This document shows, piece after piece, positions 1-64,000 of a stretch of 64,000 nt of DNA. Both the position numbers and the translations under genes were made by a program. Each line of letters opens with the position of its first letter. Position 1 is the first letter of the stretch. Origin of the DNA: Sulfuricurvum sp. (GTDB taxonomy: Bacteria > Campylobacterota > Campylobacteria > Campylobacterales > Sulfurimonadaceae); assembly GCA_030696775.1 (NCBI GenBank), contig JAUYRN010000033.1, positions 62,001 through 126,000 on the forward strand, in the 5' to 3' direction. The notes under the pieces are model-generated. The model was not told the DNA's origin. It made no database searches and worked only from the letters and a program-made list of their open reading frames with translations.

Positions 1-439
1 CATCACACTCATTCATCACCCGTGAGGCATAGGTTATAACCGCTTTGGTTGACTCATCCGAAATCGATTCCTTGGACTCACGGTCATAGCGGAGAATTTG
101 TTGATTGGAAGCCACAATACGACTTTTTTTGGAGGTTTTGCGATCGTTTTGAACAATCAACCCCTCGCACGATACGCCAAGTTTTTCCAGCATTGCTCGC
201 AGATCTTCACCGCTCTCATCGTTTCCGATAACCCCTGCGACACAGACCTTTGAACCCAAAGCCACAAGATTATTGATAACATTCCCAGCACCCCCCAAAA
301 CTGTTGTCTCACGAGAAATGTCAACAACCTGTACCGGAGCTTCAGGAGAGATACGCTCACAGCCTCCCCACAGATAATGATCGATCATCAAATCACCGAT
401 GACTAAAATGCGTGGATGAGACTGTCGAAGATGCATCAT
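1..439 (-). CDS. hldE: HldE heptose kinase, N-terminal part (cut by window edge)
   Basis: About 146 codons of the amino-terminal end of a PfkB-type sugar kinase are visible; the rest lies beyond position 1. The early ILVIGDLMIDHY stretch and the glycine-rich VLGGAGNVINN stretch are typical of D-glycero-beta-D-manno-heptose-7-phosphate kinase, which makes heptose 1,7-bisphosphate for lipopolysaccharide or lipooligosaccharide core. The ATG shares one base with the TGA of hldD (TGATG), so the two are translationally coupled. Whether the second (adenylyltransferase) domain of bifunctional HldE is present cannot be seen. Confidence 0.88.
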   Translation of the reverse strand, partial: MMHLRQSHPRILVIGDLMIDHYLWGGCERISPEAPVQVVDISRETTVLGGAGNVINNLVALGSKVCVAGVIGNDESGEDLRAMLEKLGVSCEGLIVQNDRKTSKKSRIVASNQQILRYDRESKESISDESTKAVITYASRVMNECD

Positions 440-1446
440 CAAAGCTCCTCAGCAAAAAGTCGTTGGATCTCCGGAACGTATGCCGCAATCCCCTCTTCAA
501 ATTCAAAACGCGGAGCATATCCTAAAACATCACTCGTACTTTGAATATCCGCTTCGGTATGGAACTGATAGCGTCCGATATAAGGGTTAGGAACGTACTC
601 GCATACCAATGATGTACCCAGTTCACTTTGAAGAATATCCACCATTGATTGAAACGATCGTGCTTTACCGGTACCCACATTAAAGACACCAGACTCTTTT
701 GGAGATGCCGCTAAAATATTCGCTTGAATGATGTCTTCGATGTAAATGAAATCACGTAAAATTTTATCCGAGTCAACAAAGAGTTTTGGATTCTTAAGAG
801 CAAGAAGCTGATGCCCAAACTGAACTACCATGGATGCCGTTTTATTTTTAAAAAACTCTCGTGGACCATAAACATTAAAATAACGCAATCCTACGATACT
901 TATATTGGTATATTTTTGAGCGTATCGACGCGCGGTATGGTCCATCATCAGTTTTGAAAAACCGTACACGTTTTGAGGTGCTTCGCGACCAACACGCTGT
1001 GGCGACTGGGCATCCCCATACGTTGCACCCGATGAAGCATAAATCATATTTGCACCGTGAGCTACAGCAATGTCAAGCAAATCAACAAACGCATTAAGAT
1101 TGGTTTGGATCATTAAATCCTGTTCCAACGCTGTCGTATCCGAAATCGCCGCTTCGTGATAAATATAATCAAATTTGTACTGAGTGTTTAACTTGGTAAG
1201 AAGTGCTTTATCATTAATATCCCCACTAATCACATCACCGCGAAAGCCAAGTAGATTTTTAAAATGACCGAAACTTTTAAGATTTCCATTCGAAAGGGTC
1301 AGATTGGAGCGAAATAAATCCAATACAACTACGTGGGATTGAGGATAATTTTCTTGAAAATAAAAAGCAAGATTGGAACCGATAAAGCCAGCTCCCCCCG
1401 TAATAAGAATGGTTTTGTTATTAAAATCAACATCACTGTAGCGCAT
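439..1446 (-). CDS. hldD: ADP-L-glycero-D-manno-heptose 6-epimerase
   Basis: 335 aa extended short-chain dehydrogenase/epimerase. The NAD(P)-binding GGAGFIGSN is at residues 17-25, ASSGATYG at 137-144, and the catalytic YxxxK is Y161/K165 (YGFSK). It converts ADP-D,D-heptose to ADP-L,D-heptose, the last step of inner-core heptose donor synthesis. It is coupled to hldE by a TGATG overlap; gmhA and gmhB lie about 4 kb upstream on the same strand. Length and motifs are normal for the family. Confidence 0.92.
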   Translation of the reverse strand: MRYSDVDFNNKTILITGGAGFIGSNLAFYFQENYPQSHVVVLDLFRSNLTLSNGNLKSFGHFKNLLGFRGDVISGDINDKALLTKLNTQYKFDYIYHEAAISDTTALEQDLMIQTNLNAFVDLLDIAVAHGANMIYASSGATYGDAQSPQRVGREAPQNVYGFSKLMMDHTARRYAQKYTNISIVGLRYFNVYGPREFFKNKTASMVVQFGHQLLALKNPKLFVDSDKILRDFIYIEDIIQANILAASPKESGVFNVGTGKARSFQSMVDILQSELGTSLVCEYVPNPYIGRYQFHTEADIQSTSDVLGYAPRFEFEEGIAAYVPEIQRLFAEEL

Positions 1447-1534
1447 TCGTCATCCTTGCTAATATAAGTAGCACATTGTAACAAAGCTTGCTTTAAAGGA
1501 TGAAAAAGTTAGTATGATTTAAGATTGATACGAT

Positions 1535-1540
1535 TATAAT
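1535..1540 (+). promoter_or_regulatory. -10 box of the cytochrome c553 gene
   Basis: TATAAT lies 30 bases before the cytochrome ATG in the divergent gap after hldD. No convincing -35 box is seen, as is common in Campylobacterota. Confidence 0.55.
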
Positions 1541-1569
1541 GATGACGAAATTTTTATATGGAGAAACAA

Positions 1570-1866
1570 ATGAAAAAAATTGCTCTTGCAATGTTATTCG
1601 CTGGCGTATCAATGATGGCAGCAGACGGAAAAGCTCTTTCTGCTAAATGTGCTGCATGTCATGGTGCTAGCTTTGAAAAAGCAGCTCTTGGTAAATCAGC
1701 AATCGTAAAAGGTCAATCAGCTGCTGCTGTTGAAGCTTCTTTGAAAGCATACAAAGCAGGTACTCAAAATAAAGCTGGTATGGGCGCATTAATGAAAGGT
1801 CAAGTGGCAACTATGTCTGACGCTGACATGAAAGCTCTTGCTTCTTACGTAGCAGGAATTAAGTAA
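1570..1866 (+). CDS. Periplasmic monoheme cytochrome c553
   Basis: 98 aa. The first 17 or so residues (MKKIALAMLFAGVSMMA) form a Sec signal peptide. One heme site, CAACH, spans residues 27-31, and a Met-rich distal segment provides the likely sixth ligand. I prefer the second in-frame ATG (1570) to 1558 because GGAGA at 1560-1564 is correctly spaced before it. This is the small soluble electron carrier of Campylobacterota, probably feeding the cbb3 oxidase; a homologue sits in the same place beside ccoS/ccoI in C. jejuni. A strong hairpin terminator follows. Confidence 0.88.
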   Translation: MKKIALAMLFAGVSMMAADGKALSAKCAACHGASFEKAALGKSAIVKGQSAAAVEASLKAYKAGTQNKAGMGALMKGQVATMSDADMKALASYVAGIK

Positions 1867-1875
1867 TCCTACTTA

Positions 1876-1895
1876 CTCATCGCTTACGCGATGAG
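1876..1895 (+). terminator. Rho-independent terminator of the c553 gene
   Basis: Perfect 8-bp stem CTCATCGC/GCGATGAG with a TTAC loop, followed by a T-rich tail. It starts 10 bases after the stop codon. Confidence 0.8.
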
Positions 1896-1903
1896 ATTCT
1901 CTT

Positions 1904-2122
1904 TTACTCTGGTTTATACACTTTCTTTTTTAATTCTTCTCGTTTTTTCTGTTGATCCGCTAAATCATTGAGCTCTTTTTCATCATCAAAATGTACTTGT
2001 GACATCATTTTTTTCTCATCGTCAAACTGACCGTTTTTAATACCCCATAAAAATGCAGCTAATGCAAGAGCTCCTAAAAATAAAGAAGCTCCTAACATCA
2101 TCGCCACTACCCAACTATCCAT
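1904..2122 (-). CDS. ccoS: cbb3 oxidase maturation protein CcoS
   Basis: 72 aa. A single transmembrane helix near the N-terminus (WVVAMMLGASLFLGALALAA) is followed by the CcoS-type segment FLWGIKNGQFDDEKK and a long charged tail. Start chosen at 2122 because an AGGAG ribosome site precedes it; an ATG at 2185 would run through the conserved element upstream. CcoS is needed for heme and copper insertion into cbb3 cytochrome oxidase. It lies directly downstream of ccoI, as in C. jejuni. The lysine-rich tail is longer than in many homologues. Confidence 0.85.
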   Translation of the reverse strand: MDSWVVAMMLGASLFLGALALAAFLWGIKNGQFDDEKKMMSQVHFDDEKELNDLADQQKKREELKKKVYKPE

Positions 2123-2145
2123 AATTGACTCCTGCTTAATTTTAA

Positions 2146-2205
2146 AATCTCCGATATTTATGTCGGTAGCTTTAGGGGATTGCAAAGGACATTGTTGTCC
2201 TTGCC
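2146..2205 (-). repeat. Structured intergenic element, copy 1 (after ccoI)
   Basis: This 60-nt sequence, read on the minus strand, matches 10269-10328 at 50 of 60 positions without gaps. It folds as a hairpin AAGGAC/GTCCTT, then an unpaired conserved stretch TTGCAATCCCCT, then a second hairpin whose third pair is G-C here and C-G in the other copy. It lies in the ccoI-ccoS spacer in the sense orientation. Function unknown: a dispersed repeat or a structured 3' RNA element. Confidence 0.6.
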
Positions 2206-2233
2206 ACTAAAATGGGCTTAGCTCATTTTAGTG
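2205..2233 (-). terminator. 10-bp perfect hairpin after ccoI
   Basis: CACTAAAATG and CATTTTAGTG arms flank a 9-nt loop, seven bases past the ccoI stop codon. No T-run follows, so it may stabilise or attenuate rather than fully terminate before ccoS. Confidence 0.45.
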
Positions 2234-2239
2234 TTAACA

Positions 2240-4636
2240 TTAATGGTTGTACATCCATCGGCTTCGCATCGAGTTACCCACCACGAGAAGTGAACTAAAC
2301 GACATCGAAATCGCTGCCATCAACGGTATCACATACCCCATCATCGCCAGAGGAATAGTAATCGAGTTGTAGACCAATGAAATCCCCAAATTTTGCTTAA
2401 TAAGCCCATACGTACGTCTGCTGATAGCAAATGCTTCTGCCAATGAGGTCAATGAATCGTTTAAGAGCACCACATCACTCACATCGATAGCAATATCGCT
2501 TCCGCTTCCCATAGAAATACCAATGTCCGCACGCGCTAACGCCAGCAAATCATTGACACCATCACCCGCCATGACAACAACATACCCCTCATTGTGAGCA
2601 TTCTCAATAAACGCTGCTTTTTGTTCAGGGCTTAAATGGGCATGCACTTCATCAATTCCTACTTCATCAGCAACTCGCTTCGCTGCACGCTCATGGTCAC
2701 CCGTCAGCATAACAACACGTAAACCAAATTTTTTCAATATATTTATCGATTCAAACGCTTTTTCTTTCGGTAAATCTCGTAATTCATACGTTGCAGCTAG
2801 CACTCCATCAACAGCGTAATAAAAAAGACTTTTGTCGCTGACTGACTCAATTTTTATTTTGCTATCATTCATCAGTAGAGCATTACCACCCACGATCATT
2901 TTCCCGTCAAGACGTGCCACAATTCCTCGTGCAGGAATCTCTTTGACCTCTTCTAGCGCATTGGGTTCAAACATCCCCTCAGTTCGTTCTAAATACTCTG
3001 AAACACCTCGGCTAATCGGATGTTTGGATGCTTTGGTCAGTGAATAAAGCATCTGTGGCTCAAAAGGCATGTGTATCGTCGCATACACCACTTCCGGGCG
3101 ACCTTGCGTAATCGTCCCTGTTTTATCCAGCACCACCATCGACGCTTTCGCCATTGTCTCGATTTGCGCTGCGGATTTAAAAAGTATTCCGCGTTTTGCG
3201 CCCAATGCAAGTCCAACCAAAGTGGCAACAGGTGTAGCAAGCGCCAATGCACACGGGCAAGCGATAATAATCACAGAAATCCCCACCATCAAAGAGCGGT
3301 CAAAACTGTGTGGCCAAAAGTACCAAAACCAAAATGTCCCAATTGCCAAAAATAAAATAGTCGAAGAAAAATGCTGCGACAAGCGATTCGCTAATTTCTC
3401 TATGTTGGGTTTATGGCTTAACGCATTTTCGAGTAAATTGACCAAATTAGAGAGAGTTGAGTGGGCAAAATCTTTAGTCGCTTTATAGGTTAGCAGAGCA
3501 TCAATACTCGTCGTACCGCTAATAATAGTGTCGTTGGGGCGTTTAAAAATAGGCTCCGATTCTCCAGTGAGATTTGATTCATCAAAATTCCCTTCACCAC
3601 TCATCACTACACCATCGATTGCACAGCGTTCTCCACTTCGAATACGGATGATATCTCCTACTTTTACCTCATTAACATTAACTTCGCGAACACTCTCACC
3701 ATCAACTATCGTTACTTCAGAAGGGATATGCTTACTCATAACATCGAGAGTATCTGCTGCATTTTTACGGCTCAACACCTCTAAGAATTTTCCAAATAAT
3801 ACAAACGTAATAATCATCGCTACCGAATCAAAATAGGCTTCCCCTTTTTCAAATACGGTAATGTAAATGGAGTATAAATACGCCAAACTCGATCCCGTGA
3901 CCACGAGTAAGTCCATCGTGACTGCGCGATTTCGTAATCCATAATACGCCCCGCGATAAAAAACCCATCCGCTGTAAAAAAGTACCGGTGTTGCCAAAAA
4001 CCACTCGGCAATATTGAGAATCGTTTTAATATCTTGTGTGATTCCCGTAAAATATCCTGCATATTGTGCAACCGCAATCCACATCATGTTCATGGCAGCA
4101 AATGTCGCCACCGCCATACGCAGATAATATTCTTTGCGCTCTTTGTTCGCACGTACTTCTTGAAACGATGCGTCATAAGGAAATGCATTGTAACCGATGG
4201 CGCGAATCATATCGATAATGGCAGAGAGTTTAAGTGCATTTGCATCCCACGTAATGCGGGCTTTGTTGTTGGTATAGTTGATGTTTGCCTCGATAACACC
4301 GTCCATCTTATGAAGCGCTTTTTCATTGAGCCAAACACATGCAGCACAATGAATTCCCTCAATCACAAGAGACACTTGAGATAATCCCTCATTATCCAAA
4401 GTAACAAAACGCTCATAAAAAGCAGGTGTATCAAAGTTGGAACTTGCCTCAAACTGCTGGGTGGGTGGCGCTAAAGTAGTATCCCCCATTTTAGAATAAA
4501 AACTCTCCAGCCCTTCGTCTTTAAGGAGATGAAAAATACCTCTGCATCCATTACAGCAAAAGCGATACTCTCCATCATGAATCATCACCGAATCGCTAAA
4601 TTCCAAATGGCAATGGTCGCATTTCACTTTAGACAT
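2240..4636 (-). CDS. ccoI: Copper-exporting P1B-type ATPase for cbb3 oxidase assembly
   Basis: 798 aa. An N-terminal cysteine-rich zinc-finger-like segment (CDHC, then CCNGC) is followed by a heavy-metal domain with CAAC at about residues 97-100. The eight-helix ATPase core has CPC (IIACPCALA), the phosphorylation site DKTGT, actuator TGES, HP (SKHP) and GDGVND. CcoI/FixI supplies copper to cbb3 oxidase. The start ATG at 4636 overlaps the end of the upstream asparaginase-like gene by 8 bases (ATGTCTAA); an earlier ATG at 4672 lies inside that gene and has no better ribosome site. ccoS follows. Confidence 0.9.
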   Translation of the reverse strand: MSKVKCDHCHLEFSDSVMIHDGEYRFCCNGCRGIFHLLKDEGLESFYSKMGDTTLAPPTQQFEASSNFDTPAFYERFVTLDNEGLSQVSLVIEGIHCAACVWLNEKALHKMDGVIEANINYTNNKARITWDANALKLSAIIDMIRAIGYNAFPYDASFQEVRANKERKEYYLRMAVATFAAMNMMWIAVAQYAGYFTGITQDIKTILNIAEWFLATPVLFYSGWVFYRGAYYGLRNRAVTMDLLVVTGSSLAYLYSIYITVFEKGEAYFDSVAMIITFVLFGKFLEVLSRKNAADTLDVMSKHIPSEVTIVDGESVREVNVNEVKVGDIIRIRSGERCAIDGVVMSGEGNFDESNLTGESEPIFKRPNDTIISGTTSIDALLTYKATKDFAHSTLSNLVNLLENALSHKPNIEKLANRLSQHFSSTILFLAIGTFWFWYFWPHSFDRSLMVGISVIIIACPCALALATPVATLVGLALGAKRGILFKSAAQIETMAKASMVVLDKTGTITQGRPEVVYATIHMPFEPQMLYSLTKASKHPISRGVSEYLERTEGMFEPNALEEVKEIPARGIVARLDGKMIVGGNALLMNDSKIKIESVSDKSLFYYAVDGVLAATYELRDLPKEKAFESINILKKFGLRVVMLTGDHERAAKRVADEVGIDEVHAHLSPEQKAAFIENAHNEGYVVVMAGDGVNDLLALARADIGISMGSGSDIAIDVSDVVLLNDSLTSLAEAFAISRRTYGLIKQNLGISLVYNSITIPLAMMGYVIPLMAAISMSFSSLLVVGNSMRSRWMYNH

Positions 4637-5108
4637 ATTCAAACTTCCCGCACTCTCGATTTTTTCGTACATAATTGTATTGTCCGCAAATCCCCTGCAT
4701 CACAATATAGACTCCGCTGCACGATCGGTATGCAAACCCTATTGCCATAGCAAGATTGGCTGTTGCTTCGATGGGATTTATAGAAAAAGGGATCATTGCA
4801 CCCGTAAAAACAACGGTTTTTTGTAAAGCCAATCCTGCAATAAAATCAGCACTTAAATCCATTGTATCCGTACCATGAACCACGATAATAACTTTTTCAT
4901 CGCTCTTAGCTATCGTATCCGCCAATAATGAGCGATCCGTATCTTTCATTTCCAAAGAGTCTTTATAGAGTATTCCCTGAACATCAATCTCTATCACCAA
5001 CGATTTGAGTATAGTTTCAACTGCGTCGTTATCACCTGGGACAAAAAGCTCACCACTTATCGGGTTATAACGCTTATTAAAAGTTCCGCCCGTGTTGAGG
5101 ATAAGCAT
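4629..5108 (-). CDS. Single-domain asparaginase-like protein
   Basis: 159 aa, about half the length of L-asparaginase. It carries both nucleophile-region motifs of the N-terminal domain: LILNTGGTF at the start and VVHGTDTMDLSA mid-protein. The C-terminal domain, which helps complete active sites in full-length enzymes, is absent. It begins right after the gmhB stop (TAAATG) and ends inside ccoI, so it is a deliberately coupled gene rather than a decayed one. I recall similar short proteins in other Campylobacterota. Activity and substrate are unknown. Confidence 0.75.
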   Translation of the reverse strand: MLILNTGGTFNKRYNPISGELFVPGDNDAVETILKSLVIEIDVQGILYKDSLEMKDTDRSLLADTIAKSDEKVIIVVHGTDTMDLSADFIAGLALQKTVVFTGAMIPFSINPIEATANLAMAIGFAYRSCSGVYIVMQGICGQYNYVRKNRECGKFEYV

Positions 5109-5612
5109 TTAAACGAGTTCCATAAGTGTCTGTATAATACGATTTGCTTTGGATTGGTTTGCATCCATCGATAAGAGAATATTCATCCCCACTCCTGCAC
5201 GTTGTGCCGCTTCAATATCCCGCTCATTATCACCGATCATAACCGAGTGAGGCATATCCAAATCGTATTCTTTCTTTGCCTCTAAAAACATTCCGGGTTC
5301 AGGTTTTCGGCATTCACATACGCCATCAATACTTTCATGATGCGGGCAATGATAAATACGAGTGATTGTGATTCCAAGAGTCTTAAAATGTTCTACCATC
5401 CATTGACTGAGAGTAGCAAAATCTTCTTCGCTGTAATACCCGCGCGATATTCCCGATTGGTTGGTGACGATGATGATGAGATAACCGTTATCTTGATACG
5501 CACGGCATACTTCCACTATCCCCTCAACGAGTTCAAATTCCTCGATTTTGTGAAGATAGTTTTTTTCAACATTGACCACACCGTCGCGATCTAAAAAAAG
5601 GGCTTTAGGCAA
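5109..5612 (-). CDS. gmhB: D-glycero-beta-D-manno-heptose-1,7-bisphosphate 7-phosphatase
   Basis: 167 aa HAD-family phosphatase. The nucleophile motif FLDRDGVVN has D8 and D10, TNQSGISRG is motif II, and a CPHH...CEC zinc loop typical of GmhB follows; GDNERD is the distal motif. I take the start as TTG at 5612: the HAD core begins immediately after it and a GGAGGA site precedes it. The upstream ATG at 5762 would overlap gmhA by about 160 bases. The start overlaps the gmhA stop by 8 bases (TTGCCTAA). It dephosphorylates the heptose bisphosphate made by HldE. Confidence 0.88.
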   Translation of the reverse strand: MPKALFLDRDGVVNVEKNYLHKIEEFELVEGIVEVCRAYQDNGYLIIIVTNQSGISRGYYSEEDFATLSQWMVEHFKTLGITITRIYHCPHHESIDGVCECRKPEPGMFLEAKKEYDLDMPHSVMIGDNERDIEAAQRAGVGMNILLSMDANQSKANRIIQTLMELV

Positions 5613-6192
5613 CCCCTCCTCCAAATAGCTCTTTTTCGATAATGTCACAGAGAATATGTCCAATAAGAATATGAGATTCTTGAATACGGGGAGTTGCATT
5701 AGAGGGGATAATAATTGAAAAATCTGCCATTTGTCCCATCTTTCCGCCATCACGTCCCACAAGAGCTACCGTGGTAATTCCACGTTCTTTTGCCGACTCG
5801 AAAGCGTTAATAATATTTTGAGAATTGCCCGAAGTCGAAATGCCGATAAACAAATCGCCTTCCTGTCCCATTCCTTCAAGTTGACGAGAGAATACTTTGT
5901 CATAACCGTAATCATTCCCAATAGCCGTAAGATTCGACGTATCGGTGGTCAAAGCCAATGAAGGAATAGAAGGGCGATCAAATCCATATCGCCCTACCAA
6001 CTCTGCTGCAATATGCTGAGCATCTGCTGCTGATCCTCCATTGCCCGCCAACATTGTTTTTTTTCCCTTACGATACACTGCTACACATTCCTGAGCCACG
6101 GTAACGATCATATCTAAGAGTGCTTCATTTTCTAAAATAGCTTGTTTGGTTGCCGCTGAATCAGCGATTTGTTTAATAATATAATTTTTCAT
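5605..6192 (-). CDS. gmhA: Sedoheptulose-7-phosphate isomerase
   Basis: 195 aa SIS-domain protein. GNGGSAADAQH (residues 50-60), E64, STSGNS (119-124) and the C-terminal Q171...H179 pattern are the substrate and metal residues of GmhA. It makes D-glycero-D-manno-heptose 7-phosphate, the first committed step of ADP-heptose synthesis. First gene of the gmhA-gmhB run. Family-typical length. Confidence 0.92.
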   Translation of the reverse strand: MKNYIIKQIADSAATKQAILENEALLDMIVTVAQECVAVYRKGKKTMLAGNGGSAADAQHIAAELVGRYGFDRPSIPSLALTTDTSNLTAIGNDYGYDKVFSRQLEGMGQEGDLFIGISTSGNSQNIINAFESAKERGITTVALVGRDGGKMGQMADFSIIIPSNATPRIQESHILIGHILCDIIEKELFGGGVA

Positions 6193-6207
6193 TTTAACTA
6201 TCCTTCT

Positions 6208-7173
6208 TTAGTATTTTATTCCGGTAGCAGAACGTACCTTTTCAATAATCGGTTGCGCAATAGCACTGGCTTTTAATGCACCATGTTTTAAAATTTCTCT
6301 CACTTCATCTTGATTCGCTTCATAATACGACCGCTTCTCACGATAAGGACGGAAATATTCCCATAGCACTTCAGCCAGATAAAGCTTGAAATGTCCATGC
6401 CCCTCACCTCCGCGTGAATAGCGATCTTGCAAAGCGACACGCTCATTTTCATCTAAAAAGAGTTTGACAATATTATACACATTACAGTTTTCAAACTCTT
6501 TTGGTTCTTCCACTCCGATGACTTCGGTCACAATCTTTTTAACAGTTTTGAGCTGTGATTTCTCTTCACCGAAAATCGTGATGGTATTGCCATAACTCTT
6601 CGACATCTTTTGCCCATCCGTACCGGGGACAGTAGCGACGTTTTCATCGACTCGAAATTCTGGAAGAGTGAAAATATCACCGTACTGGTTGTTAAATTTT
6701 GTCGCAATATCCCGCGCGATCTCAACGTGCTGAATCTGATCTTTTCCGACAGGAACGACTTGTGAGCCAAAAAGCAAAATATCCGCCGCCATCAACACAG
6801 GATAGGAAAAAAGACTATGATTGGAGGCAATGCCGCGAGCGGTTTTATCTTTATAACTGTGCGCACGTTCGAGTAATCCCATCGGCGTAAATCCTGAAAG
6901 TACCCAATAAAGTTCTAAAACCTCTTTAACATCCGACTGTACCCAAAAGGTACTCTTATCAGGGTTCATCCCCAATGCCAAAAAGTCTGTTGCTGCTTGC
7001 AAGGTAAGGTGGCTCAAACGCCCGCCGTCACTGAGTGAGGACATCGCATGGTAATTGGCAATAAACGCAAATACCTCATGCTCGCCTTGTGATTGAATCA
7101 TGGGAAGGATGGAGCCAAAATAATTTCCGATATGCAAATCGCCTGATGGCTGAATTCCTGTTAAAACGCGCAC
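6208..7173 (-). CDS. trpS: Tryptophanyl-tRNA synthetase
   Basis: 321 aa class I aminoacyl-tRNA synthetase. The HIGH-type motif is HIGN (14-17) and KMSKS is at 189-193. GIQPSGDLHIGNYFG at the N-terminus is diagnostic of TrpRS. It precedes gmhA by 15 bases, so both may be co-transcribed although they are functionally unrelated. Confidence 0.95.
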   Translation of the reverse strand: MRVLTGIQPSGDLHIGNYFGSILPMIQSQGEHEVFAFIANYHAMSSLSDGGRLSHLTLQAATDFLALGMNPDKSTFWVQSDVKEVLELYWVLSGFTPMGLLERAHSYKDKTARGIASNHSLFSYPVLMAADILLFGSQVVPVGKDQIQHVEIARDIATKFNNQYGDIFTLPEFRVDENVATVPGTDGQKMSKSYGNTITIFGEEKSQLKTVKKIVTEVIGVEEPKEFENCNVYNIVKLFLDENERVALQDRYSRGGEGHGHFKLYLAEVLWEYFRPYREKRSYYEANQDEVREILKHGALKASAIAQPIIEKVRSATGIKY

Positions 7174-7277
7174 TGTAACTCCTTGAATAAGGATAATTTT
7201 ACCAAATAGTGACTTAAGCTTCCTCTTAAGAAAAAGTATGCTAAATTACCATCATATCAATTGTAAAAGGATTTACC

Positions 7278-7619
7278 ATGAATGTTCAAATTCACTCTAA
7301 AGAGATTACCCTCACTCCTCGCTTAAACGATCATATTGCCGCAGCTATCGAAAATTTTCGACGTTATCACTTGGATATTACAACCGTTAATGTTAATATT
7401 AAAAAAGAAAAACAAAGTGTTGAAGTTGAATTTGACATCCATATTGCCCATGCACAACCTGTTATTATCACTGACAGTGATGCACAAATAGATGCTGCTA
7501 TTGATTTAGCCATTGATCGCGCTAACAAAGCATTAGGACGTTTACACGACAAAATGAAAGATCATCACGCCACTTCACTTCGTGATATAGAAGTACCAGA
7601 AGAAGCAGAAGCAGAATAA
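7278..7619 (+). CDS. hpf: Ribosome hibernation factor, HPF/RaiA type
   Basis: 113 aa. It has the beta-alpha-beta-beta-beta-alpha layout of the HPF/YfiA domain (MNVQIHSKEITLTPRLNDHI at the start, a basic helix ANKALGRLHDKMKDHH near the end) and lacks the dimerising tail of long HPF. It binds the 30S decoding centre in stationary phase to silence ribosomes. The AAGGA site upstream is well placed. The stop codon abuts the hemJ ATG. Confidence 0.85.
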   Translation: MNVQIHSKEITLTPRLNDHIAAAIENFRRYHLDITTVNVNIKKEKQSVEVEFDIHIAHAQPVIITDSDAQIDAAIDLAIDRANKALGRLHDKMKDHHATSLRDIEVPEEAEAE

Positions 7620-8066
7620 ATGGCATACAACTGGGTTCTTTGGTTTCATGTCATCTCTATGGTGTCGTGGTTTGCGGTATTGTTTTATCTGCCACGACTT
7701 TTTGTCTATCATGTTGAAAACAATCAAAACAACGGATTTCTAGAAGTCGTTGAAGTAATGGAGATGAAGATTTATAAATACATTGGTGTTCCAGCGTTCT
7801 GGGCAACGTTGTTATCAGGTATTGCATTGATTGCAATGTCTACCGCTCATTATGGAATGAATGTATTTCAAATGGGAGGATGGATGCACGCTAAAATGAC
7901 GCTTGTAGCTATTTTAATTGCCTATTTTTTCTCACTCGGACACTACCGCCTGAAACTAAAAGAAAATACTGCTTATAAAAGTGGGAAGTTTTTTAGAATG
8001 TATAACGAAGTACCGACACTTTTGCTTATCGGTATCGTTGCATTGGTCATTGTAAAACCGTTTTAA
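7620..8066 (+). CDS. hemJ: Protoporphyrinogen IX oxidase HemJ
   Basis: 148 aa with four predicted transmembrane helices. The conserved first-helix histidine (WFHVISMVSWFAVLFYLPRL) fits the HemJ (formerly UPF0093) family, which oxidises protoporphyrinogen in the heme pathway. It starts on the base after the hpf stop (TAAATG), so translation is probably coupled. hemB, another heme gene, lies at 20 kb. Confidence 0.85.
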   Translation: MAYNWVLWFHVISMVSWFAVLFYLPRLFVYHVENNQNNGFLEVVEVMEMKIYKYIGVPAFWATLLSGIALIAMSTAHYGMNVFQMGGWMHAKMTLVAILIAYFFSLGHYRLKLKENTAYKSGKFFRMYNEVPTLLLIGIVALVIVKPF

Positions 8067-8073
8067 TTATTCT

Positions 8074-8120
8074 CGTCATTCTCGCGAAGGCGGGCAAAGT
8101 GCCCTTGGGTGAATCCAGCT
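8074..8120. repeat. Interrupted copy of the dispersed ATTCCCGC palindrome
   Basis: The left half (CGTCATTCTCGCGAAGGCGGG, 8074-8094) and the right end (AATCCAGCT, 8112-8120) match the 30-bp repeat at 39271 and 53564 read in reverse. They are separated by 17 extra bases containing GTGCCCTTGGGT. Lies between the convergent hemJ and der genes. Confidence 0.6.
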
Positions 8121-8129
8121 CTTATTTCT

Positions 8130-8182
8130 CCCGTTCACCCTTCGACATACCCTATAGGGCACGTGAGCTCAGGGCGAACGGG
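8130..8182. repeat. Palindromic element of the GTTCACCCTTCGACA type
   Basis: Arms CCCGTTCACCCT and AGGGCGAACGGG pair at 11 of 12 positions. From general knowledge, the common bacterial form runs TTCGACA straight into AGCTCAGGG; here about 18 bases (8148-8165) with CCCTATAGGG and CACGTG sit between. May act as a bidirectional terminator between hemJ and der. Confidence 0.6.
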
Positions 8183-8205
8183 GAATTATCGAAACGAGTG
8201 GCGAT

Positions 8206-9729
8206 TTACCACATCGCTCTTTTCTTATGCACTTGTGGTTTCTTAGACACATTTTTACTTTTTGCTTTAAAGAGTACCGGCGTCCCCTCGAAATCAAACT
8301 GCTCTCGCATCTGATTCGTCAAATAACGACGATAACTAAAGTGTAACCCTTGAGGCTTGTTCATAATCAATGCGATACGTGGCGGACGAATATCGTACTG
8401 TGTCGCAAAATACAGACGGATATTCATACCGTTGATACTTGGCAAGATATGTTTACGCATTGCTGCTTGGATTACCTCATTGAGCTTGCTCGTCGAAATA
8501 CGCTGTGAATAGTTTTCATTGATTTTAAGCAACATATCGAAAATTCGGTGTACGCGCTGTTTGCTTTGCGCTGAAATCGTAATGATCGGAGCATAGCTCA
8601 AAAACTTAAAGCGGTCTCGTACTTCAAGAATAATCTTTTCATAATCTTCTTTAGGCGCCATATCCCATTTGTTGAGGACAATCAGACATGCAAGACGATT
8701 TTTATCCACAAAACCGGCGATTTTCTCATCCAAGTCCATAAACGGTTGAGATGCATCAAGAACAAGCAAAGCGATATCGGCATTTTCAAGCATCTCTTCG
8801 GTACGCATAAGAGCGTATTTTTCAATACCTAAAATTTTGCCGCGTTTACGAATTCCCGCAGTATCGATAAAGGTGATTTTTTTATCTTGATATTCTACTT
8901 CTTCATCGATAGGGTCAATTGTTGTCCCGGCAACCGAACTTACAACGGAACGCTCTTCACCCAAAAGAGCATTAAGAAGTGAACTTTTCCCGACATTAAC
9001 ACGACCGATAATCGCGACTTTCATTTTATCGGCATTGCCAGGTTCATACTCTTTTACAAGCCCCTTGAACGCCTCTTCCATTTCTGCAAGATCACCGCTT
9101 ATCTCTCCATCGTCATCTTCGTCGTCCATATCATCGTCATCATCTGACTCTTCGTCATACGATTCGACAAACGAATCAAAACCATCCATTTGATCGTCGT
9201 CTTCTTCATCACTTGCTTCAGGCTCTGGCTGAACGATTGCGGATTCAGGAAGTACCGAAGCAACCCAATTTAACAAAGGTAAAATGGAACGGTTATGCGA
9301 AACAGAAATACCGAAAATATTATTGGTACCAAACTCATAATATTCCCAAAGCTTCTCCTGCATCTTGTCATTGTCAATTTTATTGACGACCAATGCAATT
9401 GATTTTCCCATCGCTTCAAGTTCATAAAAGAGTTTTTTATCGTCCTCTTCCGGTAAACTTTTACCATCTACCATAAAGAGAATAATATCCGCTTTATGTG
9501 CTGCTTCAAGCGATTTTTCTTTGATTCGATCGAAAAGTTCACACCCTTCGTCCAATCCACCTGTGTCGAGTATTTCGACTTGTTTATCGACGACTATAGC
9601 GACACGTTTTTTGACATCACGTGTTGTACCTGCTTGCTCGGAGGTAATAGCATCACGCTGTTTCAGTAAACGGTTGAACAAAGAACTTTTGCCAACGTTT
9701 GGTTTACCGATAATGGCTAATTTTTGCAT
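8206..9729 (-). CDS. der: Ribosome assembly GTPase Der/EngA with acidic linker
   Basis: 507 aa with two tandem G domains. P-loops are at residues 8-16 (GKPNVGKSS) and 242-250 (GRVNVGKSS), switch motifs are DTGG and DTAG, NKID and NKWD give guanine specificity, and a KH-like domain ends the protein. Der matures the 50S subunit. The linker between the G domains (about 167-235) is very rich in Asp and Glu, making the protein roughly 40-50 residues longer than usual. No frameshift is needed. Convergent with hemJ. Confidence 0.92.
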   Translation of the reverse strand: MQKLAIIGKPNVGKSSLFNRLLKQRDAITSEQAGTTRDVKKRVAIVVDKQVEILDTGGLDEGCELFDRIKEKSLEAAHKADIILFMVDGKSLPEEDDKKLFYELEAMGKSIALVVNKIDNDKMQEKLWEYYEFGTNNIFGISVSHNRSILPLLNWVASVLPESAIVQPEPEASDEEDDDQMDGFDSFVESYDEESDDDDDMDDEDDDGEISGDLAEMEEAFKGLVKEYEPGNADKMKVAIIGRVNVGKSSLLNALLGEERSVVSSVAGTTIDPIDEEVEYQDKKITFIDTAGIRKRGKILGIEKYALMRTEEMLENADIALLVLDASQPFMDLDEKIAGFVDKNRLACLIVLNKWDMAPKEDYEKIILEVRDRFKFLSYAPIITISAQSKQRVHRIFDMLLKINENYSQRISTSKLNEVIQAAMRKHILPSINGMNIRLYFATQYDIRPPRIALIMNKPQGLHFSYRRYLTNQMREQFDFEGTPVLFKAKSKNVSKKPQVHKKRAMW

Positions 9730-9791
9730 TAATTGCCTTTTTAAATAAGTGTTTCATTATAGCGTAAATGCACTTAGGGTATGATTTTGAA

Positions 9792-10250
9792 ATGACATAC
9801 TATGACTTTAACCAATTTAAAACTGATATTCCTCGTCTTGGGTCTCTCTGTGAAACCTTTCAGCCTGATACCATTTTAGCCGTTGCGCGAGGAGGAATGA
9901 CCTTAGCTCATGGTTTGTGTATGCATTTGGATGTACGCAATCTTCAAAGCATTCGATGTGAAAGTTATGATAAAGATACTCAACGCGAAACCGTAACAAC
10001 TTTTGGAAAATCAGATTTTTCACTATCAACAAAAATACTTATTGTTGATGATATCGTTGATAGCGGACGAACACTCCAAGCACTTTTACCTTTCTTACAA
10101 AGTAATAACCCCCATGCTATTTTTAAGACTGCATCTCTTTTTACTAAATCAACCGCTCTTGTACAACCTGACTTTTCCTTATATGAAGCCACGGATTGGA
10201 TTGATTTTTTTTGGGAAAGAGATTTCATTAAAAGTACACTTCCTAAGTGA
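9792..10250 (+). CDS. Purine-type phosphoribosyltransferase
   Basis: 152 aa. The PRPP-binding motif ILIVDDIVDSGRT sits in the middle and AVARGGMTLAHG forms the N-terminal pyrophosphate loop, as in hypoxanthine/xanthine phosphoribosyltransferases. The base substrate cannot be decided from sequence. MTYYDF is the likely N-terminus; an ATG at 9768 adds eight residues and would suit a leaderless message because an AT-rich -10-like stretch ends just before it. The structured element at 10269 follows immediately. Confidence 0.75.
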   Translation: MTYYDFNQFKTDIPRLGSLCETFQPDTILAVARGGMTLAHGLCMHLDVRNLQSIRCESYDKDTQRETVTTFGKSDFSLSTKILIVDDIVDSGRTLQALLPFLQSNNPHAIFKTASLFTKSTALVQPDFSLYEATDWIDFFWERDFIKSTLPK

Positions 10251-10268
10251 GCAAATCCCACTAAGGAA

Positions 10269-10328
10269 GGCAAGGATATAAGAGTCCTTTGCAATCCCCT
10301 GAAGCTACCCACATAAATGCGGGAGATT
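10269..10328 (+). repeat. Structured intergenic element, copy 2 (after phosphoribosyltransferase gene)
   Basis: Ungapped partner of 2146-2205 (50 of 60 identical). It has the same hairpin-core-hairpin plan, with C-G replacing G-C in the second stem. A further hairpin (10240-10268, TTCCTAAGTG/CACTAAGGAA, one mismatch) precedes it and overlaps the stop codon, as a hairpin also precedes copy 1. It lies upstream of the metK -10 box, so it belongs to the 3' end of the preceding transcript. Confidence 0.6.
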
Positions 10329-10351
10329 AAAAAACTTAAAATACAATACGC

Positions 10352-10357
10352 TATAAT
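10352..10357 (+). promoter_or_regulatory. metK -10 box
   Basis: TATAAT 47 bases before the metK start and downstream of the structured element, giving a leader of about 40 nt. Confidence 0.55.
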
Positions 10358-10404
10358 CCGCGCAATTACAAAAATTTTCTATATTTTATCCACTAAGGAT
10401 TGTT

Positions 10405-11562
10405 ATGCCAAAAGAATACATCTTCACTTCTGAATCCGTAACCGAGGGTCACCCCGATAAAATGGCAGATCAAATCAGTGATGCTATTTTAGATTACATC
10501 ATCGAACATGATACCAAAGCTCGCGTAGCGTGTGAAACACTTGTCTCTAATGGCTTTTGTGTCATTGCCGGTGAGCTTAAAACTACTGCGTATGCTCCAA
10601 TGCAAGAAATTGCCCGCCAAGTCGTTCGTGAAATCGGATATACCGATGCAACCTATGGTTTTGATTACCGCTCATGTGCTGTCCTCAACGGGATTGGTGA
10701 GCAATCTCCCGACATTAACCAAGGCGTTGACCAAGCAGGTGGCGAAATCGGTGCAGGCGACCAAGGATTGATGTTTGGTTACGCATGCCGTGAAACCGAA
10801 GTTCTTATGCCATTACCTATCCACCTTTCACATCGTCTTGCAGAGCGTTTGGCTCAAGTACGTAAAGAGGGGATCATTCCTTACCTTCGTCCTGATGGAA
10901 AAACACAAGTCAGTATTCGATATGTGGATGACAAGCCCGTATCCGTTGAAACCGTGGTTGTCTCTACGCAACACGCTCCCGATATTTCTCAAGAAAAGTT
11001 GCATGCTGACGTTATCAAAGAAGTCATTGAGTATGTCATTCCACATGAGCTAATGAGTCCAAATATCGTTTATCACATCAATCCAACCGGTAAATTTGTT
11101 ATCGGCGGTCCTCAAGGGGATGCTGGACTTACAGGACGTAAAATAATTGTTGATACCTACGGCGGAGCTTGTCCTCACGGGGGTGGAGCATTTAGCGGAA
11201 AAGATCCAACCAAAGTGGATCGTTCGGCTGCATACGCAGCTCGCCATGTTGCAAAAAATCTCGTTGCTTCAGGCGCATGTGATCGCGCTACCATTCAAGT
11301 ATCGTACGCAATCGGTGTAGTAAAACCCATCTCGATCATGGTTAACACTCACGGCACCGCTGTCGTTGCCGAAGAAAAAATTGAAGCGTGCGTAAAAGAG
11401 TTATTTGACCTTACCCCTCGCGGTATTATCGAATCTCTTGATTTATTACGCCCAATCTATCGCAAGACTGCTGCATATGGGCATTTTGGACGCGAACTTC
11501 CTGAATTTACTTGGGAAAAAACCGATAAAGTAGACGCCATTCGAGCTTACCTAGGACTTTAA
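10405..11562 (+). CDS. metK: S-adenosylmethionine synthetase
   Basis: 385 aa. [20 protein letters not shown] at the N-terminus, [12 protein letters not shown] and [19 protein letters not shown] are the ATP, methionine and metal signature segments of MetK. It makes SAM from methionine and ATP. Its own promoter suggests independent transcription. Length is normal. Confidence 0.96.
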
Positions 11563-11576
11563 TCTTTTCTCTTTCT

Positions 11577-11599
11577 CATTCCCCATTTAATCGGGGATG
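11577..11599 (+). terminator. Hairpin after metK
   Basis: CATTCCCC and CGGGGATG pair with one bulge, then GACAAG. It resembles a diverged form of the ATTCCCGC palindrome family used in other intergenic gaps here. No strong T-run follows. Confidence 0.45.
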
Positions 11600-11706
11600 A
11601 CAAGAGGTAACACCCTCACTTGAAAATACACTAAAACTTTTCTTTTTTTAGCTACCTTTAAAATTCTTCTGTTATAGTTACCCATATTTATAATTTAGGA
11701 GAACCT

Positions 11707-11991
11707 ATGGCAGTAGTTATTAACGACACCTGTATTAACTGTGGCGCTTGTATCGACGAGTGTCCGGTAGAAGCAATCGTAGACGAAGATGATAACCCAA
11801 CGGGTGAAGAAATTTACTACGTTTATGGCGACAAATGTGTTGAGTGTGTTGGACATCATGATGTTCCTGCATGTGCGACTGCTTGTCCGACTGAGGGTTG
11901 TATTACTTGGGATGAAGTTGGTGAAAGCCCATCTCACCGCGATGATATCAGTGCTGAAATGCGTTCAGGTAAAGCAAACATCGTAGACTAA
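11707..11991 (+). CDS. 2[4Fe-4S] ferredoxin (Allochromatium type)
   Basis: 94 aa. The first cluster motif uses C9, C12, C15 and C19-P. The second is C44-x2-C47-x8-C56-x3-C60-P, whose eight-residue insertion is characteristic of Alvin-type low-potential ferredoxins. It is a soluble carrier, in this phylum probably serving oxoacid oxidoreductases of the reductive TCA cycle (inference). AGGAG-type ribosome site; TATAGT at 11673-11678 is a plausible -10. Confidence 0.88.
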   Translation: MAVVINDTCINCGACIDECPVEAIVDEDDNPTGEEIYYVYGDKCVECVGHHDVPACATACPTEGCITWDEVGESPSHRDDISAEMRSGKANIVD

Positions 11992-12077
11992 ATCATTTTT
12001 TGAAGGCTAATACCCTTCAAAAATCTTTCTAATCCCCCTTTTTTTCTTCTTTAATATTACTCAAATTATTATTTCGC

Positions 12078-12096
12078 TATAATCCCGCTCTATAAT
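12078..12096 (+). promoter_or_regulatory. Two overlapping -10 boxes for ndk
   Basis: TATAAT occurs at 12078-12083 and again at 12091-12096, 37 and 24 bases before the ndk start. Confidence 0.5.
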
Positions 12097-12119
12097 TTAC
12101 ATACAGAACAGGAGCATTG

Positions 12120-12533
12120 ATGGAACAAACATTGTCAATCATCAAGCCTGACGCCGTAGCAAAAGGTGTCATTGGAAAAATTTTGGATCGTTTTGAGACA
12201 GATGGTCTTAAAATCGCAGCTACCAAAAAAGTTCAGCTTAGCCGTCAAGACGCCGAAGCATTCTACGCAGTACACGCTGCTCGCCCTTTTTTCAACGACC
12301 TTGTTGATTTTATGGTAAGCGGTCCTGTTGTTATTACGGTTCTTGAAGGTGAAAACGCTGTTCAACGAAATCGTGATTTGATGGGTGCAACAAATCCTAA
12401 AGAAGCAGAAGCTGGTACAATCCGTGCTGATTTTGCTGAAAATATTGATGCAAATGCTGTTCACGGTAGTGATTCAGTTGAAAACGCTAAAAACGAAATT
12501 GCGTTTTTCTTTTCAGGACGCGAGATCTCCTAA
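12120..12533 (+). CDS. ndk: Nucleoside diphosphate kinase
   Basis: 137 aa. The catalytic histidine is H115 in [12 protein letters not shown]; the N-terminal [10 protein letters not shown] is typical. It transfers the gamma phosphate between nucleotides. Start ATG 12120 has AGGAG five bases before it; a TTG at 12117 would be too close. First gene of a run continuing through yceD, rpmF, plsX and fabH. Confidence 0.95.
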
Positions 12534-12908
12534 GTGAATTTAATTCCATTTAAACACTTAAACTCTATCCCCTTAGAGTTTGACGTTGTCGTGGAAAATA
12601 CCTTTTTTAAAGGAACTTTGGTTCATAAAAAAGGTAAAATTGCGGAGTTAAACGGTACAATAACGGGAAGCATCTCAATGCCTTGTGATTTATGTGCTGA
12701 AAACATTGAAAGAATTCTTAATGAAGAGCTCTTTTTTTATCTTTCAGACGGTATTATAAGTGACAATGAAGATGAGCTTGATATTGTAGAGATCACTACG
12801 CCTATGATTGATATGGAAGAGCTTTTAGCTTCAGAAATTGAACTCATTAAGAGTGATTATTTTTGCTGTTCGCTCTGCGAAGGCAAAACAGTAGAACAAG
12901 AGTTTTAA
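12534..12908 (+). CDS. YceD/DUF177-family protein
   Basis: 124 aa, starting with GTG immediately after the ndk stop. The MPCDLCAEN pair of cysteines and the acidic middle followed by CCSLCEG match the DUF177 family, nearly always encoded just before rpmF. In E. coli and plants the family affects 23S rRNA accumulation; exact chemistry is unknown. The CxxC pairs suggest metal binding (inference). Confidence 0.75.
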   Translation: MNLIPFKHLNSIPLEFDVVVENTFFKGTLVHKKGKIAELNGTITGSISMPCDLCAENIERILNEELFFYLSDGIISDNEDELDIVEITTPMIDMEELLASEIELIKSDYFCCSLCEGKTVEQEF

Positions 12909-12929
12909 CACTCTTTAAAGCAAAAAGTG

Positions 12930-12992
12930 CACTGAGCATTCTGCTGAAGAAAACTCAGTGTTAACGTAGCTTTTGGGATGTATTCCAAAAGC
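12930..12992 (+). promoter_or_regulatory. Two-hairpin leader of rpmF
   Basis: The yceD-rpmF gap holds a 7-bp stem CACTGAG/CTCAGTG (12930-12960) and an 8-bp stem GCTTTTGG/CCAAAAGC (12969-12992), ending 30 bases before the rpmF start. Possible autoregulatory or processing structure; no T-run follows. Confidence 0.45.
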
Positions 12993-13022
12993 GTTTAAAT
13001 CAAACAGAAAGGGATCAATACT

Positions 13023-13172
13023 ATGGCAGTACCTAAAAGAAGAGTGAGTCACACTCGCGCAGCAAAACGCAGAACTCACTATAAAGTTTCACTTGCTCGT
13101 CCAGTCAAAGACAAAGACGGCACGTATAAATTGTCTCATTACGCTAACCCCGTTACTGGTGAGTATAAATAA
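13023..13172 (+). CDS. rpmF: Ribosomal protein bL32
   Basis: 49 aa. It opens with [20 protein letters not shown], the conserved L32 N-terminus, and ends NPVTGEYK. It has no cysteines, so it is a zinc-free form. Ribosome site AAAGGGA precedes it. Position between yceD and plsX is the classic arrangement. Confidence 0.95.
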
Positions 13173-13175
13173 TTG

Positions 13176-14165
13176 ATGATCAGAATTGCTATTGATGCAA
13201 TGGGTGGGGACTTCGGTCCTGAACCAATTGTAAAAGGAACCATAGAAGCTCTTAAAGAGAAAAAGTTCGAAGCAATTTTGGTTGGCAAAAAAGATGAAAT
13301 TTTGTCTTTGCTACCCAAGGGCTATAAAGACAAGATTTTAATTATCGAAGCAAATGATGTTATCGATATGGGTGATGCAGCTACGGATGCACTAAAACGC
13401 CAAGACAGTTCTATATACAAAGCAGTGGAACTCGTTCGAAATGGTCAGGCTGATGGTGTTGTGAGTGCAGGACATAGCGGTGCTACAATGACACTTGCTA
13501 CATTACGTCTTGGACGGCTAAAAAATGTATTACGTCCAGCGTTAGTAACATCCATGCCGACTAAAAGCGGAAAACGAAGTATCTTAATGGACGCTGGAGC
13601 AAATGTCGACTGTAAAGCCGAACACCTTTTTCAGTTTGGAATCATGGGCTATTATTACGCTCAGGATATGCTCAAAGTCTCCTCGCCTAGAGTGGGGCTT
13701 CTTGCCAATGGCGAAGAAGATTCCAAAGGTAATGAAGTGACTAAAGAAGCCTTCAAATTACTCGATGGTCAGCAAGGATTTATCGGGAATGTTGAAGGAA
13801 ATAACATCTTTGATGGCTCATGCGATGTTATTGTATGTGATGGATTTATCGGTAATTTGGTTCTTAAAGCATCTGAAGGGGTAGCCTCTACAATCAGCTA
13901 TTTTATCAAAGAATATATTCGTAAATCACCTATCGCTATCACCGGTGCATTGCTCATGCGCAAAGTATTTCATTTGCTCAAAAAAGAGATTGATTACGCC
14001 GAAATTGGCGGAGCACCTCTAGTTGGAATCAAAGGATGCGCTATAGTTAGTCACGGTAAAAGCAATCCAAAAGCGGTAAAAAATGCCATTTTTCAAGCAA
14101 TCCGTTATGTAGATACAGGTGTAAATATACACATTGAAAATCGCCTTGAAGAACTAAAAAACTAA
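13176..14165 (+). CDS. plsX: Phosphate acyltransferase PlsX
   Basis: 329 aa. [18 protein letters not shown] at the N-terminus and [12 protein letters not shown] are PlsX signatures. It makes acyl-phosphate from acyl-ACP to start phospholipid synthesis. The ATG at 13176 lies three bases after the rpmF stop; a TTG three bases earlier is less likely. fabH follows 24 bases later. Confidence 0.93.
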
Positions 14166-14189
14166 ACCAGCCTGACACAAAGGTGCACT

Positions 14190-15188
14190 ATGTATGCAGC
14201 GTTCCGCTCTATTGGAGCTTATGTCCCCACAAAAATTCTTTCCAATGCTGATCTTGAACGTATGGTCGATACGAGTGATGAATGGATATTTAAACGTACA
14301 GGAATAAAAGAACGCCATATTGCCGCAGAGAATGAAACTACCAGCGATATGGGTGTAGAAGCGGCCAAAATAGCAATAGAACGTGCCGGTATCGATAAAA
14401 ATCAAATTGATATGGTCATTTGTGCAACTATTTCACCTGATTATTTTTGCATGCCCTCAACAGCTACAATTATTGCTGATAAACTTGGTCTCCAAAAAGT
14501 AATGGCGTACGATATTTCTGCAGCATGTACGGGATTTGTTTATGCACTCAGTGTGGCAAAAGCATTTATCGAATCTGGAATGAAAAAAAATGTTCTTATT
14601 ATCGGATCTGAAAAACTTAGTGCGATAACGGATTATACTGATCGTGGAACCTGTATTCTTTTTGGAGATGGTGCAGGTGCAGCAATCATCAGTGCAACCT
14701 CTGCTCAATCTGAAGCAATCATTGACGTGCATACAGGTTCTGATGGTGCCTATGCTGATCTATTGATGACACCAAATGGAGGAAGCGGTTCAGCACACGA
14801 TGAGCCTAACCGTGAAGAGGCTGGATGCTTTATGAAGATGAAAGGGAATGAAACGTTCAAAGTTGCGGTTCGTACTCTCACAAGTGATGTTGTAGCAATT
14901 CTAGAAGAAAACAATATTGCCTCATCTGCCATCAAGCATTTCATCCCTCATCAAGCCAATTATCGTATTATTAAAGCAGTTGGTGATGCCCTAAATTTAG
15001 AAGAGGAACAAGTTGTCCTTACCGTCGAAAAATACGGTAACACCTCTGGCGCATCCATTCCAATGGCAATCAATGACATCTACGAATCAGGCCGCCTTCA
15101 AGAAGGTGACTTGATGCTTCTGGACGCTTTTGGTGGTGGTTTGACATGGGGAAGCGCCCTCGTTCCTTTTGCTGGAAAAGGTAAATAA
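14190..15188 (+). CDS. fabH: Beta-ketoacyl-ACP synthase III
   Basis: 332 aa. The catalytic triad is C113 (ISAACTGF), H254 ([10 protein letters not shown]) and N284 (KYGNTSGAS). It starts fatty acid synthesis by condensing acetyl-CoA with malonyl-ACP. AAAGGTG precedes the ATG. Last gene of the lipid cluster. Confidence 0.95.
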
Positions 15189-15231
15189 AGACTCTTTTGC
15201 TACAATAAAAGACTTATTATAAAGGTCTTTT

Positions 15232-15606
15232 ATGCTCTATTCTAACCCCCTCGTTTATATTGAACTTCACGACAGTGAAATCCCTTGGCTTAAAATCTTT
15301 ACCCATACCCCTCATAAAGAATTCTCTGAATGTTTACCTCATGAAAAAACAATGATTTGGGAATGCTTAGACATTATCGAGAAAGAGATGTTAGAATATT
15401 TCAAACCAGATAAAATCAATATAGCTTCATTTGGTAATATGTGTCCGAGAGTTCATTGGCATATAATGGCACGCTTTAATGACGATAGCTATTTTCCAGA
15501 GCCGATGTGGGGAGTTAAACAAAGAGAGGGAAGTATTAAAATAGCTCCGATGGAGCCATTTTTAGAAAGCGTACAAAAGAAATTAACTTCTTGGTCTGCT
15601 GTCTGA
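15232..15606 (+). CDS. HIT-family protein with altered first triad residue
   Basis: 124 aa. The histidine-triad segment reads CPRVHWHIMARF, with Arg73 where classic HIT proteins have the first His; H75 and the likely nucleophile H77 remain. A Gln at the first position is familiar in a proteobacterial subgroup that shares the following WG motif (here EPMWG), so this is probably a normal member. Likely a nucleotide hydrolase or transferase; substrate unknown. Its last 24 bases overlap the convergent helicase gene. Confidence 0.75.
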   Translation: MLYSNPLVYIELHDSEIPWLKIFTHTPHKEFSECLPHEKTMIWECLDIIEKEMLEYFKPDKINIASFGNMCPRVHWHIMARFNDDSYFPEPMWGVKQREGSIKIAPMEPFLESVQKKLTSWSAV

Positions 15607-17241
15607 ACGATTTTGTCCGCTGAAACTACGTGAACGATCTCCACGCTCACCGCCAGCAGAGCTACGCTCTCCACCGCCGCTAGCATTACGATCATTGTTA
15701 CCACGGTATCCGCCGCCTGAAGAGCTACGCTCTCCACCGCCGCTTGCGTTACGATCGTTGTTGCCACGGTATCCACCGCCAGTGCTTCCACCACGGTTGT
15801 TATTACCACGGTATCCACCGCCGCCGCCAGGACGACGATTACCACCACCGCTTCCGCCACGACTCTCAAGATTACTCAAAATTTTATCCAAGCGCTCTGC
15901 AGCGATACCAATTTGATTTGGTCCTTGAACTGTATTACGCTCCATAAGAACTGAAATAAGTTTATAAGCAATTTGTTCTTGATCGAAATCTTCTTTAAGT
16001 GCATCTAAAACTTTATGAGCTTCATCATAAATGTGTTGTTTTTCAATCTCAGCAAGAAGACGATTAACTTGAGTATTTTTGACGTCCATTTTACTTGGAA
16101 TATATGCATGCTCCATAGTAGTTCCTACTTTTGCACGGATACGCTGAAGTTCTTTGAACTCAAGTGGTGTTACCAAAGTAATCGCTACACCTTTTTTACC
16201 CGCACGTCCTGTACGACCAATACGGTGAACATAGCTCTCAGGGTCAAAAGGAATATGGTAGTTGAATACGTGAGTAATGCCATCAATGTGCAAACCACGA
16301 GCTGCTACGTCTGTTGCAATCAATACATCGAAAGCATCGGATTTAACACCTTTGATAACGCTTTCACGTTGACGCTGCTCCATATCTCCATGAAGTCCTT
16401 TAGCAGAATAACCCGCTGCTGACAATACATTTGAGAGACGATCAACTTCTTTTTTCGTACGGCAAAAAACAACCGTTTTTTTAGCATCTTCAGCATCCAT
16501 CAAACGGATAATCGCATCATCACGTTCTGATTCTTCGATAACGTAATACTGCTGTGCAATATCTGTATTGGTTGTTTCAGATTTTGTGATAGACGCAAAA
16601 AATGGATTTACCAAGATACGCTCTGCAAGCTGTTTGATTGGTTGTGGCATCGTTGCAGAAAACAACAATGTTTGACGCTCAGTTGGAAGATAGCTAAAGA
16701 TTTCATTAATATCATCCAAAAAGCCCATATCAAGCATTTCATCTGCTTCATCCAAAATAACCGTTGAAGGAGAAAAGCCTTTTAGCATATCACGGCTGAG
16801 CATATCCAATAAACGTCCTGGAGTTGCAATAATTACTTGCGCACCGCGGTCGATCAAATCCAATTGACGATTGTACGAGCTACCACCATAAATTGTAACG
16901 GTACGAGCACCAAGATGCTTACCATATTTGAAAATCTCATCACTTACTTGGTTGGCAAGTTCACGCGTTGGTGTGATGATAAGGATTTCGATACCACCTT
17001 TTAAATGCATTTTATTAAGTGCTGGAAGTCCAAATGCTGCCGTTTTACCCGTACCAGTATGAGCTTGACCTACTACGTCACGCCCTTCCATAATTACAGG
17101 GATTACCATTGACTGGATTGGACTTGGATTTTTGAAACCTGCATATTCGATGCTTTGCATAATCTCTTTGCGAAGACCGAAATCAGCAAATGTTGGAAGA
17201 TCTTGATCGACTACTACGAGTTCTGTTTCTACGTTGTTCAT
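15583..17241 (-). CDS. DEAD-box RNA helicase with RGG-like tail
   Basis: 552 aa. Q motif around 15-43, Walker A AHTGTGKT (60-67), PTREL (91-95), DEAD (164-167), SAT, and HRIGRTGRAG near 340 complete the helicase core. From about residue 465 the tail is low-complexity Gly/Arg/Asn/Ser with 21-residue repeats, an RNA-binding tail. Related to RhlE/CsdA-type helicases acting in ribosome assembly and cold adaptation; the exact orthologue is uncertain. It has a long leader and a strong -10 upstream. Confidence 0.88.
   Translation of the reverse strand: MNNVETELVVVDQDLPTFADFGLRKEIMQSIEYAGFKNPSPIQSMVIPVIMEGRDVVGQAHTGTGKTAAFGLPALNKMHLKGGIEILIITPTRELANQVSDEIFKYGKHLGARTVTIYGGSSYNRQLDLIDRGAQVIIATPGRLLDMLSRDMLKGFSPSTVILDEADEMLDMGFLDDINEIFSYLPTERQTLLFSATMPQPIKQLAERILVNPFFASITKSETTNTDIAQQYYVIEESERDDAIIRLMDAEDAKKTVVFCRTKKEVDRLSNVLSAAGYSAKGLHGDMEQRQRESVIKGVKSDAFDVLIATDVAARGLHIDGITHVFNYHIPFDPESYVHRIGRTGRAGKKGVAITLVTPLEFKELQRIRAKVGTTMEHAYIPSKMDVKNTQVNRLLAEIEKQHIYDEAHKVLDALKEDFDQEQIAYKLISVLMERNTVQGPNQIGIAAERLDKILSNLESRGGSGGGNRRPGGGGGYRGNNNRGGSTGGGYRGNNDRNASGGGERSSSGGGYRGNNDRNASGGGERSSAGGERGDRSRSFSGQNRSDSRPRS
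15658..15783 (-). repeat. 63-bp tandem repeat encoding the helicase tail
   Basis: Two near-identical 63-bp units (15658-15720, 15721-15783), with a decayed third toward 15840, encode a 21-residue module containing GGGYRGNNDRNASGGGER. Period is a multiple of three, so copy-number changes keep the frame. Confidence 0.8.
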
Positions 17242-17469
17242 ATTTCTACCTTTTGTATGTACGCCACGCCAACAAAAAAAGGAATCCGTTTTTCACTAAA
17301 TCAAGCGAAAATATTTCCTAAAAAGCCCATGTTGCTATGCTGTGTGACGATGACGTTAAATATTGTCCTCTTGGACGACAAATTTTCAGAGAGTTGCTCT
17401 CTTACCATGGAAGGTACCTTAGTAAAGTTTCAGTCTTATTAAAGCTTTACGAAGGCACCCAAAAATTTC
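17242..17469 (-). promoter_or_regulatory. Long 5' leader of the DEAD-box helicase gene
   Basis: About 228 nt between the presumed start site and the helicase ATG, with no credible ORF. It can form stems AGAGAG/CTCTCT (17388-17402), GTAAAG/CTTTAC (17422-17450) and TTGTCC/GGAC-CAA (17363-17381). Long structured leaders are known for cold-induced helicase mRNAs; regulation here is inferred. The remaining gap up to 17624 shows nothing else clear. Confidence 0.45.
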
Positions 17470-17475
17470 GAGCGA

Positions 17476-17481
17476 ATTATA
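17476..17481 (-). promoter_or_regulatory. -10 box of the helicase gene
   Basis: TATAAT on the minus strand, the only strong -10 in the gap. Confidence 0.5.
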
Positions 17482-17624
17482 ACTCCCTTAAGCATAATTA
17501 CTCCTGATAAACACATTGTAATAAAAGCTAAAGTTAATCTTTAGTTTCAAATTGTTTATATTTCATCCTAAAAATTTTAAACTTTGGGTGAGTATACTTG
17601 CAAAAATTATATTGGAGAATGTCT

Positions 17625-17828
17625 ATGTTTAATGTACGTATGGAAAAAGAGTGTGGTTGTTTTAAACGAAGCGGGATGCCCTCAATCAAAACTTTTGATA
17701 ATAAAGATGATGCATTAAGTGAAGCGTCAGAGTGGGCAGAAGAAATGAATGAAACTTTCTGTAAAAAACACAACTTTTCGATTATTGAAGAAGGTAATGA
17801 TCTTCTTATAAAAGTAGAAATGAATTAA
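17625..17828 (+). CDS. Small conserved protein with CGCF motif
   Basis: 67 aa, beginning MFNVRMEKECGCFKRSGMPS. Start 17625 fits the GGAG at 17614-17617 with seven-base spacing; ATG 17619 is too close. It has three cysteines, an acidic helix EASEWAEEMNE, and no signal or membrane segment. I recall similar short proteins in other Campylobacterota but no function. Confidence 0.7.
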   Translation: MFNVRMEKECGCFKRSGMPSIKTFDNKDDALSEASEWAEEMNETFCKKHNFSIIEEGNDLLIKVEMN

Positions 17829-17847
17829 AACTGGAGGGGCATGAGCC

Positions 17848-19038
17848 TCACAGTTTTAAATTTAGCTTTTTGATCACCATTTTCTTCGACCAAATTGGGT
17901 CTTTCAGCTCTAATAACTCTCGCACCTCATCATTTACCAATCGATAGGAAACAACAATATTAACGTTCTCAGCAGCTATAGGCATTGGCAAAGAAAATGT
18001 TTTTGAACTTAACGCAGGAATCGAAATACTGCTGATCGTTTTTACTGCTAGATGAGGAATAGTTGGCTTATCCCGCTTGCTCAGATATTTAGATGTTAAT
18101 GACAGAACTTCAGTTTTTAGTATCTTCCCAGCACTTGCATACTGTGCTTCGATCAAAATTTCACGCGAACCAAATCCGCTAGGAAGTGCATGAGGCTGAG
18201 GATTGCTCAATGTTACTTCTACCGCCTGTTTTATTTTTTTAGCATTCACGCCCAATGCATCTTGCCACATCGTTTCAGTGTGTGCGCCAACAAATCCATG
18301 AGAACGCACCATTCGAGTATGCGCTTGTCCATTAGGCAATCGTAGTGTTGCGGCAACTCCTTGTTTTCGAGCTCCCATATGACAATCTACACATAGCTTA
18401 CCTCCATTTTTGAAATCAGCTTGCATATTCGTAAAACGATGGCCCTCTGAAGATTTATCATTAGCATGGCAAACAAAACACAACTGATTAGGATTCATGT
18501 CCATAAAATCACGCTGTTCTACTTTATGATACGGTGATTTAGCATCATCATACGGTCCTGTCATCGTACCAGACTTCATCCATGTAACTCGATTAATTCC
18601 CCGCTTGTTCTCAGGAAGATCATCATGAATTTGATCGATATTATGACAAACAACGCAGTTAATTCCCTCTGAAATTCCATCACTTTTAAGTGCTTTTGAA
18701 GCAGCAGTATTTTTGTCAAATCCAACAGAGGCAAGAGCCTCATCTTCTGCATTGGTAGAGGTAACAGAAATACGAGGATTGTGACACGTGGCGCACTCGA
18801 TTTTAATCGTATTTAGCGACTTCCTATTGTCTTTTCGCGCGACATAATCAATCGTTTTTTGAAAATACTCATCACTGTCATAATGGGATTTTGCATGCCA
18901 TGACTGCTCCCATTGCTTCACAATAGGGCTATGACATGCCTTGCATTTAGTGGAATCTTTAAATTTATCTCCAACTTGAACGACTTGTGCTCCAAAAAGA
19001 ACACTACTTATAAAAGTAAAAATCAACCATAAACGCAT
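17848..19038 (-). CDS. Periplasmic pentaheme c-type cytochrome
   Basis: 396 aa with a signal peptide (MRLWLIFTFISSVLFGA). Five CXXCH sites lie at residues 32-36, 82-86, 128-132, 187-191 and 216-220, followed by a heme-free beta-rich C-terminal third. The N-terminal two-thirds resembles the cytochrome c554 family. It should transfer electrons in the periplasm; donor and acceptor are unknown. argF lies 13 bases upstream on the same strand, so they may share a message despite unrelated roles. Confidence 0.8.
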   Translation of the reverse strand: MRLWLIFTFISSVLFGAQVVQVGDKFKDSTKCKACHSPIVKQWEQSWHAKSHYDSDEYFQKTIDYVARKDNRKSLNTIKIECATCHNPRISVTSTNAEDEALASVGFDKNTAASKALKSDGISEGINCVVCHNIDQIHDDLPENKRGINRVTWMKSGTMTGPYDDAKSPYHKVEQRDFMDMNPNQLCFVCHANDKSSEGHRFTNMQADFKNGGKLCVDCHMGARKQGVAATLRLPNGQAHTRMVRSHGFVGAHTETMWQDALGVNAKKIKQAVEVTLSNPQPHALPSGFGSREILIEAQYASAGKILKTEVLSLTSKYLSKRDKPTIPHLAVKTISSISIPALSSKTFSLPMPIAAENVNIVVSYRLVNDEVRELLELKDPIWSKKMVIKKLNLKL

Positions 19039-19051
19039 ATCTACCCCTTTT

Positions 19052-19972
19052 TTAACGATGTTTATCGAGCCAAACTATTAAACCTTTTTGACCGTGAAGG
19101 CGATTTTCTGCCTCTAGAAAAATCACGCTCTGATCCCCTTCTAATACGGCTTCACTCACCTCTACTCCACGATATGCAGGCAAGCAATGTAAAAATATTG
19201 CATAAGGGTCAGCCAATGCCATCAAATCTTCATCAACAATGTAGCCTTTAAAATCATGTAAACGCTTGACTTTTTCTTCTTCTTGACCCATAGAAATCCA
19301 CGTATCCGTTGTAACCACAGTAGCCCCGGCTACAGCTATTTTTGGATCATTAGTAAACGAAATTTTTGCACCGCTTTGTTTGGCAAAGTTTAAAGCATCT
19401 TCAACAATAACTGGATCACATTCATAGCCTTCTGGCGTAGCTACACGAAGATCAAAGCCCAGTTTACTTGCAAGCATTAGCCATGAATGGGTCATGTTAT
19501 TCCCATCCCCAACGTACGCTACAATCGGATTTTCATGTCGACCACACTCTACCATGGTCATGTAATCAGCGATAAGCTGTACAGGATGATAACTGTCACT
19601 AAGACCATTAATGACAGGAACACTTGAATAATGAGAGAATTCTTCGAGCATAGAGTGCTCAAACGTACGGATCATCACCATGTCCGTCATCGAAGAAATA
19701 ACGCGTGCCGTATCTTTAACCGGTTCACCACGTCCTAAATGAATATCACGGTTTGAAAGAAATAAGGCATGACCTCCCAGTTGAAACATCCCTGATTCAA
19801 AACTAACACGCGTACGTGTTGAGCTTTTCTCAAAAATCATTGCTAAGGTTTGTCCTGCCAAATAGGGATGTGGTCTTTTGGCTTTTTGCTCTTTTTTAAT
19901 CGCTAATGCCAAATCAACGATCTCTAAGATTTCGTTTTTAGTGTAATCACGTAAAGTTAAAAAATGTCTCAC
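19052..19972 (-). CDS. argF: Ornithine carbamoyltransferase
   Basis: 306 aa. STRTR (51-55) binds carbamoyl phosphate and HCLPAYRG near residue 263 is the ornithine-binding motif. It makes citrulline in arginine synthesis. Length and motifs are standard. Confidence 0.94.
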
Positions 19973-19991
19973 GAAAAATCCTCATTCTATT

Positions 19992-20020
19992 ATTAGAACG
20001 CCAAAGGAATTCATCCCTTT
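19992..20020 (-). repeat. Short repeat shared with 26219-26246
   Basis: Read on the minus strand, AAAGGGATGAATTCCTTTGG and the following CGTTCTAAT match the copy before the agmatine-deiminase gene at 27 of 29 positions, with one base inserted. AAAGG/CCTTT can form a small hairpin. It lies between hemB and argF. Confidence 0.5.
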
Positions 20021-20082
20021 TCCTGCGCTTGCCTCTTTGAGACAATATAAAGTAATATTAATGATAGCATAAAACTATTTCA

Positions 20083-21048
20083 TTAATGTAATAATGTAGC
20101 TACTTCTTTAGCATGGTAACTAATAATGATATCAGCACCTGCTCGCTTGAATCCAATCATTGTTTCCATCATCACACGGTTATAATCAATAAGCCCAGCA
20201 TTTCCGGCAAATTTCAGCATTGCATATTCTCCGCTCACATTGTAAACTGCCAACGGTAAAGAAGATGCTTCACGAATATCTCGAATGATGTCCAAATACG
20301 CTAATGCCGGTTTCACCATCAAGATATCTGCACCCTGCGCTTCATCTGCTAGGCTTTCTCGAATGGCCTCACGACGGTTAGCAGGATCCATTTGATACGT
20401 TGAACGGTCTCCAAAACTCGGAACCGATTCAGCAACATCACGGAATGGCCCATAATAACCGCTTGCAAACTTGGTAGAGTACGCCATAATAGGAAGATTT
20501 GGATATCCGCCTCCATCGAGAGCGTCACGTAATGTGCCAATGATACCGTCCATCATTCCCGAGGGTGCTATCATATCCACACCTGCTCGTGCATGAACTA
20601 ACGCTTGCTGCGCTGAGATTCCCAAAGTGAGGTCATTATCAACCGTTTCATGCACGTGATCGAGTATCCCGCAATGTCCATGATCAGTGTATTCACAAAA
20701 ACATAAATCCGTCACTACAAACATTTGCGGGAATGATCGTTTGATGGCGCGAACAGCCGTTGCAATGATTCCATGATCACAAAGTGCATCAGAACCGATA
20801 GAATCTTTGACTGCTGGGATACCAAAAAGGAGTATTGAATAAATTCCTAAAGTTTGGAGGAGTTCACACTCTTTTAAAATCTCATCTAAACTCATCTGAA
20901 ATACACCCGGCATAGAGGCAACTTCCGTTTTTATCCCCTCACCCGGTCTCACAAATAAAGGATAAATAAAATCATTGACGCTAACATGTGTTTCACGAAC
21001 CAACGAACGCAAATGAGAATTAAGACGAGTGCGGCGAAAACGCTCCAT
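20083..21048 (-). CDS. hemB: Delta-aminolevulinic acid dehydratase
   Basis: 321 aa. The Schiff-base lysines are in [16 protein letters not shown] and [10 protein letters not shown], and [12 protein letters not shown] holds metal-binding cysteines. It condenses two aminolevulinates to porphobilinogen. Normal length. Confidence 0.95.
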
Positions 21049-21116
21049 AAAAAATACCCTCTTTTGTAAAAAATTAAGTTAAAAGTGTATCAATAAATAG
21101 ATTAAGAAAAACAAAC

Positions 21117-21122
21117 TATAAT
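21117..21122 (+). promoter_or_regulatory. -10 box implying a leaderless ribA message
   Basis: TATAAT ends six bases before the ribA ATG, and no ribosome-binding sequence lies between, so transcription should begin at or next to the start codon. Confidence 0.5.
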
Positions 21123-21128
21123 TTCCGA

Positions 21129-21716
21129 ATGACATCTGAAATATTTTTTGAAAAATCTGCCATCGCTAACCTTCCAAGTAAATACGGGCACTTTAAAATC
21201 CGTGCCTACAAAGAAGGCTGTCAAGAACATCTTGCTATTTTTACTGAACACTTTAATTCTGTAGAATCCCCATTAGTACGAATTCATTCTCAATGCCTTA
21301 CGGGGGATACTTTTGGAAGCATCAAATGTGATTGTAACAATCAGCTTCACAAAGCTCTTGAGCTTATAGCCAAAGAAGGCGGATTGATAATCTATCATGC
21401 GCAAGAAGGGCGAAATATCGGGCTACTTAATAAACTAAACGCTTATGCACTTCAAGATCAAGGTCGCAATACCATCGAAGCCAATATAGAGCTTGGTTTT
21501 GCTCCTGATCAGCGTACTTATGAAGTTGTACGTGAAATTTTTAATGATTTTAAGCTCACAAAAATTCGCCTTCTGACCAACAATCCTGCTAAGGTTCTCG
21601 TCGTCGAAGGGCTGGATGTTGAAATAACCGAACGTATTCCTGTAATTATTGATCCCAACCCTTATAATGAAGGCTACTTAAAAACAAAAAAAGAGTGCAT
21701 GGGGCACATTATTTAA
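21129..21716 (+). CDS. ribA: GTP cyclohydrolase II
   Basis: 195 aa. Zinc cysteines are C56, C67 and C69 (SQCLTGDTFGSIKCDC); AQEGRNIGLL is the catalytic loop. It opens GTP for riboflavin synthesis. It is the stand-alone form without a DHBP synthase domain. Confidence 0.93.
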   Translation: MTSEIFFEKSAIANLPSKYGHFKIRAYKEGCQEHLAIFTEHFNSVESPLVRIHSQCLTGDTFGSIKCDCNNQLHKALELIAKEGGLIIYHAQEGRNIGLLNKLNAYALQDQGRNTIEANIELGFAPDQRTYEVVREIFNDFKLTKIRLLTNNPAKVLVVEGLDVEITERIPVIIDPNPYNEGYLKTKKECMGHII

Positions 21717-21765
21717 CTTTTTTAGGTTAAAGTAATATAATAATTTTATTTATAAATGAGGTTTT

Positions 21766-23895
21766 GTGCGCATTACATTACTATTTTTAAGCCTGATAAC
21801 GACACTTTTTGCCTTAAGCGATAATTATAAAATTGTTATTGACACTTATAAAACGAAAAATGAAGCACGACAAGCATTCGAGCACAATAAAGCTGATCCA
21901 AAAAATGCTCTTGTACCCTATATCAATGAAGAACAACTGATTATTCATGCCCGAAAATCAGGAGAAAATAATATTATTGCAATGGAGCCCTTTTCGAATC
22001 AAAAAGAAGCACAAACTGTCTTACAGGATCTCTCTCCCTTTTACCCGCATGCTTTTGTAAGTCGAGGCGTTGCCGACGATATTGAATTTCTTTTAATGCA
22101 ACACCGTAACGATCTAGATCTAAAAAAGAAAAGTTCCTCTACTCAAGTTGCTAAAGTAATCACTCTGCCTAAAAAAGAACAAGGCGTATCAACTGCATCG
22201 TCATTCAATTATGAAAAAATGCTCTTTCTTTCTATTTTTGTATTACTGCTTGTCTATTTTTTATGGAGTGCACGTCTATTAAAAATTTTACAAAACCGCA
22301 ATCGACTTCTTTTAAAAGAAAAAATAGAAATCAAAGATGCCATGCAAGCAAAAAATGATTTTATTGCGATGATGAATCATGAAATTCGTGCCCCCATTAA
22401 TGCAATCATGGGGATCAGTCATTTGATCTTAGAATCAAGACTCACCATAAGTCAACGTTCTCAAATTACTAAAATAAAAGATGCAACTTCCATTTTACAT
22501 ACGTTGGTTAATGATATTTTAGATCATTCAAAAATAGAAGCGGGCAAAATAACCATTGAAAAAATCCCTTTTGATCTTAATACGATGCTGGATGATATTT
22601 CCAATATCATTACCCATAAAGCAGATGAAAAGCAACTTGAAGTGATTTTTGATATTGATCAAAGTGTCCCCAATAAACTCATCGGTGATCCTCTGAGACT
22701 GCTCCAAATATTGGTTAATTTACTCAATAATGCCATCAAATTTACCGATAATGGAAGTGTTATTCTCCGCTTACGTGCTCAGCAAATTAGCCGATTAAAT
22801 CTAAAAATTCATTTTGAAATCATTGACACGGGTATTGGTATCGAAGCAGATTCGTTGAAAAAATTATTTGCCTCATACGTTCAAGCCGATGAGAGTATCT
22901 CACGAAAATACGGCGGTACAGGACTGGGGCTTGCTATCTGTAAAAATCTCATCTCTTTGATGGGGGGAAGTATCCAAGTTGAGAGTGTCCCAAATCAAGG
23001 AAGCACTTTCTCTTTTGACATCAAACTCTATTCCGATTTTGAGTACGAAAAACGTCGTTATCGCCTTCCAACAGAAAAGTTGATGTCCAAAAATGGATTA
23101 ATATTAGATACGAATTTAATCAGTGCAGAAGTGCTAACACGGGGATTGGAATATTTTCATTACGAAATGAAAACGACCACTAACTCTGCAGATGCTCTCG
23201 ATGTCTTAAAAAATCAATTTATCGATATTGTCTTTATCGATACAAAAGTAGTACTCTCCGGAGAATTTAAAAAAGAACTTCAACACAAAATTAAAGATGA
23301 TGATCTAAAGCTCGTATGGATGGGTGAAGATCTTAAAAAAAGAGGCGGCATCAATCTTTCCAAGCCTTACAATCAACTGAGTATTTTTAACACCATACTA
23401 TCTGCTTATGGCCATTTAGATCAAGAACAAAAAGGAGAAAACAATAGCAAAAAACTCAAAGATAATTTGAAAAAGTTTGCAGGTGAAACATTACTTTTAG
23501 CCGAAGATAATGAGATTAACCGTTCCATTATTAAAGGATTGCTCTCAGGTACAAATATCATCATAATAACCGCTGAAAATGGGAAAGAAGCGGTTGAAAT
23601 CGTTGAACTCAATGCAAACATCAATGTTATTTTAATGGATATTCAAATGCCGATTATGGATGGCTTTGAAGCAGCAAAATTAATACGTCAAGATCATGAA
23701 AAAGATTTTATTCCTATTATTGCCGTCACTGGAAATACGTTTGAAAGTGATATTCATAATATCAGCAGTTCAGGAATGAATGGGCATGTAAGCAAACCAA
23801 TTGATGTCAATACCTTTTACACTACCTTGTATTATGCTTTTGAAAAATCGAGAACTCAATCAAAACAGATACTCTCTTCACAATATATAGCCTAA
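21766..23895 (+). CDS. Hybrid sensor histidine kinase with two receiver-like domains
   Basis: 709 aa, GTG start after GAGG. An N-terminal hydrophobic segment and a SPOR-like periplasmic part (to about 150) precede a membrane helix (152-168). The H-box MMNHEIRAPINA has H205; N-box LLNNAIKFT, DTGIGIE and GGTGLGLAIC form the ATPase domain. A receiver-like domain (about 441-545) lacks the usual acidic pair. A full receiver (about 573-692) has the phosphoacceptor D625 in LMDIQMP and SKP. No separate response regulator is adjacent. Signal unknown. Confidence 0.85.
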   Translation: MRITLLFLSLITTLFALSDNYKIVIDTYKTKNEARQAFEHNKADPKNALVPYINEEQLIIHARKSGENNIIAMEPFSNQKEAQTVLQDLSPFYPHAFVSRGVADDIEFLLMQHRNDLDLKKKSSSTQVAKVITLPKKEQGVSTASSFNYEKMLFLSIFVLLLVYFLWSARLLKILQNRNRLLLKEKIEIKDAMQAKNDFIAMMNHEIRAPINAIMGISHLILESRLTISQRSQITKIKDATSILHTLVNDILDHSKIEAGKITIEKIPFDLNTMLDDISNIITHKADEKQLEVIFDIDQSVPNKLIGDPLRLLQILVNLLNNAIKFTDNGSVILRLRAQQISRLNLKIHFEIIDTGIGIEADSLKKLFASYVQADESISRKYGGTGLGLAICKNLISLMGGSIQVESVPNQGSTFSFDIKLYSDFEYEKRRYRLPTEKLMSKNGLILDTNLISAEVLTRGLEYFHYEMKTTTNSADALDVLKNQFIDIVFIDTKVVLSGEFKKELQHKIKDDDLKLVWMGEDLKKRGGINLSKPYNQLSIFNTILSAYGHLDQEQKGENNSKKLKDNLKKFAGETLLLAEDNEINRSIIKGLLSGTNIIIITAENGKEAVEIVELNANINVILMDIQMPIMDGFEAAKLIRQDHEKDFIPIIAVTGNTFESDIHNISSSGMNGHVSKPIDVNTFYTTLYYAFEKSRTQSKQILSSQYIA

Positions 23896-23944
23896 GTACT
23901 TTTTTGGTATTATTGGTGTTGAATTAAATTAAGAGGAAACTCCT

Positions 23945-24523
23945 TTGGCATTACTCAAAACATTGCTCCAAGATCAAAATATTAATGTTCCAGATGATTT
24001 TTTTGAAAAAATCGAAGCGTATAAGACATTATTAATGCAATGGAATAAAATTCATAACCTAACTGGGGCAAAAAACATTGCTCAAATTGATGAATTTATC
24101 GTTGATGCAATTGCTCCTATTACTTTTTTACCTCCCATCAAAAAAGCAATGGATATAGGGACAGGAGCAGGATTTCCAGGTATGATTTTAGCTTTTGCAT
24201 TGCCACAAACCCATTTTACGCTTATCGAACCCCTCGCAAAACGTGCCAGTTTTTTACAGTTTGTCAAAGCGGATTTAGGACTTACCAATGTAGACGTTAA
24301 GGCTGTACGCGTAGAACAGCTTCCCCCTGCATCCTATGACTTTATTACCTCGCGCGCGGTGACGGATACCAAAATGCTTCTTAAACTTTCAGAACCTTTT
24401 CGCTGCGAGGGAACCCTTTTGCTCTTTTACAAAGGGGAAAAAGTGTATGATGAAGTAGATGAATCGTTTGACTATCAAATTATCGAAAAACAAAATCGTC
24501 ATTATCTTCTTATTAAGTCGTAA
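23945..24523 (+). CDS. rsmG: 16S rRNA (guanine-N7) methyltransferase RsmG
   Basis: 192 aa, TTG start with AGAGGAAAC upstream. [15 protein letters not shown] is the SAM-binding motif and [11 protein letters not shown] a family signature. It methylates G527 of 16S rRNA. Length is slightly short but includes the whole fold. Confidence 0.9.
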
Positions 24524-24526
24524 ACA

Positions 24527-24745
24527 ATGTTTAAATTTTTACTTTTTATTGGTTTTATTAGTACCGTCTATTATGTTTTTTTTGCAAAGAAAAAAAGTAT
24601 CACTTCCAGTAAAAACAATGATTCCACAGAAGAGGCAATGATTCCATGTGCAATGTGTGGAACGTACGTTCAAGCAAAAGAAGCAATAATGAGTAATGGC
24701 AAATATTATTGCTCAAGCGAATGTCTAAAAAAGAAAGAAGGATAA
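24527..24745 (+). CDS. Membrane-anchored zinc-ribbon protein (PP0621-like)
   Basis: 72 aa. An N-terminal transmembrane helix (FKFLLFIGFISTVYYVFF) is followed by a linker and a four-cysteine ribbon: CAMC, then CSSEC 20 residues later. This layout fits the PP0621 family of unknown function. It starts three bases after rsmG and is followed two bases later by the next gene. Confidence 0.7.
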   Translation: MFKFLLFIGFISTVYYVFFAKKKSITSSKNNDSTEEAMIPCAMCGTYVQAKEAIMSNGKYYCSSECLKKKEG

Positions 24746-24747
24746 TC

Positions 24748-25140
24748 ATGATACTCTTTGGTCACCCACTTATTCCTTCGGAGCGCTTTTATCACATCAG
24801 TTCGATCGAAGCGATTAGCAACACTCCCTCAAACTCGGTTATAGCGCTATTTTTTGAAGAGCAAAATCTTGATATCATTTCACATTTACATCTTAATAAT
24901 ATCAAATTTGCTCTATACGTTAACTCTAGTATTGAAGCCGTTTTGGCTGAAAATCTTCACGCTACCTATCTCATCGTCAATACTAAAAATGGTTCTGAAA
25001 TTCAAAAAATTGCAGAACATTATCTCTTTGATGCCAAAGTATTGGGATATTGCGAGGAAGAGGAAAATCTTGAAAAACTCATTGATATGAGACTTGATGG
25101 AGCTATTTTTGCAGAGGCAATAATTAAAATCACCTCTTAA
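24748..25140 (+). CDS. Conserved hypothetical protein
   Basis: 130 aa, start chosen at MILFGHPLIPSERF because GAAGG is correctly placed; earlier ATGs overlap the zinc-ribbon gene. It appears soluble with alternating beta and alpha segments and no cysteine-rich or catalytic motif I recognise. Its TAA shares bases with the convergent alr stop (TTAA). Likely co-transcribed with rsmG and the zinc-ribbon gene. Confidence 0.65.
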   Translation: MILFGHPLIPSERFYHISSIEAISNTPSNSVIALFFEEQNLDIISHLHLNNIKFALYVNSSIEAVLAENLHATYLIVNTKNGSEIQKIAEHYLFDAKVLGYCEEEENLEKLIDMRLDGAIFAEAIIKITS

Positions 25141-26153
25141 TCCACCCACTTCCGTTTCAAATCTTTATCCAGACATGCTAATATTTCATATCCAATTGTT
25201 CCGACGGCTTTAGCATACTCGTTTGCATCATTAAAAATCAACAGTTCTTCCACGTCGCTTGCAAACGTAGCACAGTCCATGGAAATACGTCCCAATAAAC
25301 GAACATTATCAGGAGTAGCATATCGATTGGATGCAAGTCTATCAAGTCCATTGGCATATCCTAAATCGTACGTCGATACCACCTCATCGCTTTTTGCCTC
25401 ATATACTCCGTTGTATCCAACCCTCTCGCCTTCTCGTAAAATGCGTGTAGAAATTTTATCTCCCCACAACGATAAAACCGGTTTTAACTGCGGTTGAGAT
25501 AATGAATCATCCATTTGCAAACATCCATACAAAGCAATCCCCACACGAACCATATCATCAGAACATTCGCTTGAGCGAAATATTCCAGCCGAATTGGAAA
25601 GGTGAAAACGAAGATTCCATTGGAATTTTTGTCCAAATTTTAATGCATCTTTTTTGAGAGTATCAAACGCATATCGTTGCCAAAACCACTCAGAGCTGAG
25701 AGTATCGGCACTTTTAAAATGACTCATAACGCCAACACACTCTAACCCCTGAGTTGCAATAGCATCAAAAGCTTTCTTGAGTTCATCCATTCTCACACCA
25801 TTGCGGTGCATGCCTGTATCCATTTTAAGTTCTACTTTTGTCCCTTTTGGAAACTTTTTTAGATAGTACAGAGAATTAACAACATAATGAAATTTTGGAT
25901 TAACAACCGTAGGAAAATCCGAAAGAATTAAAATATCCTCAAAAAACTCGCTGATCTCTAATGCCTCACGCTCCAATCTCACAACCGCATGAGTAATCCC
26001 GTAGTCACGTGCTGCCTGAGCAATTAAAACAGCTCCATGACCATATGCATTGTCTTTTAAAACCACTGCAATTTTATCTTTTCCACCGACTTGATGTGTA
26101 ATAATGTCAAGATTATTTTTAAGTGCCTCGCGGCTTAGTTTTATCGTTCCCAT
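25137..26153 (-). CDS. alr: Alanine racemase
   Basis: 338 aa. The PLP lysine is in VVLKDNAYGHG, and the second catalytic base (Tyr) is in the GYNGVYEA region. It makes D-alanine for peptidoglycan. Start taken at MGTIKLSREAL with GAGG six bases upstream; a longer ORF begins at 26183. Confidence 0.9.
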   Translation of the reverse strand: MGTIKLSREALKNNLDIITHQVGGKDKIAVVLKDNAYGHGAVLIAQAARDYGITHAVVRLEREALEISEFFEDILILSDFPTVVNPKFHYVVNSLYYLKKFPKGTKVELKMDTGMHRNGVRMDELKKAFDAIATQGLECVGVMSHFKSADTLSSEWFWQRYAFDTLKKDALKFGQKFQWNLRFHLSNSAGIFRSSECSDDMVRVGIALYGCLQMDDSLSQPQLKPVLSLWGDKISTRILREGERVGYNGVYEAKSDEVVSTYDLGYANGLDRLASNRYATPDNVRLLGRISMDCATFASDVEELLIFNDANEYAKAVGTIGYEILACLDKDLKRKWVD

Positions 26154-26218
26154 GACTGCCTCAATAAATTCTGCCTGTCTCAAGGCTAGCTTTAGTAGCC
26201 CAAGTGGCTAACGTAGCC

Positions 26219-26246
26219 AAAGGGGTGAATTCCTTTGGCATCTAAT
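26219..26246 (+). repeat. Short repeat shared with 19992-20020, in a hairpin-rich gap
   Basis: AAAGGGGTGAATTCCTTTGG and the following CATCTAAT form the second copy. The same gap has hairpins GGCTA/TAGCC (26184-26200) and TGGCTA/TAGCCA (26205-26219). It lies between the divergent alr and agmatine-deiminase genes. Confidence 0.5.
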
Positions 26247-26265
26247 TATATTACAAGGTAAATTA

Positions 26266-27282
26266 ATGCGCTATTTCCCCGCCGAATTTGAACTCCAAAG
26301 TTTTGTTCAACTCATTTTTCCTCATCCCCAAAGTGACTGGGTAGATTATCTTGAAGAAGCACGTCAATGCTTTGTTGCTATTGCCTCGTCCATTGCTAAA
26401 TATCAACCGTGTCTTATCATCTGTGATGATATTGATATTGTCAAACGTTATTTTTCTTCTCACGATAATCTCGTTTTTGTTCACTACCAAAGTGACGACA
26501 CATGGGCACGCGATTGCAGTGCTCTGAGTGTCATTGACGAAAATGAAGATGAAGCCTTGTTACTGGATTTCACCTTCACAGGCTGGGGCGGAAAGTTTGA
26601 CGCAACACGTGATAATGCGATGAGTGAAAGTATCAAAGGTATCTATGGCGCGCGTATGAAAACAATAAACCTTATTTTAGAAGGAGGAGGTGTCGAATCT
26701 AACGGCGTCGGAAGTTTACTTACAACGTCCGAATGTCTTCTGAATCCAAATCGTAATTCTCATCTCACTAAAACCCAAACCGAAGCAATTTTGAAAAAAG
26801 AGTTTGGTGTCGAGCAGATTTTGTGGCTAAATCATGGTTATTTGGCAGGAGATGATACCGATAGCCACATCGATACGCTTGCTCGCTTTATCGATACTGA
26901 TACCATCATATACGTGAAATGTGAAGACACAGAAGATGAACATTATAGCGAATTAAAAAAAATGGAAGAAGAACTTCAAGCCTTACGTGATTTAGACGGC
27001 GAACCTTTCCGTCTTATTGCATTACCAATGACACAACCTCATTTTTATGAGGGTGAGCGGCTTCCTGCTACCTATGCTAATTTTTTGATTATTAATGATG
27101 CCGTACTTTTACCTGTCTACAATGATCCTCATGACGCTGAGGCAATTGCTATTTGCAAACGTGCATTTTACGGACGAAACATCATCCCCATCGACTGTTC
27201 TGTCCTCATTCGTCAACATGGATCACTGCATTGTGTAACCATGCAATTTCCAGAAGAAGTGTCTATTCGAATACCGTCTTAA
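26266..27282 (+). CDS. Agmatine deiminase-family protein
   Basis: 338 aa guanidino-group-modifying fold. WARDCSA, LEGGGVESNG, DTDSHIDTLARF and the C-terminal catalytic cysteine in GSLHCVTMQFP are the family's active-site segments. It probably converts agmatine to N-carbamoylputrescine for polyamine synthesis; peptidylarginine deiminase-like activity is the alternative. Confidence 0.82.
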   Translation: MRYFPAEFELQSFVQLIFPHPQSDWVDYLEEARQCFVAIASSIAKYQPCLIICDDIDIVKRYFSSHDNLVFVHYQSDDTWARDCSALSVIDENEDEALLLDFTFTGWGGKFDATRDNAMSESIKGIYGARMKTINLILEGGGVESNGVGSLLTTSECLLNPNRNSHLTKTQTEAILKKEFGVEQILWLNHGYLAGDDTDSHIDTLARFIDTDTIIYVKCEDTEDEHYSELKKMEEELQALRDLDGEPFRLIALPMTQPHFYEGERLPATYANFLIINDAVLLPVYNDPHDAEAIAICKRAFYGRNIIPIDCSVLIRQHGSLHCVTMQFPEEVSIRIPS

Positions 27283-27301
27283 CACTAATGTAACACTTTT
27301 T
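27280..27301 (+). promoter_or_regulatory. 11-bp direct repeat before the copper receptor gene
   Basis: TAACACTAATG and TAACACTTTTT lie head to tail (8 of 11 identical), three bases before a possible -10 TATGAT (27305-27310). CACTAATG also occurs in the regulatory repeat at 60741. Possible activator site. Confidence 0.35.
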
Positions 27302-27340
27302 TCCTATGATAAGATGTCAATTAATCTTTAAGGAAAAAGA

Positions 27341-29482
27341 ATGAAAAAAATCTCTCTTCTCTCATTGGCGGCAATTGCTGCGCTTGCCTCTGAACCCGTT
27401 ACAATTCAATCTATAACCGTTGAGGCTGCTGCGCCTAAAACGGATATTACTGCGAATGAACTTACAACGTCTAAATCAAAAACTATGACTGGTGATACAG
27501 CTAGTATTCTTGCTGATATTCCAGGTGTGAGCGTTTACCAAACTGGAGGTAGTGCTTCTTTACCTGTCATCCACGGTATGGCGGATGATCGTATCAAAAT
27601 CGACATTGACGGTATGACTATTACCTCAGCCTGTCCAAATCACATGAATCCTGCTCTTTCTTATATCGATACATCTAAAATAGCATCCATTGACGTAATG
27701 GCTGGAATTACTCCTGTCAGTGCAGGAGGGGACAGTATCGGCGGAACCATTGTCATTAAATCTAAAGACCCTCTCTTCGCTAAAAATTCAGGAGAAGTTC
27801 TCATAAGTGGTGATGTATCCGGATTTTATCGAAGCAACAGCCAAACTCGTGGAGCTGCTGTAAGTGCATCGGTAGCCAATGATAAAATCAGTGTTAATTA
27901 TTCAGGATTTGCGGAAAAAGCAGAAAACTATAAAAATGGTAAGGGCGCTATCGTTAAAGACACTCTTTATCAACAACAAAATCAATCGGCAACCATCGCA
28001 TATAAAGTAAGTTCCGATGACACTGTTGCTCTTAAAGTAACCAAAACCAATGCAGACTTTATCGGTTTTCCAAACCAATACATGGATATGCTTGGCAATG
28101 AGTCAACTTCTGGCAACCTAAGCTACAAAGGTAAAATTAGTGCATTATTGATCGATGCCAATGCCTACCTACAAAATACTGATCACTATATGAATAAAAT
28201 TTTGACCGAACGTACAGGTAATATGCCGATGTATACCGAAGCCAAAGAAAGTGGTATCAATCTCAAAGCCACGCTTCCATATAGCCAAACTCAAACATTC
28301 AAATTCGGTGCCGACTACGACCGATATCGTCTGAATGATTATTGGCCTTCACCTACAGGTACACTTGGAGGAATGGGACCAAATACTTTTTTGAACATCA
28401 ACAATGGGGAACGTGATCGTATCGGTATATATGCTGAAGAGATTTCTCAATGGAGCGAAAAACTTTCATCTGTTTTAGGTATACGCTATGATAGAGTAAT
28501 GATGAATACAGGTAGTGTTGTAGGTTATAATGATGGAATTGGTACCACAATGGACAACGACCCGATTGATGCAGCAGGGTTTAATGCCTTAGATCACAAA
28601 AAAATTGATAATAATTTCGACTTGACTGCAACCACAAAATATGAATACACTGATACTACAGATATGGAACTTGGATTTGCTCGTAAAACGCGTTCACCTA
28701 ACATTTATGAGCGCTACGCATGGGCAGGGGGATATGGTTCTAATTTGACTGCAATGGCTAGCAGCCCTATCCGCATGGATATGGCCATGATCAACTGGTT
28801 TGGTGATGCTAATGGATATGTAGGGAATCTTGATCTCAAACCTGAAATAGCCAATACAATTAGCGCCACTCTTTCCCTCCATGACAATTCGGACAAAGAA
28901 TGGGGGTTAAAACTAACTCCATACTATACAAAAGTACGCGATTATATTGATGTAACCAATCTTGGAAGTGCAACAACAGGAATGTTCACCAATATCCAAC
29001 TCTTGAAATTTGTAAATACCGATGCTCATCTTTTCGGTGCTGATCTTTCAGGATACGCAACACTGTGGGATAATAGTGATAATGGGAAAGGAACACTTAA
29101 AGGTTCTATGAGTTATACACGTGGCTTTCGCGACAACGGTGGATCACTCTATCACATGATGCCTCTTCATGCGAAAGTCACTCTTAATCGCGTTTCTGGT
29201 GCATGGAACAATGGAATCGATATTGAGACCGTAGGCGCTAAAGAATCAGTTGATACCATTCGAAAAGAGCCTATGACTCCTGGATATGCATTGGTCGATC
29301 TACGTACTGGCTACGCATGGACAAAACAATTAAATATGGATCTCTCAGTTACTAATCTCTTTAATCACGCATACGAACTGCCTCTTGGAGGAGTTGATGT
29401 AGTCAACAATACAGCTAGTAGTTACACCCCGTTGCAAGGTATAGGGCGTTCATTCAATATTGGTATGAATTATAAATTCTAA
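27341..29482 (+). CDS. TonB-dependent outer-membrane copper receptor (OprC/NosA type)
   Basis: 713 aa with a signal peptide, a plug domain and a C-terminal 22-strand barrel ending in NYKF. The plug contains SACPNHMNP with C98 and M102 (CxxxM), and the barrel has DHYM with H282 and M284 (HxM). The Pseudomonas OprC copper site is known to be CxxxM plus HxM about 180 residues apart, so the substrate is very probably copper. Preceded by AAGGA and by a direct repeat that may bind a regulator. Confidence 0.83.
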   Translation: MKKISLLSLAAIAALASEPVTIQSITVEAAAPKTDITANELTTSKSKTMTGDTASILADIPGVSVYQTGGSASLPVIHGMADDRIKIDIDGMTITSACPNHMNPALSYIDTSKIASIDVMAGITPVSAGGDSIGGTIVIKSKDPLFAKNSGEVLISGDVSGFYRSNSQTRGAAVSASVANDKISVNYSGFAEKAENYKNGKGAIVKDTLYQQQNQSATIAYKVSSDDTVALKVTKTNADFIGFPNQYMDMLGNESTSGNLSYKGKISALLIDANAYLQNTDHYMNKILTERTGNMPMYTEAKESGINLKATLPYSQTQTFKFGADYDRYRLNDYWPSPTGTLGGMGPNTFLNINNGERDRIGIYAEEISQWSEKLSSVLGIRYDRVMMNTGSVVGYNDGIGTTMDNDPIDAAGFNALDHKKIDNNFDLTATTKYEYTDTTDMELGFARKTRSPNIYERYAWAGGYGSNLTAMASSPIRMDMAMINWFGDANGYVGNLDLKPEIANTISATLSLHDNSDKEWGLKLTPYYTKVRDYIDVTNLGSATTGMFTNIQLLKFVNTDAHLFGADLSGYATLWDNSDNGKGTLKGSMSYTRGFRDNGGSLYHMMPLHAKVTLNRVSGAWNNGIDIETVGAKESVDTIRKEPMTPGYALVDLRTGYAWTKQLNMDLSVTNLFNHAYELPLGGVDVVNNTASSYTPLQGIGRSFNIGMNYKF

Positions 29483-29490
29483 GCACTCTT

Positions 29491-29507
29491 ATTCCCCTTT
29501 GGGGAAT
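29491..29507 (+). terminator. Terminator-like hairpin after the copper receptor
   Basis: Perfect 7-bp stem ATTCCCC/GGGGAAT with a TTT loop, nine bases past the stop. No clean T-run. Confidence 0.5.
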
Positions 29508-29539
29508 CCTAACGTTTCGTCAAAATTTCAGAATTCTCT

Positions 29540-29558
29540 CTCCCGATTTTATCGGGAG
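29540..29558 (-). terminator. Hairpin at the end of the M23 peptidase gene
   Basis: Perfect 8-bp stem CTCCCGAT/ATCGGGAG; read in the plus direction it is followed by CTCCTTTCTT, so it may serve both convergent genes. Confidence 0.5.
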
Positions 29559-29566
29559 CTCCTTTC

Positions 29567-30760
29567 TTAAAACGCTTTCACTTTAAACGACTCTTTATCC
29601 ACATAATACGTATCTTGGAAATCATATCCACGACTCTTGATTGGTTTGGTTCGAAGTTTTTCATTAAAAATACGATCCAGTTTGCTGCGAATCGCGACAA
29701 AGACTCGCTGTTCTTTACCGCTAAACCCTTCGGTTTTTTTCTTCATAACGCCCATAGGATTAATCGGTGTACTCCCATCGTACATTCCAAAATGCAAATG
29801 AGGACCCGATGAAAGTCCCGTTGAACCTACGAAGCCGATAAGTTCTCCTTGTTTGACATTTGATCCAATATGAATCCCAGGTTTAAATCCTCTTTGATGA
29901 GCGTACAGGCTCGTAAGTCCATTGGAATGACGAATTTTGATAGTCTTTCCATATCCGTTTGAATAGCCCGCAAAACTGACCTTTCCATCACCTGTAGACA
30001 AAATTTGAGTTCCAGGACGAGCTCCAAAATCAACTCCAACATGGGCACGATAGCGATGTAAAACGGGGTGATAACGACTCTTTGTAAAGCCTGATGTTAT
30101 TCGTGCATTGCGAATCGGAAGTTTGAAAATAAACTTTTCGATTTGAGCCCCTTTTATATCGTAAAAACGTCCATCACTATGACGATAAAGAGCATACCGC
30201 GTCCCACCAATTTCAATCATTGCACCCGAAACTTCTGGCATTGAAAAAAGTTTTCCCTGACGATATTTTTGTTCATACACAATAACCAAAGGGTCTCCAG
30301 CTTTGAGATCCTTTTTAAAATTCACTCGTCCTTTAAACATTTTTACAAAGATAGAAGCAAGATTCTTAGATCCAGTGGCTTTTAGAATATCATCATAAGG
30401 AACACTCTTAATCTGTGTATAAAGAACCTCTTTGTAGGTTTCACTAATAATGGGAATAACGCGCATAGAATAACGATTTTTGGGAGTTAAATAAATTTGA
30501 AGCTGAAGCTCATCATTGACAGGAATAAGAATTTGTTTAATGGTTTTTTTGGAACTTATCAACATCTGACAATTAGCAGTATAGGGAATATCTTCGGTAA
30601 GCTTTTGATCTTCTTTATCCATATTATAATAAAGAGAAAGAGGGAGTTTTTTGTGTTCTAAGAAGTTGAGAAAACTCTCACCATTGTTCCATTTAAATGG
30701 CTTAACTTGTGCAGCAAAAATAAAAATGGGCAACAATAAAAATAGAAATATTCGACCCAT
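29567..30760 (-). CDS. M23 peptidoglycan endopeptidase, Csd3/HdpA type
   Basis: 397 aa with a signal peptide. The LytM domain has the zinc ligands HxxxD (HVGVDFG) and HLH (GPHLHFGMYDG). Start 30760 is preceded by AAGG with good spacing; an ATG at 30811 is less likely. In H. pylori a Csd3-type enzyme sits near pgbA and glcD as here, and trims crosslinks or stem peptides to set helical shape. It is divergent from the PgbA-like gene. Confidence 0.82.
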   Translation of the reverse strand: MGRIFLFLLLPIFIFAAQVKPFKWNNGESFLNFLEHKKLPLSLYYNMDKEDQKLTEDIPYTANCQMLISSKKTIKQILIPVNDELQLQIYLTPKNRYSMRVIPIISETYKEVLYTQIKSVPYDDILKATGSKNLASIFVKMFKGRVNFKKDLKAGDPLVIVYEQKYRQGKLFSMPEVSGAMIEIGGTRYALYRHSDGRFYDIKGAQIEKFIFKLPIRNARITSGFTKSRYHPVLHRYRAHVGVDFGARPGTQILSTGDGKVSFAGYSNGYGKTIKIRHSNGLTSLYAHQRGFKPGIHIGSNVKQGELIGFVGSTGLSSGPHLHFGMYDGSTPINPMGVMKKKTEGFSGKEQRVFVAIRSKLDRIFNEKLRTKPIKSRGYDFQDTYYVDKESFKVKAF

Positions 30761-30877
30761 CAACATCCTTGAAATCTTTTTTTTTGCAAAAAGAGTCTTA
30801 AATGATAGCAAAAAAACTGTTTACAAAGTCTCTATTGGCTATAATCTATCATATTTACCCCAACAAAGGTTACTCTA

Positions 30878-31672
30878 ATGCGCATTTTATTTTTTTTACT
30901 TATCACGTTAAAAATGCTTCAGGCATCTTCAATTTCAACGCCATTATTAGAAGTACAAGAACAACGAGGTTCGATTGAAGCACCCGAATTGAAGGTGGGG
31001 ATGAGCGGTTTTGTTGTTCGACATTTTGATGCCACACACAGTTCAATCATTGCAAATGCTCGTGTTACACAAATTAATCCTTCATCCAATCGTGCACTAC
31101 TAGAATTCTCAGCATACGACGGATTGCGTCAGAATTCTCTTCCCAGCGGCACATGGACACCAAAAGCTCACGACGAAGTTGTTATTGCCTATGACTATAC
31201 ACGGGCCTTGATGATTGCACCCAATGATGATACCTATGCGGCAGTAACAGCCAGTATCCCTAACGTCGAATGGATTCATCCTGATCTCTACGCCACTTAC
31301 CTCTCCCACGAGGGGCATCCAACTCCTTTAGTAGAAGATTTCCGTCGTTTTTGTACCTCAGCATCTGTTGGACTACTCTTTGTTCAAAGTGCCGATACCC
31401 TATTTACTCTTGACTGCAAAAATTTTACGCTGCTTCAAAGTACAGCATCGAATGCTATTGGAAAAAGTTCTCTCACCCCTTTTTATTCTCGAGTTCCTAC
31501 CATTCGTGCTGCATGGTGGGGAAATGGGAGCTCTCGTCTTGAGTCGTATGAACCTTATTATCTTCAGCAAATTGCTTTAAGTAACCCAAAAAATAAAGAA
31601 TTATATGAACTCTACAAAGGTAAATTTGGCGAGAAAAGTGCACTATTACGCAATTTTGATATTAAGGAGTAA
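30878..31672 (+). CDS. PgbA N-terminal-domain-like secreted protein
   Basis: 264 aa with a signal peptide (MRILFFLLITLKMLQA). It corresponds by position and appearance to the conserved N-terminal part of the Helicobacter plasminogen-binding protein PgbA, without the Lys-rich tail that binds plasminogen. In a free-living relative the true role is likely envelope-related (inference). It precedes glcD by two bases. Confidence 0.65.
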   Translation: MRILFFLLITLKMLQASSISTPLLEVQEQRGSIEAPELKVGMSGFVVRHFDATHSSIIANARVTQINPSSNRALLEFSAYDGLRQNSLPSGTWTPKAHDEVVIAYDYTRALMIAPNDDTYAAVTASIPNVEWIHPDLYATYLSHEGHPTPLVEDFRRFCTSASVGLLFVQSADTLFTLDCKNFTLLQSTASNAIGKSSLTPFYSRVPTIRAAWWGNGSSRLESYEPYYLQQIALSNPKNKELYELYKGKFGEKSALLRNFDIKE

Positions 31673-31674
31673 TC

Positions 31675-33060
31675 ATGTTACCCACTAATGCGCTTAACTT
31701 TTTTACAGAACTACTCGGATCAGAAAATGTTTACAGAGATAAAGCTCACTTGATCGCCTATTCGTATGACGCTACACGTGAGAAATTCGAACCCGATGCC
31801 GTCCTTTTCCCACGTCATGAACAAGACGTGAGCGATATATTGAAATATTGTAACGAACACCGTATCGTTATCGTACCTCGCGGAGCAGGAAGCGGATTTA
31901 CGGGTGGTGCGCTCCCCTCTTCCGGTGGAATTGTTTTGGCGTTTGAAAAACACATGAATAAAATATTAGAAATCGATATGCAAAACATGGTTGCCATCGT
32001 TCAGCCGGGTGTTATCAATATGGAACTGCAACGTGCCGTTGAAGAAGTCGGTCTTTTTTATCCGCCTGATCCTGCAAGCCAAGAATACTCAACCATTGGC
32101 GGCAACGTTAATGAGAATGCAGGTGGAATGCGCGCTGCCAAATACGGTATCACTAAAGACTACGTTATGGCGATCCGTGCAGTTCTCCCTAATGGTGATA
32201 TTATCAAAGCCGGTAAACGCACCATCAAAGATGTTGCCGGATATAACATTGCAGGGATTTTGATTGCTTCCGAGGGGACACTGGCTGTCACTACCGAAGT
32301 TACACTCAAGCTCCTCTCTAAACCAAAAATGACTAAAACTGCTATGGGAATTTTTCCGGCAGTAAACGTTGCTATGGAAGCCGTTTATAAAACTATGGCA
32401 AGCGGAGTCACCCCTGTTGCCATGGAGTTTTTGGACAATCTCACCATCCGCGCCGTAGAACAAGTGTATCACAAAGGACTACCCGTTGAAGCAGGTGCTA
32501 TTTTGGTCACCGATGTAGACGGTAACCTCGAAGAAGATCTTGATTTTCAACTCGCTATCATCGAAAAAGTATTCCGTGAAAATGGATGCAGCGAGTTTAA
32601 AATTGCCCAGAACAAACAAGAAGCAAGCGATTTATGGTTTGCGCGACGTAACGCCAGTCAATCGCTCTCAATCTATGGTTCTAAAAAAATCAATGAAGAT
32701 GTAACTGTTCCACGTTCCGCTTTACCTGAACTGTTGGAAAAATTTAATGCTATTGCTCTTAAATATAACATTAATATCCCTTGCTTCGGTCATACGGGTG
32801 ATGGAAATGTCCACACGAATGTTATGGTCGATGGCAAAGATCCTGAACAAGTAAAAATCGGTTATGAAGCAATCCGAGAAGTCTTCCAAGCCACAATCGA
32901 CTTAGGGGGAACTCTTAGTGGTGAGCATGGGATCGGTCTTGCTAAAGCTCCTTATATGTCTATGGCATTTACTCCTGAAGAAATGGCACTTTTTCAATCG
33001 ATTAAAAATGCTTTTGATCCTAACAATATTTTAAACCCTGCTAAAATGGGACTGCACTAA
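31675..33060 (+). CDS. glcD: FAD-linked glycolate/lactate oxidase subunit
   Basis: 461 aa. The FAD-binding PRGAGSGFTGGALPSSGG, GHTGDGNVH and GEHGIGLAK motifs identify a GlcD/D-lactate dehydrogenase-type flavoprotein. It oxidises a 2-hydroxyacid; glcE/glcF partners are not nearby, so the acceptor is unknown. It lies in a tight run with the PgbA-like gene and yihY. Confidence 0.88.
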   Translation: MLPTNALNFFTELLGSENVYRDKAHLIAYSYDATREKFEPDAVLFPRHEQDVSDILKYCNEHRIVIVPRGAGSGFTGGALPSSGGIVLAFEKHMNKILEIDMQNMVAIVQPGVINMELQRAVEEVGLFYPPDPASQEYSTIGGNVNENAGGMRAAKYGITKDYVMAIRAVLPNGDIIKAGKRTIKDVAGYNIAGILIASEGTLAVTTEVTLKLLSKPKMTKTAMGIFPAVNVAMEAVYKTMASGVTPVAMEFLDNLTIRAVEQVYHKGLPVEAGAILVTDVDGNLEEDLDFQLAIIEKVFRENGCSEFKIAQNKQEASDLWFARRNASQSLSIYGSKKINEDVTVPRSALPELLEKFNAIALKYNINIPCFGHTGDGNVHTNVMVDGKDPEQVKIGYEAIREVFQATIDLGGTLSGEHGIGLAKAPYMSMAFTPEEMALFQSIKNAFDPNNILNPAKMGLH

Positions 33061-33062
33061 AA

Positions 33063-33860
33063 ATGAGATTCAAAGCGATACTCAAACATCTAAAGACATT
33101 TTTCTTCTTGATGTTTGATCGTGATATTACAGTCTATGCTTCCAGTCTTAGTTTTTACACGATTTTTACCCTTGTTCCCTTACTGATCATTTCCCTCAGC
33201 CTTATTGCTAATGTACCTGTATTTAGTGCTCAATATGCATCAATGCAGGTATTTTTATTCGATAATATTATGCCAGTTCAGACCGAGGCGATTGCCGGAT
33301 ACTTAGAGTCATTCTTTAAAAACTCTGTGCAGCTTGGAATCATTGGATTTTCAACAATGATTGTCTCATCAATGCTCTTTTTTCAAAATTTTGAGCACAT
33401 TGTTGAAAAAATATTTCACTCTCCGCAACGTAGCATTTGGGAAGCAATCACTACCTATTGGACCCTCATTACCCTCACGCCTATCGTTTTGATTGCCTCC
33501 ATGAGTCTTAAAGCCTATTTGGAAGCGAACATCACAGGCTTTACCCTAAACGCTCTCTCAATTTTTCCTTTTTTATTGCTATGGGGGATCTTTTTTATTA
33601 TCTATAAAATTGCAGTCAATGCCGTCATCTCTCCAAAAGCTGCTGCCATCAGCTCTTTTATCGTCGCATTGGTTTGGGGATTAGCAAAAAACAGCTTTGT
33701 CCAATACGTTTTTTACAACAAAACCTATGCCACAATGTATGGCTCACTTTCTGCTCTTATCTTTTTCTTTTTATGGATTTATGTTTCATGGATCATCGTC
33801 ATCTACGGGATGAAACTATGCTATTTGATAAATCGCAGCACCAAGCGTTCCGATACTTAA
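33063..33860 (+). CDS. YihY-family membrane protein
   Basis: 265 aa with six predicted membrane helices. ASSLSFYTIFTLVPLLI and GSLSALIFFFLWIYVSW are family signatures. Once called ribonuclease BN, a name now known to be wrong; it may be a transporter. Its last 45 bases overlap the convergent comEC gene. Confidence 0.85.
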   Translation: MRFKAILKHLKTFFFLMFDRDITVYASSLSFYTIFTLVPLLIISLSLIANVPVFSAQYASMQVFLFDNIMPVQTEAIAGYLESFFKNSVQLGIIGFSTMIVSSMLFFQNFEHIVEKIFHSPQRSIWEAITTYWTLITLTPIVLIASMSLKAYLEANITGFTLNALSIFPFLLLWGIFFIIYKIAVNAVISPKAAAISSFIVALVWGLAKNSFVQYVFYNKTYATMYGSLSALIFFFLWIYVSWIIVIYGMKLCYLINRSTKRSDT

Positions 33861-35078
33861 AATACCTAACGCCCAAAACGCCGATTTCCAGTGCATCGCC
33901 ATTAACGCTATAAAAATACTCGCATACCCGATCCACACCGGAATCACTATCCTATGAACATCCCCAGTACCAAATAACGTCATCAAATACGGATCGAAAA
34001 AATCTCCCCATGGCGTAAGATGCAGCGCTAAAACAACAGGATAATAAAGGTTAAAAAGAAGTGCCAGTGGAATCGAACCTATATGCCACCATCCGAATGT
34101 CCCAAATATTGCTAATGAGATAGGCAGCATTACCAAATAACACCAAATGTGCAGTGCCAAAAATATTTGCCATGGCTTCCACTCTTCGTAATAACGGATA
34201 AAAATAAAAATAGAAAGAACACCGAAACTCGAAAACCAAAAACCAAGTGAGAAAAAAAGTTTTGGGAAAAAGGCCAGTAATAGACCTACAGTGATCAATA
34301 GAGTCTGAATAGAGACAATCTTCAACCCACGATCATACAGCCAATACCCAACCGCAATCATCCCAAAGGATCGTACCATCGGAGGGATAAACTCCAATGC
34401 CCACAAATAGATAAACAGCAATCCAAGTACCATAAGAAAAAGATCACGATTGCCGTGACGATAAGGAAAATAACGGTTATGCAGCCATCGATACGGCGGT
34501 CGAAGTAAAAAATAAGCGATAATACTCAAAATTCCAAAATGGTACCCGCTAATAGAAAGTATATGGCTCAATCCCATTGCCCCTACCAAGGTTTGAAATT
34601 CTTTACTCATAGGAGTAGCTACAAATAACGCGCCATAAAGCTCTTGCATCATTTCATCCGTGTGCATGGAAGCGATATGCTTGTACCACTGCTCTTTGAG
34701 TTTAAGCTGTGGGTACACTTCAATAATAGAAGCACGAGCATTAAATCGACTAAGATAATCCAAAAAAGTGACATTTTTAACTTGAAGTTCAACCAAAATC
34801 TCACGCCCGCGTAAATCGCGTAAATAAGGGCTCATAATACATCGACACAGTGATCCATTATCCAACTGTAATTTCATGGAGGTTTTCGGTTGATTGGAAA
34901 TTAGACGAACTTCTTGATCGATTACTTCTGCGCGTATCATAGGGTCATCGAAGCGTTTGAATTCTGAGTATTTGTGATATTCATACGTGAGGGAAAGTGA
35001 AGCAATAAAGAGAAGAAATAAAACAAAAAGAGAACCGCTTTTAAGATCAAAAAGATCAATGCGTTCTAATTTTGACAT
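33816..35078 (-). CDS. comEC: ComEC/Rec2-family DNA uptake channel, short form
   Basis: 420 aa. The N-terminal soluble segment is followed by the multi-helix competence domain with LSHILSISGYHFGIL. It lacks the C-terminal metallo-beta-lactamase nuclease domain, as is usual in Campylobacterota. It moves transforming DNA across the inner membrane. It starts at the dnaB stop (TAATG), so the two are coupled. Confidence 0.85.
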   Translation of the reverse strand: MSKLERIDLFDLKSGSLFVLFLLFIASLSLTYEYHKYSEFKRFDDPMIRAEVIDQEVRLISNQPKTSMKLQLDNGSLCRCIMSPYLRDLRGREILVELQVKNVTFLDYLSRFNARASIIEVYPQLKLKEQWYKHIASMHTDEMMQELYGALFVATPMSKEFQTLVGAMGLSHILSISGYHFGILSIIAYFLLRPPYRWLHNRYFPYRHGNRDLFLMVLGLLFIYLWALEFIPPMVRSFGMIAVGYWLYDRGLKIVSIQTLLITVGLLLAFFPKLFFSLGFWFSSFGVLSIFIFIRYYEEWKPWQIFLALHIWCYLVMLPISLAIFGTFGWWHIGSIPLALLFNLYYPVVLALHLTPWGDFFDPYLMTLFGTGDVHRIVIPVWIGYASIFIALMAMHWKSAFWALGILSIGTLGAAIYQIA

Positions 35079-36532
35079 TAAATTATCGGCATAGAGACGT
35101 TTCCAATTCCTACATCTAAATCCATCGTCGCTGATTTCATGTCAATACTCTCATACACTATCTGTGCCGCACCAAAAGTAGGTTTATCGACAAATCGAGT
35201 GAATTTTTTCTGAAAGACCAGTTTTATGTGCCCCGTCGGACCATTACGCTGTTTCCCGATAATGATTTCCGCTTCTTCTTCTTCTTTTTCAGTGTATTTG
35301 GAAATAAATTCTTTCCCGGCAGAAATCGCCTCTTTTTCCCGCTCTTTTTCCTCTTTATAGAGATATACATCATTACGATAGACGAAGAGAATGATATCCG
35401 CATCCTGCTCAATCGAACCCGATTCACGAATATCGCTGAGCATCGGACGTTTATCCGAACGCGATTCGAGGCTACGGTTGAGCTGAGAAAGGGCGACAAT
35501 AGGGATTTCAAGTTCACGAGCAAGCATCTTGAGTCCACGGGAGATTTCACTGACCTCTAAATGACGATCTTTTCCCCCCGTACCGTTCATGATTTGGAGG
35601 TAGTCGATGACAGCGAGTTCAATCTCAGGATGACGGCTTTTGAGCTTACGCAATTTCGAACGGAGCTGATGGATATTAACCGAACCGTGATCGTCTACGA
35701 AGAGCTTGGAATGGCGCATCTTGTCAACTGCATCATTGAGCCGTTTGTACTCTTCAGGAGTCATATCGCCTACGCGGAGGCGCTGAAGCTGTATTGAGGT
35801 CTGTACACTTAAAAGTCTGAGCATCAACTGCTCAGCGGGCATTTCCAGCGAGAAAAAAGCTACTCCCTTCCCTTTTTCAAGAAGATTTTGAACCATATTA
35901 AGAGCGAAAGACGTTTTTCCCATCGCAGGACGCGCCGCAACGATGACCAAATCCCCTTTACCAAATCCTGTCGTCATTTTGTTAAGTTCCGCATATCCGG
36001 TATCGACACCGACCAAAATCGCATCACCACGTTCACGCATCTCTTCGATGTACGCCATCGTATCATCGGTAATTTTCGGAGCGTCTTTAAAATCAATGGA
36101 TTGGGAATTTTGAGTAATTTCATAAAGCTTTTTTTCGACCAAATCAACAACATCATTGCCATTTAAATTCTCTTCGAGCGTTACCCGTTTGATCTCTGTG
36201 GTTAGGGTGAGAAGATGACGTTTAATTGCCTTATCTTTGATCTCTTGAACGTACGCCGTAGTATTGGAAATCGGATTAGCAGTGAGGATTTCGACCAACA
36301 CCCGCTCATCAAACTTTTGTTTACCACTAAGTTCTTTTTTGATAAATTCTTCATCGATAGGGAGATCTCTGTGTGCGAGAGAAAGCATTGCCCTGTAAAT
36401 TTCCTGGTGCGCAGCGAGGTAAAAGTCTTCAGCATTGAGCACTGCTTCAAACTCGTCAAACTGTGCTGGGTCAAAAATAATGGAACTTAAAACCGACCGT
36501 TCAAATGCTAAATTGTATAATGATTCTTCCAT
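35078..36532 (-). CDS. dnaB: Replicative DNA helicase DnaB
   Basis: 484 aa. Walker A is ARPAMGKT (200-207), Walker B VIDYLQIM, and SQLNRSLE is the arginine-finger region. No intein is present. It unwinds DNA at the replication fork. Overlaps the comEC start by one base. Confidence 0.95.
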   Translation of the reverse strand: MEESLYNLAFERSVLSSIIFDPAQFDEFEAVLNAEDFYLAAHQEIYRAMLSLAHRDLPIDEEFIKKELSGKQKFDERVLVEILTANPISNTTAYVQEIKDKAIKRHLLTLTTEIKRVTLEENLNGNDVVDLVEKKLYEITQNSQSIDFKDAPKITDDTMAYIEEMRERGDAILVGVDTGYAELNKMTTGFGKGDLVIVAARPAMGKTSFALNMVQNLLEKGKGVAFFSLEMPAEQLMLRLLSVQTSIQLQRLRVGDMTPEEYKRLNDAVDKMRHSKLFVDDHGSVNIHQLRSKLRKLKSRHPEIELAVIDYLQIMNGTGGKDRHLEVSEISRGLKMLARELEIPIVALSQLNRSLESRSDKRPMLSDIRESGSIEQDADIILFVYRNDVYLYKEEKEREKEAISAGKEFISKYTEKEEEEAEIIIGKQRNGPTGHIKLVFQKKFTRFVDKPTFGAAQIVYESIDMKSATMDLDVGIGNVSMPII

Positions 36533-36539
36533 TTAGTTT

Positions 36540-36625
36540 GCCTCCGGCAGACGCCACATGAGCAAAGCCCATGCGGCTACGCTAAGACCGCTTAGGTCAC
36601 TAAAGCTTGCCCCTTTTGGGGCAGA
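36540..36625. repeat. Hairpin-rich spacer between ispG and dnaB
   Basis: Four short stems follow one another: GCC-CATG/CATG-GGC around AAA, CTAAG/CTTAG, GACC/GGTC, and GCCCC/GGGGC with a TTTT loop. The last may terminate ispG transcription. Confidence 0.4.
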
Positions 36626-36644
36626 ATTATCGTGTTTCATTTAT

Positions 36645-37706
36645 TTAATCCTGCTCTCTCGCCATTTTTTCTACTTCTTCGATAAAACGATCAACCAGTT
36701 TATCTTCATCAAGCCGTGCGACGACTTCACCTTTTACCATGACCAATCCCGAACCTTTGCCATACGCAATAGCCACATCGGCATGCTTCGCTTCTCCGAT
36801 GGCATTCACCACACACCCCATTACTGAAATATCCAATGGTTTTTTGATGTGCTTCGTCCGTTCTTCGATCACTGCAACCGCACTGACCAAATCCGCTTCA
36901 ATCCGTCCGCACGTAGGACAGGAAATGATATTAACACCTTCACGTGCTACACCGCTGTCTTTTAAAATCGCACGTCCTACTTTGATCTCTTCTTCAAGCT
37001 CACCCGTAATCGAAACGCGCATTGTGTCACCGATACCATCGAGAAGCAATGCTCCAAGCCCTATAGCACTTTTAATCGTCGCATGAAAAATCGTCCCTGC
37101 TTCGGTAACACCCAAATGAAACGGATAATTATTTTTCGGACGTAACAACCGATACGCTTCTACGGTGCGCTGAACATCACTGGCTTTGAGTGAGACTTTG
37201 ATGTCAGTAAAGCCTAAATCTTCGAGAAATTTGATGTTATATTCCGCAGAGGCTACCATACCCTCTGCCGTTTGACCGTAACGCTGTTCAAACTCTTTTT
37301 CCAAACTCCCCGCATTTACACCGATACGGATAGGAATATGACGCTCTTCACACGCTTTTACAATCTCACGAATGCGCGATTTTTCACCTATATTTCCAGG
37401 ATTAAAACGGATACAATCAACAACTTCAGCGGCAATAAGTGCAAGTTTATAATTAAAATGGATGTCCGCTACGAGAGGAAGAGAAATTTGTTCTTTTATC
37501 GCTTTAAGTGCACGAGCATCTTCTTCATCAGGAACCGCCACACGAACGATGTCACATCCGGCAAAATGAAGACGGTTGATTTGCTCCACTGTAGCCGCAA
37601 CATCCGATGTGCGAGAATAGGTCATTGACTGTACTGAAATCGGAGCATCACCGCCAATGGCAACATTTCCTACGTAAATTTTTTTAGTTGGGTATCGTGT
37701 AATCAT
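36645..37706 (-). CDS. ispG: HMB-PP synthase IspG
   Basis: 353 aa. The [4Fe-4S] cysteines are in ISCPTCGR and [11 protein letters not shown] near the C-terminus; the N-terminal TIM barrel holds [13 protein letters not shown]. It makes HMB-PP in the methylerythritol phosphate isoprenoid pathway. Family-typical length. Confidence 0.94.
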
Positions 37707-37736
37707 GAGGTGATTGTAGCTTGTTGGATGTTAATT

Positions 37737-39623
37737 TTACGTAAACTCTATGGGGTCCATATCGATTTCACATAAGGGTGATTTTATGAACTTAATCGAA
37801 CGGATAAGCTCTGTGCTTTTATCACTGCGAAGCAAAATTTGAAATCGATATTTATCCGCAATTTTTTCAATCGGAGAAGCCCCAAAACCTACGATCTCGA
37901 TGGTGGGTATAGTTTTCAAAATCTCGACCACTTTTTCCATTTCACTTTTTGCTTTCATCCCATTTTTATGGGCAAACAACAATCGTGCTAATTTTTTATG
38001 GGGAGGATAACGTCCCTCTCGGATTTTAAGCTCATCTTTTAAAAACGTCTCATAATCATCCAAATATTGAGAAAAAAATGACTCATTAAAACTCTGTACG
38101 ATGACGGTAGAGTCATTCTTTCTCCCGCTACGTCCTGCGATTTGAACGAGAAGTGATAGTGCCTTCTCCCGTGCACGATAATCTGCTTGTCCCAATAGAT
38201 TATCAATCCCCATTACAACAGCCAGAGCAATGTCGTGATAATCATGCCCTTTTGAGAGCATCTGTGTCCCTACGAGCAGATCAATCTCACGATTATTAAA
38301 CGCTTTGAGCACTTTGGTGAGTTTGTTTTGCGTCGTAATCACATCGCGGTCAAATTGCTGTATTTTCAACTCAGCAAGATTTTTCTCAAAATGCTCCACC
38401 GCTTCCGCCGTCCCCAAACGTGTCGTACTCAAATGACCGCTTTGACATTTTGGACACACGCGCGGTAATACTTCAGTGTAGTTACAATAGTGACATTTCA
38501 AGGCACGAGCATTACGGTGCAAAGACATCCCAACACTGCAAAATGGACATTCGATCACATAACCGCAACTATCACAAACCATCGTTTTAAAATTAGCACG
38601 CGTAGGGATAAAAACAATTCCCTGATGACCTGCATTAAAATTTGAGACGATATATTCATCCAAAAATGGGGTCAATGCCTCGATGGAGGGCTCATACACA
38701 AAAGAGCGCTTGGAAGTGTAATAACCACCACGTAAACGATAATAAGGATATTTTGCATAACTGCCAAGACTTGGAGTTGCGCTCCCTAATACAACAGGAA
38801 TTTTTAGAAGAGAGCCTATGTAAATCGCCATATCCCGTGCATTGTAACGGGGACGGGAGGAAGATTTATAACTCTCATCATGCTCTTCATCCACAACGAT
38901 CAATCCTAAATCTTTGATCGGTAAAAATAAAGCCGACCGTGGACCTGCGATAATGCGTGCCGAACCGTCATAGATTTTTTCCAACGTAATCTTTTTTTGT
39001 TTTGGGGTCATTTTCGAGTGCCACAGTACGAACGACTCTCCGAAATGATGCTTAAATCGCTGTTCCATTTGGGGAGTGAGGGATATTTCAGGAAGAAGAA
39101 GCAAACACCGTTTCCCCTCCTGTAACACTTCATCCATACGTTTCATGTAGATTTCACTTTTACCGGCACCTGTATCACCGAAAAGAAGAGAGACGGGATG
39201 AGAACGGATGAAATCGAGGGCTTGGGATTGAGTGGGAGAGAGGGTGATATTTACTGCCGTATATTCTGTTAGCTGGATTCCCGCCTTCGCGGGAATGACG
39301 GGAGAGTTTTCAGTGCTGCGAAGGTGGAAATCCATCTTTTCAAACGGTACAAATAAACTTAATGCCTCCCCAAGAAAACACCCATAATACTCTGCCATAA
39401 ACTGCGCTATCTTGATTTGAGATTCAGAATACCTAAACGGAAGAATTTCCAAAATAGAATTCGTTTTAAAATCAGGTTTTTCTACTTCTGAGAGGACAAT
39501 AGCCTCTGTTTCTCGATTGGTAAGTTTGAGTGAAACTTTAATACCAAGGGAGAGTGGAATGTCAGAATAATAAGTAAGAGATTCAAGCGGAGAGCCCAAA
39601 AGGGCTAGGGAGTAAAAAAACAC
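37737..39623 (-). CDS. priA: Primosomal helicase PriA, with an in-frame repeat insertion
   Basis: 628 aa, GTG start. Walker A GDTGAGKS is at 149-156 and VDEEHD is Walker B. Four CxxC pairs (CDSC, CPFC, CHYC, CPKC) bind two zincs. PriA reloads the replisome at stalled forks. Residues about 108-118 (PVIPAKAGIQL) are encoded by a 30-bp dispersed palindrome placed in the linker between the DNA-binding N-domain and the helicase domain. The frame stays open, so the gene is probably functional. Eight bases follow the pilin-like gene. Confidence 0.92.
   Translation of the reverse strand: MFFYSLALLGSPLESLTYYSDIPLSLGIKVSLKLTNRETEAIVLSEVEKPDFKTNSILEILPFRYSESQIKIAQFMAEYYGCFLGEALSLFVPFEKMDFHLRSTENSPVIPAKAGIQLTEYTAVNITLSPTQSQALDFIRSHPVSLLFGDTGAGKSEIYMKRMDEVLQEGKRCLLLLPEISLTPQMEQRFKHHFGESFVLWHSKMTPKQKKITLEKIYDGSARIIAGPRSALFLPIKDLGLIVVDEEHDESYKSSSRPRYNARDMAIYIGSLLKIPVVLGSATPSLGSYAKYPYYRLRGGYYTSKRSFVYEPSIEALTPFLDEYIVSNFNAGHQGIVFIPTRANFKTMVCDSCGYVIECPFCSVGMSLHRNARALKCHYCNYTEVLPRVCPKCQSGHLSTTRLGTAEAVEHFEKNLAELKIQQFDRDVITTQNKLTKVLKAFNNREIDLLVGTQMLSKGHDYHDIALAVVMGIDNLLGQADYRAREKALSLLVQIAGRSGRKNDSTVIVQSFNESFFSQYLDDYETFLKDELKIREGRYPPHKKLARLLFAHKNGMKAKSEMEKVVEILKTIPTIEIVGFGASPIEKIADKYRFQILLRSDKSTELIRSIKFIKSPLCEIDMDPIEFT
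39271..39300 (-). repeat. Dispersed ATTCCCGC palindrome inside priA
   Basis: 30 bp, identical to 53564-53593: GATTCCCGC/GCGGGAAT arms around CTTC, flanked by AGCTG and GACG. Confidence 0.85.
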
Positions 39624-39631
39624 TTTTAAAT

Positions 39632-40102
39632 TTAGTTAGTCAAAGCAGCACACTTATTTGTACTTGCAACTGTGCAGTTAAATGCTCCAGTGGCAGGCAC
39701 ATACGTAAAAGTTGTATCCATATTATCTACCTTGAACACATACGTCCAACCAGCCCCACTACCCCCTACTGAATTATCCCAGTAACCATTCGTATCATCC
39801 TTTGTGACAATCCCATACTGTAACAACGTGCCGTTTGTAGCATTGCTATCATTATCATCAAATAAAGTAGTAGTTGTACCACTAACATTCAATCGGCTAA
39901 TATAAGCAGATTCACCTTTCATAAGCCGCCCCTGACGCTCACTCACGATGGCGGCACGAATGGCTGCCACATCACTACGCCCTTTGGCTATTTGTGCATC
40001 ATCACGTGTCGCTGCAAGTTTTGGAATCGCGATTGCCGCTAAAATCCCCAATACTACAATCACAAATACTAATTCTATCATTGTAAAAGCAGTTCGTTTC
40101 AT
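39632..40102 (-). CDS. Type IV pilin-like protein 1
   Basis: 156 aa. The class III leader MKRTA precedes F, then TMIELVFVIVVLGILAAIA, with the conserved Glu at position 5 after cleavage. The C-terminal part has two cysteines (CTVASTNKC) forming a likely disulfide loop. Start 40102 has AGGAT upstream. Could be a minor pilin or a type II secretion pseudopilin; no assembly ATPase is in the window. Confidence 0.8.
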   Translation of the reverse strand: MKRTAFTMIELVFVIVVLGILAAIAIPKLAATRDDAQIAKGRSDVAAIRAAIVSERQGRLMKGESAYISRLNVSGTTTTLFDDNDSNATNGTLLQYGIVTKDDTNGYWDNSVGGSGAGWTYVFKVDNMDTTFTYVPATGAFNCTVASTNKCAALTN

Positions 40103-40176
40103 CTTGATTATCCTATTGCACTGAGTTTTACGATTGCCCTGCAATCTTTAAAAATCAATTCAATACTTGATATGTA

Positions 40177-40200
40177 TTTTCCACTCATAAGAGTGGAAAA
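40177..40200. repeat. 10-bp hairpin between pilin-like genes 1 and 2
   Basis: Perfect arms TTTTCCACTC/GAGTGGAAAA around ATAA, 17 bases past the stop of pilin 2. Possible terminator or mRNA-stability structure. Confidence 0.5.
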
Positions 40201-40217
40201 AAGTAAAAAAGAACTCT

Positions 40218-40601
40218 TTAGTAGGTTACGCCTGAACCACCAAATACTTTGGTACCAATATTCCCTGCTTTTGAAGCAATTGAATTAGCGCCAAGACATC
40301 CAGCCGCTCCTGAACTTGCCCCTGCGGCAATAGTAATAGCACTAGAACCAGATACAGCACCTGTAAAACAACCATCATTAGCCAAAACTACATTCGTAGC
40401 ATTTGATGTTATATCAAGAGCACCCTTTGCAGTGTAATATGACCCGACATCAGCAATATAGGTAGCTAAATCATTTGCTGCTTTAGATGCTTTTGCATCA
40501 TCACGTGTTGCTGCAAGTTTTGGAATGGCAACTGCTGCCAAAATACCAAGAATAACGATAACGAAGATTAACTCGATCATAGTAAAACCTGAACGTTTCA
40601 T
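40218..40601 (-). CDS. Type IV pilin-like protein 2
   Basis: 127 aa. Leader MKRSG, then FTMIELIFVIVILGILAAVA. The first 40 residues are nearly identical to pilin-like protein 3. The short C-terminal region holds two cysteines (CFTG, CLGA). An AAGGAG ribosome site precedes the ATG. Paralogue of the next gene. Confidence 0.82.
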   Translation of the reverse strand: MKRSGFTMIELIFVIVILGILAAVAIPKLAATRDDAKASKAANDLATYIADVGSYYTAKGALDITSNATNVVLANDGCFTGAVSGSSAITIAAGASSGAAGCLGANSIASKAGNIGTKVFGGSGVTY

Positions 40602-40701
40602 GGCTTACTCCTTAAAGGTAGAATAAAGTAGTTACACTCGTAACTCTATTAGTATTATTTAACAAGATAGATTAATTACAGCTGAATTTATCACGTTCTT
40701 A

Positions 40702-41076
40702 TCAATAGGTTATACTCGATCCACCGAAGTCTTTTAAGCCAAGATTTCCTGCTTTTGAGGCAATAGAATGAGCAATAGTACAGTCCACAGTTGTTCCTGA
40801 TGATGCTATCGTAAGTAGCGCGCCATTGCTAGAGAAAGTGGATGTAAAGCAACCATCACTTGCAAGACTAACACCTGAGTTACTAGCGGTAGCTGAGCCA
40901 TGAGAGGTATAATATGCTCCTATATCACTAATGAATGTTGCTAAATTCATAGATGCCTTGGTTGCTTTTGCATCATCTCGAGTTGCTGCCAATCTTGGAA
41001 TTGCAACTGCTGCCAAAATTCCCAAAATAACGATAACAAAAATCAGTTCAACCATCGTAAATCCTGAACGTTTCAT
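40702..41076 (-). CDS. Type IV pilin-like protein 3
   Basis: 124 aa. Leader MKRSG, then FTMVELIFVIVILGILAAVA; the rest parallels protein 2 throughout, including two cysteines and the C-terminal GGSSITY versus GGSGVTY. Start 41076 is chosen because AAAGGA precedes it; an ATG at 41082 is too close. Probably a tandem duplicate of protein 2. Confidence 0.82.
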   Translation of the reverse strand: MKRSGFTMVELIFVIVILGILAAVAIPRLAATRDDAKATKASMNLATFISDIGAYYTSHGSATASNSGVSLASDGCFTSTFSSNGALLTIASSGTTVDCTIAHSIASKAGNLGLKDFGGSSITY

Positions 41077-41156
41077 AATCATTCCTTTAATTATAGATAC
41101 TAGATTGCACTTACAACCTTAGGGTGTATTATCATTACTTATTCTTTAGTCGTAGC

Positions 41157-42968
41157 TTAGAGTACAATTTTGTAAAGATAAACACACCAATAACTGTGGG
41201 ATGAGGTAAAAACTTTTTCCAGTTGTAAATTATTCTCAGCAGTATTGTTAATCTTATAACCTGAGAGGAGATATCGGCCACCCATTGTGTAAAAAAGCTC
41301 CGCATTAAAATAAAATTTTTCGATAATGGCTCCCTTTTGATACTCATCATAATTATAATTTTCTGCTATGAGGTAACATTTACTTCCCCAGTTCTCAATA
41401 AACTGGCGTGCATTTGGGTTAAAAATGAAGTTTTTTTCTACTAGTTGTCTAAACTGATGTTTGTACGAGAGAGGGTAGTTGACAGCATAACCATCCAAAG
41501 TATAAAAGCCATTATAAAGAGAAACTGCAGGATGAATTCCAACGCTTGCAACTCGATACTTCGATGGGTCTTGGGCTATGAAAACTTTTATCTCATCAAA
41601 CAGTACCGTGTCATAAAATTTCTGATATGTTATCCCTTTTGGATTTTGAAAAAATGGGGCAGATTCAAATGCTTGATTGAGTTGTAACAATGAGAGAATT
41701 GCCATGATTACGATACCAAATCGTATTTTTTTTAAAATGATTATGCCACTAAGAGCAAACAATACATACCAAATCGGAGTAAGAAGCAAAATGAAACGTG
41801 AGAAATCAAAGGTACTTAAGAAAGATATATTTTGCGAAAACTCAAGCCACCCTTGATAATACCAAAATCCATACCAAACACAACAACACAATGTAAAAAG
41901 TAAAAAAGCAAAAAACATTCTAAAATATTTTTGAATACCTAATGAAATTAAGGTTATAACAAAAAGGCTAGGAAGATAATATTTAGACATCAGCACGATT
42001 TCCCAAAATCCACTAAATAAAGATCCTATAAACACTACTGCGATACCTAAAGAAACAATTGGCGATAAATGATTTTTTAGCCACGTTAAAAATATAGCAA
42101 GGTTAAGGGTTGCTAATAGATAAAAAAACTGCAAATTTATCGAATGTGATTGTCCAAACAAAAAGGCATTGTGCCCCCCTCGGTATGCTCCCATAAAATC
42201 CACAGATTTTCTTACAAATTCACTTCGGTGAGAAATAAAATTATGTCCAATAAACATCTCATACACAAGACGATATTCTATAACTAGAAATACTACTCCC
42301 ATACTAAAAAGAGCAAGTAAAAGCTTATAGTTTATTTTTTTATTTAGTCCCATCTCACTTATAAAACTTACTCCAAGCGTAATTAAAAAAAATAAATACA
42401 CCAATACAAAATTACTAAAAAATGGAATAACTAGTAATGCGATCCAGTCAAACCATGTATCTTCATGTGATCTGATTTTTAAAAATACCAAGAGAACATA
42501 TGGAAGCAAAGCAACACCCAATCCCGTGGCTGTAAAAAATGGAGTAAGAGCAAATAAAAGCGATGAGACATGAATAATAAAGAGCTTAAAATCAATTGGC
42601 TTATCACGCAATAGATAGTTCAAATATAGATACAAACTGAGATATGCGATACTATGCATCAAAATTTCATTAATCGCTATAGCCACGAAGGGTTTAAAAA
42701 AAATAAAAAGCCAAACCAAATAATTAAACTCGCTGCCATACACTAGTCGAGGTAATCCACCCATCATATTAGGAATAATTTCCATTGAACCTGTGAAAAC
42801 CATTCCGCTATGGACTAAAATTTTCAATAAAGGAACGGTAATATCAAGATTATCATGGACACGGACATAATTATTCTCACCATAAATCATTAATGGTAAA
42901 AGATATAAAACAAGAGTCGTAATACTTACAAAAAACCAAAAATCATTACGATTTAATATATTTCTCAT
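41157..42968 (-). CDS. Multi-pass membrane protein, paralogue B
   Basis: 603 aa with about 12 predicted membrane helices and a soluble C-terminal region of roughly 150 residues. The first periplasmic loop holds VRVHDNLDITVP and NMMGGLPRLVYGSEF; the C-terminal region holds GFYTLDGYAVNYPLSYKH. The layout recalls GT-C glycosyltransferases and YfhO/DUF6044-type proteins, but I cannot name the family firmly. Its ATG overlaps the paralogue A stop (ATGA), so both are translated together. Confidence 0.6.
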   Translation of the reverse strand: MRNILNRNDFWFFVSITTLVLYLLPLMIYGENNYVRVHDNLDITVPLLKILVHSGMVFTGSMEIIPNMMGGLPRLVYGSEFNYLVWLFIFFKPFVAIAINEILMHSIAYLSLYLYLNYLLRDKPIDFKLFIIHVSSLLFALTPFFTATGLGVALLPYVLLVFLKIRSHEDTWFDWIALLVIPFFSNFVLVYLFFLITLGVSFISEMGLNKKINYKLLLALFSMGVVFLVIEYRLVYEMFIGHNFISHRSEFVRKSVDFMGAYRGGHNAFLFGQSHSINLQFFYLLATLNLAIFLTWLKNHLSPIVSLGIAVVFIGSLFSGFWEIVLMSKYYLPSLFVITLISLGIQKYFRMFFAFLLFTLCCCVWYGFWYYQGWLEFSQNISFLSTFDFSRFILLLTPIWYVLFALSGIIILKKIRFGIVIMAILSLLQLNQAFESAPFFQNPKGITYQKFYDTVLFDEIKVFIAQDPSKYRVASVGIHPAVSLYNGFYTLDGYAVNYPLSYKHQFRQLVEKNFIFNPNARQFIENWGSKCYLIAENYNYDEYQKGAIIEKFYFNAELFYTMGGRYLLSGYKINNTAENNLQLEKVFTSSHSYWCVYLYKIVL

Positions 42969-44818
42969 TCTTTAGTTAAATCAACCCGATACAGATACAT
43001 CGTCCAAAAAGTATTTTTATCTCTAAATTCTTGCATAAAAATTAAATTTTTTAATTGTGATTCTTCTATTTTATGTGCAGAAATAAGATACTTACCTCCG
43101 ATTGCAGAGTACGCCTTCATATCAAGACTTAACTTTTTGACTGTCGCATGTGAGCGAAAATTCAAAGAAGATTCACCACCATCAAACAAATAACACTTAC
43201 TTCCCCATCCTAAAAATATCTTACGATTCCCATCGTCTGTAGAGAGTGTTTTTTTAATAATTTTATAAAAACGATGTTTATATTCAAGGGGGTAACTGGT
43301 AACATAGCCATCAATTGTATAGAGTCCATTAAAAACTGCAATGGATGGTTCAAATCCAATACATCCGACACGATAAGTTGAAGGATCAGATTTGATGGAG
43401 TGTTTGATTTTTGTAAAAAGATCTTCAGCAAAATATGCTTTATACGTGAAGGGTGAATTCGGTGCTGAAAACTCCCTTATATTTAGTGTTGTATACGCTT
43501 GCATTAAAACAATTCCAATAATAAGAAGCGGAGCAAAATTAAATTTTCTAGCAATAATTACCATCCCTAATGCCACTATTATAAACCATATAACTGGCTG
43601 CAATAAGGCAATTCGTGCAAAATTAAATTCTCTTAAAATTGGAATAAAATGCGCAAGTGCTCCCGTGCCTTCATAAAACCATAATCCATACCAATAAGCA
43701 CATAAAAGCTGTACTAAAATCGCTCCATAAAAAAGACGATATTGTTTTTTAAAAATAAATAATGCAATACTTAAAATCATCAATATCGGCATAGCAAATT
43801 TATTGCCGGTAACAACTTGAATAGTCAAGGGAAAAAACAACAATGTAAAAAAAACAGCTATAAAAAGCAATGAAAATTGCCATGAAAGTCGCTTTTTGAG
43901 AAAAGTAGCTAAAATAACTAAAAGCATAAAAGGGATAATACTAACAGAGGCTAGAGTATCCATATCGGTTGTTCCATTAAGAAAAATTTGATGCGCTGCT
44001 CGATACGTTTCAAATAAAGTATTATTTTGAAGAGCACTAAACTCTTTTCTATGCGAAACAAATAAATGTTCGACAAAGGTATCATAAAATAATCGATACT
44101 CGACCATCAAAAATACCAATGACATCACAATAAGTGCCAATAAAAAAGAAGAATTAAATTTACGTTCTCTTATTAAATCAATAACCAACAAACTACCCAT
44201 TAATAAAAGAAAAAAGAAATATACAAGTATTAAGCTACTATAAAATGGTATTAAAACAATAATAGTCCAGTCATACCAGCGCCATGATCCACTTCTAATA
44301 TTTAAAAAAGCATACAATGCCAAAGGGATAGACGGAACACTTAGTCCCGCACCTGTATAAAATGGCAAGAGAGCAAACATCAATGAAACAGAATGGATAA
44401 TGAGTCGTCTATAGCGATTATGGGTAGGAACAAAGTAGCGATTTAACAATACAAACATACTAAAAAACGCACCAAGATGAATTATCGTTTCATTGATAGC
44501 AAAAGCTGTGAAGGGTGGAAAATAATAAAACAACCATACATAGACATTGAATTCTGTTCCATAAACAAGTCTTGGGAGTCCACCCATCATATTCGGGACA
44601 ATAGTATCTGAGGGTGCAAAGATTAATCCGCTCGAAGTCAGTGTTTTTAAAACAGGAAAAACAATATCAAGATTATCAAAAATCTGAACTTGTGTACCTT
44701 GACCAAAAAAATAGAGAGGAAATAAATATAGTTCTACCGCAAGTATTGTAAATAAAAAAAGAAACCTCTCATTATTTAGGAGGTTTCTATATACGTAATC
44801 ACTGATATTTTTAATCAA
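42965..44818 (-). CDS. Multi-pass membrane protein, paralogue A
   Basis: 617 aa, TTG start. It is collinear with paralogue B: FDNLDIVFP, NMMGGLPRLVYGTEF and GLYTIDGYVTSYPLEYKH match the same landmarks. Likely an envelope glycan or lipid-linked sugar enzyme working as a pair with B (inference). An acidic residue pair in the first outer loop would fit GT-C catalysis. The message may form a hairpin inside its first 20 codons. Confidence 0.6.
   Translation of the reverse strand: MIKNISDYVYRNLLNNERFLFLFTILAVELYLFPLYFFGQGTQVQIFDNLDIVFPVLKTLTSSGLIFAPSDTIVPNMMGGLPRLVYGTEFNVYVWLFYYFPPFTAFAINETIIHLGAFFSMFVLLNRYFVPTHNRYRRLIIHSVSLMFALLPFYTGAGLSVPSIPLALYAFLNIRSGSWRWYDWTIIVLIPFYSSLILVYFFFLLLMGSLLVIDLIRERKFNSSFLLALIVMSLVFLMVEYRLFYDTFVEHLFVSHRKEFSALQNNTLFETYRAAHQIFLNGTTDMDTLASVSIIPFMLLVILATFLKKRLSWQFSLLFIAVFFTLLFFPLTIQVVTGNKFAMPILMILSIALFIFKKQYRLFYGAILVQLLCAYWYGLWFYEGTGALAHFIPILREFNFARIALLQPVIWFIIVALGMVIIARKFNFAPLLIIGIVLMQAYTTLNIREFSAPNSPFTYKAYFAEDLFTKIKHSIKSDPSTYRVGCIGFEPSIAVFNGLYTIDGYVTSYPLEYKHRFYKIIKKTLSTDDGNRKIFLGWGSKCYLFDGGESSLNFRSHATVKKLSLDMKAYSAIGGKYLISAHKIEESQLKNLIFMQEFRDKNTFWTMYLYRVDLTKE
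44760..44788 (-). repeat. 9-bp inverted repeat in the early coding region of paralogue A
   Basis: AGAAACCTC and GAGGTTTCT pair perfectly around 11 bases, about codons 11-20. Confidence 0.5.
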
Positions 44819-45109
44819 AATAATTTTTCCCTTTTCAAATGCTAATGGTTAATTGAGTATTTTTGTATATAAATCATTTCAATATTTACACTAATATCTT
44901 TGAACTGGAAAAGTAAATGACACCACTATAATACAATGGAGCAACTCTCAATACAATCCTACTTTACTTGTTTATTCACTATGCCCAATTCTAAAAGTAT
45001 TTTACACTAATTAATCAATTAATGTTGAACGCAAGGGAAAAAATTGATAACACTGCCATCGATCTATCAATAATCATGTGCTTTAATTCTCGTTTATATT
45101 TTAAAGGCG
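44819..45109. other. Gene-free AT-rich divergent gap
   Basis: No ORF, RNA gene or repeat family seen. A small ATTAAT/ATTAAT palindrome lies at 45010-45023. It should hold the promoter of the membrane-protein pair, but I cannot place it. Confidence 0.5.
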
Positions 45110-45115
45110 TATAAT
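45110..45115 (+). promoter_or_regulatory. pckA -10 box
   Basis: TATAAT 50 bases before the pckA ATG; AAAAGGCG near 45150 is the ribosome site. Confidence 0.5.
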
Positions 45116-45164
45116 TCGCTTCATAATGTTGCTCGTTATTCGGGCTTAAAAGGCGAAATAGATC

Positions 45165-46751
45165 ATGAATACTGCAGAAATTGATACATTAGGGATAAAA
45201 AACTCCCAAAATATTTTTCATAATTTAACTTTTGATGAATTAATAGAGCATGAACTTCGTAACGGTGAATGCACCATGACCAGCAGCGGTGCAACCACTG
45301 TTGATACAGGAATCTTTACCGGTCGAAGTCCTAAAGACAAATATTTTGTCAACAGCGACCCATCCAATCAATACATAGCATGGGGAGATGTCAATAAAAA
45401 AATTGATAAAGCCGTTTTTGATGAGCTCTTGATCGTTGCACGTGAACAACTTTCTAATAAAGATTTGTATATCACTGATGTCTTTTGTGGCTCCAGTACT
45501 TCGAGTAAACGTTCTATTCGTTTTGTTTCAGAAATCGCATGGCAGTCTCATTTTGTCAAAAATATGTTTATTCGCCCTACATCCGAAGAGCTCAATGACT
45601 TTAAACCTCAATTTACCGTTCTCAATGCGTGTAAAGCGGTTAATAGCCAATGGGAAAATCATGGATTGAACTCGGAAGTGTTTGTTCTTTTTGATATCGA
45701 GGCCAATCTTTGTATTATCGGCGGTACGTGGTACGGTGGTGAAATGAAAAAAGGAATTTTTTCAATGATGAATTACTGGCTTCCGCTTGAGGGGAAACTG
45801 GCCATGCATTGTTCTGCTAACGTAGGACCTGCTGGCGATACTTGTCTCTTTTTCGGTCTTAGCGGAACAGGTAAGACCACCCTTTCAACCGATCCTCAAC
45901 GTGCGCTCATCGGTGATGACGAACACGGATGGGATGATGAGGGTGTTTTTAATTTCGAGGGTGGATGTTACGCAAAAGTGATCAATCTCGACCCTAAAAG
46001 CGAACCTGAAATCTACGCTGCTATCCGTAAAGGGGCACTGCTCGAAAATGTCGTTTATGACGAAGATGGTTTAGTCAATTATGAAGACGGCTCGAAAACG
46101 GAAAATACTCGGGTATCGTATCCTATTGAACACATCGACAATCATCAGCCTTCTCTTCAAGCTGCCCATCCTCAAAATATTATTTTTCTCTCTGCTGATG
46201 CTTTTGGTGTACTTCCTCCGGTTAGCAAACTTACTAAAGAACAAGCGATGTACTATTTCCTCAGTGGCTATACGGCCAAAGTTGCAGGAACTGAGCGCGG
46301 TATTACAGAACCTGTTGCAACATTCAGCTCATGTTTTGGAGAAGCGTTTTTACCTCTTCATCCGACCGTTTATGCAAAACTTTTAGGTGAAAAAATCGAT
46401 ATACATCACGTCAATGTTTATCTCGTTAACACAGGATGGACAGGCGGTGCTTACGGTGTCGGAAAACGTATGAGTATCAAAGATACGCGCGCATGTATCA
46501 ATGCTATTTTAGACGGTTCAATCAATGAGTCTGAATTTGATACTACTAATACTTTTGGATTTCATATACCAAAAACACTTGGATCCATCGATCCTGTAAT
46601 CCTTAATCCTCGTAATGCTTGGGCAGATCGTGATGCCTATCTCGTTCAGCGTGATAACTTAGCTAAACTCTTTATCAAAAACTTCAAAAAATATACGGAT
46701 GGAACAAGTGGATTTGATTATTCTGCTGCAGGTCCGAAAGTTATCGACTAA
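45165..46751 (+). CDS. pckA: ATP-dependent phosphoenolpyruvate carboxykinase
   Basis: 528 aa. The kinase-1a motif [11 protein letters not shown], the preceding HCSANVG, and DDEHGWDD are the ATP, metal and oxaloacetate residues. [10 protein letters not shown] near residue 50 is a family signature. It interconverts oxaloacetate and PEP. Confidence 0.95.
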
Positions 46752-46767
46752 ACCTTTGCCTCTCATT

Positions 46768-46787
46768 ATTCCTGCTTTTGCAGGAAT
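46768..46787 (+). terminator. pckA terminator
   Basis: Perfect 8-bp stem ATTCCTGC/GCAGGAAT with a TTTT loop, 16 bases after the stop. Similar in shape to the dispersed ATTCCCGC palindromes. Confidence 0.65.
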
Positions 46788-46813
46788 CTACAATTGATAA
46801 TACACTAATGTTC

Positions 46814-46933
46814 ATCTAAAATAATTTTCTTGAGAATTCAAAGATACTCGTGCTTAATAAAGTAAAGTAAAAGTATGAATACAATTTAAGAAATAAAATT
46901 TAGAGTTGAATTTTCAAGAAAATTATTTTAGAT
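46814..46933. repeat. 28-bp inverted repeats around a 64-bp centre
   Basis: Arms 46814-46841 and 46906-46933 pair at 27 of 28 positions. The centre is AT-rich with no ORF. It sits between the convergent pckA and glnA terminators. No obvious target-site duplication. Could be a miniature inverted-repeat element or the remains of one. Confidence 0.7.
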
Positions 46934-46957
46934 AAATATGATTAGTCAAAAGAGATC

Positions 46958-46983
46958 ACTATTCCCGAATAAACGGGAACAGT
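46958..46983 (-). terminator. glnA terminator
   Basis: In minus orientation ACTGTTCCCG pairs with CGGGAATAGT (one G-T pair), followed by a T-containing tail. Confidence 0.6.
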
Positions 46984-46991
46984 AGAAAAGT

Positions 46992-48422
46992 TTAGCAAGA
47001 GTATGTAGTTTTAAACTCATAAGCAGTTGGACGACCTTCGTCTGGCCATACATCACGCTCAAAGCGGTAATGACGGTATGCTTCTAAGAATTCATCCGTA
47101 AATACAGGTTTTAAGAAGTCATTATCACGAACAAGTGACTCTAAAGAACCACGAAGAGTGTGAGGCATTTGAGGGATACCTTTTTCACGAATTTCGTCTA
47201 AAGAGAGTTCATATAAATCTTCATCCATTGGACCGATTGGAATCTCTTTGTTGATAATACCATCAAGACCAGCCATCATCATCGTTGCAAATGCAAGATA
47301 TGGACATGCAGTAGAGTCAGGGAAACGCATTTCGATACGAGTCGCTTTTTCACCCGCACCATAAGGAATACGGCAAGATGCTGAACGGTTTTGTGAAGAG
47401 TACGTTAGAACGCTTGGTGCTTCAAAGCCTGGAAGTAATCTTTTGTATGAGTTCGTTGTTGGGTTGGTAAACGCAGCAACTGCGCGAGCATGTTTAAAGA
47501 TACCGCCAACATAGTTAAGACCCATTTCTGAGATGTTAGCGTAGTTGCCCTCTTTATAGAAAAGGTTTTTGCCATCTTTCCACAGTGATTGGTGAACGTG
47601 CATACCGTTACCGTTGTCACCAAACATTGGTTTAGGCATAAATGTAACTGTTTTACCGTTAAGGTGAGCTACCATTTTCACAACATACTTGTATTTTTGA
47701 ACATTGTCAGCTGCACCGATGATGTCAGAGAATACGATACCGATTTCGTGTTGCCCTTGAGCAACCTCGTGGTGACCCAAAATAACTTCAAGACCCACTT
47801 GCTCTAATACTTGCATCATTTCAGCACGGATATCTACTGCTGAGTCTGTTGGTGCTACTGGGAAGTAACCGCCTTTAGTTCCTGGTCTGTGACCTGTGTT
47901 GTAATTGTCCGGGTATGCATTGTTTGAATTCCAGCCACCTTCTTCGGTATCAATTTTATAACCGGCTTCATTGATATTGTCAACAAAAGTTACAGAATCA
48001 AACATAAAAAATTCATTTTCAGGACCAAAGTAAGCAGCATCGGCAATACCTAAAGACTCAGCGTGTTTAAGTGCAGCTTTTGCGATTGAACGTGGGCATC
48101 TCTCATACGCTTGTTTTTTGTAAATGTCATAAACATCACAGAAAACGATAATGGTTGGATCAGCAGTAAAAGGATCCATGAATGCAGAACCAGCATCAGG
48201 GATAAGTAACATATCTGATTTATTAATTGGCTGCCATGCATCAATCGATGAACCATCAAATGGTAAGCCGCCTTCGAATTGACTGGCATTAACTGCACTG
48301 TAACGGTAAGTAACGTGGTGCCAAGTCCCTTTAATATCAGTAAAACGGAAATCTACGAATTGAACATCGTTCTCTTTAGAAAAAGTAAAAAACTCTTCTA
48401 CACTGTTTACAAATTTACCCAT
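46992..48422 (-). CDS. glnA: Glutamine synthetase type I
   Basis: 476 aa. The metal and substrate motifs [22 protein letters not shown] and NRSASCRIP are present. A tyrosine in [11 protein letters not shown] corresponds to the adenylylation region. Start 48422 is correctly spaced from GAGGTG; a GTG at 48431 lies within that site. It assimilates ammonium. Confidence 0.95.
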
Positions 48423-48492
48423 ACATTTCACCTCAAAAATAAAATTGTAAACAGTATAGCAAATTAATATTAATTGTAAAAACGTAAAGTGC

Positions 48493-49272
48493 CTAAAATT
48501 TAATCATCTCTCTATCTCTGTTGCAATAAGTCGCACACTCGCTGTACCCAAAAGATCGTGCCAGTGCTTCACTTTCATCCGTAAACATCCCCACTTGATC
48601 GGGACGATGAGCATCTGAGCTAAAGGTAATCGGTATATCTAATAAGGCAATGTATTCGAGTAATAATGGAGACGGATAGGCTTCACCTACCGGTTTCCGA
48701 AGACCAGAAACATTAATTTCAATAACCATATTGGCCTTTTTAATTGCTTTTAGTGCATTTTTTGCCAAAATTCGGATGTCTGTTTTTGGGAAAAACTTAA
48801 AAACTTTGAGCAAATCCAAATGTCCTGCAATGTCAAATTTTCCACTCATTGCCATATCTTCAACCAGTTGAAAATAACGGGTATAAAGGGCGTCCATGTC
48901 CATACCTTCATAGCGATGAATGTATTCCGGATTATCAAATCCCCATTCATCAATAAAATGGATGCTTCCAATCAAATAATCACAAGGTCGTTTTAAAACT
49001 CTTTCGTCCATAAATCCGGGAAGATAATCTACCTCATAGCCTAGTAATACGTTAATCTTGCCTTGATAACGCTCTTCGGCTTCTCGAATCCATTGCTCAT
49101 ACAAATCCATTTGTGAGAATTCCATTCGATACTGTGGATCAAATTTCATCGGAGCATGATCTGAAAAACCAAAGTATTTTGTCCCTTGCAGTATGGCAGC
49201 TTCTACATACTCATTTACAGTGCCTGTTGCGTGATTGCACAACACGGTATGATTGTGGAGGTCAACTTTCAT
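48493..49272 (-). CDS. PHP-family histidinol-phosphatase
   Basis: 259 aa. [14 protein letters not shown] and GFSDHAPM at the N-terminus and [11 protein letters not shown] near the C-terminus are the metal ligands of the PHP phosphoesterase fold, closest to HisK/HisJ-type histidinol-phosphatase. Other histidine genes are not nearby, so the substrate is inferred. It sits between glnA and the CheZ-like gene. Confidence 0.75.
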
Positions 49273-49338
49273 CGTATTTCCTATTGAAAATAATCATTTT
49301 AATGATATTATAGTGCAATTTTTTATGAGGTAGCCATT

Positions 49339-50034
49339 ATGACGCAAGAAGAACTTGATGCTCTTATGAACGAAGATTTAGAGATGGATGAAATCACTGA
49401 GTCTGAAGAAAGCGTTGATACTCCTGAAGAGATCGACCATGTATTTAACGACATTGAAAATCCACATGCGTATCGTGTTTCAGCAATGCAAAGCTGGCCA
49501 CCGCCTCCACCGACGGATGACAATAAAATGGTTCATCAACTCGATGATGTAACAAAAGAAAGTGAAGCAAAAGCTTCTGAGATTTTTGATCTCATCGAAA
49601 TTATAAGCAACGACTTGGGTAATGGTGAAAAACATATCAAAAATATAAAAGCAATTATTGATTCTAATCTTGCTCTTTTTACGACCTTACATGCTAAGTT
49701 TCCTCACGTTGAAGCATTTGATACACAGCTAGCCCAAAATACGCAAGCTAAAGAAAAACTTGATTCAGTAGAGCAAATCCTTCAAGACGGAGGAGATGCT
49801 ATTATGAATGTGATGGATATTATGCAATACCAAGATATTCATCGTCAAAAAATCGAGCGAGTTATTAATGTTATGCGGGCCTTGTCTACGTATATGAATC
49901 ACCTCTTTTCAGGAAAAATCGATGATTCTAAGCGGGTTACCTCAGCGGTACACATCCACGGAGATACGGATACAGATGACATTGTTAGCAGTGATGACAT
50001 TGAAGCCTTACTTGCTTCGTTTGGACAAAAATAA
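49339..50034 (+). CDS. cheZ: CheZ-like CheY-phosphate phosphatase
   Basis: 231 aa, mostly helical. QYQDIHRQKIERV carries D166 and Q170, the DxxxQ pair of CheZ that activates CheY-P hydrolysis. Both ends have CheY/FliM-like acidic peptides: EELDALMNE (residues 4-12) and DDIEALLASFG at the C-terminus. Remote CheZ homologues occur at this locus beside glnA and a U32 peptidase in C. jejuni and near the same peptidase in H. pylori. GAGGTAG precedes the ATG. Confidence 0.8.
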   Translation: MTQEELDALMNEDLEMDEITESEESVDTPEEIDHVFNDIENPHAYRVSAMQSWPPPPPTDDNKMVHQLDDVTKESEAKASEIFDLIEIISNDLGNGEKHIKNIKAIIDSNLALFTTLHAKFPHVEAFDTQLAQNTQAKEKLDSVEQILQDGGDAIMNVMDIMQYQDIHRQKIERVINVMRALSTYMNHLFSGKIDDSKRVTSAVHIHGDTDTDDIVSSDDIEALLASFGQK

Positions 50035-50045
50035 TATTGTTCTAT

Positions 50046-50158
50046 ACTTTTCTTTTTAACAAGAAAAGTAACAAAAGAAAATCGCCTCAACAACAAATCA
50101 CTATCGGTACGCTTGTGCACTACTGCACGCGACCTCGTTCTTTGTATGTTGTTGAGGC
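50046..50158 (+). repeat. Structured element copy A, after cheZ
   Basis: A 9-bp hairpin (50046-50069, ACTTTTCTT/AAGAAAAGT) is followed by a large hairpin with 12-bp perfect arms (50084-50095, 50147-50158) around a 51-nt centre. The centre has a second stem GGTaCGC/GCGACC and an apical stem GTGCA/TGCAC. Its partner is 51548-51654. Confidence 0.75.
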
Positions 50159-50249
50159 ATAATCAATAGCTAACTTACTGCTTTCAAACAATCAACACCT
50201 TTTTTTCGCTAAAATTCTTCTAAATTACTAAAAACGAGAATCTATTATT

Positions 50250-51542
50250 TTGAAAAAAGTTGAGCTCCTCTCCCCTGCGGGAAATTTAGAAAAACTCAAA
50301 ATTGCCATCGACTACGGTGCAGATGCTGTGTATGGCGGGGTTAGTCATTTTTCACTTCGTATCCGTTCGGGTAAAGAGTTTGATTTGGAGAGCTTTAAAG
50401 AGGGGATTGATTATGCTCATGAACGTGGACGCAAAGTCTATGTTACGATCAATGGCTTTCCTTTTAACTCACAGCTCAAACTTCTAAAAGAACATATTGC
50501 TACTATGGCATCACTCGAGCCGGATGCGTTTATCGTAGCCACTCCAGGTGTTCTTAAACTCGCGCATCAAATTACTCCCCAAATTCCACTGCATCTCTCT
50601 ACACAAGCCAATGTGATGAATGTATTGGATGCGCAAGTCTATTACGATATGGGAGCACGCCGTATCATCGCGGCACGAGAAATTTCTCTCAAAGACCTCA
50701 TCCAAATCAAAGCAGAACTTCCTGATTTGGAAATCGAAGTATTTGTCCATGGTTCTATGTGTTTTGCCTACAGTGGGCGTTGTCTCATCTCTACACTCCA
50801 AAGCGGACGTGTCCCTAACCGTGGAAGCTGTGCCAATGATTGCCGTTTCCCATACGAAATGTACGCTGCCAATCCTGAGACGGGGACACTGTTCAAACTC
50901 GAAGAGCACGAGGGAATCGGGACCTATATCATGAATTCTAAAGATCTTAATCTCGCATCTCACATGAGTGAAATTTTGCAAAGCGGTGCGATCGATTCGG
51001 TCAAAGTAGAAGGACGTACCAAATCTCCTTATTATGCTGCGATTACGGCTAAAACCTATCGACGTGCGATCGATGATTATTATGAGGGGAAATTTGATGA
51101 TGCGGCGTATCAAAAGGAATTGAATACAATGCAAAATCGGGGGTTTACCGATGCCTATCTCATCAATCGCCCTTTTGAAAAACATGATACGCAAAATCTC
51201 GACTTTACTATGATGATGGGAACCCATCAAGTAGCAGGAATCGTCGATGAATCAGGAGAGTTTTTTGAATGCAAATACAAAACGTTCCCCAATGACATCA
51301 TGGAAATCGTAGCTCCCTCCGATGCACTCATCGAAGCGGTTGATAATGAAATCGGAACGGTTGAAAAACGAGACGGGCAATGGATCATCATTTTCAAACA
51401 GCTACTTGCTGAAAATGGAAAGGTGTGGGATCAAGTTCACAGTGGGAATCTGAACCGATTTAAACTGCCTTGTCCGCTTCCTCACTTTACCTTTTTTCGT
51501 ATTCCTGCGACGGAAGATATGGGGATTGGAACGAGATGTTAA
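50250..51542 (+). CDS. trhP: Peptidase U32-family tRNA hydroxylation protein
   Basis: 430 aa, TTG start. VELLSPAGNLEKLKIAIDYG, GADAVYGG and VFVHGSMCFAYSGRC plus SCANDCRFPY are U32 signatures, with cysteines that may bind an iron-sulfur cluster. In E. coli the YegQ/TrhP member makes 5-hydroxyuridine in tRNA. Homologues were earlier called collagenase-like. TrhP rather than RlhA is inferred from length and context. Confidence 0.78.
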   Translation: MKKVELLSPAGNLEKLKIAIDYGADAVYGGVSHFSLRIRSGKEFDLESFKEGIDYAHERGRKVYVTINGFPFNSQLKLLKEHIATMASLEPDAFIVATPGVLKLAHQITPQIPLHLSTQANVMNVLDAQVYYDMGARRIIAAREISLKDLIQIKAELPDLEIEVFVHGSMCFAYSGRCLISTLQSGRVPNRGSCANDCRFPYEMYAANPETGTLFKLEEHEGIGTYIMNSKDLNLASHMSEILQSGAIDSVKVEGRTKSPYYAAITAKTYRRAIDDYYEGKFDDAAYQKELNTMQNRGFTDAYLINRPFEKHDTQNLDFTMMMGTHQVAGIVDESGEFFECKYKTFPNDIMEIVAPSDALIEAVDNEIGTVEKRDGQWIIIFKQLLAENGKVWDQVHSGNLNRFKLPCPLPHFTFFRIPATEDMGIGTRC

Positions 51543-51547
51543 CTCTA

Positions 51548-51654
51548 TTTTCTTTTCTTTTTACTAAGAAAAGAAAATCGTCCCTGCAACAAATCGCTAT
51601 CGGTACGCCTTCGTACTACTGCTTGCGACCTTGCTTTTTGTGTGTTTCAGGGAC
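51548..51654 (+). repeat. Structured element copy B, after trhP
   Basis: A 12-bp hairpin (51548-51577, TTTTCTTTTCTT/AAGAAAAGAAAA) is followed by outer arms 51580-51591/51643-51654 (11 of 12 paired) around a 51-nt centre identical to copy A at 40 positions. The GGTaCGC/GCGACC stem is fully conserved. Confidence 0.75.
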
Positions 51655-51685
51655 AAAAAAACTTAAATAAAACCAAAGGAAAAAA

Positions 51686-52180
51686 ATGAAATTTGTATCT
51701 ATTATTATGGGGAGCAAAAGCGATTTTGATGTGATGAAATCGTGCTCACAGACGTTTGAAGAGTTCGGTGTTGCGTATGAACTTATCATCTCTTCGGCTC
51801 ACCGCAGCCCTGAGCGTACTAAAGATTATATTATTGCAGCAGAAGCTAAAGGGGCGCAAGTATTTATTGCAGCAGCTGGAATGGCTGCCCATTTAGCCGG
51901 TGTTCTTGCCTCTAAAACGATCAAACCTATTATCGGTGTACCGATGAGCGCATCGGCACTTAACGGTATTGATGCTCTTCTCTCTACTGTTCAAATGCCT
52001 GCAGGAATGCCGGTTGCAACAGTGGCTATCGGTAAAGCTGGAGCTATCAATTCAGCTTATCTTGCTATGCAAATTTTGGCACTCGAAAATGAAGAACTTC
52101 GAATGAAACTTCAAGAAGACCGTATTTCCAAAGCCAAAAAAGTTGAAATGGATTCCATGGAAATTGAAACTATTTTATAA
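51686..52180 (+). CDS. purE: N5-carboxyaminoimidazole ribonucleotide mutase
   Basis: 164 aa. MGSKSDFDVM, SSAHRSPERT and AAGMAAHLAGVLA are class I PurE motifs; the histidine in SSAHRSP is catalytic. It acts in purine synthesis. A strong AAAGGA ribosome site precedes it. Confidence 0.94.
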   Translation: MKFVSIIMGSKSDFDVMKSCSQTFEEFGVAYELIISSAHRSPERTKDYIIAAEAKGAQVFIAAAGMAAHLAGVLASKTIKPIIGVPMSASALNGIDALLSTVQMPAGMPVATVAIGKAGAINSAYLAMQILALENEELRMKLQEDRISKAKKVEMDSMEIETIL

Positions 52181-52228
52181 TAGGTACACCTTTTGCTTTA
52201 GACTTTTAACTAATACGAAGGTAGCGAC

Positions 52229-52705
52229 ATGCACGAACATTGGATGAGTATTCACGAATATGCCGATTTGACGCAAATGGATCCTGAAGAAGTAGAAGCA
52301 TTGATCGTTCGCGGTAAATTGACAACTTTTGTGGAAGAAGGAGTAATCCTCATCGATCCATCTCAAGCGATGGGAGGAATAATTCCTGCATCGATAACCG
52401 AATTAAGCACGTCTCATGCAGATATTACAATCGGGGCGAGTTTCGTCGAAAAAACCATCGGTACTATTATCAATCTCCATGAAAAAGTCCTCATTGCTAA
52501 AGAAGAGACCATTGAGTCGATTAAAAATGAAAATGCATTTCTCAAAGAAGCCCTTGGATCTCTCCAAGAACTCTATGATGAAGACCGTAAAACCATCGCG
52601 ATCCTTACAGAGCAACTCAAACTTTCGGCTCAAGAAGTAGAATTTATGCGTCGAAAATACAAGCTCATGTGGGGAAAAGTAATCGATGAGCACGCTGCTC
52701 AATGA
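52229..52705 (+). CDS. DUF3972-family protein
   Basis: 158 aa. The N-terminal half resembles a small helix-turn-helix-like module (SIHEYADLTQMDPEEVEALI), and residues about 80-145 form a heptad coiled coil. The family is known mainly from Campylobacterota and has no assigned function. Its TGA overlaps the next ATG (ATGA). Confidence 0.7.
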   Translation: MHEHWMSIHEYADLTQMDPEEVEALIVRGKLTTFVEEGVILIDPSQAMGGIIPASITELSTSHADITIGASFVEKTIGTIINLHEKVLIAKEETIESIKNENAFLKEALGSLQELYDEDRKTIAILTEQLKLSAQEVEFMRRKYKLMWGKVIDEHAAQ

Positions 52706-53562
52706 CCATCCAAAATGAATGTATTGGGTGTATTATCGCCCAAAGCGAACGTGTTTGCGATGCCATTGGAGCAGATGAGGCTTTAACTCAAACGATTGTC
52801 TCTTTTATCGAGGACGCTCTTTCAACTGCCGATTTCACCCTCTCTCCGCCTGTCATAGCTGCACCGCTGTATGAACAAATGGCTCTTTTTGCCCATAAAA
52901 TCGATCTCTATGATACGCAAAAATCCCACGCAACTGCACAAGCTCAACACTATATGCCGTTTTTACGTGAAACAATAGAACAAAGTAATAATCCCTTTAT
53001 GGCGCTACTCAAAATAGCAGTGGTGGGAAACGTTATCGATTTGGCAGCAGAAGTTGCGTTTGATTTGCATGGTGCGATTACCTCTGTCTTTGACACTCCA
53101 TTTGCGCACGATGACTCGATAAAGCTCGCTGAGCAACTCCAAAAATCAAAAACACTGCTCTACATCGGTGACAATACGGGCGAGCATCTTTTCGATGCAT
53201 TAGCCATCGAACATCTAAAAATACTTTACCCTGATTTAGATATCACCTACATGGTTCGAGGTAATTTTATCATCAATGATGTCACCCTGAAAGAGGCACA
53301 AGAAGCCAAAATAGATCAAATTTGCGCCCTCATGGATAGCGGTGTTAATACTCCCGGGTTTGTCTATGAACGTGCATCCGAAGAATCCAAAAAGCTCTTT
53401 GATACCGCCGATGTTATCATCGCCAAAGGGATGGGAAATTACGAATGTATGACCCCCTCCAAACGTAAAAATATCTGTTTTTTACTCAAAATAAAATGTT
53501 CTGTCGTTTCTCGCTCTCTGGGACATGAAATCGGTTCTATTATCTGTAAGATGGATAATTAA
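52702..53562 (+). CDS. DUF89/ARMT1-like metal-dependent phosphatase
   Basis: 286 aa. The N-terminal ECIGCIIAQ cysteine pair, IGDNTGEHLFDAL and AKGMGNYE are DUF89 landmarks, with Asp and Asn residues that bind a divalent metal. Members dephosphorylate sugar or metabolite phosphates, possibly for damage control. Coupled to the DUF3972 gene. Confidence 0.78.
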   Translation: MTIQNECIGCIIAQSERVCDAIGADEALTQTIVSFIEDALSTADFTLSPPVIAAPLYEQMALFAHKIDLYDTQKSHATAQAQHYMPFLRETIEQSNNPFMALLKIAVVGNVIDLAAEVAFDLHGAITSVFDTPFAHDDSIKLAEQLQKSKTLLYIGDNTGEHLFDALAIEHLKILYPDLDITYMVRGNFIINDVTLKEAQEAKIDQICALMDSGVNTPGFVYERASEESKKLFDTADVIIAKGMGNYECMTPSKRKNICFLLKIKCSVVSRSLGHEIGSIICKMDN

Positions 53563-53563
53563 A

Positions 53564-53593
53564 AGCTGGATTCCCGCCTTCGCGGGAATGACG
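53564..53593. repeat. Dispersed ATTCCCGC palindrome, intergenic copy
   Basis: 30 bp identical to the copy inside priA at 39271-39300; begins two bases after the DUF89 stop and may terminate transcription. Confidence 0.85.
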
Positions 53594-53615
53594 AATACTA
53601 CAAGGTCACTTTGGC

Positions 53616-53621
53616 TATAAT
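53616..53621 (+). promoter_or_regulatory. glyQ -10 box
   Basis: TATAAT 27 bases before the glyQ start, downstream of the palindrome. Confidence 0.5.
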
Positions 53622-53647
53622 ATTCCACTTTTTTTACAGGAATTTTT

Positions 53648-54529
53648 ATGATAACTTTTGGCGATATGCTTTTAAAACTTCAACAATTTTGGAACGACCA
53701 AGGGTGTGCTATCGTTCAGCCTTATGATATACCTGCGGGTGCCGGGACGTTTCATCCTGCTACTTTTTTGCGCTCACTCGACTCACAACCGTGGTCCGTG
53801 GCGTATGTCGCTCCAAGTCGCCGTCCTACTGATGGACGGTATGGCGAAAATCCAAACCGTTTGGGAAGCTACTATCAGTTTCAAGCTCTTATCAAACCAA
53901 GCCCTGAAAATATCCAAGAGCTTTATCTCAAGAGTCTAGAATATCTGGGGCTCAACCTCAAAGAACATGACATCCGTTTTGTGGAAGACAACTGGGAATC
54001 TCCAACACTGGGTGCGTGGGGTCTGGGTTGGGAAGTGTGGCTTAACGGGATGGAAGTAACACAGTTTACGTACTTTCAGCAAGTGGGAGGGATCGCGTGC
54101 GATCCGGTTGCGGTTGAGATCACTTACGGAACCGAACGTCTGGCAATGTATCTCCAAGGGGTTGATACGGTGTTTGACATCGTGTGGAGCGAAAACAAGT
54201 ATGGTAAAACTCTATACCGTGATATCCACAAAGAGGGCGAGATCGAGTTTAGCAAATACAATTTTGAAATCGCCGATACTGCCATGCTTTTCGCTGAATT
54301 TGAGTCTAAATCAGCCGAGTGCAAACGATGTCTCGATGCAGAACTTCCTCTCCCTGCATACGATTTATGTATGATGGCATCCCATACGTTTAACACTCTC
54401 GATGCACGGAAAGCGATTTCTGTAACGGAGCGCGCTAACTACATTCTAAAAATTCGCGAACTTTCAAAGGGATGTGCCGAACTGTATAAATCCCAAGAAG
54501 AGGCAAGAATCGCACGTGTTAAAGCCTAA
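53648..54529 (+). CDS. glyQ: Glycyl-tRNA synthetase alpha subunit
   Basis: 293 aa. [30 protein letters not shown] and [20 protein letters not shown] are signatures of the bacterial heterotetrameric enzyme. The beta subunit gene glyS is not in the window. Length is normal. Confidence 0.95.
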
Positions 54530-54583
54530 AAGATTAAAAATATGTCTATGAGCCACATAAATTTATTATTTTTACAATAACGC

Positions 54584-54589
54584 TACAAT
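54584..54589 (+). promoter_or_regulatory. -10 box implying a leaderless recD2 message
   Basis: TACAAT ends six bases before the ATG with no ribosome site between. Confidence 0.45.
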
Positions 54590-54595
54590 CTTTCC

Positions 54596-56836
54596 ATGAA
54601 AACACTCATCGGCCAAATCGATAAAATTATCTATGAAAACGGCGGTTTTTTTATCGCTGCCCTCAAAAGCGGCGAAAAAATCAGCGCTCATTATCATGAG
54701 AGTGATGTAGAAAATCTCAAAGATGCCGCTATCACGCTCAAGGGTGAATGGGAAGTTCACAAAAACTACGGTAAAACCTTCAATGCCCAATCCCTCACCG
54801 TCAATCAAAACGAACTCTTCTTTTTTCTCAACCGTGTGGTCAAAGGATTTACCAAAAAACTCACCGCCGAGCTGATCGAAAAATATGGTCAAGAAGGGCT
54901 GGTTCAGATTTTAGAAAATAATATCGAACAACTTTTGGAAATCAAAGGGATGAATGAAAAGCGGCTGGAGCGCTTGGCAAACGGCTGGAAACAATTTCGC
55001 TCGATGCGCCTTTTGGGAGAGTTTTTAGCCCCATTTGGCGTTACCCCTATCCTCCTGCGCCTCATAGCAACCGCTATGAAAGAAGTCAAAAATCCCATTG
55101 AGGCCATCCAAAAAAATCCATATGCTCTTATGCGAATACATGGTATAGGGTTTAAAAAGGCGGATGAGATTGCGCTCAACATGAAACTCCATCATCATGA
55201 TCCCAGACGTATACAAGCGGCGATGGAATTTACCCTCAGCGAATATTGCGACCAAGAGGGAAACAGCTGTATTGAAAAAAATATCCTCTTTACGAAGCTC
55301 GATGGATTGCTCAATTTAGGAAATAATGGTGTCTATGAAGAAGCTTTACTGGACAGAACAAATGAGGGAAGTATCGTTGTTTTATCCAGTGGGAAACTCG
55401 CACTCGATCGCATTTATGAAGCAGAAAAGTTTTTAGTGGACAATTTCAAAAAACGGACAAAAATAACAGACCAAAGTCTCACCGATGATTTAGAGACCTT
55501 TTTAAGCGAACATTCTCTGACTCTGGGTGAGCAACAAAAAAGTGCCTTGGAGCGCATCAATCTAGGATGTAAATTGCTGCTGCTCGTAGGCTATGCCGGA
55601 ACGGGGAAAAGTACCACGGCTAAAGCTCTTTTGGATTTGTTAAACACACGCTACACAAGAGAAACAATCATCACCTGTGCTCTAAGCGGTATCGCATCTC
55701 AACGGATCAAAGAGCGAAGCGGATATGAGAGTGCCACCATCCAAAGTCTCTTGGTCAAATTTGAGAGTCAGGATAAGATGCCGTATAATGTCGTCCTTAT
55801 CGATGAAGCATCTATGATTAACTCCCTTCTATTTGCACGGCTTATTTCTAAAATCGACTCCGATGCCACCATCATCATCGTAGGTGATGACGCTCAACTT
55901 CCCCCTATCGGTGCTGGAAGTCCATTGAGTGACTTTATTACTCTAGGTATCGCTCCGACCGTTACCCTTACCCACATCTATCGCCAACGCTCCGACCAAG
56001 CTATCGCCCTCATCGCCAATGACGTACGTCAGGGAGTTATTCCTGCCTATGGCGATATTTATGATGATTTTACTTTCACTCCTGTTGATATTTTCAACCG
56101 ATACGCTCTCAAACAAAACCTAAGCGGTAGCGAATTTGACGAAGTAGTGCAGACTAATACCCAAAACATTCTCGCTTCCATTGCTCAAGCTGCGCTCTCT
56201 CATCTTAGTGTTTCTCGCAGCTATCTAGAAACCAAAAAAATCAAAGAGTATCTCAACCATTTCCAAGTTATCTCTCCCATGCGTGGACACGCACTTGGAG
56301 TTGATAATCTCAATATACTGCTACAAGAGTATTTCAATCCCAATCCAAAAAAAAAGATAAAAACCCATAAAGGAGAATTTCGTCTCTTTGATAAAGTAGT
56401 TCACATCCGTAATGAAAATATGCCCACCCATACGACGGATGAGTTCAAAGAGCAAGGTGATCCTGTGGAGCGACGAATTTTTAACGGTATGTGCGGATTG
56501 CTTTTTAAAATCGATGAAGAAGAGGAACTGTGCAGTGTCTATTACCCAAATGAGGAGCTGATTGTTCACTATACCTATGAAAAGGTACGTGATTTACTCA
56601 GTCTCTCTTATGCGCTAAGTGTCCATAAAGTTCAAGGGATGGAGTATGAAAATATCGTGATGGTAATGAGCTTCTCACACCTTATTATGCTGAATACTAA
56701 ACTCCTCTATACAGCTATCACAAGAGCAAAAAAACACTGTACCATCATCGGTGAGTCTTCAGCATTTGAAGTTGCATGCAAACGGCTTGAAAACACCAAA
56801 CGTCAAACAGTAATGCAAGAATTAGAACGTGGATAG
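54596..56836 (+). CDS. recD2: RecD-like DNA helicase (RecD2)
   Basis: 746 aa. Two helix-hairpin-helix regions (ILEIKG-type near 115, IHGIGFKKAD near 185) precede Walker A LVGYAGTGKST around residue 335, Walker B VVLIDEASM, the QLPPIGAG motif and the SF1B motif LSVHKVQGMEYENIV. It is a 5'-3' helicase without RecBC partners here, probably acting in repair. Confidence 0.88.
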   Translation: MKTLIGQIDKIIYENGGFFIAALKSGEKISAHYHESDVENLKDAAITLKGEWEVHKNYGKTFNAQSLTVNQNELFFFLNRVVKGFTKKLTAELIEKYGQEGLVQILENNIEQLLEIKGMNEKRLERLANGWKQFRSMRLLGEFLAPFGVTPILLRLIATAMKEVKNPIEAIQKNPYALMRIHGIGFKKADEIALNMKLHHHDPRRIQAAMEFTLSEYCDQEGNSCIEKNILFTKLDGLLNLGNNGVYEEALLDRTNEGSIVVLSSGKLALDRIYEAEKFLVDNFKKRTKITDQSLTDDLETFLSEHSLTLGEQQKSALERINLGCKLLLLVGYAGTGKSTTAKALLDLLNTRYTRETIITCALSGIASQRIKERSGYESATIQSLLVKFESQDKMPYNVVLIDEASMINSLLFARLISKIDSDATIIIVGDDAQLPPIGAGSPLSDFITLGIAPTVTLTHIYRQRSDQAIALIANDVRQGVIPAYGDIYDDFTFTPVDIFNRYALKQNLSGSEFDEVVQTNTQNILASIAQAALSHLSVSRSYLETKKIKEYLNHFQVISPMRGHALGVDNLNILLQEYFNPNPKKKIKTHKGEFRLFDKVVHIRNENMPTHTTDEFKEQGDPVERRIFNGMCGLLFKIDEEEELCSVYYPNEELIVHYTYEKVRDLLSLSYALSVHKVQGMEYENIVMVMSFSHLIMLNTKLLYTAITRAKKHCTIIGESSAFEVACKRLENTKRQTVMQELERG

Positions 56837-56905
56837 AGGAAAATAATTCTCCATTGTTTAAACTATGCTACAATATATCATTATTTTAATTATAAGGAGA
56901 GTCTC

Positions 56906-57925
56906 ATGAAAATCTTATTACTTAGCGCTCTTGTAGCAACAGCGGTTATGGGTGCTTCATTAGCCGATGAAGCCAAAACAGCAGGGTTAAAACCAATCCC
57001 TTCTAATGCAAAAGCACTTGAAAAACTCACTTCTAATCCTAAAAATCCTACAACAGCAGCAAAAATTGAGCTAGGGAAAATGCTTTATTTTGATCCTCGC
57101 CTCTCTAAAAGCGGTCTTATCAGCTGTAACACCTGTCATAACTTGGCCATCGGTGGTGTTGATGGTATGAGTGCCGCCATCGGGCACAAATGGACAGCCA
57201 ATCCTCATCATCTAAGTTCTCCTACTGTTTACAATGCAGTATTTTACAGCCAGCAATTTTGGGATGGACGAAGTCCTCACCTTGAAGACCAAGCACAGGG
57301 TCCTATGCAAGCAGGTCCTGAAATGGCAGCGCCAAAAGACCATGTCGCCGGTGTTGTTACGTCTATGCCTCAATACGTTAGCATGTTCCAAAAAGCGTAT
57401 GGCAAAGATGTCAAAATTACCTTTGAAAAAATTGCGGACACTATTGCTGTATATGAACGTACATTGGTCACTCCATCACGTTATGATGCGTTCTTAAGCG
57501 GTAACAAAAAAGCACTTACAACTCCAGAGCAAAAAGGGCTTCAAACGTTTATCGACAAAGGATGTGCAACGTGTCATAACGACATCGCATTGGGTGGAAC
57601 AATGCAGGCATTTGGTGCCGTTGCTCCGTATAAATACATGAATGTGGGTGATTTTAAAGGGGATAAAAACGGTATGGTACGTGTACCAACGCTTCGTAAT
57701 ATCACCGAAACAGCACCGTACTTTCATAACGGTCAAATTGCAACCCTTAGCGAAGCGATTAAAGAGATGGGACGTATTCAATTGGGCGTTGATCTAAGTA
57801 CTAACGAAACAGCTGAGATTGAAACTTTCCTCAAATCACTCGAAGGCAAAAAACCAGCCATTATCTACCCAATGCTTCCAGCATCTACGGTTAAAACGCC
57901 GAAAGTGGACGTTATTAACAACTAA
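56906..57925 (+). CDS. Diheme cytochrome c peroxidase
   Basis: 339 aa with a signal peptide. Heme sites are C74/C77/H78 (CNTCHNLAIGG) and C220/C223/H224 (CATCHNDIALGG), the CCP/MauG-family pair. TETAPYFHNGQIATL near the C-terminus is typical. It reduces hydrogen peroxide in the periplasm with electrons from small cytochromes such as c553. Confidence 0.92.
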   Translation: MKILLLSALVATAVMGASLADEAKTAGLKPIPSNAKALEKLTSNPKNPTTAAKIELGKMLYFDPRLSKSGLISCNTCHNLAIGGVDGMSAAIGHKWTANPHHLSSPTVYNAVFYSQQFWDGRSPHLEDQAQGPMQAGPEMAAPKDHVAGVVTSMPQYVSMFQKAYGKDVKITFEKIADTIAVYERTLVTPSRYDAFLSGNKKALTTPEQKGLQTFIDKGCATCHNDIALGGTMQAFGAVAPYKYMNVGDFKGDKNGMVRVPTLRNITETAPYFHNGQIATLSEAIKEMGRIQLGVDLSTNETAEIETFLKSLEGKKPAIIYPMLPASTVKTPKVDVINN

Positions 57926-57937
57926 TCTACTACCTCT

Positions 57938-57966
57938 CGTCACTTCTCGCCTACGCGGGAATGACG
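57938..57966. repeat. Diverged dispersed palindrome
   Basis: CGTCAcTTCtCGC and GCGGGAATGACG form an imperfect palindrome around CTAC between the convergent peroxidase and L,D-transpeptidase genes; its right arm matches the 53564 copy. Confidence 0.55.
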
Positions 57967-57967
57967 C

Positions 57968-58645
57968 TCACTTACACTCTATCCCCACAAACTCTTTTTG
58001 ATATTCTTTACAATCACTCTTTGGAATCTGTAATAATTTTGGATTTTTAGTCGGATCAAGCCAACGCAATATGTCAATCAGCGGTTTTTTATCCATTGCA
58101 GTACATCCTGCTGTTGGACGATAATCAGGACGATTCAGATGAAAAAAGATGCACGATCCTCTCCCTTTTTCACCCAGTCGATTATACTCGATAACAGCAC
58201 CATAGCGATAAAGCTCGTCACTTCGATGCATATTCTCAAAACTTTTTGGAGGAGTTAATGGATTTAAAAGAGTCATTTTATTGTAGAAGCGATCATCGCC
58301 ATCATCTACGCAAATCAGCGATTCATCAGCATGAAAATAAGGCATTGAAGAATTCGTCTCAAGCGCATACCCAAACGTTGAACCAATATCGAACACCCCT
58401 GCAGGCGATCGGCCGTCTCCTTCATTTTTTTGTGGTTGACGCAAGCTTGAATACCCCAAACCGCTTCGTCCAAGCATTACAGGGACAACCTCTCCCACTT
58501 TATGCCAATTACCCTCATTTTCATACCTCTGAAGTTCGCCGCTGCTTGAATTTAGTTCGGGAGAAATCACAACAATAAGCTGTTGTGATCCCCATAAAGG
58601 GGGTATTAATAGGAAAATAAAAAAAAGTGAGATTATTTTAGACAT
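57968..58645 (-). CDS. L,D-transpeptidase (YkuD domain)
   Basis: 225 aa with a signal peptide ending near WGS. The active-site stretch FFHLNRPDYRPTAGCTAM contains the YkuD histidine and catalytic cysteine. It crosslinks or trims peptidoglycan, or acts as an L,D-carboxypeptidase; the exact reaction is undecided. Confidence 0.82.
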   Translation of the reverse strand: MSKIISLFFIFLLIPPLWGSQQLIVVISPELNSSSGELQRYENEGNWHKVGEVVPVMLGRSGLGYSSLRQPQKNEGDGRSPAGVFDIGSTFGYALETNSSMPYFHADESLICVDDGDDRFYNKMTLLNPLTPPKSFENMHRSDELYRYGAVIEYNRLGEKGRGSCIFFHLNRPDYRPTAGCTAMDKKPLIDILRWLDPTKNPKLLQIPKSDCKEYQKEFVGIECK

Positions 58646-58717
58646 ATTTTCAACTTGAACTTAGTTTGTTTTAAAGTTAGGTAGTATAGCATAATGAAAA
58701 TCATGGGGGTACAGAGG

Positions 58718-59341
58718 ATGAGCATAACCATTCGAAAAGCCGAAGAAGCAGACGCGTCATTTATAGCAGAAGCATTATTGGAAAGCTCTCGTTCTGGAAA
58801 AAAAGTGGGAATATTTGATTATATCTTTAATACAAATGATGAAAAGAAGCTTTTGGAATATCTCCAAAAATTTACCCTCACTACTACCAAAAGCTATTGT
58901 CACTTTTCAAACTTTATGATTGCCCTCTCTGATGGCGTAAAAGCAGGTACGATCTGCGGATATGAGCCTCGTATTGCTACGCATGATATTTTTGCCCGTG
59001 CACTCGAAGAAGTCGGTATCGATGAAACGTATCATGAACGAATAGCAGGTTATTTGCTGTGCGAACCTGAGATTGACAATAAAACATGGGTCTGTGATTT
59101 CATGATGGTCAAGCCAGAGTTCAAAAGTCTGGGTATCCTCAAAGAGATGGTAGGCAAAAGCATGCTCACGGCACGTCTTAAAGGATATCGAAAAGTTCAG
59201 ACTATGATCGAAATAGGCTCTGCTGAAACAGAACTGATTTACAAAAAACTAGGCTTCAGCGTCATTGATGAAAAAAGAAGTGATTATTACGAAGAACAAT
59301 TTGGACGTGCTGGCTTAATGCGCCTGCAAGTCATACTCTAA
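58718..59341 (+). CDS. GNAT-family acetyltransferase
   Basis: 207 aa. ITIRKAEEADASFIAEAL is the first strand-helix of the GNAT fold, and VCDFMMVKPEFKSLGIL holds a degenerate acetyl-CoA loop; IYKKLGF is the usual C-terminal motif. Start 58718 has GGGGGT eight bases upstream; an ATG at 58694 is possible but sits next to the -10-like TATAGC. Substrate unknown. Its TAA is in frame with the following antiporter. Confidence 0.72.
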   Translation: MSITIRKAEEADASFIAEALLESSRSGKKVGIFDYIFNTNDEKKLLEYLQKFTLTTTKSYCHFSNFMIALSDGVKAGTICGYEPRIATHDIFARALEEVGIDETYHERIAGYLLCEPEIDNKTWVCDFMMVKPEFKSLGILKEMVGKSMLTARLKGYRKVQTMIEIGSAETELIYKKLGFSVIDEKRSDYYEEQFGRAGLMRLQVIL

Positions 59342-59350
59342 GGATTCCCA

Positions 59351-60724
59351 ATCGATTTTGGTCTACTAGGGCTTCTCCCTCCTTTTATTGCTATTATTCT
59401 TGCCCTATTTAGCCGATCGGTGTTTGTTGCACTTATTGCTGCCATTCTCGTTGGAGAATTTATTATTGCCGGTTTTGATCTACTCCCAATGCTCCTTCTT
59501 CTCTTTGAAAGATTTTGGGGACTACTAAGCGAAGTATGGGTGCTTAAAACGCTCGCATTTGCTATGATGGTGGGAAGTGTTATGACACTTATTGAGCGCA
59601 GTGGCGGAGTCAATGGATTGGTTCATGAGCTCAGCACCAAACGCTCTCTTGTCAGCTCTAAACGTGGTGCATTGATGCCAAGCTTCATCGCTGGGCTTAT
59701 TATCTTTATCGAATCATCCATCACTTCTCTCGTTGCTGGTGCTATCGGACGACCTTTTTGTGATAAATATGGTATTAGTCGTGCCAAACTTGCATTTGTA
59801 TGCGACTCTACTTCAGCCCCTGTATGCTCCATCATTGCCATCAACGGTTGGGGAGCATTGCTTTTGGGACTCATCGGGGGTCAAATCGCTGCTGGACTTA
59901 TCGCCGGAGAAGAAGCTCGCTGGCTTATCAGCGCTATTGGCTACAATTTTTACGCCTACATCGCCCTCATCGTCACATTTGTTGCTATCTGGTACAACAT
60001 CGACATTGGTCCCATGAAACACGCTGCCATCACTGAACCCTCTCTAGAATGTGATGACGAACAGGGTTCCGTTGGTCTTTTCGTATGGCCGATGGTGTGG
60101 ATGATTGGAGGAGTACTGATTTTCATGCTCATCACGGGAGGCGGGAATTTACTCAAAGGCTCGGGTTCGAGTTCTATTTTTTACACCCTTATCGTAACAC
60201 TCCTCATGATGTACGGCTATTATCGATTTAAAAATGCAATGAATACTACAGATTTTATCATCTCCGCATTCCAAGGTGCTAAATCAATGGCACCGATTGC
60301 ATCGATACTGCTTCTCGCATTTGCCATCGGGGGTATAAGTTCAGATATGCAAGTGGGTCAGTATCTTGCCAGCTTTATTGGGAATTATCTTCCCAGTGCC
60401 TACCTTCCTGCTGCGATTTTTGTCCTAAGCGCTATCATCGCCTTTGCTACTGGAACCAGTTGGGGGACGTTTAGTATCATGCTTCCTATCGCTGTTCCTC
60501 TCGCAGTGGGTCTGGATGCTCCTGTAGCATTGGCTATGGGTGCCGTCATTTCAGGGGGAGTTTTCGGCGATCACTGTTCTCCGATTTCCGATACAACCAT
60601 CATCTCAGCTATGGCAAGCGGATGCAGTGTCCAAGAACATACACGAACGCAATTACCTTATGCCCTTATCTCTGCTGCAATGGCACTTCCCTTATTTATC
60701 ATTATGGGATTAATACTTTCGTAA
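59351..60724 (+). CDS. NhaC-family Na+/H+ antiporter, unusual start
   Basis: 457 aa if begun at ATC 59351, with about 11-12 membrane helices. GTSWGTFSIMLP and GGVFGDHCSPISDTT are NhaC motifs. The first in-frame standard codon is GTG at 59420, which would cut the first helix (DFGLLGLLPPFIAIILALFS). Between the GNAT stop and that GTG the frame is open but has no ATG, GTG or TTG; TAAGGA lies six bases before the ATC. It exchanges sodium and protons, possibly an organic anion. Confidence 0.75.
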   Translation: MDFGLLGLLPPFIAIILALFSRSVFVALIAAILVGEFIIAGFDLLPMLLLLFERFWGLLSEVWVLKTLAFAMMVGSVMTLIERSGGVNGLVHELSTKRSLVSSKRGALMPSFIAGLIIFIESSITSLVAGAIGRPFCDKYGISRAKLAFVCDSTSAPVCSIIAINGWGALLLGLIGGQIAAGLIAGEEARWLISAIGYNFYAYIALIVTFVAIWYNIDIGPMKHAAITEPSLECDDEQGSVGLFVWPMVWMIGGVLIFMLITGGGNLLKGSGSSSIFYTLIVTLLMMYGYYRFKNAMNTTDFIISAFQGAKSMAPIASILLLAFAIGGISSDMQVGQYLASFIGNYLPSAYLPAAIFVLSAIIAFATGTSWGTFSIMLPIAVPLAVGLDAPVALAMGAVISGGVFGDHCSPISDTTIISAMASGCSVQEHTRTQLPYALISAAMALPLFIIMGLILS

Positions 60725-60729
60725 TTTCT

Positions 60730-60762
60730 ACTAACGCTTCACTAATGCTTGTGTGTGATACT
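60730..60762 (+). promoter_or_regulatory. Tandem 11-bp activator site and -10 box, site 1
   Basis: ACTAACGCTTC (60730-60740) and ACTAATGCTTG (60741-60751) are adjacent direct repeats. After five bases comes GATACT (60757-60762), preceded by TG, as an extended -10. A third half-site-like ACTAACACTAT lies at 60760-60770. The repeats take the place of a -35 box. Confidence 0.6.
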
Positions 60763-60789
60763 AACACTATCAAAACACAAGGAGATTTC

Positions 60790-61089
60790 ATGAAAACTTT
60801 AACCTTAGTAGCTCTTTTGAGCTTCGCAACTTTTTCGGCAATGGCGGAGGAAACTCCTCTTATGACACAAACTCAAAATCAAGCTGAATCAACAAGAATT
60901 CAACAACAAGAAGAGCGTCAAATGATGCAATCCAACATGTATGGTAAAAAATCAGATATGGAAAATGGTACAGGTGTAAAAACTCAAACCCAAACACGTA
61001 CTCGTACACAACTGCAAGATGGAAGCGGTGGCGGACAAAATATGAATAGTGGCATGCAAGGTGGCGGGATGAAGCGTGGCGGAAGATAA
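60790..61089 (+). CDS. Small secreted Gln/Met-rich protein
   Basis: 99 aa. The signal peptide ends near FSAMA. The mature part is low-complexity, rich in Gln, Thr, Met, Arg and Gly (IQQQEERQMMQSNMYG, TQTQTRTRTQL, GMQGGGMKRGGR) and has no cysteine. GGAG precedes the ATG. I do not recognise a family. It follows the direct-repeat promoter and forms a pair with the next gene five bases on. Confidence 0.7.
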   Translation: MKTLTLVALLSFATFSAMAEETPLMTQTQNQAESTRIQQQEERQMMQSNMYGKKSDMENGTGVKTQTQTRTRTQLQDGSGGGQNMNSGMQGGGMKRGGR

Positions 61090-61094
61090 TTAGG

Positions 61095-61430
61095 ATGAAA
61101 GGCATTTATTTTATTGCTCTTTTGAGTGTATTTACACTTAATGGTTTGGCGGTAGATTTTAGCTCTATGTCCATGGGAGAAATGCAAGCTCTTCGTGGAA
61201 ATGTTGCGAAAGAGAATCGTGCCGCTTTTCAGACTGAAATGCAAAATAGAGTTCAAGCTATGACGCAAGAAGAACGACAAGCATTTCAAGTAAACATGAA
61301 ACAAAAAAGAGTAGAAAGTGAAGACCCCATAAGTGTACCCATGCAAACACGCCTACAAATGCAACTTCAATCACAACATGAGTTGCAAACTCCCCTAAAA
61401 ACTCGTCTTACCAATACTCCTGTACGCTAA
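61095..61430 (+). CDS. Small secreted protein, DUF1104-like
   Basis: 111 aa. A signal peptide (to about LNGLA) is followed by DFSSMSMGEMQALRG and MTQEERQAFQ, a helical Met/Gln-rich region reminiscent of the DUF1104 family of Campylobacterota. The resemblance is by eye. Ends with a short TPLKTRLTNTPVR tail. Probably periplasmic and co-transcribed with the preceding gene. Confidence 0.6.
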   Translation: MKGIYFIALLSVFTLNGLAVDFSSMSMGEMQALRGNVAKENRAAFQTEMQNRVQAMTQEERQAFQVNMKQKRVESEDPISVPMQTRLQMQLQSQHELQTPLKTRLTNTPVR

Positions 61431-61437
61431 AAAAAGC

Positions 61438-61454
61438 GGGGAGTATCTCTCCCC
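61438..61454 (+). terminator. Hairpin after the small secreted gene pair
   Basis: GGGGAG/CTCCCC stem with a TATCT loop, just past the stop; no T-run follows. Confidence 0.45.
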
Positions 61455-61482
61455 CTCATCTACTTTGCTCATTGATTAACAC

Positions 61483-61515
61483 GCTAATACTTCACTAACT
61501 CTTCTATATTACAAT
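61483..61515 (+). promoter_or_regulatory. Tandem 11-bp activator site and -10 box, site 2
   Basis: GCTAATACTTC (61483-61493) and ACTAACTCTTC (61494-61504) are direct repeats; five bases later is TACAAT (61510-61515). Spacing equals that of site 1. Its presence argues that the upstream ATG at 61514 is not used. Confidence 0.6.
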
Positions 61516-61546
61516 GGCTGAATCTAAAGAAAATGAGGAAAAAGTC

Positions 61547-62758
61547 ATGAAATTTTCAAAAAGTATAGCGTCTCTATCGCTTGCAGTATCCGTTGTAGTG
61601 TTGTTAATAGGATGTGGCGGAGGCGATGATGCGACGAGTACCGTCACAGCAACCGATGCAACAACAACTCTAAGTGGAACCGTCGCTGATGGGTATCTAG
61701 TCGGCGCAAAAGTATGTTTGGATAAAAATTATAACGATGTCTGTGATGCAGATGAGCCGTTTGTAATGACTGACGCTAGAGGCAAATATACGTTTACCCT
61801 TCCATACATGAGTGCAACCGAACTTCCAATACTTGTTGAAGCCGATGAAAATACGATTGACTTGGACACTAATACGACTATTGGTGAAAAATGGCACTTT
61901 AAAGCTGTTTCTGGACAAAGCAGCTTTATATCTCCACTTACCACCTTGGTTGCTCAAGCAATGGCACTAGATCCTACATTGACATTGACACAAGCGATGC
62001 TAAATCTGCAAAACGAATTAGGTCTAACTGATATAAATATTTCAGAAGATTATATTGCTAGAGATCATAACATAGCGCACAATGCGGCTAAAATTATCGC
62101 TCACTCGTTGGCAAATACCGAAGCAAATCTGACGAGTAATTTAACAATAACAACAGATGCACGAACCATTCGTTTGCTTGCAGCACAACAGGTTCGTTCA
62201 CAAACCGCCGCAATCAAAGCTGCTGCTGATATCAACAATACAGCCTTTCTTACTGAAGTCAATACAACATCTGTAGATGAACAACTTGCTACTTTGAGCG
62301 GAGTTATTGCATCTACATTGTCTATTCAACTCCAAAATGACCTGCTCTTTATGTGGGAAGAAGAACGATTAGCGAGGGATGTATATAATGCAATGTACGC
62401 CAAATGGGGTTCTAAAATTTTTACGAACATCGCCACCAATGGTGAACAAACCCATATCGACAGTGTCAAATCCATGATTGATAAGTACGCTGTAAGTACC
62501 GCAGGTTATACCGAATCAGCTGCAGCTGGAGTTTTTGTCAATCAAGACTTACAAGCTCTTTACAATACCCTCATAGCCAAAGGTAATGTTTCTGTCACAG
62601 AGGCATACAAAGTTGGGCAGCTGATTGAAATTACAGACATTGAAGATTTGGATAAACGATTACTCCCGACCGATTTACCAGCGGATATTCGTACGGTATA
62701 TGAAAACTTGAGAAAAGGCAGTGAAAGTCATCTTGCTGCATTTAACAAGCAACTCTAA
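61547..62758 (+). CDS. Lipoprotein with C-terminal DUF2202 ferritin-like domain
   Basis: 403 aa. The lipobox LIGC puts the acylated cysteine at residue 23. Residues about 42-85 (LSGTVADGYLVGAKVCLDKN) resemble a carboxypeptidase-regulatory-like beta domain. From about 264, LLFMWEEERLARDVYNAMY and NGEQTHIDSVKSMIDKY form the DUF2202 ferritin-like four-helix domain with possible metal-binding Glu/His. Start 61547 has GAGG upstream. It lies between the small secreted proteins and the two-component genes. Confidence 0.78.
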   Translation: MKFSKSIASLSLAVSVVVLLIGCGGGDDATSTVTATDATTTLSGTVADGYLVGAKVCLDKNYNDVCDADEPFVMTDARGKYTFTLPYMSATELPILVEADENTIDLDTNTTIGEKWHFKAVSGQSSFISPLTTLVAQAMALDPTLTLTQAMLNLQNELGLTDINISEDYIARDHNIAHNAAKIIAHSLANTEANLTSNLTITTDARTIRLLAAQQVRSQTAAIKAAADINNTAFLTEVNTTSVDEQLATLSGVIASTLSIQLQNDLLFMWEEERLARDVYNAMYAKWGSKIFTNIATNGEQTHIDSVKSMIDKYAVSTAGYTESAAAGVFVNQDLQALYNTLIAKGNVSVTEAYKVGQLIEITDIEDLDKRLLPTDLPADIRTVYENLRKGSESHLAAFNKQL

Positions 62759-62768
62759 GAGTATTGAC

Positions 62769-62774
62769 TATAAT
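62769..62774 (+). promoter_or_regulatory. -10 box of the two-component operon
   Basis: TATAAT 27 bases before the TTG start of the response regulator gene. Confidence 0.45.
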
Positions 62775-62800
62775 ATCTCAACCAACACAAGGAGGATCAT

Positions 62801-63433
62801 TTGAAAATTTTATTACTTGAAGATGATCTCATCCTTGGCGAAACCCTCGAAGAGATGCTCCAAGAGGCACATTACGATGTACTTTGGGTCAAAGATGGTG
62901 AAGAGGCTGCAGATGCAACGTTCGACACCACTTATGATCTTTATATTTTAGACATCAACGTTCCTAAAATCAATGGACTCAAACTGTTGGAAGAGCTTCG
63001 CGCTGCGGGAGACAATACCCGCGTTATTTTTATCAGTGCTCTGAGTGATATGGCATCAATTTCCAAAGGATTCAGCCTAGGGGCGGAAGATTATCTCAAA
63101 AAACCCTTTTTTCCTGAAGAGTTACTCGTACGTATCGATGCAAAATTTACTCAATTTCAAAAAGTCATTCAATTTGGAGAGATTACGTTTAATCCTCAAA
63201 ACAATGAAGTACATAAAGAAGGGCGACTTATCACGCTCGGAGATGTTCAGCTTCCGATGTTACGGATTTTTATTCAGAATATAGGTAGGACTCTTACAAA
63301 AGAGAGTTTATTTGATCTCATGGAGCACCCCAGCGATAGTGCCCTGCGTGTCGCCATCAATAAGCTTAAAACTACGACGAATTGGGAAATCCAAAATATA
63401 CGGGGAGTGGGGTATCGTCTTGAAACACGCTGA
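62801..63433 (+). CDS. OmpR-family response regulator
   Basis: 210 aa, TTG start with GGAGG. The receiver has the acidic pair D8/D9, phosphoacceptor D51 (LYILDINVPK) and K101; a winged-helix DNA-binding domain fills residues about 125-210. OmpR/PhoB-type regulators bind tandem direct repeats of about 11 bp, so the two upstream promoter sites are candidate targets. The kinase gene overlaps its end by 14 bases. Confidence 0.88.
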   Translation: MKILLLEDDLILGETLEEMLQEAHYDVLWVKDGEEAADATFDTTYDLYILDINVPKINGLKLLEELRAAGDNTRVIFISALSDMASISKGFSLGAEDYLKKPFFPEELLVRIDAKFTQFQKVIQFGEITFNPQNNEVHKEGRLITLGDVQLPMLRIFIQNIGRTLTKESLFDLMEHPSDSALRVAINKLKTTTNWEIQNIRGVGYRLETR

Positions 63434-64000
63434 AACAGAATCATTTATCAAAAGTTTTTTGGTTTTTTTTGTCTCTTTATCTCTGTTGAGCGGTTTAGTT
63501 TTTTGGTATGAATACACGCAAGAAAGACACTCTCTCGAAGAAGCCGTTTTCAATGACATGAAAGTGTGCAGTTTTGATCTCAAATGCCAACAATTTACTC
63601 TGGACTTTGCACCCTTACAGGCGGCAACACTGTATACCCTCAAAAAAGATGAGACAGGATATTACGCCCTGTTTTCTATACCAAGCGGTAAGTATGCCCT
63701 TAAGCTCCATCTCTCACAGGAGCGTTTTGATGTCATGCTGCATCAGACACGAGATCCGCTTATTCAAGCTTTTTTGATCACACTTCTTATTTTAGGGATT
63801 ATTTCTGCCCTTTTTTCTCTGTATTCACTCCATCCATTGAGAAAAGCACTTCATTTAACCCAAGAGTTTAGCCGTGATATACTTCATGATTTTAATACGC
63901 CCCTTTCGAGCCTAAGACTGAATGTAAGCCTCTTGAATGTCTCCGAGAGTGAAACCAAAAAAATTCAGCGCATCGAACGAAGCATTGAGACCATGATTTC
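63420..64000 (+). CDS. Sensor histidine kinase, N-terminal part (cut by window edge)
   Basis: About 193 codons are visible. TTG start with GGGG upstream, then a membrane helix (FLVFFVSLSLLSGLVFWY), a periplasmic region of about 85 residues with two cysteines (CSFDLKC), a second helix (AFLITLLILGIISALFSLYS) and the dimerisation H-box LHDFNTPLSSLR. The ATPase domain lies beyond 64000. It should phosphorylate the adjacent regulator; signal unknown. Confidence 0.82.
   Translation, partial: MKHAETESFIKSFLVFFVSLSLLSGLVFWYEYTQERHSLEEAVFNDMKVCSFDLKCQQFTLDFAPLQAATLYTLKKDETGYYALFSIPSGKYALKLHLSQERFDVMLHQTRDPLIQAFLITLLILGIISALFSLYSLHPLRKALHLTQEFSRDILHDFNTPLSSLRLNVSLLNVSESETKKIQRIERSIETMI

Follow-up and report, generated by a model that had tools for sequence, protein, structure and literature searches.

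Which regulator is likely to act on the two tandem repeats in front of a small cluster of envelope genes in Sulfuricurvum? The window, meaning the whole stretch of 64,000 nt that was analysed, corresponds to C25:62001-126000 of a 2.55-Mb Sulfuricurvum genome. An earlier note on this DNA had described two head-to-tail 11-bp repeats, each with exactly 5 nt between its end and a -10 box and each taking the place of the -35, and had tied them to an OmpR-type regulator encoded at 62801. The features concerned are the following.

60730..60751, plus strand: site 1, tandem 11-bp repeat, two proposed half-sites of the regulator RR1 (sequence; conserved before orthologous genes)
60757..60762, plus strand: -10 element GATACT of site 1, 5 nt (TGTGT) beyond the repeat
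60790..61089, plus strand: small secreted Met/Gln-rich protein, 99 aa (translation, composition)
61095..61430, plus strand: small secreted DUF1104 protein, 111 aa (PF06518, E 2.5e-8)
61483..61504, plus strand: site 2, tandem 11-bp repeat, two proposed RR1 half-sites (sequence; the orthologous gene in genomes G038, G035 and G019 has the same site)
61510..61515, plus strand: -10 element TACAAT of site 2, 5 nt (TATAT) beyond the repeat
61547..62758, plus strand: DUF2202 lipoprotein-like gene, 403 aa, ferritin-like C-terminal domain (PF09968, E 1.9e-39)
62801..63433, plus strand: RR1, OmpR/PhoB-type response regulator, 210 aa, proposed binder of the repeats (Pfam; motif co-occurrence; conserved recognition-helix region)
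63420..64000, plus strand: HK1, sensor histidine kinase, 350 aa, continuing beyond the window end (Pfam on L006:1420-2469)

The letters and spacing of both repeats were confirmed. Site 1, upstream of the small secreted pair 60790/61095, is composed of the half-sites ACTAACGCTTC (60730-60740) and ACTAATGCTTG (60741-60751), and site 2, upstream of the DUF2202 gene, of GCTAATACTTC (61483-61493) and ACTAACTCTTC (61494-61504). Each 22-bp site consists of two 11-mers of the form RCTAAYNCTTC. With up to three mismatches allowed, the 22-mer had two matches in the window, against a mean of 0.02 in shuffled sequences, which never gave two. The replaced -35 also held, as no sigma-70-type promoter with a -35 was reported at either site. 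Both sites have the layout of a class II promoter: a tandem repeat of ~11 bp, a fixed distance to the -10 and no -35. In enterobacterial class II promoters of the PhoB (pho box) and PmrA/PhoP type, two head-to-tail half-sites with an 11-bp period replace the -35; the RR1 sites share this arrangement, but their half-site letters differ. The -10 of site 1 is overlapped by a third, partial half-site, ACTAACACT (60760-60770), and a similar AACRCTATC is found 3' of the -10 in many orthologous promoters.

The small secreted proteins are rich in Met (9-10%) and Gln (14-18%). A Pfam/NCBIfam search with the 99-aa protein gave no match, and the distribution of DUF1104 across the genus tracks RR1 in part only. 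For the DUF2202 gene, the ATG at 61547, after GAGGAAAAAGTC, is the most likely start; the ORF-finder start at 61514 is disfavoured, as it falls inside the -10 of site 2. E45, E46, R50, E73 and H76, with ligand-like carboxylate/His residues among them, are invariant in DUF2202. The model of the DUF2202 domain of a paralogue (pLDDT 88) matched MJ0754 best (3q4r, TM 0.80), and Dps and bacterioferritins more weakly. For the DUF2202 product, a ferritin-like fold is predicted, with a ferritin-type helical bundle and carboxylate/His ligand-like residues.

RR1 follows the DUF2202 gene by 42 bp, has a TTG start codon and overlaps with the HK1 gene. A TATAAT at 62769-62774, between the DUF2202 stop and RR1, may in addition give RR1 a promoter of its own. 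In its periplasmic loop, HK1 has a C-x5-C pair, which is kept in 22 of 27 homologues and missing from a diverged branch (genomes G001-G003). The regulator at 62801, 1.3 kb after site 2, has a Response_reg and a Trans_reg_C-like domain, which is consistent with the OmpR type. Its receiver domain contains the phospho-acceptor Asp (PF00072, E 5.5e-25; D51 invariant), its match to Trans_reg_C (PF00486, E 3e-5, 24.4 bits) lies just under the gathering cut-off of 26.2, and it aligned almost full-length to NCBIfam OmpR-type models. The recognition-helix region ME[HK]PS.xALR is kept even in 45%-identical members with matching sites. RR1 was rejected as a PmrA/BasR equivalog (95.6 vs a cut-off of 330 bits, NCBIfam), and it scored 90.5 vs 296 for the NCBIfam PhoB cut-off.

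The genome was searched with the repeat pattern without any -10, and three sites beyond the two in the window were found. They are given here together with a sixth, weaker site.

C14:236949: further site, before a secreted peptide of 44 aa; a TonB-receptor gene lies farther downstream
C18:159019: further site, before two related HH-peptides
C25:229986, minus strand: further site, before a second DUF2202 protein
C25:126457: sixth, weaker site, 457 bp beyond the window end, overlapping the HK1 end

In all five sites matching the pattern, xAnnnT lies exactly 5 nt after the repeat. The operon behind the site at C25:126457 encodes a secreted protein of 110 aa, a TSP3/beta-barrel protein and RR2-HK2, a second OmpR-type pair that lies in the same cluster, just past the window. 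The HH-peptides belong to a family of secreted peptides of 44-54 aa (L007:568-702, L008:583-878) which have HH after the predicted signal peptide, so that they would start with His-His once the signal is cleaved at the usual AxA. Two of them end in SPHLxMEF; the family had no Pfam match.

Across 41 genomes of the genus, the motif plus a -10 had 33 matches, whereas its reversed pattern had 3. All 19 RR1-positive genomes of the genus contained sites near RR1, among them four genomes that the strict pattern had missed. The usual layout is a site, one or more small DUF1104-type genes (with or without DUF2202), RR1, HK1, a second site, a ~110-aa secreted protein and a beta-barrel protein. Start codons are usually located ~60 nt from the repeat start, with deviations among the diverged G001-G003 members. 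Outside the genus, sites picked by the repeat alone had xAnnnT at offset 5 in 16 of 19 cases, and in at most 6 at other offsets. Several sites lie directly before RR1 or head the RR1 operon, which points to RR1 autoregulation.

The motif also tracked the regulator. Among 228 genomes of the family, it was present in 94 of the 125 with an RR1 orthologue (best E below about 1e-53) and in 10 of the 103 without (OR 28, p 6e-25, a p-value that is overstated because related genomes are not independent); the reversed-pattern control in the same genomes gave an OR of 1.0. The trend was similar within the genus (17/19 RR1-positive vs 2/22 RR1-negative genomes) and in the biggest of the other genus groups (56/74 vs 7/61). 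At two mismatches, 31 of the 125 RR1-positive genomes had no site and 10 of the 103 RR1-negative ones had a site; some of these mismatched cases are due to incomplete genomes, and some to chance. In RR1-positive genomes outside the genus, 52 of the 100 sites listed were within 4 kb of RR1, versus 0.4 expected, and the remaining listed ones were dispersed in a regulon-like manner.

The earlier note had proposed a genome-wide search and a comparison with related genomes as checks. The search delivered additional sites with the same geometry, one of them before a second DUF2202 gene, and across Sulfuricurvum the 11-bp period and 5-nt spacing are kept before orthologous genes, the opposite of the outcome that the note had named as a refutation. 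For RR1 at 62801, until then tied to the repeats by inference, the family-wide co-occurrence of the motif with RR1 orthologues gives strong comparative support.

RR2 could be the protein bound to the repeats instead, with RR1 incidental. RR2 is related to DccR: its identity to Campylobacter DccR, whose gene was located by the synteny groEL-dccS-dccR-hemerythrin (L234), is 49%, versus 31% for RR1. In favour of RR2 are its place in the same cluster and the likeness of DccR-type sites, which are also direct repeats of 11 bp, lie almost equally far from the -10 and precede small secreted genes. RR2, however, is found in ~37 of the 41 genus genomes irrespective of the motif, whereas the motif occurs almost only alongside RR1. 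In the tree, RR1 forms a clade apart from the RR2/DccR clade (support 97/90). Moreover, DccR-type sites have TTCAC as their half-site instead of RCTAAY. RR2-bearing clusters also have a candidate motif of their own: ahead of a conserved gene for a small secreted protein lie TTCACAATC repeats, at 10 nt from a -10. Distribution, phylogeny and this different motif make binding by RR2 very unlikely.

RR1 itself was considered as a DccR orthologue, because TTC[AG]C appears in its motif when the reading phase is shifted. This was rejected on the identities and the separate supported clades. TTCAC-N6-TTCAC, which we take to be the DccR operator, also recurs in six Campylobacter genomes, followed by 10 nt, a -10 and small secreted genes. 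It was discarded as the RR1-linked operator, since the half-site there is RCTAAY and the TTCAC repeats are separate sites. Eight unexpected matches in a reversed-PWM control were not noise but a genuine repeat of another kind, the DccR type: a CTTCACAATC tandem, which in eight Sulfuricurvum clusters lies 10 nt from TATACT and before a small secreted gene that is conserved. As CTTCACAATCNCTYCACAATC, this second tandem repeat was seen at L088:14118 (approximately C25:132097-132117, minus strand) and in L069, L070, L071, L074, L075, L077 and L078. Judging from the Campylobacter DccR-type form, it is probably the operator of RR2. With different half-site letters, and with DccR-type repeats near RR2, the paralogues RR1 and RR2 appear to share the promoter geometry.

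Another OmpR-type paralogue of the Campylobacterota, for example the one encoded at C25:17805, which is widespread, is a highly improbable binder. It is the next closest RR1 paralogue in the genome (42% identical), but paralogues at 42-45% are present in most genomes of the genus, also where the motif or RR1 is missing, and the sites cluster at RR1. That the repeats arose by chance, or are a lineage-specific repeat without regulatory role, has a negligible probability: short degenerate repeats are readily found by eye, but the reversed-pattern controls, the fixed 5-nt spacing to the -10 and the dispersed sites before different envelope genes argue against it.

RR1 most probably has its operator in these repeats, through which a regulon of envelope genes would be activated in the class II manner, with HK1 as partner and RR2 in a cascade. 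HK1 would sense an envelope signal and phosphorylate RR1. A dimer of RR1 would bind head-to-tail to the two 11-bp half-sites with their RCTAAY core; the half-sites lie where a -35 would be, with 5 nt between them and the -10, and RNA polymerase would be recruited. Class II activation by RR1~P is the best reading, although sequence alone does not separate activation from repression. The sites were observed, as were their spacing, their conservation and the way they co-occur with RR1; binding, activation and read-through into RR1 are proposed. In this genome, the predicted regulon comprises the pair 60790/61095, two DUF2202 ferritin-like proteins and HH small secreted peptides, with a TonB-receptor gene behind one of them. 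RR1-HK1 would itself be included by read-through from the DUF2202 gene. RR1 would also drive the operon of small secreted protein, beta-barrel protein, RR2 and HK2, so that two systems would form a cascade.

The Cys pair of HK1, the Met/Gln-rich and HH proteins and the ferritin-like DUF2202 proteins suggest envelope redox or metal stress as a possible signal. It is possible, though doubtful, that sulfur-oxidising Campylobacterota have a two-tier envelope stress system, so far undescribed, with RR1-HK1 at its head. In such a system, a kinase with a redox- or metal-sensing Cys pair in the periplasm would turn on the small secreted proteins, both Met/Gln-rich and His-starting, the ferritin-like DUF2202 proteins of the periplasm and the DccRS-like system, with two paralogous regulators in series that use the same geometry and different half-site letters.

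As an OmpR-type regulon, this is an ordinary kind of control. The C. jejuni system DccRS (Cj1223c-Cj1222c) controls small periplasmic or membrane proteins as well as its own dccR (PMC7118207). It resembles the RR1 system in its OmpR-type regulator, the 11-bp period of the direct repeat and the nearly equal distance to the -10 (PMC7118207), and differs in the half-site (TTCAC vs RCTAAY for RR1) and in the recognition helix (PSELSLRAYVKNLRK in DccR vs PSDSALRVAINKLK in RR1); its relative here is RR2, not RR1. Helicobacter pylori CrdRS, which responds to copper and nitrosative stress (PMC9449129), is likewise an OmpR-type system of this phylum tied to envelope and metal stress. The Helicobacter-family regulators examined, with no named CrdR among them, group with DccR/RR2 and not with RR1. 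No description of the RR1 operator and its target list was found in the open-access literature, which is weak evidence of novelty. The sites offer a testable operator and target list for an uncharacterised two-component system across Sulfurimonadaceae and relatives, and a regulatory context for families without known function (DUF2202, DUF1104 and the HH-peptides). RR1 and RR2/DccR are a natural paralogue pair, alike in promoter geometry but with half-sites that have diverged, and suited to studying specificity change in OmpR-type regulators.

The same kind of sites was seen in the diverged RR1 branch G001-G003 (L085:6639 and L086:6538, both minus strand; L009; L011). There, they precede chromate-transporter-like, EptA and molybdopterin-oxidoreductase genes; an EptA gene behind the RR1-type site of one distant relative is a likeness to PmrA regulons.
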